Source: Flagellimonas sp. MMG031 (GTDB lineage Bacteria; Bacteroidota; Bacteroidia; Flavobacteriales; Flavobacteriaceae). Taken from it: a stretch of 64,000 bases of DNA. Positions 1 to 64,000 of this stretch are shown one piece after another; positions within the stretch are counted from its first letter, which is position 1; each line of letters opens with the position of its first letter. The DNA is taken from positions 994,501 through 1,058,500 of the forward strand of contig NZ_CP157804.1 in assembly GCF_040112705.1 (NCBI RefSeq), read 5' to 3'. The notes beneath the pieces were generated by a model, which searched no databases, was not told where the DNA came from, and saw nothing but the letters and a program-made list of their open reading frames with translations. The translations under genes were made by a program, and so were the position numbers.

Positions 1-1
1 T

Positions 2-796
2 ATTGTCGATAGGGGAAGAGGCTTTTTGCCCTCCGGTGATATAGTGACCGACCGCAGGAACATAGAAAATGGGGAAGTGACCTTTGAGAACGCATGGGGG
101 GTGTGTGATGAGGATATTTTTGAAAAAGTGCTCAAAGAGGCGGACCGATTCTCTTCGGAGGGAAAGCCATTTTTTAGCTTTATCATGACGACCTCTAACC
201 ATAAGCCTTATACCTATCCAGAAGGAAAAATAGATATTCCCTCTGGTACTGGCAGGAACGGAGCCGTGAAGTATACCGACTATGCCATAGGCAAGTTTTT
301 TAGAAATGCGAAGACCAAACCATGGTACAGGAATACGGTTTTCGTGATTATGGCCGACCACTGCGCGAGTAGTGCCGGTAAGTGGGAACTGGATGTGGCC
401 AATTATCGAATTCCCGCCATCTTGGTCAATTTTGATGGTCTGTCACAAAAAAAGATCAACACTCAGTGCTCCCAGATCGATGTTATGCCTACCGTTTTTT
501 CATTGCTGGGATGGGAATACAAGAACAATTTTTTTGGCAGAAACGTATTCGCCACGGATTCTTTGGAACAACGCGCTTTTATTGGCAATTATAGAAAGCT
601 AGGATTGTTAAAGCAGACCGACCTAATGGTCTTGGGAGATGGCAAGACAGCAAATCAATATCAATGGGATCCAGAAGAGAACAGTTTGATAAAGAGTCCC
701 CTGGACACATTGTTTTTGAATGAAGCCATTTCATATTACCAATTGGCCGATTTTCTATATAACCATGGCGGGCTGAACGCAAATCCGGGACAATGA
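2..796 (+). CDS. LTA synthase-like sulfatase/phosphoglycerol transferase, C-terminal part (partial at window edge)
   Basis: The reading frame is open to the left edge, so the real start lies outside the window. The protein belongs to the alkaline-phosphatase superfamily, in the branch with LTA synthase and membrane phosphoglycerol transferases, which act outside the cytoplasmic membrane. Visible signatures are NAWGVCDED, the TTSNHKPYTYPEG block, and the metal-binding Asp-His in MADHCASSAGK at about 350-385. The end of the catalytic fold is present (QIDVMPTVFSLLG, then FGRNVF). The stop overlaps the next gene by four bases (ATGA at 793-796), so the lipid kinase is translationally coupled, which suggests a shared lipid-headgroup or envelope role. 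The membrane helices expected at the N-terminus are off the window. The family call is firm; the substrate is unknown. Confidence 0.85.
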   Translation: MVDRGRGFLPSGDIVTDRRNIENGEVTFENAWGVCDEDIFEKVLKEADRFSSEGKPFFSFIMTTSNHKPYTYPEGKIDIPSGTGRNGAVKYTDYAIGKFFRNAKTKPWYRNTVFVIMADHCASSAGKWELDVANYRIPAILVNFDGLSQKKINTQCSQIDVMPTVFSLLGWEYKNNFFGRNVFATDSLEQRAFIGNYRKLGLLKQTDLMVLGDGKTANQYQWDPEENSLIKSPLDTLFLNEAISYYQLADFLYNHGGLNANPGQ

Positions 797-1680
797 CGGA
801 CATCCATTTTATAGTGAACCCCATTGCTGGTAAAGGAGGTCAGGTTTTGGATAAGGTTACCCTGTCCAAATATTTTGATCCCCAGTACTATCATATTACT
901 GTAAAAATCTCCAATTATGCTGGACATGCATCAAAATTGGCGGAAGAGTCGATTGGGCAAAGAGCTGAAATTTTGGTCGCCTGCGGAGGGGATGGGACCA
1001 TTAATGAGGTCGCTTCTTGTTTGGTGCAAACCAAGGTACTTTTAGGGATCATCCCAACAGGTTCTGGAAACGGACTTGCCGAAAGTCTTGGTATTCCCCG
1101 AAGGCTTCAAGAGGCGGCCGATATTATTAAGAAGGGAAGGACCAGTGTGATTGATGTGGCCTTGGTAAACGGAAAACCTTTTTTTTCCAATATGGGAATC
1201 GGGTTCGATGCAAAAGTGATTTCCAATTATAATAAAGCCAATGGCCGAAGGTTTTGGGCTTATTTAAAGGCGGTTTTTAAATCCATTAGAGAATTTAAAC
1301 CAGTCGAAAATATCAACGTGGAACTCAACGGGAAAACCTTTAGTGTAAATCCATTTATGTTTTTTGTTTCCAATTCCAAGGTTATGGGCTATGATATTTC
1401 CCTAACAAGAATGGCATCCATGGAAGATGGCTTGTTAGATGTGGTGGTCATAGAAAGCCTTGGTCGTGGGGAGATGCTTTTGGTGGGTCTTATGGTTCTT
1501 TTTAGATTGAATCAGTACCTTGATAAAATCCAATATTTCAAGGTAAAGGAAATTAAGCTGGCGTTTGAAGGAGGGCGTTGTGATCGTTTAATGCAGGCCG
1601 ATGGAGAATTACATCATTTAGAAAATAACGAGTTAACGGTATCAATTGTTGGAAAGGCATTGAAGGTACTTGTTCCGTAG
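793..1680 (+). CDS. Diacylglycerol kinase-family lipid kinase (DagK/YegS type)
   Basis: The protein has 295 residues, the usual length for soluble DagK/YegS-type lipid kinases, which phosphorylate diacylglycerol or related lipids at the membrane face. The nucleotide-binding loop GGDGTINE is at residues 65-72, the PTGSGNGLA motif at about 88-96, and the NMGIGFDAKV segment begins the C-terminal beta-sandwich domain. The N-terminal FIVNPIAGKG is also typical. It starts within the stop of the upstream sulfatase (ATGA), so the two form an operon. The gene ends in TAG, which shows that TAG is a working stop codon in this genome. The lipid substrate cannot be read from the sequence. Confidence 0.9.
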   Translation: MTDIHFIVNPIAGKGGQVLDKVTLSKYFDPQYYHITVKISNYAGHASKLAEESIGQRAEILVACGGDGTINEVASCLVQTKVLLGIIPTGSGNGLAESLGIPRRLQEAADIIKKGRTSVIDVALVNGKPFFSNMGIGFDAKVISNYNKANGRRFWAYLKAVFKSIREFKPVENINVELNGKTFSVNPFMFFVSNSKVMGYDISLTRMASMEDGLLDVVVIESLGRGEMLLVGLMVLFRLNQYLDKIQYFKVKEIKLAFEGGRCDRLMQADGELHHLENNELTVSIVGKALKVLVP

Positions 1681-1712
1681 TTTTTTACAAAGATATATCG
1701 GTTCCCCCAAAC

Positions 1713-2210
1713 TTAAGCGGCCATTAATTCCTTCTCCAGCGCAATAAAATGCGTAAGCTCCTTTTGGGAATCGTAAAGGGGCAATATTTGAATTTTGCAG
1801 AGATAAGGCTCGCCGTTCTTTCGGTGGTTGATTACGGAACCACTATACGTGTTGGTTGCCTTTAGTTGTTCCCTAATTTCGTTGGTAGTGCTTTTTGGGG
1901 TTTCCTTGCCCTGAAGAAAACTGGGCCGTTTGCCGATAGCGAAATGTTTGGTGTAACCGGTCATTTGCGTGAAACCATCGTTTACCCAAACAATGTGTTG
2001 CTTGGGGCAGGTTACCACCAGGGTGTCGTAGTTTTCCTCCAATATCAGGTTTTGGATATGGGATCCAAGATTTCCGTTAAGCACTTCCCGAAGATGTTTT
2101 AGGTCCTCCTCCTTTTTTAAGGTCTTCACCAATCGATGGTAAGCCTCCAAGTAGAAATCAAAACTCAGTAACGGGGAAATCGCCCTGTTAGCCGTAATCA
2201 ACATACTCAA
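1713..2210 (-). CDS. Single PAS-domain protein, LOV-like but without the photoactive cysteine
   Basis: The 165-residue protein has an N-terminal helical segment (about 1-60) and one PAS domain (about 60-160). It follows the LOV pattern: NDGFTQMTGY, then FLQG, then IREQL, then NHRKNGEPY. In photoactive LOV domains the flavin-binding loop reads GRNCRFLQ. Here the equivalent stretch is GKRPSFLQ, so the adduct-forming Cys is missing. There is no output domain, so it may work by partner binding. It converges on the lipid kinase, 32 bp away, and is divergent from nrdB. It may be a non-photochemical flavin or redox sensor, or simply a PAS_9 protein. The function is not known. Confidence 0.75.
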   Translation of the reverse strand: MSMLITANRAISPLLSFDFYLEAYHRLVKTLKKEEDLKHLREVLNGNLGSHIQNLILEENYDTLVVTCPKQHIVWVNDGFTQMTGYTKHFAIGKRPSFLQGKETPKSTTNEIREQLKATNTYSGSVINHRKNGEPYLCKIQILPLYDSQKELTHFIALEKELMAA

Positions 2211-2609
2211 AATGATTTACTTGGGTCAAAAATAAAAACATTATTGAATGCTGATGGACTTTCATCAAACATTTTTTGGTGAAGGGCCTATATGGTTTGA
2301 AAAACGATCGAGTGTTTCCGAAGGATGTTTCCGTCGTTAAAATGGGCCAATGTTCGGTGTTTACTGGGACGATGAACAAGCGACCTAAAAATTGTTAAAG
2401 AACTGTGAAAAAGTATTTGGAAAAAATCGGTTTTGACTTCAATTTTTCGGAGCCCTTGATTTACGTTTGTTCCCATGGTTTTTTATCGGTGAAAAACCTA
2501 AATGTTGATAAAAGTGTTAAGAACCTAATCGGGTCAACTTAAAATTTAAGTAAAGAAAATAGGAATTTTACAGTCAAGCTATTTTTTTCAACTCCAAACC
2601 GTTTTCTTC
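2211..2609. other. Intergenic region between the PAS protein and nrdB
   Basis: This 399-bp AT-rich stretch lies between divergent genes and must hold both promoters. I see no supported ORF. I found no clear NrdR-box pair and no -7 element convincing enough to place. Confidence 0.4.
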
Positions 2610-3884
2610 ATGCAGATTACTCAGATAACTAAAAGGGATTTTAGCACGCAAGATTTTGACTTGCACAAGATTACAAACGCAATCTTGAAGGCTATGACGG
2701 CCGTGGAACATGGCCAGATCAACGATGCGCAGACCATTGCCGACAACGTCAACCAAGTGTTGTTGGAACGTAAGAGAGAAGATGAACACTACGTACCCAC
2801 TGTGGAGGAAGTGCAGGACGTGGTGGAGAACGAACTTATGGACAGTGAGTTCCACGATGCGGCAAAAGCCTACATTATTTACAGGAACAAAAGGGCCCAG
2901 ATGCGTGAGTCGAATATCTTCGAAAAACGTATCAACCTAAAGCCCTATGAGTACCCGCAATTGTATGAATATGTACCTGCGATCAGACACTCGTATTGGA
3001 TCCATACGGAATTCAATTTTACCAGCGATATCCAGGATTTTAAATCGGGGTTGACGGATGTGGAGCGCAGCGCCATCAAAAATACGATGTTGGCCATTTC
3101 CCAAATCGAGGTGGCCGTTAAAAGTTTCTGGGGCGATATCTACCACAGAATGCCCAAACCAGAAATCGGATCTGTTGGAGCCACCTTCGCGGAGAGTGAG
3201 GTGCGCCACCACGATGCCTATTCACACCTTTTGGAGATTTTGGGATTGAACAAAGAGTTCGAAAACTTGAAGAAAAAGCCGGTAATCATGAAACGGGTGC
3301 AGTATTTGGAGACTGCGCTCAAAAATGCCAAAAGTGAGAACGATAGGGAGTATGCCGAATCCATCTTGTTGTTCTCCCTATTTATCGAGCACGTTTCCCT
3401 GTTTTCCCAGTTCTTGATCATTATGGCGTTCAACAAACACAAAAATGTGTTGAAGGGAATTTCCAATGTAGTGGAGGCCACATCCAAGGAAGAACAGATT
3501 CATGGCGATTTTGGAATCGATGTGATCAATATCATCAAAAAAGAACATCCAGAGTGGTTCGATGACGAGTACAAGGAAATGATCCAGGATATCTGTGAGA
3601 AGGCATTTGATGCGGAGAGCAAAATAGTGGACTGGATCTTTGAAGAGGGCGAATTGGATTTCTTGCCCAAAAACTTGGTGAATGAGTTCATCAAGAACAG
3701 ATTTAACAATTCGTTGGAGAGCATAGGAATCCCCAAAATATTCGACGTCGATCAAAAACTATTGGAACAGACTGAATGGTTCGACGACGAGATCATAGGA
3801 ACAAAACACGGAGACTTTTTTGTAAAAAGATCCATCAACTATAGCAAAAGAACACAAAGTATAACTAGCGACGACCTTTTTTAA
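2610..3884 (+). CDS. nrdB: Ribonucleotide reductase class I beta subunit with N-terminal ATP-cone
   Basis: This is the radical-generating subunit of class I ribonucleotide reductase, which makes deoxyribonucleotides with NrdA. It has 424 residues rather than about 320-375 because residues 1 to about 100 form an ATP-cone (KRDFSTQDFDLHKI through AYIIYRNKRAQMRE). Metal ligands are visible: E167 (by spacing), E197 and H200 in SEVRHH, E260 in FIEHVS, and E295 and H298 in EEQIH. Y204 lies four residues after H200, at the place of the radical tyrosine of E. coli. The C-terminus SITSDDLF is the likely NrdA-docking tail. An ATP-cone on NrdB is known from Leeuwenhoekiella blandensis, a flavobacterium with a dimanganese (subclass Id) enzyme, so this is probably the same type. 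nrdA follows after 2 bp. Confidence 0.93.
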   Translation: MQITQITKRDFSTQDFDLHKITNAILKAMTAVEHGQINDAQTIADNVNQVLLERKREDEHYVPTVEEVQDVVENELMDSEFHDAAKAYIIYRNKRAQMRESNIFEKRINLKPYEYPQLYEYVPAIRHSYWIHTEFNFTSDIQDFKSGLTDVERSAIKNTMLAISQIEVAVKSFWGDIYHRMPKPEIGSVGATFAESEVRHHDAYSHLLEILGLNKEFENLKKKPVIMKRVQYLETALKNAKSENDREYAESILLFSLFIEHVSLFSQFLIIMAFNKHKNVLKGISNVVEATSKEEQIHGDFGIDVINIIKKEHPEWFDDEYKEMIQDICEKAFDAESKIVDWIFEEGELDFLPKNLVNEFIKNRFNNSLESIGIPKIFDVDQKLLEQTEWFDDEIIGTKHGDFFVKRSINYSKRTQSITSDDLF

Positions 3885-3886
3885 TT

Positions 3887-5677
3887 ATGGAGAAGAGAAC
3901 ACAAATAACCCCGACCGCAGACCAAAAGCAGGACAATAAAACACAAGAGCTTGTAAACGCAAGGAAAGACACCTTGTCCAAGCTAAAGAACGAAGAAAGC
4001 AAAGGCTTTGAATGGTTGAACGAATACAGCCGAAAATTTCTGGCATCCGGATATTTGACCGAAGGGGTTTCCCCAGAGGAACGAATCCGAGAAATCGGGG
4101 ATAGAGCAGAGGAGATTTTGGGAATTCCGGGATACTCCGATAAGTTTTACGGCTATATGTCCGAAGGCTTTTTCTCTTTGGCCTCTCCAGTATGGTCCAA
4201 TTTTGGAAAAAAGCGCGGGTTGCCCATCAGTTGCTTTGGTTCCCATATCGATGATGACATGGGGAACATCCTGTATACCCAGTCGGAGGTAGGGATGATG
4301 TCCAAACTTGGAGGAGGAACTTCGGGTTATTTTGGAAAAATAAGGCATAGGGGAGCACCCGTTAAAAATAACGGTCAAGCCTCCGGTGCCGTGCATATTA
4401 TGCAGTTGTTCGAGTCCATGGTAGATGTAGTCAGCCAGGGGTCGGTTCGTCGCGGTCGTTTTTCTCCATACCTGCCCATTGACCATAAGGACATCATGGA
4501 GTTTTTGGAAATCGGAACCGAAGGGAACCCAATCCAACAATTGACCCATGGGGTTACCGTAACCAACCAATGGATGCAGGAAATGGTGGATGGAGACGCG
4601 GAAAAAAGAACCGTTTGGGCAAAAGTGTTGCAAAGAAGGGGAGAAATGGGATATCCTTATGTATTCTTCACTGACAACGCCAACGATGGTGCCGCCGATG
4701 TGTATAAGGACAAAAAGCACCGTATCCATGCAAGCAATCTATGTACCGAGATCATGTTGCCTTCCAGTGATGATTGGTCCTTCGTATGCGTACTTTCAAG
4801 CGTGAACTTACTGCACTACGATAAGTGGAAAAAGACCGATGCCGTTGAGACCATGGTACATTTCTTGGATGCCGTGATTACCGAATTTATTGAAAAATTG
4901 GAGGAATACAGGGATTCTTCGGATAGGGAAGACCAACAAACCTTCCTGTTTATGGAGCGTGCCTATAATTTTGCGAAGCAAAACCGTGCCTTGGGTCTAG
5001 GTGTATTGGGCTGGCACTCCTTGCTACAGTCCAAAAGATTGGCCTTTGATAGTCAGGAGGCTTACAACTTGAACAGTGAAATTTTTAGGGAAATCAAAGA
5101 GCGTTCCTACAAGGCATCAGAGCAGTTGGCAGAGCGTTTTGGCGAGCCCGATGTATTGAAAGGGTATGGAAGACGCAATGCTACCTTGAACGCTATTGCG
5201 CCTACCACTTCTTCCGCCTTTATTTTGGGACAGGTTTCACAAGGAATCGAGCCCATCTGGAGCAATTGTTACGTTAAGGATATTGCCAAAATCAAAGTGA
5301 CCATTAAGAACCCATACCTCATGGATCTTTTGGAAGAAAAGGGTCAAAATACCCCAGAAGTATGGAAGAGCATCCGTGATATGGATGGTTCCGTGCAGCA
5401 TTTGGATTTCTTGACCGAAGAGGAAAAGGCGGTCTTCAAAACCTATTCTGAGTTGGACCAATTGGACATCATTTACCAAGCGGCCAACAGACAGAATCAT
5501 ATCGATCAAGGGCAGTCGGTGAACATTATTGTACACCCCGATATGCCTACCAAGGAAATCAACAAAATCCACGTTACCGCATGGAAATTGGGATTGAAGT
5601 CCTTGTACTATCAGCACAGCATGAATGCCGCGCAAAAATTCAAACAAAAGAAAGACTGTGTGAGCTGCGAAGCATAA
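3887..5677 (+). CDS. nrdA: Ribonucleotide reductase class I alpha subunit lacking an ATP-cone
   Basis: This is the catalytic subunit that reduces ribonucleoside diphosphates. It is only 596 residues, against about 750 for E. coli NrdA, because the N-terminal ATP-cone is absent. The cone is carried by NrdB just upstream. Active-site residues are present: C116 (PISCFGS), the N284-C286-E288 triad in HASNLCTE, and C301 (CVLSSVN). The radical-transfer tyrosine pair is Y574-Y575 (SLYYQ), and the re-reduction cysteines are in the tail (C591 and C594, DCVSC). The first about 35 residues are polar and probably disordered. It is in an operon with nrdB and ends at a strong terminator. Overall activity control must therefore act through the small subunit. 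Confidence 0.95.
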   Translation: MEKRTQITPTADQKQDNKTQELVNARKDTLSKLKNEESKGFEWLNEYSRKFLASGYLTEGVSPEERIREIGDRAEEILGIPGYSDKFYGYMSEGFFSLASPVWSNFGKKRGLPISCFGSHIDDDMGNILYTQSEVGMMSKLGGGTSGYFGKIRHRGAPVKNNGQASGAVHIMQLFESMVDVVSQGSVRRGRFSPYLPIDHKDIMEFLEIGTEGNPIQQLTHGVTVTNQWMQEMVDGDAEKRTVWAKVLQRRGEMGYPYVFFTDNANDGAADVYKDKKHRIHASNLCTEIMLPSSDDWSFVCVLSSVNLLHYDKWKKTDAVETMVHFLDAVITEFIEKLEEYRDSSDREDQQTFLFMERAYNFAKQNRALGLGVLGWHSLLQSKRLAFDSQEAYNLNSEIFREIKERSYKASEQLAERFGEPDVLKGYGRRNATLNAIAPTTSSAFILGQVSQGIEPIWSNCYVKDIAKIKVTIKNPYLMDLLEEKGQNTPEVWKSIRDMDGSVQHLDFLTEEEKAVFKTYSELDQLDIIYQAANRQNHIDQGQSVNIIVHPDMPTKEINKIHVTAWKLGLKSLYYQHSMNAAQKFKQKKDCVSCEA

Positions 5678-5700
5678 CAATCCTATCAATTGAATACTTA

Positions 5701-5729
5701 AAAAGGGACCTGAAACAGGTCCCTTTTTC
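5701..5729 (+). terminator. Rho-independent terminator after nrdBA
   Basis: A perfect 12-bp stem (AAAAGGGACCTG / CAGGTCCCTTTT) with a three-base AAA loop is followed by T residues, 23 bp after the nrdA stop. Confidence 0.9.
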
Positions 5730-5951
5730 ATTTAAGGTCATCCATTTCGATTTCTTGTATCCGGAATCGCAGCCGTTTCAGCTTTCATCAAAAGGACAAA
5801 ATGCCACAACGAATAGCGTGTTTCTCTCTTCATTTATCGGTGATTTCACAACAAAAGCTACTTGCCCTACAACATAACTTCTCATTTTAGGCCAGTTCTT
5901 GATAAGTTTGGGTAAGCCTTGCCAGATAAGGAAAACCTCATCAACCCAGCT

Positions 5952-8900
5952 ATGATCAAACCTCAGTCACTGCCTGTCTTCAGGAACTTTTTTTGACAGT
6001 TTTCCTCCTGTTGGCTGTTTTTCATCAAGGATATGCTCAAGATTGTGCGGTGAACGCAGGTCCAGACCTTACCTTTGACCAAGCCACCTCCGTCTTTTTG
6101 AATGCAGACACGCCAGCTGTTGGTACGGGCACTTGGACACAGTTATCCGGCCCCACCTTGGTCACCTTTGCAGATGCCAATAATCCCAGCACCCAGGTTT
6201 TCAACATGGGCTTGGGCATCTATATTTTTGAATGGACCGTCTCCGATATAAGCTGTAATACCGCATCCGACACTGTGGGGATAACCATAGAGGGGGTTGA
6301 CCTTGAAATGGAAATGTTAGCCAGTAATACATTGCCCACCATTGGTGAAGTGGTCAACTTTACCATACATCTGAGCAATTTTGGAGATGTGGATGCCACC
6401 AATGTGACCATAGCCAATTTGGTGCCCAGTGGTTTTGACAATGTGACCGCCATAAATAATAGCGGAACCTTTAGTTTTTTAACTGATGAAGTCACTTGGA
6501 CGGGATTGACCGTTCCAGTGGGAAACAATACGGTTACTTTAAACTTTAATGCTACCGTACAGACCCCAACGGGGACGCTAGGTGAGTTCACTCACATCGC
6601 GGAAGTCGTTTTTGCCAATCAGTTGGATAGCGATAGTAGCCCCAATAACGATGATGGAGATCAAAGCGAAGATGATGAAGCCAATGTGACTGCAGCGCCT
6701 TTGCAGGCCGATCTTTCATTGACCAAATCGGTAGTGGGCGGTGATTTGTCCCCTTTTGTGGGGCAGCAGATTTCCTTTGAGATTTCGATTTCCAACGCTG
6801 GTCCACATGATGCAACGAATGTAAGGGTGGTAGACCAGTTGCTCTCCGGCTTCAATTTTGTTTCCTATGCAGCAACGACGGGAACTTACAGTCCCGTAAG
6901 CGGCTTTTGGGAGGTGGGAACCCTGCCCAACGGAGCTACGGAAACATTGACCATCGATGTGATGGTCAATCCCTCCGGCAATTACACCAACACTACCCAA
7001 GTCATCGCTTCCGATGCCTATGATATCGATTCCACTCCGTCCAATGGAGTGTCTTCAGAAGATGACCAGAGCGATGTAGTGGTCGCACCAGCGCCATTGA
7101 TAGACCTTTCACTCACCAAAACAATCGATAAATCGCCCCCATTGGTTAGCGAAAACGTCAGGTTCACCTTAACAGTGAGCAACGACGGCCCAAGTGATGC
7201 CACTTCGGTGGGGGTGACCGATTTGTTGCCTTCTGGCTACACTTATGTTTCTGACAATGGGGGTGGCGCTTACAACGACATTTCGGGTATTTGGAATGTC
7301 GGTACCGTTGCCAACGGAAGTTCGGCCAGTTTAAGCATATTGGCCACGGTCAATGCATCAGGAGATTACAATAACATAGCAGAAATTACCGCACATGATC
7401 AAAATGATGTGGATTCCAGCCCCAACAACAACATACCGGGCGAGGACGACCAAGACGGTGTTTCGGTAGTTCCAGAACCTTTGGTAGATATTTTCGTGAC
7501 CAAAACTGTGGATGAACTGATTCCCGAAGTAGGTCAGGAGATTGTGTTTACGGTCACTGTGGGCAACGATGGACCTAGTGATGCCACCAATGTGGTAGTG
7601 ACCGATATTTTGGCCTCCGGATATCAATTGGTAAATGCAGTTCCATCCACGGGAACCTATAATGCGACCAATGGTTCGTGGGTAGTGGGCAGTTTGCCCA
7701 ATGGCAGCTCTGAAACCTTGGCTATTACCGTGGACGTATTACAGATAGGAAATTATACCAATACGGCCGAATTGACCAATGTGGCGGAGAACGATGTGGA
7801 TTCCAGTCCAAATAATAACAATGAGGCGGAGGATGATCAGCAAACGGTGGAACCGATTGTGGTCCCCGTGGCAGATCTATTATTGCGGAAATCGGTCAAC
7901 CAACTGAGTCCATTTGTTGGTCAGGATGTCATTTTCACCATAAATATTACCAATTTGGGCCCGAGCGATGCCACTGGGGTTGAGGTCTTGGACCTATTGC
8001 CGGATGGATATACCTATGTTTCCCATGGCACCACGGCTGGTTTGTATAGCGCAACCTCGGGAATGTGGACACTCAACGGGACTATCGCCGATGGAAGCAC
8101 AGAAACATTGACGATTGTCGCCTCGGTAAACAATACCGGAGATTATTTTAATGTGACCGAAGTTTTTGCTTCCGATCAATTCGACCCCAATTCAATACCG
8201 AACAATAACAACATCTTTGAAAATGATCAAGATAGTGCTGGCACCACACCAGTTCCATCAGCCGACCTGAATGTAGCGATAAGCGTGGACAATGCAGTTC
8301 CCGATGTGGCCACTCAAATCACCTTTACCACAACATTGACCAACGAGGGCCCGAGCGATGCGATTGGAGTGCAAGTGACTCAAATTGTACCAGATGGGCT
8401 CACCTATGTTTCTGACGATTCGGGAGGAGCATTTAACCCTTCTACCGGACTATGGAATCTTGGGGCGGTTCCTTTGGAATCCCAAGCAGAGTTGAACGTT
8501 GTGGTTGAAGTAAATCCAACAGGCGACTATGTTTTTGGGGCAGAAGTGACCAATGCCATCCTATTTGATGCAGATTCCACACCGGACAACGGAGTGCTGT
8601 CCGAGGACGATCAGGACGAATTGGCTATCACACCAAGGCATGTAACCGATGTGTCCGTATCGAAAGCGGTGAACAATTTGAATCCCGAGGTGGGTGATGA
8701 ACTCCTCTTTACAATTCAAGTACAAAACGATGGCCCCAATGATGCTTCAGGATTGATCATTGAAGACGAATTGGAAGATGGCTATCAATTTGTTTCAGCA
8801 GTAACCTCAGCAGGTGTCTACGATGAAATTGCAGGGTCTTGGGAATTACCTTTTCTGGCCAATGGAGCATTACAAACCTTGGAAATTCGGGCCATTGTAA

Positions 8901-10096
8901 AATCAACAGGCAACTATAAGAACACAGCAGAACTCATTGCATTGGATACGTATGATCCCGATTCCACACCCAACAACAACTTGGGTTCCGAGGATGATCA
9001 GGCAACGGTGGTTCCAGTTCCCGGTGGACTGGCCGATCTATCGCTGACCAAAACAGTGGATAACACGACACCCAATGTAGGGGAAGTGGTTCGTTTTGTG
9101 GTCAGCTTAACAAATAATGGTCCCTCCGATGCCAGAGATGTAGTGGTCATTGATATGTTGCCTTCAGGGTATACCTATCAATCCCATACCACAACGGCGG
9201 GTATTTACGATGCAACTTCGGGAATCTGGAACCTGAACAGAAGGGTCCTGAACCAGGATACGGAAAGTTTGGAAGTTTTAGCGATGGTCAATCCGCCAAC
9301 AGGGTCGGAAGATGAGTATCGCAATGAGGCCTTTGTATCATCAAGTTTATATCCCGACCCCGATAGCAATCCATCCACTGCTATGGATGAGGATGATTTT
9401 ATGGACGGTGTTGTGGATGACGACGAAGCAACTGCTTCTGTTGCACCACAGACCACCGATTTGGCCATCACAAAATCTGTGGATAATCCAGAGCCAAATA
9501 TTGGGGATGAGGTGACTTTTGAAATCACTGTGACCAATTTAGGTGTTGATGATGCAACGCAGATTGGGGTACAGGAGGAATTGCCCTTGGGGTATCAATT
9601 TGTGAGTGCACAGACTTCAACGGGAACGTATGATGCCGATGCTTCCTTTTGGGAAATCGAGTGCTTGCCCGTATCCGGAACCGCCACGCTATTGTTAACC
9701 GTTGAGGTTATGGATGTTGAGGACTATCAAAACATTGTGAACATCGCCTATGTGGATCAATGGGATATCAATGAGGACAATAATAGGGCAGAAGCGTCAG
9801 TTGCTCCTAGTTGTTTGGTCGTCTACAACGAGTTCTCTCCCAATGGCGATGGTGTGAACGACTTTTTTAAGATTGATTGTATTTCCCGTTACCCCAATAA
9901 CTCATTGCAGATTTATAATCGGTGGGGGAATATTGTCTATCAAACAAGATCCTATAAAAATGATTGGGACGGAACGCCAAATGGTCGCGCCATGGTCCAG
10001 CCCGAAGACCAACTTCCTGTGGGTACCTACTATTATATTTTGGATTTGGGCGACGGGTCGGAACCACGAACGGATTGGTTGTATTTAAACAGATAA
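5952..10096 (+). CDS. Giant DUF11-repeat surface protein with T9SS type B (CHU_C) sorting domain; frame broken at a T7 tract in the signal peptide
   Basis: The open frame runs from a TTG at 5993, but the natural start is the ATG at 5952: MIKPQSLPVFRNFF reads into TGA at 5994. Adding one T to the T7 run at 5988-5994 joins it in frame to LTVFLLLAVFHQGYAQ, a complete signal peptide, giving about 1381 residues. The mature protein has an Ig/PKD-like domain (to about residue 100, counted from 5993), then nine DUF11 repeats of about 130 residues starting near 103, 238, 369, 496, 626, 756, 885, 1013 and 1155, many with Asp-rich PDSTPNN and SEDDQ calcium-type loops. From about 1282 lies the gliding-motility-associated C-terminal domain (NEFSPNGDGVND, YNRWGN, PVGTYYY). 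It is probably secreted by T9SS and anchored at the surface as an adhesin. The PorP/SprF partner follows after 2 bp. Confidence 0.88.
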
Positions 10097-10098
10097 GC

Positions 10099-11037
10099 AT
10101 GGGGATTTCAAGGATACATATTACCAAGGAAATAAGGAAAATCTGTTTGATTCTGCTCTGCGCAACCCCTTTGGTTAGCTTTGCACAACAGGATCCCCAG
10201 TTTACCCAATACATGTACAACACCATGAGCGTAAACCCGGCATTTGCAGGTTCCAATGGACATTTGACCGCTTTGTTGCTGCACCGTTCCCAATGGGCCG
10301 GTCTAAATGGGGCGCCAAACACACAAGTACTCGCCGTGGATACACCTATGGAACACAAATTGGGTCTGGGGGGAATCATTTCAAGGGATGCTCTTGGTCC
10401 TTCTTCTGAAATTTCGGTGGATGGAAACGTGTCTTACACCATTCAACTGGACAGTGCCAACAGAAAGCTATCCTTCGGGATGAAATTGGGCGGTCGCATT
10501 TTTGATGTGGATTTTTCCCGCGGACTTACGGATGATGCGGATGTGGCCTTTCAAAACAACATCAAAAGTAAATTTTTCCCCACCATAGGTGCCGGACTAT
10601 ACTACGATACCAAAAAGGGATATTTGGGATTTGCCATTCCCAATTTTTTCTCGCAAAAGCATTACGATGGGGAGGAGCAGGAAATAGCAGCGGAGCGTTT
10701 GCACTATTATTTTATTGGCGGAAAGGTAGTGGACTTAACGCCCGATGTTAAACTCAAGCCCGCTTTCTTTGTAAAATGGGTGCTCGGCACACCGATTATT
10801 GCAGATGTTTCGGTGAATGCCATGCTCAAGGAAACTTTTCTATTTGGATTGGCTTATCGCTGGGACGACTCTTTCTCTACCTTGCTAGGGATGCAAATCG
10901 ATGCCAATTTTAGCGCTGGTTACGCCTATGATCTTACAACCTCCAACTTGGCAAATTATAGCGGAGGCTCGCACGAGCTATTTGTTCGCTATGAGTTCAA
11001 ATCATCAAAAAAGAAGCAAGAAGAACCAACTTTTTAG
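10099..11037 (+). CDS. PorP/SprF-family type IX secretion system outer-membrane protein
   Basis: The ATG at 10099 is chosen because it gives a clean signal peptide (IRKICLILLCATPLVSFAQ) and starts 2 bp after the upstream stop; the open frame continues further upstream but overlaps the DUF11 gene. The 312-residue protein shows the PorP/SprF hallmarks DPQFTQYMYN, NPAFAGSNG and LLHRSQWAGLNGAPNTQ, and then an outer-membrane beta-barrel ending in an aromatic strand. PorP/SprF proteins typically sit next to type B sorting-domain substrates and help their secretion or attachment at the cell surface. The pairing with the giant DUF11 protein suggests a dedicated partner. Confidence 0.9.
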   Translation: MGISRIHITKEIRKICLILLCATPLVSFAQQDPQFTQYMYNTMSVNPAFAGSNGHLTALLLHRSQWAGLNGAPNTQVLAVDTPMEHKLGLGGIISRDALGPSSEISVDGNVSYTIQLDSANRKLSFGMKLGGRIFDVDFSRGLTDDADVAFQNNIKSKFFPTIGAGLYYDTKKGYLGFAIPNFFSQKHYDGEEQEIAAERLHYYFIGGKVVDLTPDVKLKPAFFVKWVLGTPIIADVSVNAMLKETFLFGLAYRWDDSFSTLLGMQIDANFSAGYAYDLTTSNLANYSGGSHELFVRYEFKSSKKKQEEPTF

Positions 11038-11117
11038 ATCTTGGCCAGTTAAATGGTTACTTCCGGCCATAAATAGTCAGTATCTTTGAGGTATCGGAGG
11101 TTGAAAACCAATTTACA

Positions 11118-11699
11118 ATGGAAAGGAACGAGCTGTATCCAATTTTTTTAAAAGTGGCCAATTTGAACGTCCTAATTGTGGGCGGTGGCAATGTGGGACT
11201 GGAGAAATTGACTTTTTTATTGAAGTCCAGCCCAAACGCCCAGGTACAGATGGTAGCTCCCGAATTTTTGCCCGCTACCTTGGAGTTGGCCCAAAAACAT
11301 CAGGTGACGATTACAAGAGATGTGTACCGTACTGAATATTTGGATGGGAAGCACATGGTGGTGGCATGTACCGATAAGCCGGAGGTGAACGAGCAGGTGT
11401 ACCACGAGTGCAGAGAGCGAAGTACCTTGGTGAATGTGGCCGATAACCCTCCCTTTTGCGATTTTTATATGGGTGGAATCGTGACCAAGGGGAATGTAAA
11501 GGTGGCCATTTCCACTAATGGAAAGTCTCCGACCACCGCTAAACGCTTGCGTCAATTTTTTGAGGACGTGATTCCTGAAAATATCGATGATTTGGTGCAA
11601 AACCTAAACGAATACCGCAAAACCCTAAAGGGTGATTTCGAGGAAAAGGTGGAAGCCTTGAACGAGTTTACGAAAGGGTTGGTGAACAAGAAGGATTAA
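11118..11699 (+). CDS. Precorrin-2 dehydrogenase/sirohydrochlorin ferrochelatase (siroheme synthase, Met8p/CysG-N type)
   Basis: The 193-residue protein catalyses the NAD-dependent oxidation and iron insertion that finish siroheme, the cofactor of sulfite and nitrite reductases. It has an N-terminal Rossmann fold with the VGGGNVGLEK motif at about 21-30, the CTD...VNEQV segment, and the VNVADNPPFCDFY and ISTNGKSP blocks conserved in CysG-N/Met8p. Its length matches a stand-alone enzyme without the methyltransferase half of CysG. No other siroheme or sulfate-assimilation genes are visible nearby. It converges on the LytTR regulator with only 4 bp between stops. Confidence 0.9.
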   Translation: MERNELYPIFLKVANLNVLIVGGGNVGLEKLTFLLKSSPNAQVQMVAPEFLPATLELAQKHQVTITRDVYRTEYLDGKHMVVACTDKPEVNEQVYHECRERSTLVNVADNPPFCDFYMGGIVTKGNVKVAISTNGKSPTTAKRLRQFFEDVIPENIDDLVQNLNEYRKTLKGDFEEKVEALNEFTKGLVNKKD

Positions 11700-11703
11700 T
11701 CCC

Positions 11704-12456
11704 TTACAGACGCTTCATCGCCTCAATGAGGTCATCCCTTTTTCTTGGCGAAATGTTTACCTGAAGGTCGTTTTCCATTATAAGATAACCCCCATCGGTC
11801 TTTACATATTTTTTCACCTTTCGCAAGTTGACAAGGTAGCTGTTGTGTACACGCATAAAGTTATACTCGGCAAGCATTTGTTCATATTCCTTTAAGTGCT
11901 TGCTTACCATGGGTATTTCCCCGCTGTCCATCATAAAACAGGTATAGGAACCATCAGCTTTACAGGCGATAACATCCTTGATTTCTATAAACTCCATACC
12001 CGTGGTGGTGGCCAAACATATTTTTTCGGGACGCATATTGCCCCGGGATATGTTCTGCATCAAGTTGTCCAACTGTTCCCGATAAATATTGGTGTCCATG
12101 TTGCTTCGGGCCTTGTTCACGGCTTGTTGGAGTTCACTAAGATCAATGGGCTTCAACAAATAATCCAACGAACTAAATTTTATGGCCTTTATGGCATATT
12201 TTTCGAAGGCCGTGGTAAAGATGATCTCAAAATTGGGTTCCTTGATTCTTTCAAGCACGTCGAACCCAACACCCGATTGCAATTCAATATCCAAGAAAAC
12301 AATGTCGGGACTGTACACAGAGAGGACTCTAACCGCTTCATCAACAGTGCCTGCCATGGCGATGACTTCCACGCCTTTACAAAACTCTTCCAGCATGGAT
12401 TTAAGGGTTTCCCTGCTGTGCTTTTCATCTTCGATGATTATTGCTTTTAGTACCAT
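11704..12456 (-). CDS. LytTR-family DNA-binding response regulator (AlgR/LytR type)
   Basis: The 250-residue protein has a receiver domain (about 3-120) with the acidic pocket IIIEDE, phosphoacceptor D56 in VFLDIEL, TTAFEKY and the Lys in LLKPID. It also has a C-terminal LytTR domain (about 148-250, EFIEIKDVIACKADGSYT, then MRVHNSYLVNLRKVKKY). LytTR domains bind pairs of 9-bp direct repeats about 21-22 bp apart. Five arrays of such repeats lie in the next 13 kb, so this is the best local candidate for their regulator. It follows the sensor kinase gene with 11 bp between the intended kinase stop (12468) and this ATG. Confidence 0.92.
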   Translation of the reverse strand: MVLKAIIIEDEKHSRETLKSMLEEFCKGVEVIAMAGTVDEAVRVLSVYSPDIVFLDIELQSGVGFDVLERIKEPNFEIIFTTAFEKYAIKAIKFSSLDYLLKPIDLSELQQAVNKARSNMDTNIYREQLDNLMQNISRGNMRPEKICLATTTGMEFIEIKDVIACKADGSYTCFMMDSGEIPMVSKHLKEYEQMLAEYNFMRVHNSYLVNLRKVKKYVKTDGGYLIMENDLQVNISPRKRDDLIEAMKRL

Positions 12457-12467
12457 TGGGTTGTTTT

Positions 12468-14375
12468 TTAGGGGTTATTCAATCGTATAATGACCTTGGT
12501 GCCGCTGGGCTGGCTTTGGGTGTCCTATTTGTCTATGATTTCAATGCTATTTTTATTGAGGTCGGAGGTGTCCCGCATTTTTAGTCTCTTTTTGGTGATT
12601 TCCATACCTCTGGATTTTTTCCTGCTTTTCTTGGTTTTTTCATAATACCTGCCTACCCCATTATCCTCAATTTCTATGACAAGATATTCCGTTTCCATGA
12701 AAAAACGGAATTCAAGTTTCTTTTCGCCTGTCTTTTTTCCCATCAACCCATGGATAATGGCATTTTCGGCGAAGGGTTGAATGAGCATCAAGGGGATTTC
12801 CACGGCATCGGTGTCAACGGAATCAGCCACCGTAATGGTGTATGAGAAAGCTTTATCAAACCGCAAGGACTCGAGTTCCAGATAGGAGCGTAGCAGTTCT
12901 ATTTCCTCGGTCAGGGTCACCGTGGTTTCATACGAACTTTCCAAAACACTACGAGCCAGTTTACTGAACTTGTTCAGGTAATTTAATGCGGCATTTTTTT
13001 TGTCGTGCAGTATCAAATGTTGGATGGAGCCCAATGAATTAAAGAAGAAATGGGGGTTTATTTGAGCTCTTTTGGCGCTAATGTCCTTAAGGGAAACTTC
13101 CCTTTGCAAGATAACTTTACCTTCATACTCCAATTTGATTTTATAAGCGAGACCGAGTGAGAAAATCATGATTTCCAACATGGAGCCCAAGATCATATAG
13201 TGTTTTGAATACATTAGCCAAAAGGCAAGTGCACCCAGCATATAACAAAATGAACCTGCAACAATAAAGCAGGCCAATATATCCTTACGCAACAGAAGGA
13301 GGTAAACCATGGCGAAAAGACCAAAAAGAGTCATCAGTAGTCTTTGGAAATTCAAAATGTTGCTTTGCAGTTGGTAATGTTCTGAAAAGTAAGCTATTCC
13401 ATGTGCGAGCACAATAAGAATTAATACCAAAACAATGATTTTGATGATAATATCCAGTAAAGGGTATTGCTTTTCGGTGTTCAAATAAAACTTGGCAAAC
13501 AATACATAAAACAGGTTGATGAGGACCTGGGAAATGGTAAGAGCCCAAAAGCCAAGCTCGCTATCGAACAGAGTGAATACTCTGGGAATATCGAGACCGG
13601 TAAGGAAGCCACATAAAAAAAGCACATAAAATGAATAAAACAGAAATTCCAACCTTCTTACGTTTAGGAATATGACCGCGAATGTTAAGAATAAAATGGC
13701 GCAGCCCCCCAAAAAGAGTAGGGAAGGGGTGATCTGTTCAAGGTCTTGTTCGCTGTAGTAATCGGTGTAAAATCGGTTCGCATCATTTGACAAATATCCG
13801 AAATGGACAGGGTATGGGTATTCAAAATGATTTTTTGCTTTTACATAAAGGTATCTCCCGGAGATTATGTTTTCATATCGGAACACAGCACCACTACCAT
13901 GTTTTAACGATCTCTTTTCATTTTCATCCTTGAATCGTCCAAAGGAATGGGTGGCGATGGAATCCCCATCTTTAAAATAAAGTTGTGCCCTATTAAAATG
14001 GTTAGACCTTAATCGCCATAAATCTTCGGTCTGAAGAGTATCAAGTTCATTGTTTAGGTCAATTTTAAACCAATACGTCTTTCCTACATCGAGTAAAACA
14101 TTCTTGTGGGGCTTGGAAAACGAAGATTCCAACATCTCGGAAAAGCTACTATCCCAATCTTTTACTATGGCATAAGAGAACGGAAGCTGCTTTAATTTAC
14201 GATCTTGATTAACCGGGGATTCCTGAGAATGGGCAAAATGCCCCAAAAGAATACAAAAACATAGTAGGAAGCGGCATAGAGTCTTGAAGGGTTTAATCGG
14301 GAATAAACGAGCAAATGAAACAACAAGAAAGCCTTGTGTGCAGGAGGGTCTGTTTATATGTGTGGCCGCAATCAT
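12468..14375 (-). CDS. 7TMR-DISM sensor histidine kinase (LytS type), interrupted by an in-frame TAG near its end
   Basis: The reading frame starting at 14375 gives a signal peptide ending near HFAHSQ (about 50), a periplasmic 7TMR-DISMED2-like domain (about 55-195), seven membrane helices (about 215-415), and a His_kinase-type domain with AQINPHFFFNSLGSI (phospho-His H442). It then has an ATPase region with the N-box QPFAENAIIHG and the EDNGVGRY motif. Translation stops at TAG (12525-12527) after residue 616. Beyond it the frame continues for 18 codons with GTKVIIRLN, the expected last beta strand of the ATPase fold, to TAA at 12468. Reading CAG in place of TAG restores IIDKQDTQ. It is the partner of the LytTR regulator just downstream. 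The truncated form may be unstable or weakly active. Confidence 0.82.
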
Positions 14376-14869
14376 TCAGCAAAAAAGGGAGTTACAAGGT
14401 TAATGACTCCAAGTGAGTTGATTATATTTCTTTCAGGTATTGTAAGAATTAAATTATTTTTCTATATTTAATTTTTTAAGCATGCAATTAATTCGGACTA
14501 TTCATTTCTCTCGCAGCATTCTATTACCATTGCTTTAGTGCGTAAACAGCAAAGTCGAGTCACTTACTTGCTCGGCTGTAAATCATCTACAGAGCTTATT
14601 TTATGTGTAAACCCTTGATTGGTTACATGTTAGTATGCTTTTTAACCAATTAAAATAAGCATTTTGGGGGAAGAATAATACAATTTGAATTGGGATAGTT
14701 GTATTTTTCAAAAAACTGCATTACTAAAACTGTCCTAAAAAGGACTCACCACTTTCTTTTCTCTTTTTTAACTGTTACGCAGCATAACCCCATACTTGCT
14801 CTCAGCTGAAGAAAATACTAATGGTGAGTTTTGGTTAGTGTGTAATAATGCTTAATAATTATATTTTTT

Positions 14870-14948
14870 GGGCTGTACTGTCTCCATCGCCAGAACCGAA
14901 GACAGGAACTTTACAGTTCAGCTACAGCCCATATGTTTGTTTTTAAAT
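14870..14948 (-). ncRNA. Candidate structured RNA or leader (three-way junction) driven by a LytTR-box promoter
   Basis: On the minus strand an 8-bp closing stem (GGGCTGTA with TACAGCCC; 14870-14877 and 14923-14930) encloses two hairpins. One is GAACT-GUAA-AGUUC (14906-14919), capped by a GNRA tetraloop. The other is CUGUCU...AGACAG (14878-14883 and 14900-14905). The GNRA loop exists only on the minus strand, which agrees with the promoter direction. The transcript would start near 14948, 7 nt after the -7-like element. I see no U-rich terminator right after it, so it may be the 5' leader of the kinase operon rather than a free RNA. It matches no RNA family I recognise. Confidence 0.4.
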
Positions 14949-14954
14949 CTTCGA

Positions 14955-15044
14955 TAAAGCTACTTCGGTTTTTATAAAAAAAATGCGGTCAATTGACGAA
15001 TGCCCCTTCTGATCTGACGGATGGCCCTTCCCAGTCAACGGATG
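14955..15044 (-). promoter_or_regulatory. LytTR-box array A (three 21-bp-spaced repeats) with -7-like element
   Basis: Cores TGACGAATG (14994), TGACGGATG (15015) and CAACGGATG (15036) on the plus strand are exactly 21 bp apart. Read leftward they give TTCGTCAAT, TCCGTCAGA and TCCGTTGAC, close to the LytTR consensus [TA][AC][CA]GTTN[AG][TG]. A 28-bp gap separates the proximal unit from TAGCTTTA (14955-14962, minus strand), a 7/8 match to TAnnTTTG. Confidence 0.7.
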
Positions 15045-15149
15045 CAATTTTTGGCTCATTTTTCACATGGCTTTTTAGTGGTAAAATGGGGTTCCAATAG
15101 GGGAGGAACCCCACTTTACATTAACAGGAGAACACTAAAAGATAGTTTT

Positions 15150-15824
15150 TCAAACCGTAGCATATAATTCGTCTTTTTTTATAGCGGCTACAGGCTTCAT
15201 GGGCTTTCTTTGGACTTTATTTCGTTTAGGGACTTTTGATATGAAATGCCCTTTAAAATCTATCGAGGCAATGTTGCTGAAATACCCCAAAACATCTTCG
15301 TAATCGTTGATATTGATTCCTGCCTTGGTCATACTGTTGTGCATTACCGTTTTGCTTGGCGATGCGGATTGGTTACCACATATGCGCTCATCCTTCGATT
15401 TGATAATCAATACTTTAAGCCTTTTTAAATGTGAGGCAGGAACATAATAGTTGGAAACTCCATCCTTTATGGACTTAAAGGTGACGTAGACTTTTCCAAC
15501 ATTTTTGTACACATTGGCCATGTAGCCCATGGAGGCATTGTTCAAAGGAAGCTTTAAACAATCTTTATCCGATTCCAAATAAAAAAGAATTGGATTTTTA
15601 CGTAGTATCTCTTCGGTTAATTGTGGGACATCCAAGCTAAAGGACCAGCCTGGCAGTTGTTCTTTTATGTCAAACGATAGTAGTTCTACCGTATTGGGTT
15701 CCGACGGTATGCAGTTATCATGATGATCCTTCATCATGGATGAGGATTTATGTAAAAGATAAATGGGATATCCAATAATGGCGAAGGCACAAATAAGTGT
15801 CCAAAAAATGGTTAATAGATGCAT
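15150..15824 (-). CDS. Unknown protein with an N-terminal membrane anchor, member of the LytTR-box gene set
   Basis: I do not recognise a family. The frame is open from 15941, but its first 39 codons run through the promoter repeats, so the ATG at 15824 is preferred. It gives MHLLTIFWTLICAFAIIGY, a signal-anchor helix, and a 224-residue protein. The rest looks like a mixed alpha/beta extracytoplasmic or cytoplasmic domain with FYLESDKDCLKLP and GKVYVTFKSIKDG, and a basic C-terminal tail (KVPKRNKVQRKPMKP). It is preceded by array B about 80 bp upstream, so it should be co-regulated with the adhesin and OmpA genes. A partner in envelope signalling is only an inference. Confidence 0.65.
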   Translation of the reverse strand: MHLLTIFWTLICAFAIIGYPIYLLHKSSSMMKDHHDNCIPSEPNTVELLSFDIKEQLPGWSFSLDVPQLTEEILRKNPILFYLESDKDCLKLPLNNASMGYMANVYKNVGKVYVTFKSIKDGVSNYYVPASHLKRLKVLIIKSKDERICGNQSASPSKTVMHNSMTKAGININDYEDVLGYFSNIASIDFKGHFISKVPKRNKVQRKPMKPVAAIKKDELYATV

Positions 15825-15862
15825 AACAGGTTTTATTTTAAGAATTTGGGAATTTTCCTGAT

Positions 15863-15932
15863 ACCAAGTAACAAATAAAAAAGTACACTTTGCCCCACCA
15901 ATTGACGGATGGCCCTTTTGAATTGACGGATA
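15863..15932 (-). promoter_or_regulatory. LytTR-box array B (two repeats) upstream of the unknown membrane protein
   Basis: TGACGGATG (15903-15911) and TGACGGATA (15924-15932) are 21 bp apart and read leftward as TCCGTCAAT twice, an 8/9 match to the LytTR consensus. The -7 position 28-29 bp downstream holds TTACTTGG/TACTTGGT (15863-15871), a weaker match than in the other arrays. Confidence 0.65.
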
Positions 15933-16008
15933 CAAAATCATCGATTAAGCGTGAGTTTTTATCGATGAAATACACTCCAATTTCATCAAATATGCCTTCT
16001 AAGGGGCC

Positions 16009-16383
16009 TTATTTTTTGTTTGCTGTCTTTTCCAACTGTCTAACAACACCCATCACATCATAATTTGCAATCTTTCGAGTGCTATAATTCCTTTTAACAT
16101 GGTTTATATAGGTGTGTATTTCCAATGTATAATAGTTTTCCAGTTCAAAAATGGAATCTTCCATTGGGTCTACCGTGGCTCCAATTTTGTTTCTACCATA
16201 CGATCGGGCATGGTAAACTATTTTATGGTTATTTTCTTCATAATCCATCCATTCAATGGTCACTTCGATAAAATCGTGCAATCGCTCCCTTAATCTGTAG
16301 GTGGCGTGATTCGGGATGTTTCCGTACTCATGTTCGGATTTTACCAAATCCAAAATCCATTTTTCAAGAAAGTTGTCTCTCAT
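16009..16383 (-). CDS. Hypothetical cytoplasmic protein, 124 aa
   Basis: I do not recognise this protein. It has no signal peptide or membrane helix. It is rich in charged and aromatic residues (EVTIEWMDYEENNHK, IFELENYYTLEIHTYINHVKRNY) and looks like a small folded domain. It lies between the esterase-like lipoprotein and array B in the same orientation, with more than 200 bp on its upstream side, so it probably has its own promoter. Coding looks plausible because the frame is clean from ATG to stop and no rival ORF of similar length overlaps it. Confidence 0.55.
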   Translation of the reverse strand: MRDNFLEKWILDLVKSEHEYGNIPNHATYRLRERLHDFIEVTIEWMDYEENNHKIVYHARSYGRNKIGATVDPMEDSIFELENYYTLEIHTYINHVKRNYSTRKIANYDVMGVVRQLEKTANKK

Positions 16384-16597
16384 ATCAACTCATTTTTCAG
16401 GTGTTCTGACTTTTTTTTGGCCCCAGGCCGTTCATTCATTTTTGTTATGAGGATGATTTGCTAGCTTTTCAAAAGGCGGCCAACAGTAATATTAGTGTTC
16501 CCTATCGCCTTGTGGTTCCAAAAAGCTAGTTTCTTGAGATTGAAATTCAGTAATGTTCCCTATTTGACGCTTCGTATATATAAATATGTGGTTTGTA

Positions 16598-17605
16598 TTA
16601 ATCTTCAAGGTTGGCAAAAAGTTGTTTTAACCATTGTATGGATACAGCTCTTGCCAGTTCACTCTGTTCCACTTTATCAAAGTCAAAACCATGGCCTACG
16701 CCTTGATAGACCCTTACTTCCACTGGTAGTCCTTTTTCTTTCAAAAGAGCAACCTGACAAAGTGTGTTCTCGCTCAAGTATCCCTCTGATGGAACTTGAT
16801 AGAGCATTGGAGCGTAGGGCTGAAATATGTTGCCCTCTGCCGCATCATCGCTACATGGACTTTTGCCCCAATAATTATAGGCTCCAGAGCCGCCATAATA
16901 GAAAATACCACCAGCAAACCCGGTTTCGGGTTTTGGCTCTGGGGGTATTACTCCGGAGTTGGTGTCGTAGACTTTTCCATCAAAGGTTTGGATCCATTGC
17001 CATCCATCAGGAGTGGTATCGATATTGTATAAAGTAGATGCTACGGCACTTGCACCATCCGAAAAACCCACTAAGGCAATCTGGTTGCTACGGATTACAG
17101 GTTTGCCGTTGCTGAACTTCATTTCCTGCAATAGTCGTAGCGCAGCATTGGCATCCCTTGGCCGAATAAATTGGGAACTTATTTTAAAGTTATCTGGGGC
17201 GGTAGTCCATTTTCCTGTTCGTGTTTGAACGCCGCGTCCGGAATAACTGTCAACAAAAACCGCAAAAATGCAGTTGTTGTTCAGAAGTTTTTTCCATTCG
17301 TTAAATTGACCTGACATTTTACCTGTGCTAGTATCATGGTCTAACCACATGCCATCTGATCCATGAAGCACCATAACCGCGGGATAATCTTCCATATCAC
17401 AATCTTCGGGTATTGCTATGTAAACAGGTATAGCTGCATTTCCAACCTTTGCGTAAACCAAGGTATCGATAGACTTGCTACTTAGTGTGACTGGCGCATC
17501 GCTGGAAGATGGTCCAAAAGGACTCTCATCTTTACTGCAAGAGGATAAAAATAAGATAGAAACTGTTAAGAGGGCAATGCTGAAATTTTTAATAATCTTT
17601 TTCAT
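16598..17605 (-). CDS. Alpha/beta-hydrolase lipoprotein, dienelactone hydrolase-like
   Basis: The 335-residue protein has a lipoprotein signal (KKIIKNFSIALLTVSILFLSSCS, with the lipid-bearing Cys near residue 23). The hydrolase fold has VMVLHGSDG at 78-85 (oxyanion loop), the nucleophile elbow GFSDGAS with S182, and a GHGFDF His motif near the C-terminus. Dienelactone hydrolases normally have Cys as nucleophile; this one has Ser, so an esterase or peptidase-like activity is more likely. It lies 24 bp after the SprF gene, at the end of the adhesin-SprF operon, so it may process the adhesin or a surface ligand. The substrate is unknown. Confidence 0.78.
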   Translation of the reverse strand: MKKIIKNFSIALLTVSILFLSSCSKDESPFGPSSSDAPVTLSSKSIDTLVYAKVGNAAIPVYIAIPEDCDMEDYPAVMVLHGSDGMWLDHDTSTGKMSGQFNEWKKLLNNNCIFAVFVDSYSGRGVQTRTGKWTTAPDNFKISSQFIRPRDANAALRLLQEMKFSNGKPVIRSNQIALVGFSDGASAVASTLYNIDTTPDGWQWIQTFDGKVYDTNSGVIPPEPKPETGFAGGIFYYGGSGAYNYWGKSPCSDDAAEGNIFQPYAPMLYQVPSEGYLSENTLCQVALLKEKGLPVEVRVYQGVGHGFDFDKVEQSELARAVSIQWLKQLFANLED

Positions 17606-17629
17606 ATGCTGAAATTTTTAAGAGTTTGT

Positions 17630-18574
17630 TTAATAGGTACAGGAGCAATTTGAAATCCCTTGGAATAAATCAACACCCACGGTGATTACATGGGTTCCTT
17701 GGGAGTACCCCAAAATTTCGTTGGCTATGATTTGATAGCTATAACCAAAGTAGAAGTCCCCTTTTTTGAGACCGATCATTGGAGCTACATAAAGTGGGCT
17801 CCCCAGTTGATCGTTCAAAAAACGATAGGTAAAGCCGGCATAATAATAGTCTAGGAAGTCATACCATTTAAATTTGGTATTTAAATCTGTTACGGACCTA
17901 CCATCACTTTCAAAGTATTGAAAGAAAATGGAAGGTTCAATTTCAAAGTCCGCTCTTTTACTTTTTCTAAAGCTATATCCAGAATAGAGGTAATAATTTC
18001 TTAAGGTATTGGGTTCTAGAATGGGATTGAACTTATTAAAGTCTTTATTGAAAATGTTGGATACATTAAGGCCCAAATAAAATTCACCCCTACGGTATAA
18101 GGCACCAAGATCAAAATTGGGATTGCTGGAAGCGCGGTCGTCCGTCACCGCAAGATCAGTATTATCCTCAAAGTTCTCAATATCAATACGAAATTGGTTC
18201 AGGTTAAACGAAAGGGCAAGCGAAAGATAATTTCCCTCATACTTGTCTAAAGTCAAATGATGGGCAAAGGCGATTTTCGCCCCTCTTTGCTTGGTTTCGC
18301 CGTTGGAATCATTATACATCAATAATCCAATACCAGACCTGTTTCCAAGTCGAACATCTGCGGATAGGGACTGGGTATCGGGAGCATCCCTGATACCCAC
18401 CCACTATGTGAGTCCGTTCATCCGAACCTTTACATAGTTTCCGATGCCTGCATAAGCGGGAGACATGATAAAGGGGTTGTCCGCTAAATATTGTGACAAC
18501 TGCGGGATGGTCAATTCTTGTCCGTATGTGTATATAGTGCTCATCAACATTGCATAGACTAGAGTTTTTCTCAT
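17630..18574 (-). pseudogene. PorP/SprF-family protein interrupted by an in-frame TAG at codon 57
   Basis: From ATG 18574 the frame gives a signal peptide (MRKTLVYAMLMSTIYTYGQ), then LTIPQLSQYLADNPFIMSPAYAGIGNYVK, the PorP/SprF N-terminus. At 18404-18406 a TAG falls where the family has a conserved Gln before Trp (compare RSQWAGLNGAPNTQ in the other copy at 10.1 kb). The frame then continues WVGIRDAPDTQ to the stop at 17630. The rest of the beta-barrel is intact, for 314 residues in all. One C-to-T change (CAG to TAG) explains it. A GTG at 18400 could start only a protein lacking the signal peptide. It lies 13 bp after the CHU_C adhesin gene, so loss of function could block secretion of that adhesin. 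A sequencing error is possible. Confidence 0.85.
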
Positions 18575-18587
18575 TGTATTTTTCTGT

Positions 18588-21500
18588 TTAACGGTATAGG
18601 GTGAAATTCCCTACATATTCACGACCTGTGCCATCGTTCAATCTAACAATGTACCAGTAGTCCCCAGATGGAAGAGGTCTGGATTCGTAGGTGCCGTCCC
18701 AACCTTGGTCAAGAGGTCCTATAATCCATATTTTCCTTCCATATCGATCAAAAATGTAAGTTTCAATATCAGGGAAGCCTTCAGTATTTCTAGGTTTCCA
18801 AAAATCGTTTTGCCCATCATTGTTTGGAGTAAAGAAATTTGGAATGGAAATGTCTACTAAATTGAGAGTAATGGTAGCTATGGCCTCACAACCGTTACTG
18901 TCCACTACCCTGACAAAGAAAGCTCCGTTCCTGTCAATGGTATAGGTGTTCGCAGTTGTACCATTTTCATCTTCGAAATAGTAGGTGTAGGGAACTGTGC
19001 CTCCCGTTGCATTGGCGGTTATTTGATTTATACTTTCACTAGAAAGTGATAGCTGCAATGGGTCTATTGTGTCTATTGTGAAAGCAAAATCGAACAAACA
19101 TCCACTATTGCTCATTATAAATAAAGTATGCTCCCCTGCACCTATATTGAAAAAGTCAGGATTCAATACAAAATCGTTGGGATTTGTGGAATCCAGTGCA
19201 TACATAAGGTTGTCCGCTATGGAGGGGTCAGCAAGTGTCACCAAAATCGAATTGCTGATTGAATTGCCGCCCTCACAAGTGTAAACGGGTTCTACAAAGG
19301 CACCTATGTTTTCTTCAATAACAGTAACCTGTGCCATTGCAGAAGTTGAACAATTGCCATTGGCCGCCACGGTATAGGTATAGACCCCTGGTCCTGCGGG
19401 TGCTGGTGTCCAGGTCCCCCCGACATCGGGTGTTCCCCCGAGCTGTGCGAAAAGGTCCGCGGCGGTCACTGATGACCCCTCACATATGGTCATGGCCCCG
19501 TCGTCCCCTGCATCGGGCTGTATGGTGATGTTGACCTCCACGGTTGCGGAGTCGTCGGGGCATGCCCCTGTCGAGGATACGGTATAGGTAAATCGGTAGG
19601 TTCCCGGTGCTATGGCGTTGAAGTCCATGTTGGCGGGGTCGGCTACCACGGAGTTGGCCCCGTTGCCGAAAGCGTCGTCCACGTCGGTCCATGTTCCCCC
19701 TGCGTCCTCACCGGCGAGCTGTGCGGAGAGGTCGTAGGCGGTGGCGTCCCCTTCACAGAGTGCGAGGTCTGTGGGGGTTCCGGCCTCGTTGGCCCCGTCG
19801 ATGTTGACCTCCACGGTTGCGGAGTCGTCGGGGCATGCCCCTGTCGAGGATACGGTATAGGTAAATCGGTAGGTTCCCGGTGCTATGGCGTTGAAGTCCA
19901 TGTTGGCGGGGTCGGCTACCACGGAGTTGGCCCCGTTGCCGAAAGCGTCGTCCACGTCGGTCCATGTTCCCCCTGCGTCCTCACCGGCGAGCTGTGCGGA
20001 GAGGTCGTAGGCGGTGGCGTCCCCTTCACAGAGTGCGAGGTCTGTGGGGGTTCCGGCCTCGTTGGCCCCGTCGATGTTGACCTCCACGGTTGCGGAGTCG
20101 TCGGGGCATGCCCCTGTCGAGGATACGGTATAGGTAAATCGGTAGGTTCCCGGTGCTATGGCGTTGAAGTCCATGTTGGCGGGGTCGGCTACCACGGAGT
20201 TGGCCCCGTTGCCGAAAGCGTCGTCCACGTCGGTCCATGTTCCCCCTGCGTCCTCACCGGCGAGCTGTGCGGAGAGGTCGTAGGCGGTGGCGTCCCCTTC
20301 ACAGAGTGCGAGGTCTGTGGGGGTTCCGGCCTCGTTGGCCCCGTCGATGTTGACGGTGAAACTATGCTCATCTGTGCACGGTACTGGTCCTGTTGCGGCG
20401 TACACATAGATGGTTTGGGTACTGGTAATAACATCTCCTGCGGATAACGGAGTTCCGGTACCGCCACTTCCAGTAAAGTAGGAGCCTGTGGTGAGCGGTG
20501 GTAACACATAAGAGTTACATGCAGAGACATCAGCAGGTTCATCTACTACCGGTGAAGTATAGACGTATATGGTATGTGTTACGTCTATGAAATTGCCGTA
20601 AATATCGGTTACGCGATAGGTTCTTACTATGGTTTCTGGATTGGAAAGATTGTCTGTTGTTTCTGATATAAATGTAACAGAAGCAATACCACAATTGTCC
20701 GTTTCATCGTCTATGACATCAGGATCCACAGCAGGAGGGGTATCGCAAACTGTTGATACTTGATCGCTAGCAGTAGGGTCCTCATCATCCAAAAAAGCTA
20801 TGGTAAAGACCTGTGTGTGCTCAAAGGTTACGTTATCAAAATAGGCATTGTTGGCGCCATCTACGCTAGTGGCGGGGATGGACGTCAAAGTGCCCGTGAG
20901 AAAGTCGCCATCACCATCATTATCTATAAGGAGCACTAAAGTGCCACAGTTGGGGTTGGAAAGCATATCTGAACCCAAAAGGTCTACCCGAACACTGACA
21001 TTGTTTATGGGGTCAACTCCTCCGGGAGACACTGTTTTTTGGATTTGCCATTCCCGTTCTATACGGACGGAGTATCCTGTGGGCAATTCTACTGCGGTTT
21101 GGTTTACACTTCCCCTATCACTTGCCCAAATCAGGTAATTATGTAAATATGATGTGGTTGTCAATGACTCCCCAGACGATGTGGTATTATCTATAATAGG
21201 CCTAGTTTGTTCCAAATTGTCACCTATGAAATCGGTGTTGTTGGACATGGTAACAATAGCCTGTGCATTCACACTTTTGGAAATGCGCTGGTGCAGGTTA
21301 TATCTCAAATCTGGATTACTACCATTGTTATCTTGGTATCTATCACGACCTAAACCTGCAATATCAAATTTATAAATGTTGGAATTTAGGGTTGGATCCC
21401 AAATTACTGTTCCATCTGCGGCTAGGTATGGATAGCCTAAATTTCCATCGATACTTCCCAATTGTCCCGCCCTATTAAGGGTAATCCCGTATTTTATGGC

Positions 21501-22505
21501 TAAATAGCTTTCTACCCTAGCTCTATTACTTGCATCCAAGGGACCATCAGCCAAAAGAACTTCAGCTATATTTCCTGTAAGGTTCCTATTTGAATCATTA
21601 CTATTGAAGTGCTTGCCTAAACTATTATAGAGGTATAGATTTTGTTCAGCTCTGGAGTGAATCCTTAGCTCATCAATATCGGCTAGGCCATTTACAAAGG
21701 ACATAAAGCGTTCATCTTGTTGGGAGCCATCGGTATCTACATCCCTAATCATAGTGCCGATAGTTGGTGCTCCTAACAAATCCACACTACCGGATTGAAA
21801 CCATCCGCCGCCGTCTCCATCCCATGTTCTTCCGACTGAAAACCTGTTCCCGTCTGCTATTCCCACAGAAATATTGGTTGTGGATGAATGATGGTTTTCG
21901 ATATCTCCACCAAATAATAGTCGTTGGGTTTCAGCCGTATTTCCAGCTCCTTGTGCCTGAAATACAATAAATAGGGTTATTTCTCCTCTTGAAATTGGAC
22001 GTAGGTATAATCCGTCTCCAACTCCGCTTCCATCAAATTCAATAGATGGGTTAAAGTTCATGTGGTTTCTCCTTAGCGTTGGTACTCCGGGAGCTGATCC
22101 TACTGGTGTCAAGAATGATGGTGATCCAAAAGAGTGTTCGAATCCGTCTGGATGGGGTAGCAGGAAATTCAATACATTTGAAGGATGTTGAACGGCATCC
22201 TGTTTATCTGGATCATTAAAGTCGACGAGATCGTACCACCAAGTGACAGGAGTTCCATCTGCCGGGGCCAATGGTGTAAATAGTTGTAATTGTCCGTTAG
22301 GCAGCGGGGCGCTATTCACAGCACGGTCCGCACTATACCATGTATCAACTTCTGTTTGACCAAATATCGAAGTGTTGGACATTAATCCCATCAACAGAAC
22401 AAAACTTACTACTGATTTGGTTCTTGCAGGATTAACCATAAACGAGGTCTGCACCTGAAGTGATTTCAGTGCATTAAAAAAGTGGTTAAGTAGAAGTCTT
22501 ATCAT
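18588..22505 (-). CDS. Large T9SS-secreted adhesin with LamG-like domain, three perfect repeats and CHU_C sorting domain
   Basis: The frame is open from 22634, but those first codons lie in promoter array C. The ATG at 22505 fits the predicted transcript start, and the ATG at 22439 (VNPARTKSVVSFVLLMGLMSNTSIFGQ) would also give a clean signal peptide. About 1305 residues: an N-terminal LamG/DUF8202-like part (YSADRAV, ESYLAIKYGITL), an HYR-like Ig domain (DDETDNCGIASVTF), three identical 91-residue repeats encoded at 19527-20345, another degenerate repeat, then the C-terminal sorting domain (FFTPNNDGQNDFW, DRYGRKIW, PSGDYWYIV). It is probably exported by T9SS and displayed at the surface. It heads the operon with sprF and the esterase-like lipoprotein. 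Confidence 0.88.
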   Translation of the reverse strand: MIRLLLNHFFNALKSLQVQTSFMVNPARTKSVVSFVLLMGLMSNTSIFGQTEVDTWYSADRAVNSAPLPNGQLQLFTPLAPADGTPVTWWYDLVDFNDPDKQDAVQHPSNVLNFLLPHPDGFEHSFGSPSFLTPVGSAPGVPTLRRNHMNFNPSIEFDGSGVGDGLYLRPISRGEITLFIVFQAQGAGNTAETQRLLFGGDIENHHSSTTNISVGIADGNRFSVGRTWDGDGGGWFQSGSVDLLGAPTIGTMIRDVDTDGSQQDERFMSFVNGLADIDELRIHSRAEQNLYLYNSLGKHFNSNDSNRNLTGNIAEVLLADGPLDASNRARVESYLAIKYGITLNRAGQLGSIDGNLGYPYLAADGTVIWDPTLNSNIYKFDIAGLGRDRYQDNNGSNPDLRYNLHQRISKSVNAQAIVTMSNNTDFIGDNLEQTRPIIDNTTSSGESLTTTSYLHNYLIWASDRGSVNQTAVELPTGYSVRIEREWQIQKTVSPGGVDPINNVSVRVDLLGSDMLSNPNCGTLVLLIDNDGDGDFLTGTLTSIPATSVDGANNAYFDNVTFEHTQVFTIAFLDDEDPTASDQVSTVCDTPPAVDPDVIDDETDNCGIASVTFISETTDNLSNPETIVRTYRVTDIYGNFIDVTHTIYVYTSPVVDEPADVSACNSYVLPPLTTGSYFTGSGGTGTPLSAGDVITSTQTIYVYAATGPVPCTDEHSFTVNIDGANEAGTPTDLALCEGDATAYDLSAQLAGEDAGGTWTDVDDAFGNGANSVVADPANMDFNAIAPGTYRFTYTVSSTGACPDDSATVEVNIDGANEAGTPTDLALCEGDATAYDLSAQLAGEDAGGTWTDVDDAFGNGANSVVADPANMDFNAIAPGTYRFTYTVSSTGACPDDSATVEVNIDGANEAGTPTDLALCEGDATAYDLSAQLAGEDAGGTWTDVDDAFGNGANSVVADPANMDFNAIAPGTYRFTYTVSSTGACPDDSATVEVNITIQPDAGDDGAMTICEGSSVTAADLFAQLGGTPDVGGTWTPAPAGPGVYTYTVAANGNCSTSAMAQVTVIEENIGAFVEPVYTCEGGNSISNSILVTLADPSIADNLMYALDSTNPNDFVLNPDFFNIGAGEHTLFIMSNSGCLFDFAFTIDTIDPLQLSLSSESINQITANATGGTVPYTYYFEDENGTTANTYTIDRNGAFFVRVVDSNGCEAIATITLNLVDISIPNFFTPNNDGQNDFWKPRNTEGFPDIETYIFDRYGRKIWIIGPLDQGWDGTYESRPLPSGDYWYIVRLNDGTGREYVGNFTLYR
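19527..20345 (-). repeat. Three perfect 273-bp tandem repeats inside the T9SS adhesin gene
   Basis: Units start at 19527, 19800 and 20073, each exactly 273 bp (91 codons), and appear identical base for base in the read sequence. Partial copies flank them. The block is visibly richer in G and C than the rest of the gene, and one codon is often used for each amino acid. Identical units imply recent expansion or active homogenisation. Such blocks can change copy number by slippage or recombination and are often collapsed in short-read assemblies. Confidence 0.95.
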
Positions 22506-22559
22506 AAGCGTTAAGTTTATGCTCCTGTTGGGGTAAGGACAGGATATAGATTTGGTAGT

Positions 22560-22650
22560 ATAAAGTAAAGCACTATGATCTGCATTTTTGGGTGCCAATT
22601 GATCTATGGGTCTTTTGAATTGACGGATGCCCATTCTGGATCAACGGATG
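22560..22650 (-). promoter_or_regulatory. LytTR-box array C (three repeats) upstream of the T9SS adhesin operon
   Basis: TGATCTATG (22600), TGACGGATG (22621) and CAACGGATG (22642) are 21 bp apart; the proximal unit is degenerate. The distal unit read leftward is TCCGTTGAT, a full match to the LytTR consensus. The -7-like TACTTTAT (22560-22567) is 29 bp from the proximal unit. The array overlaps the first codons of the open frame, which supports a downstream start. Confidence 0.68.
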
Positions 22651-22700
22651 AGAAAATCGACCTTTTTTAAATTTGCGGTTTTTGTAGGTTTATTCTTGTA

Positions 22701-22730
22701 AAAGGAGCCCGTCAGTAATTTTCCTGACGG
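22701..22730 (-). terminator. Probable terminator of the OmpA-family gene
   Basis: The inverted repeat CCGTCAG / CTGACGG (22709-22715 and 22724-22730) with a loop of 8 bases is followed leftward by CTCCTTTT. It lies about 70 bp after the stop of the OmpA/TSP3 gene. The U-tract is short, so this is a moderate call. Confidence 0.5.
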
Positions 22731-22796
22731 TCTTGACCCACTTATTCAAGAACGTAAGCATTACACCAAACCTGGTTCTTGTTTTGTGAGCTTATC

Positions 22797-25043
22797 CTAT
22801 TTGATCAAATTGATTTCTACCCTTCTGTTCTGTTTTCTTCCGCTTGGGGTATCATTGGTTGCAATCGGTTTGTCCTCTCCAAATCCGATGGCGGTCAATC
22901 TAGTGCTGGAAATTCCTTCGTTGATCAAGAACTCCAGCACCGCTTTTGCCCTTGCCTCGGACAGTTTTTGGTTGCTTTCGCTGCTTCCCACGCTATCGGT
23001 ATGGCCTTCAACCGTGAATTTGGTGGTGGGATATTCGTTCAGGATTTGGATAATGTCCACCATAACGGATACAGATTCGGTTTTGATGGTAGCCTTTCCT
23101 GTATCGAACAGAATGGTGCGGGCATAGTCGTTCAATTGCTTTTGAATTTCTTGGGTTACTTCTGGACATCCGTTATTGCTAAACGGTCCGGCTACGTTTG
23201 GACATTCGTCGTCCACATCCACCAAGGTGTCGCCATCGGTATCAGGGCATCCTTTATTTTCCAAACTTCCTGCTTCGTTAGGACAGCGGTCTTCTTTGTC
23301 CATAATACCATCACCATCGGTATCGGGGCATCCATCAAACTCAGCTAAACCTGGTGTTTCAGGACAGTTGTCGTTATGGTCAAGAATCCCATCGTTATCG
23401 GTATCTTTCCAAGGACAACCTTGATTTTCTGCTGGCCCTGCTTCATTGGGGCAGCTATCGTCTTTGTCCAAAATACCGTCCTCGTCGGTGTCCTTCCATG
23501 GACAACCATTATTCTCTACAGGTCCGGGCTGATCTACACATGAATCGTCTTTATCCAAAACACCGTCTTTATCAGTATCCGGCCAAGGGCAACCTTGGTT
23601 GTCCACTGGTCCTGGCACATCTGGGCATGCATCTTCTTGATTAAAGATGCCATCGTTGTCCCTATCCCGTAACTTAGCTTGATAGATGGGTACCTTTACT
23701 CCGGCAAAGGCATCGATGGTTCTGGTTTGACCCAGGAAGGAGGTGAGCACAGAGCCTGATCCAAGGTAGAAAGGTCCCATTCTTAGACCAGCACCCCATC
23801 TAAGACCTATGCCTTGCATGAGACTGATAGGTGAATAAATACTCAACCATGCGGTTTCCAATCTTGGTGTAAGTGATACTTGATTGATGACATGTGCGGT
23901 GTTGATTCGATTTCGCTCACGAAGCGAGAGATCTGTATTGAGATTTAGATAGAATTTTGAACCCACATTCCAATCGGCATTGGCATGTAGCGCGGTTGGT
24001 AGGGCACTTGGTGCCGATACCCTTGTTGCGCCAATGGTGGCAAAGTTTTCCTGTAATGCTTCATCCAGATCTAGGCCATCGAAATTGTCCACATCTTGGG
24101 TAGCGTTCAAATCATAGGTTTCTTCCTCGCCGTTTTCGTTGTTGATACGGCCTATATCGGTAATGGAAAGCCCTAATTTGAGCTTGTATTTATTAACCCC
24201 TCTGTTGGGTTTTGGATTGCCATTGGCATCCATTAGGGTGTATTTGGCATGGTCGGGACGCCATTCGTAAACCAGTCCGAGGTCAGCTCCAAAACCCGAT
24301 GAGGAACTAAAACTCAAAAGGTCGTCCAATACATCACTGCCTTCCGAAAAATCCCTGCCCTGTGTTAACTGACCTGTGGTGGTTATTTGCCTTGGGGCTG
24401 CATTATAATCCAAGCTAATGTCCGAACCGTTGATGTAATTATGGCGTATTCCGGAAAGGTACTTAACGGTAAGACCTCCTTTAAAAAAGTGTTCTTCTTT
24501 GTTGGACAGCACACGGGCATAAGTGGCACCTATTTCTGTCCAAAGGTTCAGTTGGCCAGAGATGTTACCCTCGTTCACAAAGAAGTCCTCGTTCTCGTTA
24601 AAGCCACCCTCCTTATCGATGGTATTTCCGTTGACATCATCAATATTTAAAAAGATGCGTCCTCTGGTATAAACGGCTATGGAGTGTTTTTGCGACATGC
24701 TCAACATGGTCGCTGGTCCGAGGATGTCCAAATTGGCGGCCAAGAAGTTATTGTTTTTTGGGGTTTTGCTCGCTTCATCGAAGGTATTTTCAAAATCCCG
24801 GAATAGATCGCCCAAATTGGCTCCCAAATAATCGTTGCCAAAAAAGGCACTGACCCCGACCAGGTTCACGTCCAACTTTAGACGGGAGTCCGCAATGTTA
24901 GCAGGGTTGGAAAGAATTCCATGCACCCCGTTGTAGTTGTCTTCCAAAAATCCCGAGTAGGATTGGGATTGTGCCTTTTGCATTGTTAGTATCAAGAAAA
25001 GACCTGCTAATATCTTTCCTGAAAACATCATTTTATTTCTCAT
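22797..25043 (-). CDS. OmpA-family outer-membrane protein with N-terminal barrel (DUF5723-like) and TSP3 calcium repeats
   Basis: The 748-residue protein starts with a signal peptide ([18 protein letters not shown]). Residues about 27-460 look like a beta-barrel of the DUF5723 kind ([23 protein letters not shown]). From about 465 to 625 there are thrombospondin type 3 repeats ([28 protein letters not shown]) that bind calcium and stiffen the linker. The C-terminal OmpA domain (about 640-748, [20 protein letters not shown], then RRVEINLIK) binds peptidoglycan. The protein would tie the outer membrane to the cell wall and may respond to surface load. Arrays D and E of LytTR boxes lie upstream; D is about 80 bp from the start. 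Confidence 0.9.
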
Positions 25044-25084
25044 CGTTTATGTATTGCTATTGGTTGTTCACCTTGTTAATGGAA

Positions 25085-25153
25085 CAAAGAGAATACAAAT
25101 AGCAATACGCAAAGGGTGCCAATTAACGGATGGGGGGTTTGATCTGACGGATG
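25085..25153 (-). promoter_or_regulatory. LytTR-box array D (two repeats) with -7-like element for the OmpA-family gene
   Basis: TAACGGATG (25124-25132) and TGACGGATG (25145-25153) are 21 bp apart. The proximal unit reads leftward as TCCGTTAAT, a full 9/9 match to the LytTR consensus. TCTCTTTG (25085-25092, minus strand) lies exactly 28 bp from it, a 7/8 match to TAnnTTTG, and about 40 bp before the ATG at 25043. Confidence 0.72.
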
Positions 25154-25204
25154 CAGATTTGGACAGGATTTTTCCTACTCTGATGATGTGGATAGGGAAC
25201 AAAC

Positions 25205-25362
25205 AAAAAAACCATTACAACCAAGGAATCTTTCGATTCCTTGGCGTAACGGAAACCTCAACTAAACTAAACACTTTTATGACTATCAGTCGTCAAAAGT
25301 GAATTGCTATATGTGCATGCGTTATATTGACCTTGCTTATCAATATGCACTAACGCTTAAAT
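25205..25362 (-). ncRNA. Candidate novel small RNA with pseudoknot-capable 5' part and intrinsic terminator
   Basis: The RNA would start about 7 nt after the perfect -7 element of array E and end at an intrinsic terminator. That terminator is a 7-bp stem (CCGUUAC with GUAAUGG, one G-U pair) stacked on a 10-bp stem (CCAAGGAAUC with GAUUCCUUGG), capped by a GAAA tetraloop and followed by U7 (25205-25252). The G-U pair and the GNRA loop form only on the minus strand. A middle hairpin pairs 25272-25278 with 25295-25301. In the 5' part, 25313-25318 pairs with 25345-25350 while 25319-25324 pairs with 25351-25356, an interleaved pseudoknot or switch, with a third stem inside. No known RNA family is recognised. 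Confidence 0.62.
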
Positions 25363-25368
25363 GCGATA

Positions 25369-25458
25369 CAAACATACAATCGAAAGTTTGAAAAAATTGT
25401 GGCCAATTGACGAATGCCCCTTCCGATCTGACGGATGGCCCTTCTGATCTGACGGATG
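25369..25458 (-). promoter_or_regulatory. LytTR-box array E (three repeats) with perfect -7 element, driving the RNA candidate
   Basis: TGACGAATG (25408), TGACGGATG (25429) and TGACGGATG (25450) are exactly 21 bp apart. TATGTTTG (25369-25376, minus strand) matches TAnnTTTG fully and is 28 bp from the proximal unit, the same spacing as in arrays A and D. Nothing downstream for 300 bp encodes a protein. Confidence 0.75.
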
Positions 25459-25470
25459 AAAAATAAGCAC

Positions 25471-25501
25471 AAAAAAAACAGCCCGATCGAGCTGTTTTTT
25501 G
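25471..25501 (-). terminator. Terminator after the YegP-family gene
   Basis: AAAAAACAGC / GCTGTTTTTT (25473-25482 and 25491-25500) with an 8-base loop gives A/T tracts on both sides, so it can work in both directions. It lies 24 bp after the yegP-like stop and just before array E. Confidence 0.8.
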
Positions 25502-25524
25502 TGATGTAAAGTATGACTTTGTTT

Positions 25525-25854
25525 TTAAGAAACTTCTTCTACAGATGCGTCAGGAGCATTTTTTTTGACGGAGGCAATACCATTTTCCATGGCAGATTCG
25601 CTGGAATACATTTCACTATTTCCGATAACCTGACCGTTGGATGCTTTCAGGTTAAAGTATGGACTTCCGTCCTTTGCCTTGTTTCTTTCAAAATTATCAT
25701 CGTCCTGCGCATGTTTTTTCACAGAATCGATTCCGTTTTCGCAAGCGGCTTTGGAAGAGTACCCTTGGCTGCTCAAAATTACCTGTCCGTTCCCGGCCTT
25801 CAAATTGAACCTGAACTTTCCGGATTTATCGGTTTTAATCTCAAATTTTCCCAT
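25525..25854 (-). CDS. YegP-family (DUF1508) protein
   Basis: The 109-residue protein consists of two tandem DUF1508 units (about 10-57 and 61-103), seen as FRFNLKAGNGQVILSSQGY and PYFNLKASNGQVIGNSEMY, each followed by a Ser-rich N-G-I-x-SVKK helix. Two-unit YegP proteins are small, soluble and widely conserved; their function is not established, though some are linked to stress. The gene has its own terminator and is transcribed away from the proA terminator, so it is a single-gene unit. Confidence 0.9.
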   Translation of the reverse strand: MGKFEIKTDKSGKFRFNLKAGNGQVILSSQGYSSKAACENGIDSVKKHAQDDDNFERNKAKDGSPYFNLKASNGQVIGNSEMYSSESAMENGIASVKKNAPDASVEEVS

Positions 25855-25976
25855 ACTTATTTGTTTTATGAACTAAATCTAGAGATTTTCTTAAAAAATG
25901 ACCAATAAATACAATGAAAAATGATGATTGACCAAGCTTTTTCCCTTTTTGAGAATATTGATTCAGAGCAATCCAT

Positions 25977-26005
25977 AAAAAAAGGAGGCAATTTGCCTCC
26001 TTTTA
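25977..26005 (-). terminator. Terminator after proA
   Basis: An 11-bp stem (AAAAGGAGGCA / TGCCTCCTTTT, 25980-26004) with an ATT loop is followed by a T-rich tract in the leftward direction, 19 bp after the proA stop. Confidence 0.88.
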
Positions 26006-26023
26006 CATCATTTTAGGTTGGGT

Positions 26024-27223
26024 TTACACCCTAATCTGTCCATCCCCAAATACATAGTATTTGTTGGTGACCAATTGCTTGAGACCCAATGGACCTCTGT
26101 GGTGCAATTTATCGGTGCTGATGGCCAGTTCTGCCCCAACGCCCATTTGACCTCCATCGGTGAATCGGGTGGAGGCATTCTGGTACACAGCGGCACAGTC
26201 TATATTCTCCATGAAGGTTCTGGCCACTTCATTGTTCTCTGTCATGATGGAAGCGGAGTGTCCACCTGAATTTTTATTGATTTTAGCAATAGCCTTGTCA
26301 ATATTGTCCACGGCACCGATAACACACTTCATGGCCAAAAATTCCTCTTGCCAGATAGCTTCATCGGTTATGGTATCTTCGTTGGTCAACGTTTTTTTGA
26401 CTTCATCATCTACCGTTATGGAAACATTGTTGGCAGTTAAGACCTTCTGTAGTTCTTTCAACTTATCTTCATACCCATCGATCTGGGTATCCATCAAAAT
26501 TTTGTCCAATGCATTACAGGCAGAAATCTTGTGGGTCTTTGCGTTCAAGATCACTTTCAAACTTTTTTCCCAATCCGCTTCTTTGTGTACATAAAGGAAA
26601 TTGTTTCCCCTTCCGCTAATCAGTACGGCGCACTTGGCGTGTTCTTTTACAAAAGCGATCAAGCGTTCACCGCCACGGGGTACGATAAGGTCCAGATCTT
26701 GGTCTGGATTTCGTAAAAAATCCTGAGTTTGGGTCCTGTCCATTTCCAAGAACTGGATAAAATCCTTGGACAAGCCATTCTCGGTGAGGGCTTGGTGCCA
26801 AAACTTGACCAAAGCCTTGTTGCTATGGTAGGCTTCCTTACCTCCTTTGAGCAAAATCTTATTGTTTGCCTTAAAGGCTAGTACGGCCGCTTCCACGGTC
26901 ACATCGGGACGGGACTCATAAATGATCATGATGGTACCAAAGGGTGCCGTTCTGTTGATGATTTTAAGCCCGTTGTCCAATTCCCTTGTGGAAATTTCCT
27001 TGTTCACGGGGTCATCTTGTAGGCGTACCTCTTTTACCGCCTGAATCATTTGGTCTACCTTCTTTTGGTCCACTACCAAGCGATCGTACAAGGCTTGGTC
27101 GTCCCGATTAAAGGCGTCGAGGTCTTTTTTGTTGGCTTGGAGCAGTTCGTCCCGATTTTCATCGAGAATGCGCTCCATGTCCTGTAATACTTTATTTTTT
27201 AAATCTGTTTTTAATAATTTCAT
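26024..27223 (-). CDS. proA: Glutamate-5-semialdehyde dehydrogenase (gamma-glutamyl phosphate reductase)
   Basis: The 399-residue enzyme reduces gamma-glutamyl phosphate with NADPH in proline synthesis. The catalytic Cys is C236 in HKISACNALDK. Other ProA marks are FGTIMIIYESRPDVT, LKGGKEAYHSN, VPRGGERLI and the C-terminal ASTRFTDGGQMGVGAELAIST with RGPLGL. Length and motifs are typical. It is the last gene of a proC-proB-proA operon, 5 bp after proB, and ends at a terminator. Confidence 0.96.
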   Translation of the reverse strand: MKLLKTDLKNKVLQDMERILDENRDELLQANKKDLDAFNRDDQALYDRLVVDQKKVDQMIQAVKEVRLQDDPVNKEISTRELDNGLKIINRTAPFGTIMIIYESRPDVTVEAAVLAFKANNKILLKGGKEAYHSNKALVKFWHQALTENGLSKDFIQFLEMDRTQTQDFLRNPDQDLDLIVPRGGERLIAFVKEHAKCAVLISGRGNNFLYVHKEADWEKSLKVILNAKTHKISACNALDKILMDTQIDGYEDKLKELQKVLTANNVSITVDDEVKKTLTNEDTITDEAIWQEEFLAMKCVIGAVDNIDKAIAKINKNSGGHSASIMTENNEVARTFMENIDCAAVYQNASTRFTDGGQMGVGAELAISTDKLHHRGPLGLKQLVTNKYYVFGDGQIRV

Positions 27224-27228
27224 TACTG

Positions 27229-27999
27229 TTATTTTGAAACTTCTGTTCCTACGTTCTTTCCTTCGATTACATCCAAGATTACGTTTTCGCGTTTTCCGTT
27301 AACGATGTATGAAGGTATGTTGGCTGCTGCCGCTTTTTGGGCATAGTTCAATTTTGAACCCATACCGCCACGGCCTTCACCTTCTTGCTTGTTTCCTTCT
27401 TCTATGTATTTGTCCAAGTCCTCTTTAGGCTCAACTTTTCCTATGACTTTGGAATCTTCCTTTTCGGGATGTCCATCATAGAGACCGTCGATATCCGTCA
27501 TAAGAATCAATTTGTCGGCTTTCATCAACTGGGCCAGCAATGTGGCCAGCTCATCATTGTCCGAGAACATGGACATGGATACGGATACGGCATCGTCTTC
27601 ATTGGCTATGGGAATGACTCCTTCGGAAAGGAGGCCTTCCAAACAATTGATCATGTTATCCCGATGCACCCCAGGGTTAAAATCCCTCTTGGTGGGGAGT
27701 ACTTGGGCACACTTCATACCATAATCGTTGAAAATGTTGTAATAGTGCCGCATCATTCTGGGTTGACCAATGGCAGAATATACCTGTCGTCGTTGGGTCT
27801 TATCCTTGATTTTGGCTTTTCCCAGCACCTCTTTACCGGCGATAACCGATCCAGAGGAGACTAAAATGGTCATGATGTCTCGCTCGTATAGCTCGGCAAT
27901 CTGCTGTACCAAGCTGTTGAGCACGGGTCTTACGATTCTATTATCTTTATTGGTCATCACATTGGTACCTACTTTGATAACCACTAGTTCTTTGTACAT
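27229..27999 (-). CDS. proB: Glutamate 5-kinase, short form without PUA domain
   Basis: The 256-residue amino-acid kinase makes gamma-glutamyl phosphate, the first step of proline synthesis. It shows VVIKVGTNVMTN at the start, VSSGSVIAGKEVLG, and the substrate and nucleotide segments NEDDAVSV, FSDNDELA, LMTDIDGLYDG and GGMGSKL. E. coli ProB has about 367 residues with a C-terminal PUA domain. That domain is missing here, as in many Bacteroidota. It lies between proC (3 bp) and proA (5 bp), so the three are one transcript. Confidence 0.95.
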   Translation of the reverse strand: MYKELVVIKVGTNVMTNKDNRIVRPVLNSLVQQIAELYERDIMTILVSSGSVIAGKEVLGKAKIKDKTQRRQVYSAIGQPRMMRHYYNIFNDYGMKCAQVLPTKRDFNPGVHRDNMINCLEGLLSEGVIPIANEDDAVSVSMSMFSDNDELATLLAQLMKADKLILMTDIDGLYDGHPEKEDSKVIGKVEPKEDLDKYIEEGNKQEGEGRGGMGSKLNYAQKAAAANIPSYIVNGKRENVILDVIEGKNVGTEVSK

Positions 28000-28002
28000 G
28001 GT

Positions 28003-28809
28003 TTAGTATTCTTCGCCAAGTTCCACAGCTCTACCGAATGCTGCGAAGGCGGCTTCTTTGATTAATTCGTTTACATTGTTGTCTTCCATGGAATCCAAGG
28101 CAGCCCTAGTGGTTCCTCCTTTGGAGGCGACCATCTCCATCCAGGTGTCGGGGTTTAGGTTGTTCTGGTTGAACAATTCCACCGCACCGGTAAAGGTTTG
28201 GCTCACCAAAACCTTGGAAACGTTTTCTGAGAATCCCATTTGTAGGGCGGCCTCCATCATGCTCTGCATAAAATAGAATACGTAGGCCGGACCGCTACCG
28301 GAAATACCCGTAGAGGCATCAATGAACTTTTCGTTTTTTACCCGAAGCGATTTTCCCGTGGTGTCCAACAATCCTTCGACCATAAAAAGCTCCAAACGGG
28401 AAACTTCCTCTGCGGACACGTAGCTGGTTAGACCCTTACCTACCTGAGCGGGCAAATTGGGCATCGCACGGACCACTTTTTTGATTCCCAAGGCTTCTTG
28501 AATATAGTTAATGGTGACTCCTGCCATGATCGAAATGAACAATTGCTCGGGATTCACCAGTTTCTTCATGCGTTGGAAGAGTTCTTCGGCATGATAGGGT
28601 TTAACGGCCAAAAAAATGATGTCGGCCTGTGGTACACAGTCCTCAATCTTATCAATGGCATCGAAATAGGCAATTTTACCTACCTCTTCGAGTCTTTCTT
28701 TTGACTTGTCCAATACCATAATGTTGCGTTTCTTCAACAGTTTGGATTTAGACATACCTGTGGCATAGGTAAGTCCCATGTTACCTGCGCCAATAACCAA
28801 TACTTTCAT
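28003..28809 (-). CDS. proC: Pyrroline-5-carboxylate reductase
   Basis: The 268-residue enzyme carries out the last step of proline synthesis. The N-terminal Rossmann motif VIGAGNMG binds NAD(P)H. LAVKP, AMPNLPAQVGKG and the C-terminal GISGSGPAYVFYFMQSMMEA with KGGTTRAAL are diagnostic. It is the first gene of the proCBA operon and lies about 40 bp after the small protein at 28849, so transcription may start further upstream, at rpsU. Confidence 0.96.
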   Translation of the reverse strand: MKVLVIGAGNMGLTYATGMSKSKLLKKRNIMVLDKSKERLEEVGKIAYFDAIDKIEDCVPQADIIFLAVKPYHAEELFQRMKKLVNPEQLFISIMAGVTINYIQEALGIKKVVRAMPNLPAQVGKGLTSYVSAEEVSRLELFMVEGLLDTTGKSLRVKNEKFIDASTGISGSGPAYVFYFMQSMMEAALQMGFSENVSKVLVSQTFTGAVELFNQNNLNPDTWMEMVASKGGTTRAALDSMEDNNVNELIKEAAFAAFGRAVELGEEY

Positions 28810-28848
28810 TGTTTTTATTAAAGGGTTATATAATAAATTAAAATGGTG

Positions 28849-29040
28849 TTATGCGAGTACATTGCAATCCTTGCAATCCTTAATCTTTCCATAATACGTG
28901 GAACGATAGCGGTGCAAAGTGCGGACGGGAAGCCCCATAATATACCTTCTTATGTACGTGACACGGGTGGTAAGCTCCCCCATTTTAACGCTGTAGCGCT
29001 TTTCATATCTGGTTTCCCTTTTAATTCTTGAAAGTCTCAT
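28849..29040 (-). CDS. Small conserved-looking basic protein between rpsU and proC
   Basis: A 63-residue frame begins with ATG at 29040, 32 bp after rpsU. It is strongly basic and ends in TYYGKIKDCKDCNVLA with a CxxC pair. YEKRYSVKMGEL and YIRRYIMGLPVRTLHRY look like a small beta-sheet protein rather than random translation. I do not know a named family, and the antisense ORF of the same length is less protein-like. The position suggests co-transcription with rpsU. Confidence 0.5.
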   Translation of the reverse strand: MRLSRIKRETRYEKRYSVKMGELTTRVTYIRRYIMGLPVRTLHRYRSTYYGKIKDCKDCNVLA

Positions 29041-29072
29041 TTTGTTGTTGTTGATACTTTTTGTTTTTGATG

Positions 29073-29270
29073 TTATTGGTCTTCCTGTTCGTTCAGGAAT
29101 TGTTCCTTGTATTGTGCCTTTTTCAATGTTTTTCGGCGTTCTACTGATTTTTTTGTGTATTCTTGGCGGTCACGAATTTGGTCCAAACGCTTGGTGTTAC
29201 GGTATTTCCGCTTATAGCGTTTGAGCGCTCGTTCGATACTTTCGCCTGGTTTTACTTCAATTTTTAACAT
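29073..29270 (-). CDS. rpsU: 30S ribosomal protein S21
   Basis: The 65-residue basic protein matches bS21: EVKPGESIERALKRYKRKYRNTKRLDQIRDR followed by a second basic helix. S21 sits near the 3' end of 16S rRNA on the small subunit; in Bacteroidota it takes part in masking the anti-Shine-Dalgarno end, in keeping with the scarcity of Shine-Dalgarno sites here. The gene follows the acetyltransferase by 8 bp. Confidence 0.93.
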   Translation of the reverse strand: MLKIEVKPGESIERALKRYKRKYRNTKRLDQIRDRQEYTKKSVERRKTLKKAQYKEQFLNEQEDQ

Positions 29271-29278
29271 ATACTGAT

Positions 29279-29722
29279 TTATCTGTTCAATCTCATTTCT
29301 AAATGGGTTGCTTTGAACCCCTTGTCTTCAAAAAACTCTTTATTGGGATACTGGTTTTCACCCGTAATGTGAACGGCAACATCCCCTTTGCAATATTGGA
29401 GTGTATAGTCCAATAGTTTTTTTTCGATATCGTTGTTGCGATGGTCTCTGTGAATCACAAAGAAAACCAAGAAATTTTCTGGGATATAATCGCCCATCCC
29501 TGTTTTGTTCACAACGGCCAAGCCCAAAATGTCATCTTTCTCTTCCATGGCAAAAACATACCCTCCCAATCCAGGAATGTCTTTGGTGGAATACTGGATA
29601 GCCTTTCTAATGGCTTTTTTGGTGGCTTTTTTTCCTTCTTGATGATCAAAAAGAAAATTGGCAAACCGGTCAGCTTCCATGGTAGAAAGTCTAGTATAGG
29701 CATCGTAGGTTTTGATTACCAT
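29279..29722 (-). CDS. GNAT-family N-acetyltransferase
   Basis: The 147-residue protein has the order of GNAT motifs: AMEEKDDILGLAVVNK (beta strands), FLVFFVIHRDHRNNDIEKKLLDYT (acetyl-CoA pyrophosphate loop, with R/N in place of the usual Q/R-G-x-G-x-G/A), and GENQYPNKEFFEDKGFKATHLEMRL at the C-terminus. The substrate is unknown. Its place just before rpsU suggests a ribosomal or translation-linked target, but this is only context. Confidence 0.75.
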   Translation of the reverse strand: MVIKTYDAYTRLSTMEADRFANFLFDHQEGKKATKKAIRKAIQYSTKDIPGLGGYVFAMEEKDDILGLAVVNKTGMGDYIPENFLVFFVIHRDHRNNDIEKKLLDYTLQYCKGDVAVHITGENQYPNKEFFEDKGFKATHLEMRLNR

Positions 29723-30165
29723 GCTTTTGTTTTGAACGATGATGGATTAAGTTTTAGTTAATGGTTAAAATAGGGCCAACAGGAATTCCGGAAATATTGC
29801 TTTGCGGACTTCCTTGGTTACGGAGCTACTCCCCAAATGGGAAGGTAATTATAGGGTAGGCGGAATGAATTTATCTGGTTGGTTTCGAAATACCAGATAT
29901 TGAAAACTTAGAATCCTGCAATTTTTTCTCTCGTGGAGCTTGACGTTCATCGGGGCAAAGGTAAGCAATGCTGCCCTTAAATCCCAATAATACTGGGCTT
30001 TATGTTTTTTCTAACGTTCGTCATGCACCGTTTTACGCCTATGCAAACGTTATAGTTGTCATTTGCTTTTGTTTTATCACTTTGATTTAGATGATGAACA
30101 AAATGGGTTCTCTTATACACAAAACCTTCCACGAAAGTATTGTCCAATCTTTCCTACCTTATCTC
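29723..30165. other. Gene-free region between the GNAT gene and the flavin-binding stress protein
   Basis: I see no supported gene in these 443 bp. A 7-bp inverted repeat (TAACGTT/AACGTTA, 30012-30018 and 30046-30052) with a 27-base loop is the only structure noted, and its role is unknown. Confidence 0.4.
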
Positions 30166-30669
30166 TTATAGATTTACAAAACCCTTTGTTTCCGATTCGG
30201 ATGTCTCCTTTACGGAACCACTTTTTCCAATTTTGAAGAAAGAAACTAATTTGGCGTTTTCATGGTCCCAATAATAGGCGTTGTCCATATTCACACTGAT
30301 CAGAGCCAAATCCTCATCATTCTTTCCCTTGAACCAATTTAGCAAATGGGAATTCCATAATTCTTCTCTCTTTTGCTTCGCGATGATATGTGTTGCATTG
30401 CCGAATATGGAAATATACTGGTCATCATCTTCATCTGCATACAAGAGTTGAACACGGTTATCCTTCTCAATGTCTTTGAATAGGCCACTTTTCTTGGAAA
30501 CAAAAAACCAAAGGTCACCCTTTTCATCCATCTGTTGTATGGTCATTGGGCAAACGGAGAAAGGTGTTTTGTCCAAGTCACTGGCCATCATTACCGTTTT
30601 TTGTTCGTCGATCATGGTCCTGATTTTTCTCAGGCCTTCTGGGTTGTTCATATAATTCTTCTTATCCAT
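30166..30669 (-). CDS. Pyridoxamine 5'-phosphate oxidase-family (general stress protein 26-like) protein
   Basis: The 167-residue split-barrel protein has the family pattern: KTVMMASDL, FSVCPMTIQQMDEKGDLWFF (flavin-facing strands), DNRVQLLYADEDDDQYISIFGNA, then LISVNMDNAYYWD near the end. Members bind FMN or FAD and are often stress-induced; the substrate is unknown. It is a single-gene unit with about 440 bp on its 3' side. Confidence 0.85.
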   Translation of the reverse strand: MDKKNYMNNPEGLRKIRTMIDEQKTVMMASDLDKTPFSVCPMTIQQMDEKGDLWFFVSKKSGLFKDIEKDNRVQLLYADEDDDQYISIFGNATHIIAKQKREELWNSHLLNWFKGKNDEDLALISVNMDNAYYWDHENAKLVSFFKIGKSGSVKETSESETKGFVNL

Positions 30670-30900
30670 TTTTTCGTATGTGTTAATTTCTATTTTTCAT
30701 TTCAGTTCAAGGAAATGCTGCTACAAAAACATTTTGCGTCGGGCAAATCCATTTTCATTACATGAAATATAAGGTGTTGACTCGGTTTAGCTTAGCTCAA
30801 TAGCGAGGAAGGTTAACGGTATCCATTAATTTTTGATAGGAAAGTGAATAACGACAAAATAATAGGGGAAAGAAAAAGCTAAGTGATGGGGGCAAAAACC

Positions 30901-30924
30901 AAAAAAGCTCCGATTTCTCGGAGC
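30901..30924 (-). terminator. Rho-independent terminator downstream of the tRNA fragment
   Basis: GCTCCGA / TCGGAGC (30907-30913 and 30918-30924) closes a GAAA loop on the minus strand and is followed by T6. It follows the CGC end of the tRNA fragment after 5 bp, as expected for a tRNA terminator. Confidence 0.85.
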
Positions 30925-30929
30925 TTTTT

Positions 30930-30951
30930 GCGGTCTGGACGGGACTCGAAC
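30930..30951 (-). other. tRNA 3'-end fragment, probable attachment-site remnant
   Basis: The minus strand reads GTTCGAGTCCCGTCC then AGACCGC, that is the T-loop, the 3' half of the T-stem and an acceptor 3' strand. The 5' half of the T-stem (expected GACGG) is replaced by an A-rich sequence, and no D-arm or anticodon arm precedes it, so this is not a working tRNA. Duplicated tRNA 3' ends typically mark integration sites of tyrosine-recombinase elements. The AbiE genes lie on the side where the tRNA body is missing. Confidence 0.65.
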
Positions 30952-31227
30952 TTTTTGCCAAAATAGCCCATTTTTCAGGGCTTCCTGGAGGGTCATTATT
31001 GAGAGGCACCGAATTGCTCACCTTTTAACAAATTTTAACCTTTTTAACATAAAAAATGATGGATTTTGATCTGAAATAGGGTTTTGGTTTCAATATGGAT
31101 TGAATTATCTGTTTTGTATTGTATATATGTACATATGAAATCTTTTTTTGGAACTAATTTTTTTGATTCTTTTTAAGCCATTAAAGTGCCCTTTTAATTT
31201 TTACAATTCCTCTAAATATTTTGTATA

Positions 31228-32085
31228 TCAGGTATTCCCAAATTTGATTTTCTCTATTAAATCATTGAAATATTCAGGGCTCCAAATACTTAAAACATCA
31301 TCATTTTTAATAAACCTTACAACATCTTCTTTGATACTTTTAAATGAAACGGATTCGATTTTTTTATGGAGCAATTCCATGACATCTTCAGGTGAAATGC
31401 TGTCTTCTTTCCAGTCACCCGTATCTTTGGCTCTTGCCAAAAAGTGATTTGTGTCCAATTCAATACCCTTTTTAATGTACCATTCCAGATCATACCAGTC
31501 CCTTCCCTTTACCCTATCTTTCCACTTTCTGAAAAGTAGGGCGTGGACTTTTCCTGCAAATAGGCTTGGTGGGGTAAAACATTTCACATAAAAGGAAAAT
31601 GGACGAAGTAGCAGTTTTTCTTCGGTGTTGAAATTTAGAGGGGGCATTCGGTCCACTTCTATTTTAATTTTCAGGGTCTTGTTTGAACGGACCCCGGTTT
31701 CTTTGATAATGTCCTCCAATACAATTTCTTGCCATATGGTTTCAGCTTTCAGGAAAGCGGAGTCGATCGAGGACTTTTCAGCTTTTTGTTTTTCCTTTAT
31801 GCTGACATTGAGCCCCAATGATTTGAATTCATCCACAATGGCTTTGAAATAGGGCTCAATGGAAAAATTGGGGTCAGGTTGTAGTAGGGAGAAATCCAAA
31901 TCCTCTGAAAATCGATCAAGGCCATAAAAGATGCGCAGTGCGGTACCCCCATAAAAAGCAGCCTTCTCGTAAAAATCGGTTCTTGAAAGACCTGCGAGGG
32001 TAATTTCCTGCATGATTTCACGCAATGCGGACAGTATCTCTTCTTCATTTTTTGGGTCATATTCAGCAATCCATTCTTTGATCAT
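31228..32085 (-). CDS. AbiEii-type nucleotidyltransferase toxin
   Basis: The start at 32085 is preferred over the longer frame from 32148, because it overlaps the antitoxin stop by four bases (ATGA) and drops a Lys-rich leader. The 285-residue protein has the nucleotidyltransferase motif GGTALRIFYG followed by SEDLDFSLL (metal-binding Asp pair), and SLFAGKVHALLFRKWKDRVKGRDWYDLEWY in the C-terminal half, as in AbiEii/AbiGii. These toxins belong to type IV toxin-antitoxin systems that block growth during phage infection, in some cases by modifying tRNA. The context (antitoxin upstream, operators, tRNA fragment) supports a defence module. Confidence 0.88.
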   Translation of the reverse strand: MIKEWIAEYDPKNEEEILSALREIMQEITLAGLSRTDFYEKAAFYGGTALRIFYGLDRFSEDLDFSLLQPDPNFSIEPYFKAIVDEFKSLGLNVSIKEKQKAEKSSIDSAFLKAETIWQEIVLEDIIKETGVRSNKTLKIKIEVDRMPPLNFNTEEKLLLRPFSFYVKCFTPPSLFAGKVHALLFRKWKDRVKGRDWYDLEWYIKKGIELDTNHFLARAKDTGDWKEDSISPEDVMELLHKKIESVSFKSIKEDVVRFIKNDDVLSIWSPEYFNDLIEKIKFGNT

Positions 32086-32720
32086 AATGCAACTAGGGTT
32101 TGGATGAGGATTTTTAAACTTTTTTTTTTTGGTGCATTTTCTATCCAAGTTTCCATGGTCTTTGTATCCAATGTACGCAGTACTTCGATGTCCATTCGGA
32201 AATCTTCCAATAACAATGCCCTGGTTTGACCGATACTTCTAAGATTGATACCTGCTGTCAGGGCAATTTTGTCGCATATGGCTTTCTCGGGAGAAGCAAT
32301 GATGATTGTTTGTTTACTGGAGTATGCCACATTTTTTAGGCCATAGGAATAATAGGGAGTTTTTAAGTGTCGGTAACTGAACCGCCCAACAGGGGTTTTA
32401 TAGGTTTTGGAAGTTTTTAGGGTCACGGAACTTATTTCATAGGAGCGCTCCGGAATCATGTTCCAATAGGACAGAGCGGATTCCAATGATACATAACTTG
32501 GCCCCCTGAGATGATTGGCGATCAAGAAAGGCTCGGGGGACGGCAGGTCTATTTTTGGGCCTATGACATAAAGACCTCTCCGAATGGAGATAAGCTCCTG
32601 GTTTTTGATCAATTCACTGATTTTATCGTTCGGACTTTGGTACTCATGTAGTAGTGCCAGAATCAGGTGCCTTGATATTGGGCCTTCGGCATATTCCTTT
32701 ACTAATGCTCTAAAATCCAT
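32082..32720 (-). CDS. AbiEi-type antitoxin and autorepressor
   Basis: The ATG at 32720 gives MDFRALVKEYAEGPISRHLI; the longer frame from 32798 would run through the operator. The 212-residue protein has an N-terminal winged-helix part (about 1-60, LISIRRGLYVIG) and an AbiEi-type C-terminal domain (GPSYVSLESALSYWNMIPE, ASPEKAICDKIAL). AbiEi proteins neutralise AbiEii and repress the operon by binding inverted repeats. Two such repeats lie at 32741-32761 and 32799-32829. Confidence 0.85.
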   Translation of the reverse strand: MDFRALVKEYAEGPISRHLILALLHEYQSPNDKISELIKNQELISIRRGLYVIGPKIDLPSPEPFLIANHLRGPSYVSLESALSYWNMIPERSYEISSVTLKTSKTYKTPVGRFSYRHLKTPYYSYGLKNVAYSSKQTIIIASPEKAICDKIALTAGINLRSIGQTRALLLEDFRMDIEVLRTLDTKTMETWIENAPKKKSLKILIQTLVAL

Positions 32721-32740
32721 ATTGCTGTTTTTGCATATGA

Positions 32741-32761
32741 TAATCGGAAAATATCCGATTA
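32741..32761 (-). promoter_or_regulatory. AbiEi operator candidate O1
   Basis: Perfect inverted repeat TAATCGGA - 5 bp - TCCGATTA, 20 bp before the antitoxin ATG. It shares the AATCGGA/TCCGATT core with O2. Confidence 0.75.
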
Positions 32762-32798
32762 AAGTATTTAAATGTAACAATTTAATGCGAAAAAACAA

Positions 32799-32829
32799 GC
32801 ATATAATCGGATATTATCCGATTATATGC
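32799..32829 (-). promoter_or_regulatory. AbiEi operator candidate O2, 31-bp palindrome
   Basis: Perfect 14-bp arms GCATATAATCGGAT / ATCCGATTATATGC separated by ATT. Its centre is 63 bp from that of O1, close to six helical turns, which would let two antitoxin molecules bind on one DNA face. Confidence 0.78.
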
Positions 32830-33347
32830 TTAAATTATTACAATGGCTTAAAGCGAAGTCCTTGGTTTTGATATTTCCTCTTTCGTGCGAAACATAAGGG
32901 ATTCACAAAAAGCAATTCTATACTTTTTTGAGAATTGTATAACCTTTCCGTACAAGGAGCCGATTTGTGGTAGTGTTGAAGAAGAAAAATATTTCGTTAA
33001 AAACAATACGGAACTATTCAATTTAATTGTTGTTAATAAGGTCTCAATTTTTAAAGTCAATCACCTAGACAAAGTAAAATTATGATCCAGAAATATGAAT
33101 TTACCTCTAAAATACATTTAAAGGTTCCAGAAAATAATGCCTAAAACATAAAACCGAAGCTATTTATTCAAAACGCCAATCTTTTGTGTCATTTGCTATT
33201 CATTGAAAATGAAAAAGGCGCAATAACCAAATGCCGTGTTGTGGTGTTACTTCTCTACAGATAAGGCAAACCGCATATACCGTATTTGCAGGGAAACTGC
33301 ATAAAGCACTGGGTATGGATATATCCGTGAACGGCCTTATACTGAAA
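32830..33347. other. Region without a supported gene
   Basis: These 518 bp hold only short, weak ORFs. One stretch near 33260-33355 translates on the plus strand to YTVFAGKLHKALGMDIS and related codons before a stop, which could be a decayed gene end, but I cannot assign it. Confidence 0.35.
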
Positions 33348-33737
33348 TCAAAGTGGCTTTTTTAGCTTCGCCACCATAAATGACTCCATCGCAAGTTCAT
33401 CCAACGGTTTTTCAATGAACGAATCAACATTTGGCAAACCATTGGCCCTTTCCCTATCCCCAGGGTTTATGGAAGACGTCAAAACATGAATCTCCACGTT
33501 TGTTTCAACCGTTAGGGAGTCCACTGCTTCAATAAACTCCCAGCCGTTCATCACGGGCATATTGATGTCCAAAAAAACGATATAGTGTTTGTCTGGATTG
33601 TTCTTGATATATTTAAGGCCTTCCAAACCGTTATAGAATATGGAAATGGGAATGCCCTTTATTTTCTGTTCGATCAAATTTTGATTTAAAAAATTGGTGA
33701 TGGCATCGTCATCGATCAATAATATTTCTTTGGCCAT
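33348..33737 (-). CDS. Single-domain response regulator (CheY-like receiver)
   Basis: The 129-residue protein is a receiver only: LLIDDDAI acidic pocket, phosphoacceptor D57 in VFLDINMPVMNGWEF, LTSS switch Ser/Thr and the conserved Lys in IEKPL. No output domain follows. The gene overlaps the 3' end of the PAS-array gene by 29 bp, so the two are coupled. The same arrangement is seen at 47-52 kb, which suggests that this receiver gets phosphate from, or regulates, the His-containing helix of its neighbour. Confidence 0.92.
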   Translation of the reverse strand: MAKEILLIDDDAITNFLNQNLIEQKIKGIPISIFYNGLEGLKYIKNNPDKHYIVFLDINMPVMNGWEFIEAVDSLTVETNVEIHVLTSSINPGDRERANGLPNVDSFIEKPLDELAMESFMVAKLKKPL

Positions 33738-36700
33738 TTTGAAAATTTTTATTGGTTATCTCTATTACTTTATGTAGTTCACGGTCAATTTCATCAATGG
33801 AGGTTGAAATGATATCCAACAGGTCCTTTGTTGAGAAAACTTCTTCTCCATAGCTTCTATGATGGATCAGAAGGGACATAATCCTGGTCAGGGGCGAACG
33901 GATGGCATGCGACTGCAGCCAGGCAATTTCCGTAAGCATTTTGTTTTGGCCCTTAATTTTTTCCATTTGTTCCCTTGCCTCTGTTACATCCATTGCTGAA
34001 CCAATGGTTTTAATAGGGTTGTTGCGGCCATCCCTCTGGACATAAAAGCTATCTAGTACATATCCCATGGAGCCGTTTTCGGATATGGTCCGATACTCGA
34101 TGGCCCAATCCTTCTTTTCAGACTCGTACAAATGGTTTTCAAGGGTATTCCAGACATGTTCCCTGTCTTTTGGATGGATTCTTTTGAACCAATCATTTTC
34201 AATTTCAAAGGGCTGTTTGGTTATTCGTTCCTCCACTCGGTCCAAAACTTGGCAATATAATAAGGTTTTGGATCGATGGTCAAGTTCCCAAATGACCTGC
34301 TTACTGGCCGACATGGCCAAAAGGAACCGTTCCCTACTTATCCTTAATTGCAACTCATACTCCTTCTCTTGGGTAATATCCCGGACCGTTCCTTCAATAT
34401 GCATTGGTTCCCCTGAGGATTCGTCGACGACCATTTGGATTTCTTGGTGCACCCATTTAACGGCCCCGTCCCCGGTGATGATCCTATGTTCAAATTTCGT
34501 AATGACCCCTGGTTCCAAATGGATGTTGGGACTTTCCTCGATAAGGTATCGGTCTTCTGGATGAAAGGCTTTGGTGACATTTTCCATGGTCGGATGGAAA
34601 TTTTCAGGGGTATATCCAAAAATCCCATAGGTTTCCGGGCTCCACTCACTAAGGTCCGAATCGAAATTTCTATACCAATATCCAATTTTAGCTATCCGAT
34701 GTGCCCGGTTGAGTCTGGTGTTTGACATCCTTAAAGAATGCTCTAGTTCCTTTTGGTCAGTGATATCCTTGGCGACCGCCAATACAAGTTCATGGTCCAT
34801 ATTGGCAGTACTTGACCATATGAACCATTTTTCCGTATTGCTTTTGGTCAACATACGCATTTCAATACCATCAGTTCTTCCCGAACCACGTCGATTGGGC
34901 AACACTTGGTCCAATTTTTCCTGATCGGATGCATGGATAAAGGCTTCAAATGCCATTCCCACAATTTGTGTTCGATTTTTGCCTATTGCCTTAGGAAGGC
35001 TTTATTGGCCTGTTTTATTCTCCCATCAAAACCAATGATGCAAAAGGGATCCGGTGAGAGCTCAAAAAACTCCAAATATTCCGCCTGGACCATTTTTTGT
35101 TTGATGGGTCCCCCTATCTGATGGCCAATTCCCTCAACAAGATATAAGATATCATTCAAGTCCTCTTTTGGTTGCTTTGCAAATAAAAGGAGACATCCAA
35201 TGGATTCCTGGCCCGAAAGTATGGGTAGGCCAATGCAGGTTCTGATCCCAACCTTTTTGGCGAAATTTGATCGAACAAATTCAGGGTTCTTGTCAAAGTC
35301 ATCCCAAATCATCAATGCATTCGCTTGTTCGATTTTGCCTTGTATTCCCTTCTCCATTGAAAAATAATCCACAGGCATGGGTTGCTTCAAAAAAAGTTCG
35401 CCACTCTTCCCACCGCTGGCTTGGCCTAGCAGGTTAAATTTGGCCCCGTCCCTTGATTTTAACCACACCTCAGCAGCTTGTATTTCGCACACTTCGACCA
35501 ATTTTTCCATGATGGTATCAAGGCCGTCCCGAAGGCTTCCCTTTTTTCCAAAAGCTTTAACGAGGTCCAGCCAAAGCTCTTTTTTCAATTTGGACCTCAT
35601 CCTTTCGGTAATATCTCTGGAATTCATGACAATCCCCTGAATGTGGGGCGTGGCCAAATAGTTGCTCCAAATGGATTCAATCCACTTCCAGGTTCCATTG
35701 GAATGTTTGAATCGGAATGGTTCGATCTCAACATGTTCGACCTCTTGTACCATTTCGAGGGCCTTCCTTAACCGTGGTATATCGTCTTTGGACAATCGAT
35801 CAAAAAAACAAGTCTCCATCAAATCATGGGTTGAGTACCCCAATTGGTTGTCAAAGGATGGGGAAGCATAAAGGTAGATTCCGTCCGTATCCACGATAGA
35901 GATCAGATCGGTCCCGTTCAGCACCAAATTTTTGAACCTGCTTTCGCTGTTCTTTACTTGGTCCAAGACATCCGATTGATTGATCAAATGGGATAGATTG
36001 GTGGTTAGGGTGTTCAACAATTGTACTTCTTCTTTCGTCCATTTCCTTTCTGTCTCATGGTCCTCCAAGCCGATAAAACCCCTGAAAGTGCCAGATGAAA
36101 AAACTGGAAGAGCCAATAATGACTTTAGGCATTCTGTCTCCAAAGTTTCCGCAAGATTAGGTTCCGAGACCTTCGATCGGTTCATCGAAAAGACCCTTCC
36201 CTTCCTCAAACGCCCAATTAGGTGCTGTAGAAGCGGAAAGGGCAAGGCAGGGTATCCATCGAGATCGGATTTAGGATCTCGGTCGGTCTTAATTTTCATT
36301 AACGTGATCCTATCAAGTTTCGAATCGCTCTGAAAGAAATAGACCCGATGGATTTTCAAGGTCTCCAATAGTAACGTAAAACAAACATCCAATGCTTTCA
36401 ACCAATCCGGATTTCGAATCAAATTGTTGTTCATATCCGAAATGGCCTGGAAAAGTCGGTTTTGGGAAAGTAACCTTTTTTCGTACTCCATGGTATCGGA
36501 AATATCCATGGCTATGACAAGTTCAGCAGGTCTACCTTTGTATTGGATGAGGTTGCTCTTCAGAAATACGGGGAAGACCGTACCGTCCTTTTTCTTATGG
36601 CGAAAAAAGCCCTCTTTGTAGGTGTCCTTTCTCTTTTTGGTGTTCTCGATGGCCATTTCCAATTTGGCGATATCCTTTTTAGGTCTTATCGCCTTAAGGG

Positions 36701-36863
36701 TCATATGAAGGAAACGGCCTTTGGTAAAGCCATACTGTTGCAGGGCCGCATTGTTAACCTTTAGAAAACGAAGTGTCTCTAAATCGTAAATCCACATGGG
36801 ATGTGGACAAAAATCAAAAATATGGTCTTCCGATAAACTGGAAGCATCTAGGATGGGGGACAT
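33709..36863 (-). pseudogene. PAS/GAF-array protein ending in a His-containing dimerisation helix without ATPase domain; split by a one-base deletion
   Basis: Two open frames (36863-34983 and 34962-33709) are one gene. The first ends FDGRIKQANKAFLRQ-stop; adding one G to the GG at plus 34989-34990 (a CC pair there) restores FLRAIGKNRTQIVGMAFEAF, a continuous PAS domain. The full protein, about 1051 residues, would be PAS, GAF, PAS, GAF, PAS, PAS, PAS and a C-terminal helix pair with AWLQSHAIRSPLTRI (H352 of the second part). The acidic residue that follows His in active kinases is Ala, and no ATPase domain follows; the protein ends about 65 residues later. It overlaps the receiver gene. Its N-terminal PAS and GAF resemble those in the 1635-residue protein at 47 kb. 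Confidence 0.85.
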
Positions 36864-37498
36864 TCCTTTGAGGTTGGTTTAAAAAGTTTGGGATAACTGA
36901 AACGGTTGGATAACCAAACGTCACTGGTAAAGAATTAATTTCTGAAGCATGTTGCCTATGTGGATATGGTTGGTTTACTAAATTGAAATTCCAAGACCCA
37001 AGGAATTTTATCCGTAACGGATTTTAATCAAAAATATTTTAAAATTATAAATTAAGTGTAATAAAATCAAATGAATCGTAATCATGCATCTCTTTGTTTC
37101 TTCCCCGAAAAAAGTCGTAGTTGATCTTCACCACCTCTATTTTCCGGCCCGAGGGTAAATATGTGATACTCCCTATATACATCCAAAATGATATCTTTTT
37201 CTGAGCAATCTACATGTTGAAAAAAACATATCCCAAAAGAAATCAAACTAGTCATTAATATCACAATTATTGTTGCTTTTTCTTTTACTTAATGGTATCC
37301 GTTTTCTTATGAATATCGACTATACAAATAATTCTTCAATCTCTGTTAGCCCTTCCAGACAAAACAAGCGTAGTTAAGATTTGAACTAAAATGACAATGG
37401 ACATCCTATTTTAAATGTTTATAGCGAATCGCAGTTCCATGGTCAAAAGCATAACGGATTATTATGGTGCCATACCCATTAAACTCCATGATTAGGGC
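36864..37498. other. Mostly gene-free region
   Basis: Apart from one doubtful small leftward ORF (37082-37264), I see nothing supported in these 635 AT-rich bases. The promoter of the PAS-array gene must lie at the left end. Confidence 0.4.
37082..37264 (-). CDS. Doubtful small protein with hydrophobic start, 60 aa
   Basis: The frame begins MILMTSLISFGICFFQHVDCSEKD, which could be a short signal peptide with a Cys near its end, followed by a polar tail (GPENRGGEDQLRLF). No family is recognised, and length alone does not exclude a chance ORF. Confidence 0.2.
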   Translation of the reverse strand: MILMTSLISFGICFFQHVDCSEKDIILDVYREYHIFTLGPENRGGEDQLRLFSGKKQRDA

Positions 37499-37798
37499 CT
37501 AATCGGGATTTGAAACATGTATGGGATTGTTACAATTCCCTTTATGTGCCATAAACCCGAATGCCGAATTGGAATCAGGCTCCTCCTTATAAACCAAATA
37601 TTCACAGCCTTCAAAAACAATGGTCTCAAAATGATCCTTCGGAATGTTTGAGGTTTTGCCCTCGATAGAATTGGCCAATGAATCTTCGATTCGTTGTCGC
37701 TCCAATAGCTTTTGCTCGTAACCCCTATCCCTACATGAGGCTACTGTGAACATTACCATTAACAGTCCCAAAATGAAAAAATGTCTAGAATCAATCAT
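37499..37798 (-). CDS. Small putative lipoprotein at the end of the potassium uptake cluster
   Basis: The 99-residue protein has a lipoprotein signal (FFILGLLMVMFTVASCRDRG, lipid Cys near residue 22), a helical stretch (LLERQRIEDSLANSI) and a C-terminal part with two Cys (FEGCEYLVYKEE and KGNCNNPIH) that could form a disulfide. The C-terminal EYLVY...GFMAHKGNC pattern resembles small flavobacterial proteins of unknown function. The start overlaps the ktrA end by 8 bp, so it is translated from the same message. Confidence 0.65.
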   Translation of the reverse strand: MIDSRHFFILGLLMVMFTVASCRDRGYEQKLLERQRIEDSLANSIEGKTSNIPKDHFETIVFEGCEYLVYKEEPDSNSAFGFMAHKGNCNNPIHVSNPD

Positions 37799-38477
37799 CC
37801 TTTAAAAATTTTTTGATGTCCTTGTTCGAACCATATACTACGATAATATCATCGTTGTTCAACATGCTGTCAGGGTTGGCAACCCCTTTTACCTTAGTGA
37901 CATTCCTGGTTTTTCCCACAACTGTTCTTTCTTCGGTGTTGGCTATTGTAGTCAACACCAATAGATTGTAAGCTTCCCTGATATTGCTTTCCCTTATGGT
38001 CTTGCCATGTAGCTTGGCAGGGACCTTGACCTCGACGATACTGTAATCATCGTTCAACTCAAAGGAGTCGACCACTCCTTTGAGGCATAATTTTTTGGCC
38101 CATCGTTCGGCGGATTCCTCCTCTGGATGCACTATTTCATCTACCCCTATAGCGTGCAAAACCTTTTCATGAAGTTCATCAATGGATCTACTGATCAGCC
38201 GTTTGACCTGAAAGTTCTTGAAAAGGGCCGTTGCCATCACACTGGCTCCCTTGTCCTCCCCAATGGCCACAATGACCATGTCGGTGTCCTCCAAAGGCAG
38301 ACCGGACACCGTAAATTCATCGGTGGCATCCATACAAATGGTATGAGAGATGCGCTCCTTGTAATTGTCGACCCGGTTCATGTTCGTATCGATACCGATA
38401 ACTTCATTCCCCTGTTCGGTCAACTTTTCTGAAAGAGAGGCGCCAAAGCTTCCAAGTCCCACAATGATATATTTCAT
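37791..38477 (-). CDS. ktrA: Potassium uptake regulatory subunit, KtrA/TrkA-N type
   Basis: The 228-residue cytoplasmic RCK protein gates the K+ channel formed by KtrB/TrkH. It has an N-terminal Rossmann nucleotide site (IIVGLGSFGASLSEKL, then EVIGIDTNMNRVD and CMDATDE) and a C-terminal TrkA_C domain (about 140-220, VEVKVPAKLHGKTIRESNIRE and DDIIVVYGSNKDIKKFL). It lies 11 bp after the second KtrB/TrkH gene. One KtrA for two channel subunits suggests that it serves both or that the first channel has another partner. Confidence 0.93.
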   Translation of the reverse strand: MKYIIVGLGSFGASLSEKLTEQGNEVIGIDTNMNRVDNYKERISHTICMDATDEFTVSGLPLEDTDMVIVAIGEDKGASVMATALFKNFQVKRLISRSIDELHEKVLHAIGVDEIVHPEEESAERWAKKLCLKGVVDSFELNDDYSIVEVKVPAKLHGKTIRESNIREAYNLLVLTTIANTEERTVVGKTRNVTKVKGVANPDSMLNNDDIIVVYGSNKDIKKFLKDD

Positions 38478-38488
38478 AATCAGTTCTT

Positions 38489-40276
38489 TTAGTTTATGGT
38501 AAGTTCCTCAACAGGATATTTATAATTTTTCTGCTTTACCTTTTTGAACACTGCGATCAACAGGGTCAACATACTCACCCTACCGATGAACATCACCGCG
38601 ATAATGACAAGTTTACTGGCGCCACTCAGTTTTGCAGTTATTCCCAGACTCAGACCAACGGTGCTGTATGCTGAAAAACATTCAAAGGCGATATCCAATA
38701 ATTTCTTGTCACTGTCAAATACGGAAATCAAGATAATACCGGTGCCGATGACCAACAAGGAGAGGGCAATTACGGCAAAGGCTCGTCGCACCGAGACTTC
38801 GGAGATTTCCCTACGAAAGACCTCTATTCTTGCCTTTCCCTTTGCCAAGCTCAAAAAGTTCAGGGTGGCTATGGCAAAGGTATTGGTCTTGATGCCCCCT
38901 CCCGTGGACGCCGGTGACGCCCCTACCCACATCAAAAGGAAAATCATCATGACAGTGGAGAAATCGAGTGCAGCCATGTCCACTGAATTAAAGCCTGCCG
39001 TTCTTGGTGTGGCCGCACCGAAAAGGGCCGTTATCACCTTACCAACGCCATCGTGTTCCGCCAAGGTGTTGTTATATTCATTGAAATAGAACATTGTTGT
39101 TCCCAAAGTGGTCAACATAGAGGTGGTTATGAGTGTAATGCGGCTGTTCAGGTTCAGTACCCATGGTTTGTGTTTTTTCTGGTCCCCAGTAAGATAGAAC
39201 AGTTTCCTGACCATAAAATATTTAAGATACTTTATAAGGTTTACCACAATGGGAAACCCCAATCCGCCCAATACAAAGGCTGCGATTATAAGACTTTGGA
39301 ACATATAATTATACCGAAACCCAGTTTCGTACAAACTATTGGGCAAGGTGGAGAACCCTGCATTGCAGAAAGCAGATACAGCGTGGAATACTGAAAAAAA
39401 GAAGCGATGGAAAAAGGAGGTGAACAAACCATTGTCCAAACTCAAGTAGATAAATAGCGCCGCGACCAGTTCTATGGAAAAAGTAATGACAAGAATACGT
39501 CTCAATGTACCGAAGACCTCACCCAATTTTTTGCTTCCGGTCATGTCACTCAAGGTCAACTGGTTTTCATAAGAGGCACCCCCTTTGAAAAAGTAGCTGA
39601 AATAGCTTGCAACGGTCAAAATCCCGATTCCCCCGGCCTGGATAAGGCAAAGGATGACGGTTTGACCAAAAACGGTGAAATAACTTCCTGTATCCACTAC
39701 AATAAGACCTGTTACGCATACGGCACTGGTAGAGGTGAACAAGGCATACAAAAAGGAGATGCCGTCATGGGTGGCATTGGGCAGCGACAATAAAATCGCT
39801 CCGATCAATATGATGCCCAAAAAACTGGCAATGAACAATTGCGCGGGATTGAGCAGGGTCTTTTTATAGTTGATCTCTTGCTCGGAAAACTCCCGGATAA
39901 ACGTGAGGATGATGGCGAACTTGACCCAATTGTCGTTGTACAGGAACGATAAATGGCTTTGTCCCTCCTCCCCAAAAAAATGGGCCCAGAGTATACCCAA
40001 GGTAATCAAAATGGTAAGGGCATCAAAAATGATGACCGAGCGTTCGATTTGTTTCATACGCTCCACATACCGCAGGACCGTGGCCAAAATACCCAGGCCG
40101 ATAACCACAAAATAAAAGATGTTGAACCAAATCTGTATGCGTTGGGGCTTGTCATAGCCAAAATCGACAATGAACAGAAAAACCCCCAGAATGCTGCTGT
40201 ACAAAGCCAGCTTAAAAAGGATTTGGGAAAAGTCCCTGTTAAAAAGTGTTGACTTTCCCCATTTGAAAAGCGACAT
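38489..40276 (-). CDS. KtrB/TrkH-family potassium channel subunit with extra N-terminal membrane helices
   Basis: The 595-residue protein is longer than a usual KtrB (about 440), because about 145 residues with three to four membrane helices (ILGVFLFIVDFGY, FNIFYFVVIGLGILATVL, IIFDALTILITLGIL) precede the core. The four selectivity-filter loops are visible as STSAVCVTGL, AFCNAGFS, TPRTAGFN and YSTVGLS. It passes K+ through the membrane under KtrA control. The ktrA gene follows after 11 bp. Confidence 0.92.
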   Translation of the reverse strand: MSLFKWGKSTLFNRDFSQILFKLALYSSILGVFLFIVDFGYDKPQRIQIWFNIFYFVVIGLGILATVLRYVERMKQIERSVIIFDALTILITLGILWAHFFGEEGQSHLSFLYNDNWVKFAIILTFIREFSEQEINYKKTLLNPAQLFIASFLGIILIGAILLSLPNATHDGISFLYALFTSTSAVCVTGLIVVDTGSYFTVFGQTVILCLIQAGGIGILTVASYFSYFFKGGASYENQLTLSDMTGSKKLGEVFGTLRRILVITFSIELVAALFIYLSLDNGLFTSFFHRFFFSVFHAVSAFCNAGFSTLPNSLYETGFRYNYMFQSLIIAAFVLGGLGFPIVVNLIKYLKYFMVRKLFYLTGDQKKHKPWVLNLNSRITLITTSMLTTLGTTMFYFNEYNNTLAEHDGVGKVITALFGAATPRTAGFNSVDMAALDFSTVMMIFLLMWVGASPASTGGGIKTNTFAIATLNFLSLAKGKARIEVFRREISEVSVRRAFAVIALSLLVIGTGIILISVFDSDKKLLDIAFECFSAYSTVGLSLGITAKLSGASKLVIIAVMFIGRVSMLTLLIAVFKKVKQKNYKYPVEELTIN

Positions 40277-40441
40277 AGAAAACCATACTTAGGTTTGAGG
40301 GCATAAAGTTAGGCATAGGTTTATAAAGATTTTATAAAGATTGAGGGCGTACCGGCTGATGCCATTGTTCAATGTGCTATCAAAAATTATGGATGGATGC
40401 CCCATAAAACTGGCCTTTAAGGAGGTGCGGCCCATAGGTGC

Positions 40442-41779
40442 CTATAAAGCCAAGTCTTCACTTTTTTTCTTTGTACTCAACGTATTCCTCTTTGCCAAGA
40501 TGGCCAGGCCAAAAGTAAGCAATCCCAACCTGCCCACGAACATGGTCGTAATAAGGACCATTTTTCCTAAAGGCTTTAAACTTCCTGTAATGCCTGTACT
40601 GAGACCTACAGTGCCAATGGCCGAGGTGGTCTCGAAAAGGATCTGTTCCAAGGGGATTTTTTCAGAGAGGGATAATAGAAAAGTTGCCAAAAATATAACA
40701 GATGCATACAGCATGAAAACGGAGGTGGCCACATAGAGCCTTTCCAATGGAATGGTCCTTCCCAAAAATGTAACATGCCTATTGTTCCTGATCCGGTTCC
40801 ACATAATGGCGATCAAGGCAGTGACCGTTGTGGTCTTCATCCCACCACCGGTCCCGGAAGGAGAAGCCCCTATGTACATGAGGAAAATAATGACCAATAG
40901 GCTCCCAGTGGCAAAACTACCCAACGGGACCGTGTTGAACCCTACCGTGGTCAGTGCGGTCATGGTCTGGAAAAAGGAGGCCATCCAACGCTGTCCGCCC
41001 TGTCCCTCAATGGCCGGTTCAAAAAAATAGAGCATAATTGTTCCAAATACCAATAGTAGGGCCATGGACCCTAAAATGATTTTGGTGGTGAAGGTGATCT
41101 TTCTCGATTTTCCGGATAGTCGGTTCCAAAAGTCGGTGACCACGATAAACCCCAAGGAACCACAGATGGCCAAAATGGAAAGTATTATGTTGATGGACGG
41201 ATTGCCCGCAAACTGTTCAAAGCTGTCGTTATAGAGACTGAAACCTGCTGTGCAAAAAGCCGAAACGCTATGATAGATACTGCTCCATAGGGCAAAGTTG
41301 TGCTCCACCCCAGCCTTGGTAAAGGCAATATAGAGGCATAGGGCCCCAATGATCTCGATGACAACGGTAAATAGGATGACCGATTTCAGAAAATCCTTGA
41401 CCTGAAACCCTTTGGGCATGGTAAACTCGGCGTTCAGTATGCGTTGGTGCCAATGGGTGAGGTCACTTTTCTTGGAAAGGACAATAAAGGTCGTAAAGGT
41501 CATATAACCGATCCCCCCGATTTGGAAAAGGAGCATTACAATGAATTGTCCGAACCAGGAATAGCTATCGAACACGCTAACTGTGACCAAGCCCGTTGTG
41601 GAAATGGCAGAGGTGGCAATGAACAGGCTGTCCAGGGCGGGAATGTCCAGTTTATGGGCTATGGGGAGGCAAAGTAATGACCATCCTAAAAGGGTATAGG
41701 TCAAAAAGCCGTACAATAGGTTCTGTTGGGGTGAAAGAGTCAATTGAAACTTTCTGTATTTTTTTAATATTCCTTTCAT
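40442..41779 (-). CDS. KtrB/TrkH-family potassium channel subunit, standard length
   Basis: The 445-residue protein has the four M1-P-M2 repeats with filter loops ATSAISTTGLV, AFCTAGFSL, LTTVGFNTV and AIGTVGLSTG, all carrying the filter Gly. It lacks the N-terminal extension of the second copy. It is the first channel gene of the leftward cluster, 8 bp after the 116-residue protein. Two different KtrB/TrkH subunits in one cluster suggest different affinity or ion coupling. Confidence 0.93.
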   Translation of the reverse strand: MKGILKKYRKFQLTLSPQQNLLYGFLTYTLLGWSLLCLPIAHKLDIPALDSLFIATSAISTTGLVTVSVFDSYSWFGQFIVMLLFQIGGIGYMTFTTFIVLSKKSDLTHWHQRILNAEFTMPKGFQVKDFLKSVILFTVVIEIIGALCLYIAFTKAGVEHNFALWSSIYHSVSAFCTAGFSLYNDSFEQFAGNPSINIILSILAICGSLGFIVVTDFWNRLSGKSRKITFTTKIILGSMALLLVFGTIMLYFFEPAIEGQGGQRWMASFFQTMTALTTVGFNTVPLGSFATGSLLVIIFLMYIGASPSGTGGGMKTTTVTALIAIMWNRIRNNRHVTFLGRTIPLERLYVATSVFMLYASVIFLATFLLSLSEKIPLEQILFETTSAIGTVGLSTGITGSLKPLGKMVLITTMFVGRLGLLTFGLAILAKRNTLSTKKKSEDLAL

Positions 41780-41787
41780 ACATTGAT

Positions 41788-42138
41788 TTAAAAATCATGA
41801 CCCAATCCCTGTTCCAGTTCGGTCACTACGTCCAAGATTTCGTGCAGAATCCCGATGATTTCATTTTTATGTCCCAACCCTTCAGGCAACAGTCCATAAA
41901 TCACCAGAAGATTCTTGACATAATCCTTGGTCTTTCCCGCTTCCCTTACCATGACCCTTACACTCAAGCCCCCCAGTACAGCATCCAATCTATCCTTTAA
42001 ATCCCTATGGGTCCATTTGATAAGAAGGGCATAGGGCCCCTTTTCATCCAAGTTTGGATTTTTCAACTTATGGATGCATAAGCATAGACTGACTATCAAA
42101 TTCGCTGCTTCCTTATTGATTCGGGCTTTATTTTCCAT
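41788..42138 (-). CDS. Hypothetical cytoplasmic helical protein in the K+ cluster
   Basis: The 116-residue protein is largely helical, without signal peptide or membrane helix (NKEAANLIVSLCLCIHKLKNP, LKDRLDAVLGGLSVRV, NEIIGILHEILDVVTELEQG). No family is recognised. It lies between the small membrane protein (9 bp) and the KtrB gene (8 bp), so it is made with the K+ channel and may be an accessory or regulatory protein. Confidence 0.65.
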   Translation of the reverse strand: MENKARINKEAANLIVSLCLCIHKLKNPNLDEKGPYALLIKWTHRDLKDRLDAVLGGLSVRVMVREAGKTKDYVKNLLVIYGLLPEGLGHKNEIIGILHEILDVVTELEQGLGHDF

Positions 42139-42147
42139 AGGGGTGGT

Positions 42148-42327
42148 CTAGATGAGGAAAAGTTCAACAATGAAGTAAATGCTCATGCCCATATCCACCA
42201 TGATGATCAATGGAAGCACAAGATGGTGTATATCCCGGCACCAGTCGTCCAAAGAATCATATGGGCCGCCTGCACCTTCATCATAGAAAAAGTCCCATCC
42301 CACTTTATAGCTCTTTTTGATTGGCAC
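42148..42327 (-). CDS. Small single-pass membrane protein, 59 aa
   Basis: The frame ends at TAG 42148-42150, 9 bp before the ATG of the next gene; the best start is GTG at 42327. The peptide is polar at first (VGWDFFYDEGAGGPYDSLDDWCRDIHH) and ends with one membrane helix (LVLPLIIMVDMGMSIYFIVELFLI). Its acidic/aromatic N-part and clean helix look like a real small protein, and the spacing fits the operon. By position it might be a channel accessory, as KdpF is for KdpABC, but no similarity is claimed. Confidence 0.45.
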   Translation of the reverse strand: MPIKKSYKVGWDFFYDEGAGGPYDSLDDWCRDIHHLVLPLIIMVDMGMSIYFIVELFLI

Positions 42328-42395
42328 AAAGATCAGGGGAATGGAATATTTAAAAAATCAAGAAAAGGGGCTAGGGGATAAAGATTTTAAAAAGG

Positions 42396-43079
42396 TCATT
42401 GAAACCGATAACCTACCCCGCTTTCGGTTACGATGTGTTCGGGATGGTTGGGCCGTTCCTCGATTTTTTTTCTCAGGGTGCCCACAAATACCCTTAAATA
42501 TTGTGTCTCGTTCTTGTGGCCATATCCCCAGACCTCATTAAGTATGTACTGGTGTGTGAGTACCTTTCCCTCATTGATTGCGAATAGCGCCAAAAGGTTG
42601 TACTCGGTCTGTGTCAGTTTGATCAACACCCCTTCCTTTTTGACCGTTCGGGCCACAAGGTCAATTTCAAGATTTCCAAACGAAATGACGGTTTTAAGCT
42701 CAATGCCCTGATCTCTCCGCATTGCCGATCGGATACGGGCCAAGAGTTCGCCGCTCCGAAAGGGTTTGGTAAGATAATCCGAAGCGCCGTTGTCCAGCGC
42801 TTTGACAATATCGGGTTCGTTGTCCTGAACCGACAAAATGATAATGGGCTTATGGTACCAGTCCCTGAGTTCCACCAAGAGGTCATGGCCGCTTTTATCC
42901 GGCAACCCTATGTCCAGAAGGATGGCATCAGGCAAATGGCTTGCTGCAAGGGCAGTACCCTCTTTGGCATTTGCAGCCTGTATGACCCTGTATTCATTGC
43001 TCTCCAAATTGATTTGGAGCAGTTTTCTAATTTGGGGCTCATCGTCAATGATCAATAGTTGTGCCTTATCCATTTTCAT
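42396..43079 (-). CDS. kdpE: KdpE-like OmpR-family response regulator
   Basis: The 227-residue protein has a receiver (LLIIDDEPQIRKLL, D56 in ILLDIGLPDKSG, Lys in YLTKPF) and an OmpR-type winged helix (LTQTEYNLLALFAINEGKVLTHQYILNEVWG, RVFVGTLRKKIEE). The wording of the receiver and helix matches KdpE. It overlaps the kinase gene by 14 bp and heads the leftward K+ cluster. There is no kdpFABC in view, so it probably controls the Ktr genes. Confidence 0.9.
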   Translation of the reverse strand: MKMDKAQLLIIDDEPQIRKLLQINLESNEYRVIQAANAKEGTALAASHLPDAILLDIGLPDKSGHDLLVELRDWYHKPIIILSVQDNEPDIVKALDNGASDYLTKPFRSGELLARIRSAMRRDQGIELKTVISFGNLEIDLVARTVKKEGVLIKLTQTEYNLLALFAINEGKVLTHQYILNEVWGYGHKNETQYLRVFVGTLRKKIEERPNHPEHIVTESGVGYRFQ

Positions 43080-44145
43080 CGTTGTTTATGGGCAATGTTT
43101 CTGCTGGAATGGTTACGGTGAACAAGGAACCACCTCCCTCCCTGTTCTCCAAGGTCACTTTTCCATTCATGGCTTCGGTAAAACCCTTCACTATTGAAAG
43201 TCCAAGACCGGTACCCCCTGTCGTGTTGTGAATGCGGTAAAATTTACGGAAAACGGATTTAATTTCGTTTTCCGGGAAACCTTTCCCGTTGTCCGAGACC
43301 CATATGACACAGCCTTCATGGATTTGATCGGCATCAATGGTTATAATGGAGTTTGTTGGGGTATGCTGAATGGCATTGTGGATGATATTGTGCAAGGTCT
43401 GTTCCAAGAGTCCACCATCCAGCCTAAAAAGGGGAAGGTGCTCCTTGGCTTCGAAAACAACCTTGTGATTCGAAGCATCCTGTTGGTTCCTTCGGATCAT
43501 GGAAAAAATAATTTCGTTGATATCGCACCAATCTTTTTTCGGCTGGATGAACCCTGCTTCAAGCCTGCTCATGCTTAAAAGATTTTCGACCTGTCGATTG
43601 AGCCTGAGACCTGCAATTTCGATTTCTGAATACAGTTCATTTCTGTTTCCATCGGAGAGTTTGGAGTTTTTGTCCTTAATGGTATCCACGGCACCGATTA
43701 TGGTGGCTATAGGGGTCTTGAGTTCATGGGAGAGCGAATTCAACAGGGTATTGTATAGGACTATGGACTTGGCCCTTTCCTCCTCATCCCGTTGTTTCTT
43801 TTCGAACTCCCTGAACTTAAAGGTAAGTACTGCATTGATGGATGCAATGACAAAGTACATCAAGAACATAAGGCCATCCTCGGGGGTCTCGATGTGGAAG
43901 GTCATTGTAGGGGGAATAAAGAAGAAGTTCCAAATCAGGGCACTTAACAGAGCGGATACCATTACAGGAAAAATATCGAAGAGGATGGCATTGAGGGAGA
44001 CCGCCATCAACAGGATGAGGGCAACGGCACCATAACCGATAAAATTTACCAGAAAGAAACAGACGAACGAAGTGGCTACTATGAGCAGGATGCTTATCGT
44101 GTACTGTTTCCTTTTACTGTAATTCCGTGTTCTGAGGAAATCCAA
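43066..44145 (-). CDS. KdpD-like sensor histidine kinase, short form (DUF4118 + kinase)
   Basis: The 359-residue protein has four membrane helices of DUF4118 type (about 15-108), then a HisKA domain with H140 in NSLSHELKTPIATI, and an ATPase domain (NIIHNAIQHTP, VSDNGKGFPENE, TGGTGLGLSIVKG). The large N-terminal KdpD and universal-stress domains of E. coli KdpD (about 894 residues) are missing. Such short forms pair with KdpE-like regulators in Bacteroidota. It is divergent from terC, 128 bp away. Confidence 0.9.
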   Translation of the reverse strand: MDFLRTRNYSKRKQYTISILLIVATSFVCFFLVNFIGYGAVALILLMAVSLNAILFDIFPVMVSALLSALIWNFFFIPPTMTFHIETPEDGLMFLMYFVIASINAVLTFKFREFEKKQRDEEERAKSIVLYNTLLNSLSHELKTPIATIIGAVDTIKDKNSKLSDGNRNELYSEIEIAGLRLNRQVENLLSMSRLEAGFIQPKKDWCDINEIIFSMIRRNQQDASNHKVVFEAKEHLPLFRLDGGLLEQTLHNIIHNAIQHTPTNSIITIDADQIHEGCVIWVSDNGKGFPENEIKSVFRKFYRIHNTTGGTGLGLSIVKGFTEAMNGKVTLENREGGGSLFTVTIPAETLPINNDENG

Positions 44146-44273
44146 ACCTTTTTTGGGTAAAGTTACCCAGAAGAATATAAAGATTTTATATGGATTTATC
44201 CATGGGACATTTTTATTTAATGGTTTTTTGTAGACTGACGGTTACCAATGTTTACTTTTGATTCTTAAAACTT

Positions 44274-45209
44274 ATGATGGTCTGGGGCTTTTTCCTTTTG
44301 GGTATCTTTTTTTTCTTGGCATTGGACCTTGGTGTCTTCAACAGGAAGGCCCATATCATCAGTGTGCGGGAAGCATCCATATGGACCGGAATTTGGGTGG
44401 CTATGTCCTTCTTGTTCTCAGGTATTGTTTACTGATTGTATGGAACAGGGAAAGTTGACAATATCGATTCCCTGGCACCCCTGGACGCCAGTATAAAATA
44501 CATTACCGGCTATCTGATCGAGCTATCCTTGAGCGTTGACAACATCTTTATCATTGCAGTGATCTTCGGTTCGTTCCATATTCCCCAGAAATACCAGCAT
44601 CGTGTGCTTTTCTGGGGTATTTTGGGGGCCATTGTGTTCCGGGCACTGATGATCTTCTTCGGGGTGGCACTGATCAAGAAGTTCAGTTTTATGACCTATA
44701 TTTTCGGGGCCTTTTTGATTTTTACCGCCATAAAGATGTTGGTATCCAAACAAAAGGCCTTTAATCCAAAAAAATCATTTATCTATCGGAATTTGAGAAA
44801 GATCATGCCCATTACCTCCCATATGCAGGGTCAGAAGTTTTTCATCAAACTGCGCCATATTACCGCGGCCACCCCCTTGTTCATCGCCTTGGTGATCATT
44901 GAATTTTCCGATATCCTGTTCGCCTTGGACAGTGTTCCGGCCATATTGGCAATAACCTCGGATCCCTTTTTGGTGTTCAGTTCGAACATATTCGCCATAT
45001 TGGGCCTTCGCTCGATGTACTTTTTCCTTTCCCATATGATCAACCGGTTCCACCACCTCAAATATAGTCTGGTGGCCATTCTGAGCTTTGTTGGGGTGAA
45101 ATTGATCTTGGCACACCAATATACTTTTCCGGAATGGGTTTCTTTAGGATTTATTGCATTGTCGCTATCCATTGGAATTTTGGCTTCGTTCAAAAGAGAA
45201 ACTGAATAA
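44274..45209 (+). pseudogene. TerC/Alx-family membrane protein interrupted by an in-frame TGA at codon 54
   Basis: From ATG 44274 (or 44277) the frame reads MMVWGFFLLGIFFFLALDLGVF and then SIWTGIWVAMSFLFSGIVY, the first two helices of TerC/Alx. TGA at 44433-44435 interrupts it, and it continues LYGTGKVDNID, YLIELSLSVDNIF (conserved acidic motif) and FALDSVPAILAI to the stop at 45209. The full length of 311 residues is typical. TGG (Trp) at the TGA would give YWLYG, as expected; one G-to-A change explains it. The TTG at 44436 could only start a protein lacking two helices and the first Asp motif. TerC-family proteins handle manganese or other metals in the membrane. Sequencing error is possible. 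Confidence 0.85.
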
Positions 45210-45254
45210 ACTGCAGCCTGGAGGTCTTGAAGTGAACCCTCGGCCCAACCGGTC

Positions 45255-46457
45255 TTAGTTATAGAGTTGCTTTATTTTCCTTTCAGTCATTAGGACCAAA
45301 GAACAAATGCCTGCAAGAAAAAATATGGCTCCAAGGACAACATGTGAAATGGATAGGGAGTGATGGTAATACCTGCTAAGACCATGTCCTGTAATACTAC
45401 CGTAAAGGACCATGGCATGGAGGATATAAATGGCCAATGTGTTTTGCCCAATTTGAAGAATAATCTTATGGGCCAAAAAGTTTCTCAATAAAATGAATAT
45501 GGCAAAGATGACAAGGACCACTCCCAACCTGGCGAAAAGGTAGCTGTTGTCAAGTGCCCTATGTAAAAGAGGGGTGTCGATCAAGAATCCAAGGTCCCGT
45601 ATGAACTCATAGGATTGGAGAATCAATAGTATACCGATAGAAAGGGTAATTAAAAATGCTTTGAGGTAGAATCCTTGCCTGTTTGGATTGGAATGAAAAA
45701 ATCCAGATAGGCACGCACCTGCCGTAGCAAAGCCAAACCAGGGCACCATAGTAAAAACGGAACCGTTCTCTGTTGTTATATAATTGGATAGCCAGCCGGG
45801 CAGGAATCCATAATCCCATTGATCCATAAGTCCATTGGACAGAAAGAGCAAAATGGTAATGGAGCCCAACAAGAATTGGAACAGGTATTTGCCTGACTTA
45901 TGGAATGGCAAATAAAGTACAACAATAAAGATCATCGATAGACCCAAACATTGGAGCACATGGACAATATCAAAACTGGTATTGATCGAGCCTTCCAACA
46001 ATCGTCCGAACCGGATCTGCAATACATAACCGATGAGAATGAGTAGGCTCCCCCTTTTGATTCCCTTCTTGACGCGAGGATTTGACCATCCCATATCATA
46101 TTTTTTGAAGAGTAAATACGTGAAGATGAATCCCGTTACGGTAAAGAAAACGGGGGCGGTCACCCCCCTGAGATAAGCCCATAGGGAATAGGCCGTACCT
46201 CCTTCTTCCCGATAGCTTTCGGTCAATAATGCGGATACGAAGTGTCCCTGCAGCATCATCAAAATGGCCCAGGCACGAAGGGCGTCAATAAAGTATAGTC
46301 GCTCAGGATTGGCCTTTTCCGAGAGCTTTCTATGTTCCCTTTTGTTTTGATTCAATAGTTCTATATCGATTGGGATGAAAGGACTGATTGTTATTCTTAA
46401 TTTACGGAGTAAGCCTGATCTTGGATCGTGTTGCCCCCACTTATGTGCAAAATACAC
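45255..46457 (-). CDS. DUF1624/heparan-alpha-glucosaminide N-acetyltransferase-like membrane protein
   Basis: The 400-residue protein has the family start RLYFIDALRAWAILMMLQGHF at about 54-75 (compare SLDxLRGxAIxxMxxxH), then about ten membrane helices, TAPVFFTVTGFIFTYLL, a GWSNPRVKKGIKRG loop, and a late IGQNTLAIYILHAMVLYG. It probably moves acyl groups across the membrane onto a periplasmic sugar or lipid. The first 50 residues are polar and atypical, so the true start may be an alternative codon nearer to the first helix. It converges on terC. Confidence 0.8.
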   Translation of the reverse strand: MYFAHKWGQHDPRSGLLRKLRITISPFIPIDIELLNQNKREHRKLSEKANPERLYFIDALRAWAILMMLQGHFVSALLTESYREEGGTAYSLWAYLRGVTAPVFFTVTGFIFTYLLFKKYDMGWSNPRVKKGIKRGSLLILIGYVLQIRFGRLLEGSINTSFDIVHVLQCLGLSMIFIVVLYLPFHKSGKYLFQFLLGSITILLFLSNGLMDQWDYGFLPGWLSNYITTENGSVFTMVPWFGFATAGACLSGFFHSNPNRQGFYLKAFLITLSIGILLILQSYEFIRDLGFLIDTPLLHRALDNSYLFARLGVVLVIFAIFILLRNFLAHKIILQIGQNTLAIYILHAMVLYGSITGHGLSRYYHHSLSISHVVLGAIFFLAGICSLVLMTERKIKQLYN

Positions 46458-47062
46458 CCTTGGGATGCGAATTGTTTTGATGGAGTTTGGTTCATTTTAC
46501 TGCTATCAAAGGTACAGTTTTGAGGATTCCTGAATCATGGTGCTCGTTAAATATTAACTCAGCATTAGGGGCACTCCTGTCCTTCCCGTCACATTCCACG
46601 GAGAACTTGAACTTATCATTTTCAAATACTGTGCTCGCTTATGCAAAAAGCGGTAGATTACCACTCAAATAATGAAAAAAGTGAGGATGGTAAAATCAGG
46701 AATATATGATGGATTCAGATTTTATAATGCTTAAAAATCAAGCAGTTAAATCTTTCATTTTTAGTGGTCTTCAATACCCGTCCCTATCCACCGGATAAGA
46801 TGGATAGGATATGAAGTTTCAAAAAGGATCACTGTAAGAGTACATCCCATTCTTCTTATAAGGATAAGAATTTTTATTTAATAATAAAGCGGGACATAAA
46901 AGTCAAAATTTATCGTTAAGTTCATATATGTTGTTTATTCAACCTAAGTTAAGTTGAAAAATCCTACACAATTCCATTGGATTAATGTATGGTTTTAGAG
47001 AAGTTTAGTTTTTTTGTCCAACCATTATCCTTTTAATACTGGTAACCCCAATCAACCCAAAG
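46458..47062. other. Gene-free region between the acyltransferase and the giant PAS protein
   Basis: These 605 AT-rich bases lie between divergent genes. I see no supported ORF or strong structure; promoters for both flanking genes are expected but cannot be placed with confidence. Confidence 0.4.
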
Positions 47063-50000
47063 ATGAACGACTACGGTAATCTCTTTTATCAAAACCCCTT
47101 GGCCAATTGGGTCTATGACATGTGGAATTTTGAAATTCTGGATGCAAACGAGGCGGCGTTGAATCTTTATGGATACAATCGCAAAGCGTTTCTTTCCCTA
47201 TCCTTACATGACCTAGCCGCCCAGAATGAGGTTCCGGACATTGGAGCCTGCCCTGAAAATATCGACCCGGAAAAGGAAAGTATCCCGTTTGGCACCTTTA
47301 CCCACAAGAAAAAAAATGGAAAACCAATTCGGGTGGAAATCATAGGGCGCAAGGTAAATTTTCATAACAGAAAATGCATCATGGTCGTATGCCAGGAAGT
47401 TACCCAAAAGGAACAACACTTCGTTGCATTACAGCAATCCGAAAAAAGATTGGAAACCGCCTCGGAAATAGCCAAACTGGGGTATTGGAAATATGACATC
47501 CATTCGGGTTCATTGAATTGGACGGACAAGGTATATAACATTTGGGGAAGGACCAAGGACGACTTTGAAGTAACTTTTGATGCCTTTTATCAGAGCATAC
47601 ATCCCGATGACAGGGAGTTTTTTGAACTGGAACAGGAAGCAGCGTTGTCAGGGCAGGCAGAAATGGATTTTGTACATCGGATTCTGCTTCCCGATGGAAG
47701 TATCAGATGGGTTCGGGAGCAGGGAAGATTGAACAGAAACGATAAAGGGGAACCCATCTCATTTGAGGGTACCGTTCAGGACGTTTCTAAGCAAAGGGAG
47801 GAAGAACAGCAACTTAAATTATTGGAAAGTGTGGTGACCCATGCCAATGATGCCGTCATGATCACCGATGCAGGGCCGCTGGTGGAACAAGATCCAAGGA
47901 TAGTGTATGTTAATAGGGCATTTACCCAAATGACAGGGTATAGGCCTGAAGAGGTTATTGGCAAAACCCCAGACATGTTGAGAGGTCCAAAAACGGATAG
48001 AGTTGAATTGGAACGATTCTACAAAACCTTGACCAGAGGGGAACCCTGCGAGGTCGTCATTACCAATTACCGGAAAAATGGTTCGCCATTCTGGATCAAT
48101 ATCGCAGCTTCACCAGTTAAGGATATCAAAGGGACAATTTCACACTATATTGCCATCCAAAGGGATGTGTCATCAAAAATCAATGCCCAGCTCGAGAAAG
48201 ATTTTCTGACCAAGGTCAGTGCAACTTTTAAGGAGAGGGTAAGTCTTGGAAGCTCTCTTGAACGGGTATGTAAACAGGTCACTGTTTATGGGGATTTCAC
48301 TTTTTGTGAGGTTTGGTTGCCCAGCAGCCACAACAACAGTCTCCGGATGGCTGCGAGGTATGGGAAGGATTCGGGCGGCAAAGCATTTTACCAGCACTCC
48401 AAGGATGTGAAGGAATTTGAATTCGGACATGGGCTTCCAGGTACAGTTTGGAAAACCAAAAAATCGGTGCTCTGGGGTAACATTGAGAGAAACAATCTTT
48501 TTACCAGAAATAAGGCAGCAAAAAAAGCGGGCATAAATTCTGTCTTGGGCATTCCCTTAATGCACCAGGAAATGATTGTTGGAATCTTAGCTGTTGGCAC
48601 CCAAGAAAATACACCACAGTTCAAGACGCATTATCCCGTTCTTTCCAAATTAGAGGACTTTTTGGGTTCGGAGATAAACCGCAAACAATTGGAGGAGGAC
48701 TTGTCATACCTGTTCGAGACCCTGCCAGACCTTATTTGCTTATTGGATTTCAAGGGGAATTTCCTCAGAATAAACAAGGCCGGGTGCGACCTATTGGGAT
48801 ATGATGAAGCTGAGATTGTGGGCAATTCCTTCCATAAATTCATTCTTGATGAGGACCGGGAAATTTGGGATAAATTGACTCAAATGATAAGGGACGGCAA
48901 GGAAACTTTCGAAATTGAAAATCGTTACGTTACCAAAACGGGAAATCTTGTCTGGCTCAGTTGGCATTGTAAAATAGTCATTCAAGAGGGCATGGTCTAC
49001 GCAACCGCCAAGGATATCACGGAGGCCAAAAAACTGCAGGAAGTGGTTTCGGATGCATCACGGCTGGCAAAAGTAGGTGGTTGGGAAGTAGATTTGATCA
49101 ACGTGAAATTGACATGGTCGGAAGGAGTGCACCAAATCTATGAGACTGACCCCGAAAACTATGTTCCAGAGTTGAATCGCGCCATTGATTTCTACAGGGA
49201 AGACCATAGGGAAAGAGTCAAAAACATTATTGGTTTGGCCATGGAAAAAGGAGAGGCTTTTGATTATGAAGCCGCCTTTATCTCCGCAAAGGGCAACGAA
49301 AAATGGGTCAGGGCCATGGGTCAGGCCGAAACGGTCAATGGAAAATGTATACGTCTTTATGGAAGTTTCCAGGACATTACCCAAATGAAAGAAGCTGAAC
49401 ACAGGCTCTTGGCCATTTCAAATGATCTTCCCGGAGTTACCTTTCAATATTATCGCTATTCGGATGGTTCCGATAAAATGCATTCTGTAAGCGAAAAAGC
49501 ATTTGAAATATTTAATCGTACACCTCAAGAGTGTGAAGAAAATTCACATTTGATTTGGGACCAAATCAAAAAAGGGGGGGATTATGAAGTTTTGATACAG
49601 GATATCCAAAAATCCGTTGAAACACTTACCCAATGGCATAGTCGCTGGCGTTACGTCATGCCTAACGGTAAGATTCGTTGGCATGAGGGTTATGGAACAC
49701 CCTATAAATTGGCTGATGGTACCATTCTCTTCAACTCGATGGTCTTTGACATCACGGATGAGGTCAAATTGACCCATCTCTTGGAAGAAACCTCGGAACT
49801 CTCGAAAATTGGCAGTTGGGAAATGGATTTGCTTGAAGAGCAAGGAAGCGGTGCCATGTATTGGTCACCTATGGTCCGAAATATAATCGAGGTGGATGAG
49901 CACTATGACGCTTCGTTGACCGGTGGTCTGGAATTCTACACCCCCGAAAGCAAGAGTGTGGTGGAAAGGGGGATCGAGGAACTGATTGAAAATGGTACGG

Positions 50001-51970
50001 AGTATGACAAAGAAGTGTTGTTAAAGACCAGTTCCGGAAAAGAAAAATGGGTGAGGATCATTGGAAAGAGTGAACGAGTCAATGGTGTGTGCACCAAAAT
50101 ATACGGAAGTATCCAAGACATCCACGCGATGAAAACCACCCAGTTGCAGCTTCAAGAAATATTGGGCAGTATTTCGGATGCGTTTTATGCCGTGGACAGG
50201 GACTGGAACTTTACCTTTTTTAACAAGGAGGCAGAAAACCTGCTTGGGAAAAAAAGTGATGAGGTACTGGGGAAAAACCTTTGGAAGTTGTTTTCCCCTG
50301 CCCTGGGCACCAAACTGGAAACCATATACAGGACGGTTGCCAACAAAGGTAGGGCAGAAAGCTTTGAATATCTCTACCCTGGGAATGAATCATGGTATGA
50401 AATCAACACCTATCCTTCCAATGGAGGGGTTTCGGTCTATTTCAAAAATATTGATGAACGAAAAAGGGCAGAGGTGGCACTGGAATCTGCCTATCAGGAA
50501 AAGGATATGATCTTGGAGAGTATCGGGGATGCCTTTTTCGCCATGAAAGACGACTTCACTGTGACCTATTGGAACAAGACTGCTGAACGTTTGATCGGGG
50601 TCAAAAGAGAAGAACTTATTGGCAAAAACCTTTGGGACGTTTTTCCCGATGCTGTGGATCTACCTTCCTATAAAAACTATAACAAGGTACTGAAGACGAA
50701 AAAGCCAATCTCTTTTGAAGACTATTATGGCCTGTGGTTGGAAGTAAACGCATATCCATCCGAAGAAGGCATCAGTGTATTTTTTAGGGACATCACCCAA
50801 AGAAAGAAGGCCGACGAAAAAATAAGGCGCAAAACAGAACAGTTGGACATCATTGCCGAAATGAACACGGAACTGCTCAATTATAGCGATTGGTTCAAAG
50901 TAATTGAAAAAGTATTCTCGAAAGTTGGGCAATGCGTTAAAGCGGACAGGGTATACTATTTTGAAAATTCCTTTAATGAAAAAACTAGGGAGTGGGAAAC
51001 AAACCAAAGGTTGGAATGGAGCAATGAGAAAGCGCATTCACATATCAATAATCCAAAACTCCAGGGTATCCCGTTTCCCGTTATCCAGGATTTTGTTGAA
51101 CCGTTGACAAGAAAAGAGCAATTTGTGGCCATTTTCAATGAGATGCAGGATACAGAGACCAAAAGGTTGCTTCTTGAACAAGGTGTCAAATCCATTTTAG
51201 CTCTCCCCATCTTCATAGACAAGACATTTTGGGGCTTCGTTGGTTTTGAGGACTGTCAAAGTGAAAGAGATTGGGATGAGGATGATGTTTCATTCCTTAA
51301 GACCATAACGACCAACCTTTCCACTGCCATAGAGACCTCCATGACCCACAAGGAGCTGAACAAAACCAAGGGGATTTATCAGGATCTTTTTGATTTCAGT
51401 CCACAACCCATGTGGATCTTTGATCCACAAACGCTTTATTTTTTGAATGTAAACAAGGCGGCAATAACCAAATATGGCTATACATTGGAAGAATTCAAGG
51501 AGATGACCATCAGGGATATAAGACCGAATAGTGAGATAGGACTTCTGGAAAAAAATTTGGAAGAAAGCAAGAAAAGGGGTCGTGACAGTTATGCTGAGAT
51601 ATTCTTACATACTTTAAAGTCAGGTGAGACCATTTGTGTGGAGGTTTACAGTAGCGATATTGAATATGGGGGCAGGACCGTACGATTGGTACTGGCAAGC
51701 GATATTACCGAAAAACAGGAGTATATATCCACTATAGAGACCCAGAACAAAAAGTTAAGGGACATTGCGTGGACACAGTCACATGTGGTACGGGCTCCAT
51801 TATCCCGAATTTTGGGAGTCATCAATCTTTTGGATTTGGAACCTGATGATTCTGAAGATGTGCCCTTTTTACTGGAACAGGTGAAACGATCTGGGCAAGA
51901 ACTGGATAGTATCGTTCAAAAAATTGTAGCAGAGACACGTTTGATGGATATTAAAACGATAACAAAATGA
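47063..51970 (+). CDS. Giant PAS/GAF-array sensory protein with His-containing C-terminal helix and no ATPase domain
   Basis: The 1635-residue cytoplasmic protein has about ten PAS and two GAF domains: PAS (1-115), PAS_3 (125-245), a LOV-like PAS without Cys (250-375), GAF (380-545), PAS domains starting near 548, 668, 790, 910, 1030 and 1145, GAF (1265-1425) and PAS (1430-1560). It ends with a helix pair carrying AWTQSHVVRAPLSRI, H1574. This is a HisKA-like H-box, but the residue after His is Val, not Glu/Asp, and the chain ends 61 residues later without an ATPase domain. No membrane helix is seen. It overlaps the receiver gene by four bases (ATGA at 51967). The paralogous locus at 33-37 kb has the same design. 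Confidence 0.9.
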   Translation: MNDYGNLFYQNPLANWVYDMWNFEILDANEAALNLYGYNRKAFLSLSLHDLAAQNEVPDIGACPENIDPEKESIPFGTFTHKKKNGKPIRVEIIGRKVNFHNRKCIMVVCQEVTQKEQHFVALQQSEKRLETASEIAKLGYWKYDIHSGSLNWTDKVYNIWGRTKDDFEVTFDAFYQSIHPDDREFFELEQEAALSGQAEMDFVHRILLPDGSIRWVREQGRLNRNDKGEPISFEGTVQDVSKQREEEQQLKLLESVVTHANDAVMITDAGPLVEQDPRIVYVNRAFTQMTGYRPEEVIGKTPDMLRGPKTDRVELERFYKTLTRGEPCEVVITNYRKNGSPFWINIAASPVKDIKGTISHYIAIQRDVSSKINAQLEKDFLTKVSATFKERVSLGSSLERVCKQVTVYGDFTFCEVWLPSSHNNSLRMAARYGKDSGGKAFYQHSKDVKEFEFGHGLPGTVWKTKKSVLWGNIERNNLFTRNKAAKKAGINSVLGIPLMHQEMIVGILAVGTQENTPQFKTHYPVLSKLEDFLGSEINRKQLEEDLSYLFETLPDLICLLDFKGNFLRINKAGCDLLGYDEAEIVGNSFHKFILDEDREIWDKLTQMIRDGKETFEIENRYVTKTGNLVWLSWHCKIVIQEGMVYATAKDITEAKKLQEVVSDASRLAKVGGWEVDLINVKLTWSEGVHQIYETDPENYVPELNRAIDFYREDHRERVKNIIGLAMEKGEAFDYEAAFISAKGNEKWVRAMGQAETVNGKCIRLYGSFQDITQMKEAEHRLLAISNDLPGVTFQYYRYSDGSDKMHSVSEKAFEIFNRTPQECEENSHLIWDQIKKGGDYEVLIQDIQKSVETLTQWHSRWRYVMPNGKIRWHEGYGTPYKLADGTILFNSMVFDITDEVKLTHLLEETSELSKIGSWEMDLLEEQGSGAMYWSPMVRNIIEVDEHYDASLTGGLEFYTPESKSVVERGIEELIENGTEYDKEVLLKTSSGKEKWVRIIGKSERVNGVCTKIYGSIQDIHAMKTTQLQLQEILGSISDAFYAVDRDWNFTFFNKEAENLLGKKSDEVLGKNLWKLFSPALGTKLETIYRTVANKGRAESFEYLYPGNESWYEINTYPSNGGVSVYFKNIDERKRAEVALESAYQEKDMILESIGDAFFAMKDDFTVTYWNKTAERLIGVKREELIGKNLWDVFPDAVDLPSYKNYNKVLKTKKPISFEDYYGLWLEVNAYPSEEGISVFFRDITQRKKADEKIRRKTEQLDIIAEMNTELLNYSDWFKVIEKVFSKVGQCVKADRVYYFENSFNEKTREWETNQRLEWSNEKAHSHINNPKLQGIPFPVIQDFVEPLTRKEQFVAIFNEMQDTETKRLLLEQGVKSILALPIFIDKTFWGFVGFEDCQSERDWDEDDVSFLKTITTNLSTAIETSMTHKELNKTKGIYQDLFDFSPQPMWIFDPQTLYFLNVNKAAITKYGYTLEEFKEMTIRDIRPNSEIGLLEKNLEESKKRGRDSYAEIFLHTLKSGETICVEVYSSDIEYGGRTVRLVLASDITEKQEYISTIETQNKKLRDIAWTQSHVVRAPLSRILGVINLLDLEPDDSEDVPFLLEQVKRSGQELDSIVQKIVAETRLMDIKTITK

Positions 51971-52347
51971 ATACATTCGGACTGTTGGTCGATGACGACC
52001 CAATCTTTAACTGGGTCTCGACAAAATTGATAAAGAAAGTGGATTCCGAGCTGCCCATTAAATCATGTACGGATGGCAGGGAGGCATTGGACTTTCTATG
52101 CGAACATTATACAGAGGAAACCCTATACCAAATTTTACTGGACATCAACATGCCCAAGCTGAATGGATGGGAATTTATTGAAGCTCTTAAGGGAATGCAA
52201 GCTATCAAAAGTGAGAACATTTCCATTTATATTGTTTCTTCTTCCACCGACGAAAGTGATATCAAAAAAGCAAATGACCTTGCACTGGTCAAGGGATATT
52301 TTAAAAAGCCATTGTCAATAGAAGACATCAAATCCATATTTGGATAG
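51967..52347 (+). CDS. Single-domain response regulator paired with the giant PAS protein
   Basis: The 126-residue receiver has LLVDDDPIF, phosphoacceptor D59 in ILLDINMPKLNGWEF, VSSSTDE and KKPL. It has no output domain. Its start overlaps the PAS protein stop by four bases, so synthesis is coupled. It resembles the receiver at 33.3 kb (both have DINMP and NGWEFIEA). It likely exchanges phosphate with a His-containing partner. It ends in TAG. Confidence 0.92.
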   Translation: MNTFGLLVDDDPIFNWVSTKLIKKVDSELPIKSCTDGREALDFLCEHYTEETLYQILLDINMPKLNGWEFIEALKGMQAIKSENISIYIVSSSTDESDIKKANDLALVKGYFKKPLSIEDIKSIFG

Positions 52348-52503
52348 CTGATGGCAGTATAAGTTTGCCTATGGAGTTGAATACCAGCTCAATTTTATTG
52401 GAGATCGAGAGATTTCTGAAGAGGTCCATTTCAACTTTTAATTGAAATCAAGCAACATTACGATCATTATTTTTTTTTAAAACAAACCCCATAAAGACAG
52501 CCA

Positions 52504-53691
52504 ATGGAAGAGGTTAAGCGAATGAATGCTGAATATGCAAGGATCAAAAAGCTAAGCGAGTTTGATCTCGATTATGGAGATCTTCAAATGGAGTTCCAAA
52601 ATTTGGTCGAATTGGCGGCCCATATTGCAGGCACCAACATATCCCTTATCAATTTGATCGATAGCCATTCACAATGGACGGTATCATCATATTGTTACAA
52701 ATTGTTCGAAATGGATCGTGAAGACTCCATTTGCCAATATACCATTCAATCTGAACGTTCCATCGAAATACACCGTCTTGACCAAGACAATCGCTTCAAG
52801 GACAAACCCTATGTTAAGAATGATGGGTTCAAATATTATCTGGGAATCCCGCTCAAGGTACGGACAGGCGAAAACATTGGAGCCCTTTGTGTTATCGATC
52901 AAGAGGAAATGAACATTTCGGAGGAAAAGAAAAAATTGTTACGGTTGGTTGCGGACGAAATCATAAAAAAGCTGGAGTCCAAAATAAATTTGGATTCGCT
53001 ACAAGATCAGTTGGACAAGGCCATCGTCCAACGCAACCAAATGGCCCATGACGTTAGGGGTCCGATAGGGGGTATCCTTGGACTTGCTGAAACTGCCGAA
53101 AATGAAACGCTCGAACAGAGTGAGTTCGGTCTCTACTTGGAAATGATAAAAGGCGCAGCTTCCAAACTACTGGACTTGACCGATGATATCTTGGAAAGAC
53201 GTAAAGAGCAGCTTAAAGAAAATTATTTTATACTCTCGGAATTCAAAGAACATCTGGAAGACCTTTACGCCATACCTGCCTTAAACAAACGGATTAGTTT
53301 TGGAGTGGTTTTCAACCAAGCAAAAAACCAGTATAGTTTCCCAAGAAGAAAACTTCTTCCCATTGCAGGGAACATTATCGCCAATGCCATCAAGTTTACC
53401 GGACCAAAAGGAAAAATAGCCGTAAACCTTGATATAATTGATGAAGAAGATAATGTATCTCTGCTAATAGAAGTGAAGGACAATGGAAGAGGAATCCCTA
53501 AGGAAAAGTTACATCGTTTGAGGGAGATCGGTGTTGGAAGTGAGAGGGGTACCAATGATGAAAAGGGATATGGACTTGGACTTCAACTTGTCATTGAAAT
53601 GGTGGAAAGCATCAAAGGGAAGTTAAATATTCAATCGGAAGAGAACAAGGGAACTACTGTCAAAATCAAAATACCGATAAGTAGGAAGTGA
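52504..53691 (+). CDS. Soluble GAF-domain histidine kinase
   Basis: The 395-residue protein has an N-terminal GAF domain (about 20-155, NISLINLIDSHSQWTVSSY, GFKYYLGIPLKV, IGALCVIDQ), a HisKA domain with H182 in NQMAHDVRGPIGGI, and a complete ATPase domain (NIIANAIKFTGP, DNGRGIPKE, GYGLGLQLVIEMVE). Unlike the giant PAS protein, it keeps the acidic residue after His and the nucleotide-binding boxes. It lies 156 bp after the receiver and has no receiver of its own, so it may be the kinase that supplies phosphate to this locus. Confidence 0.9.
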   Translation: MEEVKRMNAEYARIKKLSEFDLDYGDLQMEFQNLVELAAHIAGTNISLINLIDSHSQWTVSSYCYKLFEMDREDSICQYTIQSERSIEIHRLDQDNRFKDKPYVKNDGFKYYLGIPLKVRTGENIGALCVIDQEEMNISEEKKKLLRLVADEIIKKLESKINLDSLQDQLDKAIVQRNQMAHDVRGPIGGILGLAETAENETLEQSEFGLYLEMIKGAASKLLDLTDDILERRKEQLKENYFILSEFKEHLEDLYAIPALNKRISFGVVFNQAKNQYSFPRRKLLPIAGNIIANAIKFTGPKGKIAVNLDIIDEEDNVSLLIEVKDNGRGIPKEKLHRLREIGVGSERGTNDEKGYGLGLQLVIEMVESIKGKLNIQSEENKGTTVKIKIPISRK

Positions 53692-54110
53692 TTGGATGGA
53701 ACCGATCTTGGGCATCAGAAAAATGAAAATATTGAACCAACTTTTTATGTTGCCACAAATAAATGTGGGACAGTGGGTTATTTGTGGTTATACGGTGTGC
53801 CTTTTTTGTTTTTGATGGGATACCTGACAATTTTTTCTTTTTGATAGCTTCGATTTATTCATGGGCTATCTATACTCCTGAATTCTTTGTCGAAATTACC
53901 GTCACAAACCCAATATTGAACAACTAATTTGGTGTTGAGCCAGTCTTTTGATAAAAGGTTTAAAAACTTATGTTGGTCCCCTTTGAAATCGAAAGAGCGT
54001 CCATGATAGCTTTTTTATCGAACGCTTTGTTCGCTTTGCAGCAACCCAAAGGCACTTAAAGGAAGCTTCTTTGTATATACTAACCTGGAAACTTTTCCCG
54101 TTAGAATACC
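53692..54110. other. Gene-free region
   Basis: I see no gene or clear structure in these 419 bp between the GAF kinase and the metzincin-like lipoprotein gene. Confidence 0.4.
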
Positions 54111-54917
54111 ATGGAATATAGATATATCAATTTGCCCCGACTCAAATTTCTATCCCTTTGCTTTGGGATTTTCTTAATAAGTTGCTCAACGGATCAGGGG
54201 ACCGGCACCAATGCCAATGATCAATCTGAAACGATCGATGTTTCGCAAAACCGTAAATCCGTTGGGGATTCGGCCGCGGACTTATTGGATGATACCAATT
54301 TTACAGGGTTGCATCTTGAAATTTTCTATGTGGCAGGTCTAAAACCCAGTGCGACAACTTTGGACAATTTTGAGATCTTTTTAAAGGAACGGCTCCACAA
54401 ACCTGACGGGGTTTCCATTACGCTTACAGAAATATCATCGCCAGGTCAAGATGTATATTCAATTGCTGATATCAGAAGTCTTGAAGACGATATCCGTCTG
54501 GCCTATAACCAAGATGGCACTATAAAGGTCTTTGGACTTTTTCTTGATGGGGAATACTCGGAGAACACGGAAAACGGTTCTGTTTTGGGTGTGGCCTACA
54601 GGAACACGTCCTTTGGCATTTTTGCAGATACCATCAGGGAATTTAGTGGACAACCTTTTGCCCCGAGTACTACTGTTCTGGAAACCACCGTGATGAATCA
54701 TGAGTTCGGGCATTTGTTGGGATTGGTGAATGCCGGTACACCATTGCAAAGTGCGCATCAGGATGAGCCACACGGAAGGCATTGTACCACAGGGAATTGT
54801 CTGATGTATTGGACAGCGGAAACCGGTGAGGGACTCATCAATATGATCAGTGGCGGCACCATTCCGGAATTGGATGCGGCCTGTTTGGCAGATTTACAGG
54901 CCAATGGTGGTAAATAA
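54111..54917 (+). CDS. Metzincin-like zinc metalloprotease lipoprotein
   Basis: The 268-residue protein has a lipoprotein signal (FLSLCFGIFLISCS, C25) and a zinc site HEFGHLLGL (H197, E198, H201). The usual third-ligand place (six residues on) is Asn207, but H224-C225-x4-C230-x-M232 follows, which matches the HCx4CxM element of archaemetzincins, with about 16 residues inserted. M232 would be the Met-turn. It is probably a membrane-anchored peptidase facing the periplasm or the surface. The gene stands alone and ends at a strong terminator shared in space with the convergent DUF4382 gene. Confidence 0.8.
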   Translation: MEYRYINLPRLKFLSLCFGIFLISCSTDQGTGTNANDQSETIDVSQNRKSVGDSAADLLDDTNFTGLHLEIFYVAGLKPSATTLDNFEIFLKERLHKPDGVSITLTEISSPGQDVYSIADIRSLEDDIRLAYNQDGTIKVFGLFLDGEYSENTENGSVLGVAYRNTSFGIFADTIREFSGQPFAPSTTVLETTVMNHEFGHLLGLVNAGTPLQSAHQDEPHGRHCTTGNCLMYWTAETGEGLINMISGGTIPELDAACLADLQANGGK

Positions 54918-54930
54918 TAACTTTGACCAT

Positions 54931-54957
54931 AAAAAAAGCCCCGTTTGGGGCTTTTCT
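54931..54957. terminator. Bidirectional terminator between the metalloprotease and DUF4382 genes
   Basis: AAAAGCCCC - GTTT - GGGGCTTTT (54934-54955) is a 9-bp perfect stem with A and T tracts on both sides, placed between convergent stops. Confidence 0.88.
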
Positions 54958-54978
54958 CCTTATAATTGATGGGATTGT

Positions 54979-55932
54979 CTATAGCGAAGCGGTCCCGATC
55001 ACGGTGACATTGGCGCTCAACTGCAGGGCCGATGTGATATTGATGGCCCCAAGGTCGAGACCGGTGGTGGACTCCACTTCCAATTGTGAGTTGAAATAAA
55101 ATTCAGTACCATCTTGGGTATAGGAAGCAAAGATGAGTTCATATTCCCCTTCGGCCAAAAAATTAAGGCTATAGGAGTTGTTGATGCCACCCACCTCAGC
55201 ACTGGTAACGGCATTGGCGAACCTGATATTGCTCTCTCCTTGGCCTTGGGTCTCCACCTCGGCATTGTACGTGCCTTTTTCATAGGCGTAGACCACAATT
55301 TTATCGGACGTATTTTGGGAATCGTTGACCGTACCGGAAATCTCCCCGGTAGTTTCCTTGTTTACGGTCCGAATACCTGCGGAAAACTCTGAGAGAGATA
55401 CGAAATCAAAGTCTGATTCCAAGGTTCCCTGTTCTTCCTTTATGGTCTTTCGCAGGTCAAAATCAATGATGATCTCATTGGTATTGGTGGCAAATACCTC
55501 AAAGGAATCCGTGATGTTCACGGTACTGGAGGAAGCCTCTATCTTGTCCTTGGTACCATCCGCCATTTCGACATAACATCCAGGACTGTTGCCATCCATG
55601 TCATTGGTATAGTCCAGGACCAATTCGATGTTGGAATAAGTTCCTGCTTCCATTTGGAGATTGCCCAAGGTCTTGGTTTGCCCATTGACCAAGGCGGAAA
55701 GGTCAAAAGTGGTCTTGGAGAACCCCTCAACGGAGTTTCCATCCACCTTTACATCGGAGACGGTAATGAACACCGCTTCCACATTCGCATTGTCTATAGG
55801 GGCATCCGTCATTTTAAGCGTTGTTTGATAAGATTCCTTCTCTACATTGTCATTTTCATTGTCGTCACTACAGGATACTATCAACAGCGTTGTTCCAAAG
55901 ATAATTCCCAAGTTTTTCAAAAAGGTCTTCAT
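54979..55932 (-). CDS. DUF4382-domain lipoprotein
   Basis: The 317-residue protein has a lipoprotein signal (IIFGTTLLIVSCSDDN) and a DUF4382 domain (about 35-190) with LKMTDAPIDNANVEAVFITVSDVKVD and LDLSALVNGQ-type strands. A carboxypeptidase-regulatory-like beta domain (about 198-315, GEISGTVNDSQNTSDKIVVYAY) follows. These proteins are common surface or periplasmic lipoproteins in Bacteroidota; their function is unknown, with ligand or sugar binding suggested by the fold. The gene is a single unit. Confidence 0.85.
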   Translation of the reverse strand: MKTFLKNLGIIFGTTLLIVSCSDDNENDNVEKESYQTTLKMTDAPIDNANVEAVFITVSDVKVDGNSVEGFSKTTFDLSALVNGQTKTLGNLQMEAGTYSNIELVLDYTNDMDGNSPGCYVEMADGTKDKIEASSSTVNITDSFEVFATNTNEIIIDFDLRKTIKEEQGTLESDFDFVSLSEFSAGIRTVNKETTGEISGTVNDSQNTSDKIVVYAYEKGTYNAEVETQGQGESNIRFANAVTSAEVGGINNSYSLNFLAEGEYELIFASYTQDGTEFYFNSQLEVESTTGLDLGAINITSALQLSANVTVIGTASL

Positions 55933-56142
55933 AAAAATTAAGATTTAAGGGTTTACTATTTGTTTCAATAGTATAACAATTGGGATGCAACAAACCCTAC
56001 TTAGAGCTTGAAAACATTGAGGGACCCTAAACCGGGAACGTCGACATCAATTTGGGCCATAGGAGATTACGGGAAAGGGCAGAGCCCTATGAAAAATTTA
56101 GGGACGGATTCTCAATAGGGGATTTACTATTGCATAAAACTA

Positions 56143-56164
56143 TATTTAAGCTTTTGCTTAAATA
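56143..56164 (+). promoter_or_regulatory. ArsR-type operator upstream of the metal operon
   Basis: Perfect inverted repeat TATTTAAGC - TTTT - GCTTAAATA, 23 bp before the ArsR start. Length, symmetry and position fit an autoregulatory ArsR/SmtB site. Confidence 0.72.
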
Positions 56165-56187
56165 AAATAATAGAGTATCTTCATATC

Positions 56188-56562
56188 ATGAAGGACAACA
56201 CCTGCATCCGACAGCAAGCGGATCTGGAACAGATTGAACGGTGCCGGAAGACCGCTGAAACCTTGGATGGTCCCATGGACCAACTTGCCGACCGCGTACT
56301 GTTATTGGGCAATCCGGTGCGCCTGAAGATCTTGTACCTGCTCCATGGGGAGGGCAGGCTCTGTGTCTGCGACCTGAGTGACATTCTGGGCATGACCGTC
56401 CCCGCGGTGTCCCAGCACCTCAGAAAACTAAGGGACCGGGGCTTTATCAAGGCTCAAAGGGAGGCCCAGACTATTTTCTATTCCCTTCAAAGGGACAACG
56501 AAACCTTGCTCTTGCCTTTGTTCGGACTATTGAACAGGGATAAAATACCACAACCTATATGA
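56188..56562 (+). CDS. ArsR/SmtB-family metal-sensing repressor
   Basis: The 124-residue winged-helix protein has the ArsR-type metal motif LCVCDLSDILG (C59, C61), plus C6 and C19 near the N-terminus, and a recognition helix TVPAVSQHLRKLRDRG. Binding of a thiophilic metal would release it from the palindrome upstream. It is the first gene of an operon and overlaps the CsoR-like gene by four bases (ATGA). The company of MerTP suggests Hg(II) as inducer; arsenite, cadmium or lead are alternatives. Confidence 0.9.
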   Translation: MKDNTCIRQQADLEQIERCRKTAETLDGPMDQLADRVLLLGNPVRLKILYLLHGEGRLCVCDLSDILGMTVPAVSQHLRKLRDRGFIKAQREAQTIFYSLQRDNETLLLPLFGLLNRDKIPQPI

Positions 56563-56909
56563 TACCGCCGGACCTGACAAGAGAAGTAAAAATATCCCTC
56601 AAGACGGCCATGGGCCAATTGGGTTATATTTTGGGGCAAATCGATGATGAAGGACAGGCAGAGAATATATTGCTGCAGCTCAAGGCGGTGAAGGCGCTAC
56701 TTGACAAAACCACACTGGAACTGTTGGATGGGACCTACCGTAAGGCCATGGCCGAAAAAATAGCCTCGGCCCACCAAAGTTGCCCCGGGGACTGTGGCAA
56801 CGAAGTGGCCATCGAACGGTTAAGGAGACTCTTTCCGGACATTCCCTTGGAGGAAGTGCCGGAAAGACTAAAGGAGGCCGAAGCATTGGACGAGCGCTTG
56901 AAAAAATAG
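56559..56909 (+). CDS. CsoR/DUF156-like protein with atypical metal ligands
   Basis: The 116-residue protein has the helical CsoR/RcnR pattern (LKTAMGQLGYILGQIDDE, ILLQLKAVKALLDKTTLELLDG). The Cys that begins helix 2 in copper sensors (YCIDIL) is replaced (AENILL), and the His-Cys pair of helix 2 is also absent. Instead C75 and C79 occur in HQSCPGDC, followed by an acidic C-terminal helix. It may be a divergent sensor or a protein that no longer binds DNA. It overlaps the ArsR gene by four bases. Confidence 0.68.
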   Translation: MIPPDLTREVKISLKTAMGQLGYILGQIDDEGQAENILLQLKAVKALLDKTTLELLDGTYRKAMAEKIASAHQSCPGDCGNEVAIERLRRLFPDIPLEEVPERLKEAEALDERLKK

Positions 56910-56987
56910 TTATCCAAGAAAAATTTGGACACCCCCCTATCCGGTGAGTGATATTTGGACCATAGTTCAACCTTAAAAGATGATACC

Positions 56988-57197
56988 ATGAAAAAAAGAC
57001 TCATGATTTTTACTACGATGGGCTTGTTGGCCATTGCAGCATTTGCATTCGGCCCGGATAAGGACCGAACCCCATCATGTCCATGGCAGGGCACCCCGGA
57101 GTGCCCCAAACTGGGATGTCCCTTGGCCGATACGCCACAATGTCCCTTTGAAAAGGATGAAACTGCGATGGCCCTGCCGGCCTGTTGTAAAAAGTAA
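56988..57197 (+). CDS. Secreted Cys/Pro-rich small protein of the metal operon
   Basis: The ATG at 56988 gives a signal peptide (MKKRLMIFTTMGLLAIAAFAF); the longer frame from 56955 adds polar codons without an obvious function. The 69-residue product has seven Cys in CPW, CPKLGCPLADTPQCPF and a final CC. It is probably exported and could bind metal in the periplasm. No named family is recognised. It lies between the regulators and merTP. Confidence 0.7.
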   Translation: MKKRLMIFTTMGLLAIAAFAFGPDKDRTPSCPWQGTPECPKLGCPLADTPQCPFEKDETAMALPACCKK

Positions 57198-57279
57198 ATT
57201 AAAAAGGGTGCGGGCAACCAAATCCTTTTCTTGCGAACACCTAACATTTGACACGGTAAGATTTAAATGAACCAATGAT

Positions 57280-57873
57280 ATGAAACATATAGTTATGGCC
57301 CTAGGGGCTGCTATCTTGAGCTCACTATGCTGTATCCTTCCCGTTCTGGCAATCGTTGCCGGAACTAGTGGGCTGTCCACGACGATTACATGGCTCGAAC
57401 CCATACGACCCTTTTTGATCGGTACCACCGTATTGGTCCTTGGTCTTGCCTGGTTCCAAAAACTAAGACGGGGAAAAGAGACCCAATGCCAATGTGAAAC
57501 GGAGCAAAAAACAAAGTTTGTCCAGAGCAAGCTCTTTTTGGGCATCGTCACCGTTTTTGTAGGTACGATGTTGCTCTTTCCCAACTATGTGCACCTGTTC
57601 TATCCAAAAGCGGAAAAGCAAGTGACAAGCAGTGGGAATATTCATCTCAAGACCGTGTCAATACCGATTGAGGGAATGACCTGTACGGGCTGTGAGGCAC
57701 ATATCGAACATGAGGTGGACAAACTTCCCGGGGTGGTCAAATCGACGGCTTCCTATCAAAACGGTAGTGCTTGGGTCGAATTTGATGGGTCAATGACCGA
57801 TTTGCCCCAAATTGAAAAGGCCATAATGTCAGCTGGCTATAGGGTAATCGATAAAGAGAAGGGACAAGAATGA
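57280..57873 (+). CDS. merTP: MerTP fusion: mercuric transport protein with C-terminal heavy-metal-associated domain
   Basis: The 197-residue protein joins a MerT-like membrane part with a MerP-like domain. The first helix carries the vicinal Cys pair C17-C18 (LSSLCCILPVL), a second helix covers about 43-60, a cytoplasmic loop has C70 and C72 (QCQC), and a third helix is near 84-104. The HMA domain (about 124-195) has GMTCTGC (C135, C138). MerTP brings Hg(II) into the cell for reduction or other handling. MerA is not seen within the window, as the next genes are in the opposite direction. Confidence 0.88.
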   Translation: MKHIVMALGAAILSSLCCILPVLAIVAGTSGLSTTITWLEPIRPFLIGTTVLVLGLAWFQKLRRGKETQCQCETEQKTKFVQSKLFLGIVTVFVGTMLLFPNYVHLFYPKAEKQVTSSGNIHLKTVSIPIEGMTCTGCEAHIEHEVDKLPGVVKSTASYQNGSAWVEFDGSMTDLPQIEKAIMSAGYRVIDKEKGQE

Positions 57874-58076
57874 AAGTCCTGCTGCGCTCCAAGATCACCT
57901 GTCCCGAATGTGCCCACCAAAAGGAAGAGGAAATGCCGACCAATGCCTGCCAGTTCTTTTATAATTGTGAAGGTTGTGGCATGCTCCTGAGCCCCAAGGC
58001 CGGGGACTGTTGTGTCTTTTGCAGTTATGGTTCGGTCCACTGTCCCCCGGTCCAGCAGGGGAACTGTGCCTGCTGA
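57870..58076 (+). CDS. GDCCVFCSYGS Cys-rich protein
   Basis: The 68-residue protein has 13 Cys, including CPECAH, NCEGCGM, GDCCVFCSYGSVHC and a final CAC. The GDCCVFCSYGS signature is typical of small proteins found next to metal-resistance transporters. It is likely a cytoplasmic metal-binding or metal-transfer protein. The start overlaps the merTP stop by four bases (ATGA). It ends the operon. Confidence 0.85.
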   Translation: MKVLLRSKITCPECAHQKEEEMPTNACQFFYNCEGCGMLLSPKAGDCCVFCSYGSVHCPPVQQGNCAC

Positions 58077-58167
58077 TATTTCATCCGTTTGGCACACATG
58101 GGCGATATGGGTCTCACTGCCATTCTCCATTTCGCCAAGGTATCAGAAGAGATAAAACCAGGATAGG

Positions 58168-59265
58168 TCATTTAGACTGAATCCTGTTCTTTTTTCCGGT
58201 TTTCCTTCTTTTTTTGTTCCGGTATATGTTGAGTCCCGTCAAGAACAACAGCAAAGGGACCTGACCTGAGACGAAGACCAATATCCTGCCGATGGTACCG
58301 GCCATTTCACCGATATGGATAGGGTAGAACTGCGTTGCCATTCGGTTGCTGTTGGGGTCCGTCCTAAAATCACTCACCACCGTAATATGACCATTGGCAT
58401 CGAGTTCCACTTCTTTGGTCCTTCGAAGCCCTGAGGTTATGAACCGTTCCCTGATATATCGAAGCCTATAATGGTCCGTTCCATTCTTGGGAAAGTGGAT
58501 GGCCCGTAAGGCGTAGGCTTCATTTGTTTTTGACAGATAATCCTGCAATCGTGGAGAATCCCCATGTGCCCATGGTCGTTGGCCTTCCAGGCCCGTATTG
58601 TCGCGTTTCCCATCAAAAAGGCCGAGGGCCGATTTGTAATAGGAGTTATAGGTAAAATAGGAACCACTGAGGGCCATGAGGAGCAAGGGTACCAAAAAAT
58701 AGGCCCCAAAGGCCTTGTGCAAATCGAAATTGATTTTCTTTCTTTTTCCCTTCCATTTTATGGTAAAGCCCTCTTTCAAGTTGTTGCGATAGGATGTTGC
58801 CCAGATATAGATACCAGAGGTCAACAGGAACAAAAAGAAAATGATGGCACTGGTCCCCACAATGTATTTGCCATATGTTGGTATGCCCAAGGTCCGGTGA
58901 AGGACCAACAGGTTTTCAAAAAAGCGGATGGAAGCTGATTTTTTGCCGAGATAGGCATGGGTCTCGGGGTGGTAATAACTGGTCTTTCCATTATTGAACG
59001 TAATGGAGATCGTCTGTTGTTCCCGATAGGGGAGATATATGCTATTGATACTGTCCCCATGGATGGCAACCAAACTTGCCGTGGTTTCCATGATGGTCCT
59101 ATCGTCCAGATTCCCAAAGTCCTCCACCTGGAGCAGGTCGGGATTGAGAAATGCGGAAAGTTCCGGTTGCCAGACATAGAAGGAGCCTGTGAGACCGGAA
59201 AATGAGGCGATAAGCCCACAGGTGAGGCCCAACCAAAGATGTATTTTCCGAATCGTTCTGTTCAT
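58168..59265 (-). CDS. PepSY-associated TM protein (siderophore-iron reductase-like)
   Basis: The 365-residue protein has a PepSY_TM architecture: an N-terminal helix (KIHLWLGLTCGLIASFSGLTGSFYVW), a periplasmic PepSY part, a central helix pair (GTSAIIFFLFLLTSGIYIW) and INFDLHKAFGAYFLVPLLLMALSG, then a last helix (GRILVFVSGQVPLLLFLTGLNIY) and a basic tail. The conserved HL/LH pairs (H9, H127, H182) may hold heme. It lies 72 bp after the TonB receptor gene in the same direction, so it probably reduces or helps release iron from the imported ligand. Confidence 0.85.
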   Translation of the reverse strand: MNRTIRKIHLWLGLTCGLIASFSGLTGSFYVWQPELSAFLNPDLLQVEDFGNLDDRTIMETTASLVAIHGDSINSIYLPYREQQTISITFNNGKTSYYHPETHAYLGKKSASIRFFENLLVLHRTLGIPTYGKYIVGTSAIIFFLFLLTSGIYIWATSYRNNLKEGFTIKWKGKRKKINFDLHKAFGAYFLVPLLLMALSGSYFTYNSYYKSALGLFDGKRDNTGLEGQRPWAHGDSPRLQDYLSKTNEAYALRAIHFPKNGTDHYRLRYIRERFITSGLRRTKEVELDANGHITVVSDFRTDPNSNRMATQFYPIHIGEMAGTIGRILVFVSGQVPLLLFLTGLNIYRNKKRRKTGKKNRIQSK

Positions 59266-59337
59266 AGTGGTCAGAAGGGTACCTGATGTTGTTTGAGAAC
59301 GGTGCCAATGGGAACATCGACACCGCTTTCTTGTGGA

Positions 59338-61722
59338 TTAGAACCTGTACAAAAGGCTCAATTTCGTATTGATGCCTTCCCCGGCTCCGGTAAAGGTGCG
59401 CAAGGGTGCTGCCCATTGCGACCTTGCGGGCAGGTAATATTCGTTCAACAGGTTATTGATGGCCAAGGAGACGGATATATTGGACTGCAATCGATAGGTC
59501 GCGGACCAATTGATCAAGGTATAGCCTTCCACTGGAAATTGGGTGTGCCTAAAGGTGTAATTGTCGTTGGCATCCAGATAGGGGTCAAACCTGTCCCTGT
59601 CCCCCAAATGGGTCATTCGTAGGGAGGTGCCCAATTTGTCCGTTGGTGCCCAATTGATATAGGCCGTCCACTTTGGGGCGGCAATGACATCACCTCCCAA
59701 GTAGACCAGATTGTTTTCATTGCCCCCATTATGGGTCACTCCTTCCACATAGGTGTACGAGGTGCCCAGTTGCCATTTGTTGTCCGAGGAAAAATAATCC
59801 AGGGCAACCTCCCCTCCATAGATATCCTGGGGTTGTTTTGAAGGGACAAACGAATTGATGTTCTCATCGAATACAACGCCAGTGCCCAAATTGGAGGTAC
59901 TGTAGTAGCCCACAGCTTCAAATTTGATGTTCTGGAACTTGGACAGGAAGCCGAACTCATAATTTTTGGTCACTGCCGGTTCCAATTGGATCTCATTGAT
60001 GTTGTCTGCCGTTGCGGACCGGAGTACCGAACCCAGATCGGCAATGGAGAATCCTTGGGAATAGCTCACATAGGGAATGAACTCTTGGTGTTTGATATAA
60101 CGGAGACCCACATTGAAGGCCAGATTGTCAAAACCTATCTTACCACCTTCGACGGCCACTGATGGGTTGAAGTTGCCATCCCCTAGAGGGGAATAGGGAA
60201 GCGTATTGTAGTCCTCAATGTCCAAGTTCATGTCATCAAAACGAAGACCGGCCTTCACCACCCAGGTCCCATTGAACTTGGCAGTGGACTGAAGGTAAGG
60301 GGCCCAACTGAACATTTTGATGTTCGGCACCCAAAGCCTCCCGTCCAAAAGACCCTGATTGGTCTTGTCACGGAGCAGGTCCACACCATAGGTCAGGGAG
60401 ACGTCCATTGTGGTGTTGACAGGGAAGGTCGTATTGAAATTGGGCCTCAGGCCATATTTTTCGGCATTGATGACGGATTGGCCACCATTTTCAAATTTAT
60501 CGGAATAAAAAAAGATGTTTTCCGTGTTCTGGTAATATAGGTCCGCCGTAAAATCCGTGGTCCCCGAGAAAATTTGGGTCAAGTTATATTTTAGCTGCCC
60601 GTTCACAAGTGTCGATCCCGTGGGCTCCTGTCCCTCCACAGAACCCTCGACCCCGTACCCGGCCGTGAGGGTATAGTCCCCTTCCTCGTTAAAGACCTCG
60701 AACTCTGCCGGAACAGGTATGAATGGGGTGTCCTGGGCCGATTTGTATAGGTTACCGCCCAAAGTGATATTTTGGTTATCGGAAATCCGGTATTCCAACT
60801 TGGCCAGGGCACTGTAGATCTTCGTGTTGTCCAGACCATAAGTGGGCAAGATCTCAGTCCCGTCGGCATCATATTTGTTTCCGGTCTTTTCATAGCTCCC
60901 GCTGATATAGTACTTAAATCTGCCCAAATTGCCCTTGAGGGACTGGTACAGCCCAAAACCAAGGGCGTCATCTGTGGCCGCCAGGTTGGAAGTGCCCCAA
61001 ACATTTGTGGTGCCCTCTATTTTTTCGGCAGCGTTCGGCTTTTTGGTGATATAGTTGATGAAGCCCCCATTGCCCCCATTACCAAAAATGGAGGTGGCCC
61101 CTTTGATGACCTCGACCCGGCTGATATCATTGGGACTTATTGATTTTATGCCCAACTGTCCATTCCGAAGTGGGGTGGACTGGGGAATCCCGTCGACCAT
61201 AACCAAGAGTGAACGTCCCCGCAAAGTCTGTCCCCAATTGGAAAAGGTTCCGGTGGATACCGCAAGACCGGGTACCGTAAACTCCAATATTTCACTGATG
61301 TTCGAGGTGGAGTTTGAGAATTCCTGTAGTTTGACCTCGCCCACCACGGTCACGGAGGCCGGGATTTCTGAAAGGTATTCCGAGTTTCTGCTGGCCGATA
61401 TGACGACCTCGTCCAGACTGTTCAGGTCTTCTGTCAATACCGCCGTGAATGGGATGGTCCCATCTTGTGAAAATGTTATTTGCTCCACACGTGTCCGATA
61501 GCCCAACATCCTGAAAGTCACCTCCCAGGTACCCTCTTTAATGGAAGTGAGTTCAAAGTTGCCATCAAGATCTGTAGTGGTTCCAATTTGTAAAGCTGGG
61601 ATGAAGACTGTGGCCCCCATAAGGGGCTGGTTTTGTTCATCGGTCACTTTTCCGTTGAGATTCGACTGGGAAAATGCGCCAAAGGTGATTAGTAGTGCCG
61701 TAGCAAGCGTAATGAGTTTCAT
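59338..61722 (-). CDS. TonB-dependent outer-membrane receptor (siderophore type)
   Basis: The ATG at 61722 gives the signal peptide MKLITLATALLITFGAFSQ; the frame from 61779 adds an unlikely leader. The 794-residue protein has a carboxypeptidase-regulatory-like domain (LNGKVTDEQNQPLMGATVF, about 20-100), a plug (about 110-225, LRGRSLLVMVDGIPQSTPLRNG, INDISRVEVIKGATSIFGNGGNGG) and a 22-strand barrel ending in the aromatic LLYRF. The plug and the PepSY neighbour point to a ferric-siderophore receptor, but the ligand is unknown. An iron-box-like site lies 60-83 bp upstream. Confidence 0.92.
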   Translation of the reverse strand: MKLITLATALLITFGAFSQSNLNGKVTDEQNQPLMGATVFIPALQIGTTTDLDGNFELTSIKEGTWEVTFRMLGYRTRVEQITFSQDGTIPFTAVLTEDLNSLDEVVISASRNSEYLSEIPASVTVVGEVKLQEFSNSTSNISEILEFTVPGLAVSTGTFSNWGQTLRGRSLLVMVDGIPQSTPLRNGQLGIKSISPNDISRVEVIKGATSIFGNGGNGGFINYITKKPNAAEKIEGTTNVWGTSNLAATDDALGFGLYQSLKGNLGRFKYYISGSYEKTGNKYDADGTEILPTYGLDNTKIYSALAKLEYRISDNQNITLGGNLYKSAQDTPFIPVPAEFEVFNEEGDYTLTAGYGVEGSVEGQEPTGSTLVNGQLKYNLTQIFSGTTDFTADLYYQNTENIFFYSDKFENGGQSVINAEKYGLRPNFNTTFPVNTTMDVSLTYGVDLLRDKTNQGLLDGRLWVPNIKMFSWAPYLQSTAKFNGTWVVKAGLRFDDMNLDIEDYNTLPYSPLGDGNFNPSVAVEGGKIGFDNLAFNVGLRYIKHQEFIPYVSYSQGFSIADLGSVLRSATADNINEIQLEPAVTKNYEFGFLSKFQNIKFEAVGYYSTSNLGTGVVFDENINSFVPSKQPQDIYGGEVALDYFSSDNKWQLGTSYTYVEGVTHNGGNENNLVYLGGDVIAAPKWTAYINWAPTDKLGTSLRMTHLGDRDRFDPYLDANDNYTFRHTQFPVEGYTLINWSATYRLQSNISVSLAINNLLNEYYLPARSQWAAPLRTFTGAGEGINTKLSLLYRF

Positions 61723-62027
61723 TAATTTGGATTTATTTAAAATAAGGGGCAAAAATAGGGTATAATGCGATAAACACAAATCTTATTTAGATTTAATACA
61801 AATAAAAATCAAGAAATGGTTTGCGAGGTAAACCGGTTGATCAGAAATTGCTATAAGATTTGAATTTCCTGATTCGTCATTTACTTGAACTTTGGTAACG
61901 CTCTCGGTTATCAATAGTTGTGCGCGTTGACAAGAAACTATATAAGTACACACGAAACTGAGAATCCACCAATATTTGGAGAGGTAGCCCTAAAATAAGC
62001 ACCTAATTATAGCCTATATTGAACGGG
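61723..62027. other. Intergenic region upstream of the TonB receptor
   Basis: The left part holds the iron-box-like site and the TonB receptor promoter. I see nothing supported in the rest of these 305 bp up to the serine hydrolase stop. Confidence 0.4.
61783..61805 (-). promoter_or_regulatory. Iron-box-like inverted repeat upstream of the TonB receptor
   Basis: TTATTTAGA - 5 bp - TACAAATAA; a perfect palindrome would need TCTAAATAA, so 7 of 9 positions pair. The site lies 60-83 bp upstream of the receptor ATG. A Fur-type role is inferred from symmetry, position and gene function only. Confidence 0.4.
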
Positions 62028-63308
62028 TTATTCGTCAAACAATCCCGATTTTGCCAGCTGTCGGGCTATTTGATGCAAGTTATTGAGTAAAATTCGGCCT
62101 TCACGGTCAAAACCACGGGTACCGAAATACGCGATGACCAAATCACGGCTAGGTGAAATGTACAGTCCCTGTCCGCCACCTCCCTCTTTGAAAAAATCGC
62201 CATCGTTCATCACTACATCCCATTGATAAGTGGAATGTCTTGGAGGCTCACCGTCCACTAAATGTTCAGCTGTAATAGGATCATCATAAATGAACAGATC
62301 GATCGGGCCCGAATTTTTAATGATTTCAGGTCGGCCGCCTTGTTGTATTTTCCTAACGTAAGCTTCAGGTATAAAATCATAAGGGGAAATTCTACCCGAC
62401 GGGGTGAACAACAGTCCAAATCGGGCATGATCCCTTAGGGTAGCACTAAGTCCTCCCATGTACATCCTATCGTTCGAATTCGGTAAAAACATCAGTGCAT
62501 CCGATTCCGCACCCATTCTTTGCCAGATCCTTTCTTCAATCAGTTCAACGGCAGTCCTGTTTGTAATCCGCTCAATGACCCATCCCAGAACTTCGGTGTT
62601 GAGGGAGAAGTATTCATATATCCGTCCAGAAGGTCCTGTCTTTTTCATCGGAGCAAGTTGACCTGATGGTCCTCCTTTGGATTTATCATTACCGATCCAG
62701 CCATTCTCGTTAAAGAATAGTTGTGCAAAAAGATTGTCATCGATTCCCATTCCGGAACTCATGTCCAATACATCAATAATGGGAACCGCACCCCAATCCG
62801 TACCTTTCAGTTCTGTTAAATATGCTGATACTGGATTCTGGACATCTATCTTGCCCTCTATCTCCAATAGGGCAATGATGGTAGAAACATAGGGTTTGGT
62901 CACTGAAAAACTATGATGCTTGTAATAATCCATCATGTGGGGATATTCCTCGAACACGATTTTGCCTTTATGTAGAATGATCATGCCATCTACTAAGGGG
63001 CTCTTTATATATTCTTCCAAGGGTATCTCCCCTTCCATGGTTTTGGTGACGAATTTCCTCACATCCTCCCTTAAATGATAGTCCAATGGTCTGATGGAGC
63101 CTGATCGGCTAAGGACCTGGTGTGGCCAAAACTCGGACATATGGGAATTTATATAACGCGTGAAATCACCTCCTTTATTCGATTGTTGATGAATGTCAAA
63201 ATCGGCATGGATGGCTTGTATCTCTTCCAAACTGTAGCCCTTAAATTCTTGGGAACACATGAAATGAGGCAAAAGAATTGTAAAAAGAATCAATAGTCTT
63301 GATTTCAT
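62028..63308 (-). CDS. Beta-lactamase class C-like serine hydrolase
   Basis: The 426-residue protein has a signal peptide (MKSRLLILFTILLPHFMCSQ) and the active-site SxxK motif as S135-V-T-K138 in HHSFSVTKPYVSTI. The Tyr motif is likely the YEYFSLNTEVLG region (YSN equivalent). GGLSATLRDHARFGLLF and the C-terminal GGGGQGLYISPSRDLVIAYFGTRG are typical of exported esterases or peptidases in this fold rather than true beta-lactamases. It has its own upstream gap of about 110 bp. The substrate is unknown. Confidence 0.88.
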   Translation of the reverse strand: MKSRLLILFTILLPHFMCSQEFKGYSLEEIQAIHADFDIHQQSNKGGDFTRYINSHMSEFWPHQVLSRSGSIRPLDYHLREDVRKFVTKTMEGEIPLEEYIKSPLVDGMIILHKGKIVFEEYPHMMDYYKHHSFSVTKPYVSTIIALLEIEGKIDVQNPVSAYLTELKGTDWGAVPIIDVLDMSSGMGIDDNLFAQLFFNENGWIGNDKSKGGPSGQLAPMKKTGPSGRIYEYFSLNTEVLGWVIERITNRTAVELIEERIWQRMGAESDALMFLPNSNDRMYMGGLSATLRDHARFGLLFTPSGRISPYDFIPEAYVRKIQQGGRPEIIKNSGPIDLFIYDDPITAEHLVDGEPPRHSTYQWDVVMNDGDFFKEGGGGQGLYISPSRDLVIAYFGTRGFDREGRILLNNLHQIARQLAKSGLFDE

Positions 63309-63417
63309 GTGTCGTTCTTATAGTGACCACAACTTCTTTATACCAATGTAAAATATCGATACATCCAAAATGGATGGATATTGAAGTATTTGATTATCGT
63401 TTATACTAACTTTGACC

Positions 63418-63999
63418 TCAATTGTTGTGATGGTGCCTCTCTTTATGTTGTCTCAATAAATCTTTTCCATAATCATTTCCGTTTGGAGTTCTTACCACCG
63501 TATGTATGTGGTCTCTTGATGGCTTCCCATCATCGGCATTGGGTACGCCAACGACTCTTTGATGGTCAAATTCGATCAATACCACCGGACTATGGATCCG
63601 ATAGTAAAAAACGGCATTCTCAGAGGTGTCTCCGACCCAAGAAAACCATGTATCATCAATATGTTCCAGCACCTCCCTCATTTTTACCTTATCATGCCCC
63701 TCTCGAATATTACTGATGTACAAATAAATCAACTCCAAAAGTTTTTGCCTTTGTTCATCTGAAAACTTTGAGACTGGAATACCTTCATAATTAAGGGTTA
63801 AATTATCTTTATTGGCTTCAGCCAAATTGTTGTTGCCAGTTTTGAACTTTGTAATGGTGGCTTTTTTCTGGTATTCTGGTTCTAAGGACTGCATCAGTGC
63901 CAATCCCATATTCTGTTCATCCTGAAAAATGGTATTTCCTTTGTACTTACCTGAAGTGGTAATTATTGGTTCACCACCCATAAATACAGGTGACATTAC
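63418..63999 (-). CDS. DUF3500-domain protein, C-terminal part (partial at window edge)
   Basis: The frame is open to the right edge, so the start lies beyond the window. SPVFMGGEPIITTSGKYKGNTIFQDEQNMGLAL marks the DUF3500 core, and DDTWFSWVGDTSENAVFYYRIHSPVVLIEFDHQ with RDHIHTVVRTPNGNDYGKDLLRQH closes it. A Met codon occurs at 63996, but the motif continues upstream and family members are over 300 residues long. DUF3500 proteins are exported proteins of unknown function. It is followed by the serine hydrolase in the same direction. Confidence 0.82.
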   Translation of the reverse strand, partial: VMSPVFMGGEPIITTSGKYKGNTIFQDEQNMGLALMQSLEPEYQKKATITKFKTGNNNLAEANKDNLTLNYEGIPVSKFSDEQRQKLLELIYLYISNIREGHDKVKMREVLEHIDDTWFSWVGDTSENAVFYYRIHSPVVLIEFDHQRVVGVPNADDGKPSRDHIHTVVRTPNGNDYGKDLLRQHKERHHHNN

Positions 64000-64000
64000 C

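Follow-up and report, generated by a model that had tools for sequence, protein, structure and literature searches.

A regulon-like set of LytTR-like repeat promoters in a marine Flagellimonas genome, with two candidate structured RNA families

Five arrays of short repeats lie beside a sensor kinase and regulator gene pair in the 3.76 Mb genome of a Flagellimonas/Allomuricauda strain (Flavobacteriaceae), a marine bacterium. We ask what the arrays are, what lies behind them, and whether the neighboring pair is likely to read them. The window is the whole stretch of DNA that was analysed, 64,000 nucleotides in length. An initial annotation had described the pair as LytS/LytR, and Pfam agrees: a His_kinase-type sensor adjoins a receiver-LytTR regulator. 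The array coordinates given there, the common orientation and the 21-bp period were all reproduced, with 13 units in the five arrays.

11704..12456, minus strand: lytR, receiver and LytTR response regulator, 250 aa (PF00072, 3e-19; PF04397, 4e-15)
12525..14375, minus strand: lytS, 7TMR-DISM and His_kinase sensor, 616 aa (PF07695, PF06580)
14991..15044, minus strand: array A, three 21-bp units
15900..15932, minus strand: array B, two units
22597..22650, minus strand: array C, three units
25121..25153, minus strand: array D, two units
25405..25458, minus strand: array E, three units

The pattern of a unit pair, with up to three mismatches allowed, occurs eight times in the window, where shuffles predict 0.04. 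Across the genome, 23 pairs are exact and the reversed pattern has no exact match; with up to three mismatches the counts are 65 for the pattern and 11 for its reverse. Twelve of the 65 were isolated and chance-like and were removed by hand, and the remaining 53 make up 32 arrays, selected by the repeat alone and not by the -7 box. Arrays A to E, which had been described as features of this block, thus belong to a set of approximately 32 across the whole genome. A random genome-wide spread of the repeats, including inside genes, was not seen in this genome, which had no gene annotation for comparison. The five window arrays cluster at lytSR within 11 kb, and such a cluster arose anywhere in 4 of 20000 random placements.

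The 21-bp period holds in all 32 arrays, where the search pattern itself imposes it, and relatives show it at promoter B too. Most commonly the unit reads CATCCGTCAATT, with a GTC core, the C being present in 30 of the 32 proximal units. LytTR proteins recognize 9-mers of the form [TA][AC][CA]GTTN[AG][TG]. From this 9-mer, as quoted in the initial annotation, most proximal units deviate at one position, with GTC instead of GTT. GTT is common at the promoters of E2 (a second RNA copy, see below) in relatives. The spacer letters (CCCCTT...) are also alike between array copies.

The boxes end approximately 28 bp before a -7 element, and no conserved -33 element lies in between. In the window the elements are as follows.

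14955..14962, minus strand: -7 box of promoter A, TAGCTTTA
15864..15871, minus strand: -7 position of promoter B, TTACTTGG, degenerate, for which relatives were compared
22561..22568, minus strand: -7 region of promoter C, TTACTTTA
25085..25092, minus strand: -7 box of promoter D, TCTCTTTG
25369..25376, minus strand: -7 box of promoter E, TATGTTTG

The distance to the -7 element, at first put at 28 or 28-29 bp, turned out to be tighter than that. When the arrays are aligned on the proximal unit, position +44 is T in 32/32, position +45 is T in 30/32 and position +41 is A in 23/32. At promoter B of relatives the box pair scores above all 200 shuffles in 30/32 loci, using a matrix built without B or the -7 columns, and TT occupies the predicted -7 position in 31/32. 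By manual count, TAnnTTTR falls exactly at +40 in 34 of 41 RNA-E-type loci, which are mostly second copies and include two E1-type copies (G051, G061). At the orthologous promoters A, E1 and E2 the boxes are conserved and the 27-bp spacer is free; this comparison was anchored on the -7 match and took the best box score, so that spacing there is not independent, and its 39 'E2' promoters include one E1-type copy (G061). The independent evidence for spacing is the 32-array alignment, the 41 RNA-E-type loci and the promoter B relatives.

Every one of the approximately 32 arrays faces a start codon or an RNA. Their first products include 14 recognisable surface proteins and three RNAs, and the six DUF285 proteins detected genome-wide all fall inside array-led units, the genes of which would be co-transcribed. 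The proposal of a set with surface targets is upheld, many being found among the arrays. The protein genes behind the window arrays are these.

15150..15824, minus strand: Bmem, 224-aa protein, N-terminal hydrophobic segment by eye (the longer frame containing it, 15150-15941, has no Pfam family)
16009..16383, minus strand: 124-aa protein, no Pfam family
16598..17605, minus strand: 335-aa protein, lipoprotein-like start by eye
17630..18400, minus strand: PorP/SprF family T9SS membrane protein (PF11751, 1e-53)
18588..22505, minus strand: 1305-aa adhesin-like protein with CHU_C T9SS signal (PF13585, 2e-18)
22797..25043, minus strand: 748-aa protein with DUF5723, TSP3 and OmpA (PF18990, PF02412, PF00691)

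Two targets had been called gene-free. They are not empty: conserved structured RNAs follow array A (RNA-A) and array E (RNA-E).

14736..14950, minus strand: RNA-A, structured RNA of approximately 215 nt (alignments A4 and A5, covariation, fold z -3.5)
25198..25364, minus strand: RNA-E, copy E1, structured RNA of approximately 165 nt (alignments A1 and A2, 12 sequences, fold z -4.8)

The start of RNA-A is placed from the -7 box and its end from a U-rich stretch; both ends of RNA-E are likewise predictions, the 3′ end at a terminator-like hairpin and U-run. Covariation is strong for RNA-A (A4, n=33; A5, n=22). It is weaker for RNA-E, which has a long identical core. One of five covariation measures, that for further pair types, failed to beat shuffles in A5 (52/500) and in A2 (252/500). 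Sequences for all four alignments were gathered by exact cores, and those cores are therefore invariant by construction; copies found by blastn were used in separate comparisons of RNA-A and RNA-E. A second RNA-E copy (E2) lies behind another array, and the RNA-E model R1 matches 69/71 genus genomes. Neither RNA was found outside this genus in 299 family genomes, and RNA-E had no match in the one plasmid collection searched. Rfam 15 gave no match above gathering score in the window, and sub-threshold scans of both RNA regions stayed below all cut-offs, the best by E-value being tRNA (23.2 of 29 bits, E 0.023). Two other identities for RNA-A were considered: a tRNA was rejected, the tRNA score being under threshold, and single-base indels together with stem covariation argue against a small protein. 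RNA-A and RNA-E are predicted to be expressed and to have a function.

Direct-repeat promoters of the LytTR family include those of the AgrA/ComE class. In streptococcal LytTR Regulatory Systems the sites are described as direct repeats of 9 bp, mostly with 12 bp between them, immediately ahead of the promoter (PMC6193735). The present arrays resemble them as 9-bp direct repeats with 12-bp gaps at a fixed short distance upstream of a core promoter; unlike the promoters described there, they have 2-4 units, a -7 element without a conserved -33, mostly a GTC core, and approximately 32 occurrences in a member of the Flavobacteriaceae. The repeats have the length, gap and placement of LytTR-family sites, so the arrays are best read as activator-controlled promoters. 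The LytTR-like architecture, the constant promoter geometry and the numerous surface targets all support a real regulon-like set. Two or more repeats, 12 bp apart on one DNA face, would place a LytTR-class activator at a set spacing before a sigma-A -7 box (TAnnTTTG), and because a conserved -33 element is lacking, transcription would depend on that activator. The approximately 32 promoters would form a single regulon, and we consider it probable that they do, with LytS-LytR the likeliest pair. Its protein outputs would be T9SS proteins, DUF285/cadherin and collagen-like lipoproteins, outer-membrane barrels, an OmpA protein and an AraC-type regulator; its RNA outputs would be at least three structured RNAs (RNA-A, RNA-E and E2).

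The LytS-LytR pair of the window is the likeliest candidate to control the arrays, and LytR is a plausible binder. A serious rival, which we hold to be somewhat unlikely, is that a LytTR paralogue reads the arrays and that LytR, whose block just happens to contain five targets, gives a side input, competes or has no connection. The genome has nine LytTR genes, lytR included. lytR has an array 3.2 kb away, whereas for the other eight the closest one lies at 7.4 to 85 kb, and arrays A and B remain beside lytSR across the genus; both observations, like the clustering of arrays at lytSR, speak against a paralogue. Against LytR itself, no array was found within approximately 1.5 kb of any of the nine genes. 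A distance of 575 nt, which contains RNA-A, separates array A from lytS downstream, so autoregulation would not be direct.

Intact LytR is present in 50 of 71 genus genomes and was not found in 21, among which G053 (one match at a contig edge), G055 and G059 (assemblies <80% complete) and G061 (a full-length match with a stop codon) are weak cases. No significant difference between the two groups was seen in array counts (medians 4 with and 3 without, P=0.59) or in box conservation (E2, P=0.29; E1, P=0.18). In G019, 22 exact pairs occur without any lytR, and each of the other eight LytTR genes has a counterpart in both G041 and G019. These points favor a paralogue, and co-occurrence of LytR and arrays failed as a proof of binding. 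Eight of the 50 intact-LytR genomes have zero array matches at up to two mismatches, which counts against LytR. The lytR losses have different deletion junctions and so look independent, perhaps too recent for the arrays to have decayed; these scars force neither LytR irrelevance nor LytR binding. Single genomes point both ways. G002, without LytR, has no RNA-E match and one array-like match, against the paralogue; G023 has intact LytR and arrays, yet no RNA-E match, which counts against LytR.

It is improbable that the 21-bp repeats are repressor sites, or sites of another regulator family using two-turn spacing: the dominant unit is off the quoted LytTR consensus at one position, but the 9-12-9 spacing and place upstream of the promoter are as reported for LytTR sites (PMC6193735), and the gap of approximately 28 bp before the -7, with no conserved -33, is an activator-like position. 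A repeat that is mobile or expanding and plays no part in regulation would fit the similar spacers and a match number that varies from 0 to 53 per genome at up to two mismatches (G020 set aside, its 59 matches including a simple heptad repeat), but it is very improbable, being largely refuted by the exact -7 distance in 32/32, and uniform orientation to downstream starts and box conservation around a free spacer at promoters A, E1 and E2 also oppose it.

For the preferred reading, arrays under LytTR-class activation, there are known parallels. The agr/RNAIII and VirR/VR-RNA systems each join a LytTR two-component system to a structured RNA, with surface and secreted protein outputs. Here too a LytTR pair adjoins a promoter predicted to drive a structured RNA, and surface or secreted proteins would be among the outputs; unlike RNAIII and VR-RNA, the candidate RNAs match nothing in Rfam, and no gene for a peptide signal stood out. 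Escherichia coli BtsS/BtsR is described as a LytS/LytTR-type pair (PMC10653868); the pair here likewise has a LytS-type kinase with a LytTR regulator, and differs from that description in its 7TMR-DISM sensor and many candidate targets. Rfp18 of Flavobacterium psychrophilum is a conserved structured sRNA linked to secreted proteins (PMC9723704). RNA-A and RNA-E are like it as conserved structured flavobacterial RNAs linked to secreted proteins, a likeness of description and not of sequence; as a difference, their matches were confined to this genus among the genomes searched. In the open-licence PMC literature we found nothing on a LytTR regulon in Flavobacteriaceae and no paper treating Muricauda together with LytTR.

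A further reading, tentative and rated a little below an even chance, is that this is a Bacteroidota LytTR two-component system with output partly through dedicated, undescribed structured RNAs, namely RNA-A beside lytS and the two-copy RNA-E family, co-activated with surface proteins by one rigid promoter type. If true, an agr/RNAIII-like circuit would have evolved independently here, and its core module would be subject to repeated deletion, in nature or in culture. Two RNA families absent from Rfam come with predicted start sites. A single promoter grammar that the eye can read defines a testable regulon of approximately 32 promoters with many surface or secreted proteins, and so offers a direct route to asking why the regulator-bearing block is so often lost and what governs surface remodelling in marine flavobacteria.

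The five repeat arrays of 21-bp period (A to E) described in the initial annotation, among them array C before the adhesin gene and array D in the region of the OmpA protein's gene, are present in the window sequence. The source genome is a single contig of 3.76 Mb, in which the window spans G000:C1:994501-1058500. Its genus is taken to be Allomuricauda/Muricauda/Flagellimonas, since nearly all full-length relatives of the window's response regulator LytR (67-83% identity) belong to records under these names. The genome-wide search for unit pairs that the annotation had proposed returned 23 exact pairs against none for the reversed pattern; at up to three mismatches there were 65 matches against 11. 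By hand, 53 of the 65 were grouped into 32 arrays, and the remaining 12, which were isolated, were left out as chance-like. Where arrays seem to overlap open reading frames (judged without gene annotation), the frame resembles either a short one or an upstream extension of the one that follows the array.

The 32 arrays were selected on the repeat only and aligned on the proximal unit. Counting from the first base of that unit, T is found at +44 in all 32, T at +45 in 30 and A at +41 in 23, and the score for TAnnTTTG reaches its maximum at offset +40, which corresponds to the 28 bp that the annotation had placed between the 12-bp unit and the -7 box. The profile contains no conserved -33 element. 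Since PMC9723704 locates TAnnTTTG at -12 to -5, starts are predicted about 12 nt past its first base. The distance from these starts to an ATG codon is mostly 0 to 110 nt; the exceptions are arrays A and E and the array of E2 (a second copy of the RNA behind array E), where predicted RNAs lie.

Among the first products of the 32 arrays are 14 recognisable surface proteins (lipoprotein starts judged by eye), three RNAs and 11 proteins with no Pfam family or an unclear start; the rest are an AraC-type regulator, a Mg-chelatase/ComM-like ATPase, a DUF413 protein and a 52-aa peptide. The frame of this peptide (L049:4823-4981, minus strand) has a hydrophobic stretch, starts directly behind array G000:C1:2911942 and precedes a 530-aa M20-domain protein.

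Surface first products, and the second RNA-E copy
DUF285 proteins: five, most of them with cadherin-like domains
Collagen-like proteins: two, both under the Pfam cut-off
Kelch-repeat proteins: one
Large T9SS proteins: three, two with CHU_C and one with a Por tail
Two outer membrane protein barrels and the OmpA protein
2991926-2992064, E2, second RNA-E copy in the genome, directly behind array 2992142-2992192

Six DUF285 proteins were found in the genome, five being first genes behind arrays. The sixth gene (2672259-2673647) lies 56 bp behind an array-led DUF285 gene (2673704-2675356), with which it is probably co-transcribed.

RNA-E, the predicted structured RNA behind array E, is bounded by the -7 box TATGTTTG on one side and by a terminator-like hairpin with a U-run on the other, and its fold z is -4.8. 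The sequence GTGTTTAGTTTAGTTGAGGTTT is invariant in all 13 copies compared; a copy in G051, found via the covariance model, deviates from it. Covariation is weak: 4 of 28 pairs, with five cells in total, have changed on both sides, a number reached in none of 500 shuffles, and further pair types are not above shuffles. The model has matches at E <= 0.01 in 69 of 71 genus genomes, and none at that threshold in G002 and G023. Manual counting of matches gave a copy of the class found in the window (E1, at least 71 bits) in 59 genus genomes; the other matches mostly represent a weaker second copy, apart from a few antisense echoes. A reading of the E2 stretch as a long leader of a thioredoxin-reductase-like gene was replaced by its match to RNA-E. 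When box pairs at 41 RNA-E loci (39 E2-type) were scored without the -7 columns, TAnnTTTR stood exactly at +40 from the best pair in 34 by manual count.

RNA-A, the structured RNA predicted behind array A, comprises a hairpin whose loop reads TTCTGGCGA and another element around GTATGGGGTTATGCTG, and is closed by AACTCACC/GGTGAGTT and a U-rich tail. The second core was found in the window and in 32 of 39 genus loci holding relatives of lytR, the window's receiver-LytTR response regulator gene; it was not found in L069, L081, L086, L091, L092, L094 and L096, nor did six distant loci with lytR relatives give a match. The first element was located via its loop in 22 of the 33 sequences with the second core. 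Both sides changed in 13 of 24 pairs of element 2 and in 7 of 17 pairs of element 1, neither count being equalled in 500 shuffles. Rfam 15 has no above-threshold match in the window and nothing convincing below threshold. Among 299 family genomes from 236 genera, searched under stricter filtering at which weak matches may be missed, the two models match only the two genus members sampled. RNA-A and RNA-E are two RNA families absent from Rfam 15.

The array sites have the spacing and position of LytTR repeats and agree with their sequence in part, and their binder is very probably one LytTR activator or another. For LytR itself, the evidence is divided. Its gene is the closest of nine LytTR genes to any array (3.2 kb, versus 7.4 to 85 kb for the others), and five arrays lie within 11 kb at lytSR (lytR and the 7TMR-DISM kinase gene lytS), a cluster seen in 4 of 20000 random placements. 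Array-like boxes precede RNA-A in relatives too. Array B stays beside lytSR across the genus, above the gene of a 224-aa protein with a hydrophobic N-terminal segment; its box pair is significant at 30 of 32 loci, and at 31 of them the predicted -7 position reads TT. Against LytR, no intact copy of it was found in 21 of 71 genus genomes, and array counts without and with it do not differ significantly (median 3 versus 4, P=0.59). Nor does box agreement differ significantly, at E2 (0.773 in 13 promoters without LytR, 0.744 in 26 with it) or at E1 (0.672 in 10, 0.709 in 25). No array lies within ~1.5 kb of any of the nine LytTR genes in this genome, a scan that fails to set lytR apart and slightly lowers our confidence in the favoured explanation, array promoters activated by a LytTR regulator that is most likely LytR. 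If the losses of lytR are recent, array persistence says little about LytR as binder. Weighing both sides, we regard LytR as a putative binder whose case is about evenly balanced.

The ompA-adhesin-lytSR block has been deleted with differing scars in several genus genomes (window 12009 and 24031 compared with L133/L096; also L091, L092, L147, L148, L150, L151 and L144). The 3' end of lytR is left in seven loci, with remnants beginning at residues 32, 38, 99, 147, 151, 183 and 185, the last two perhaps from one event; in two of these loci the ompA and lytR frames are joined in frame. Further lytR-less loci carry distinct scars, and the losses look independent. Culture selection and a fragile site are candidate causes. 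Upstream of array B (window ~15940-15990) there is a second, different repeat pair (like TGTATTTCATC...GCATTTAATCG, ~21-22 bp apart), visible by eye at promoter B in many relatives (L061-L102) and perhaps formed by sites of another regulator. In L086, a locus in which neither lytS nor an adhesin gene was detected, array-like units (9760-9802) lie ~220 bp ahead of lytR (at 10001), which is apparently directly array-driven.

The agr/RNAIII system is a LytTR system that also drives an RNA, and the putative circuit here would resemble such systems. Array G000:C1:153553 lies ahead of the AraC-type regulator gene (L031:5169-5801, plus strand), and one gene behind array G000:C1:1461034 is a hybrid 7TMR-DISM histidine kinase of 799 aa (L040:1710-4109, minus strand). 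The AraC-type regulator may form a next layer of the regulon, and the hybrid kinase a second signalling link.
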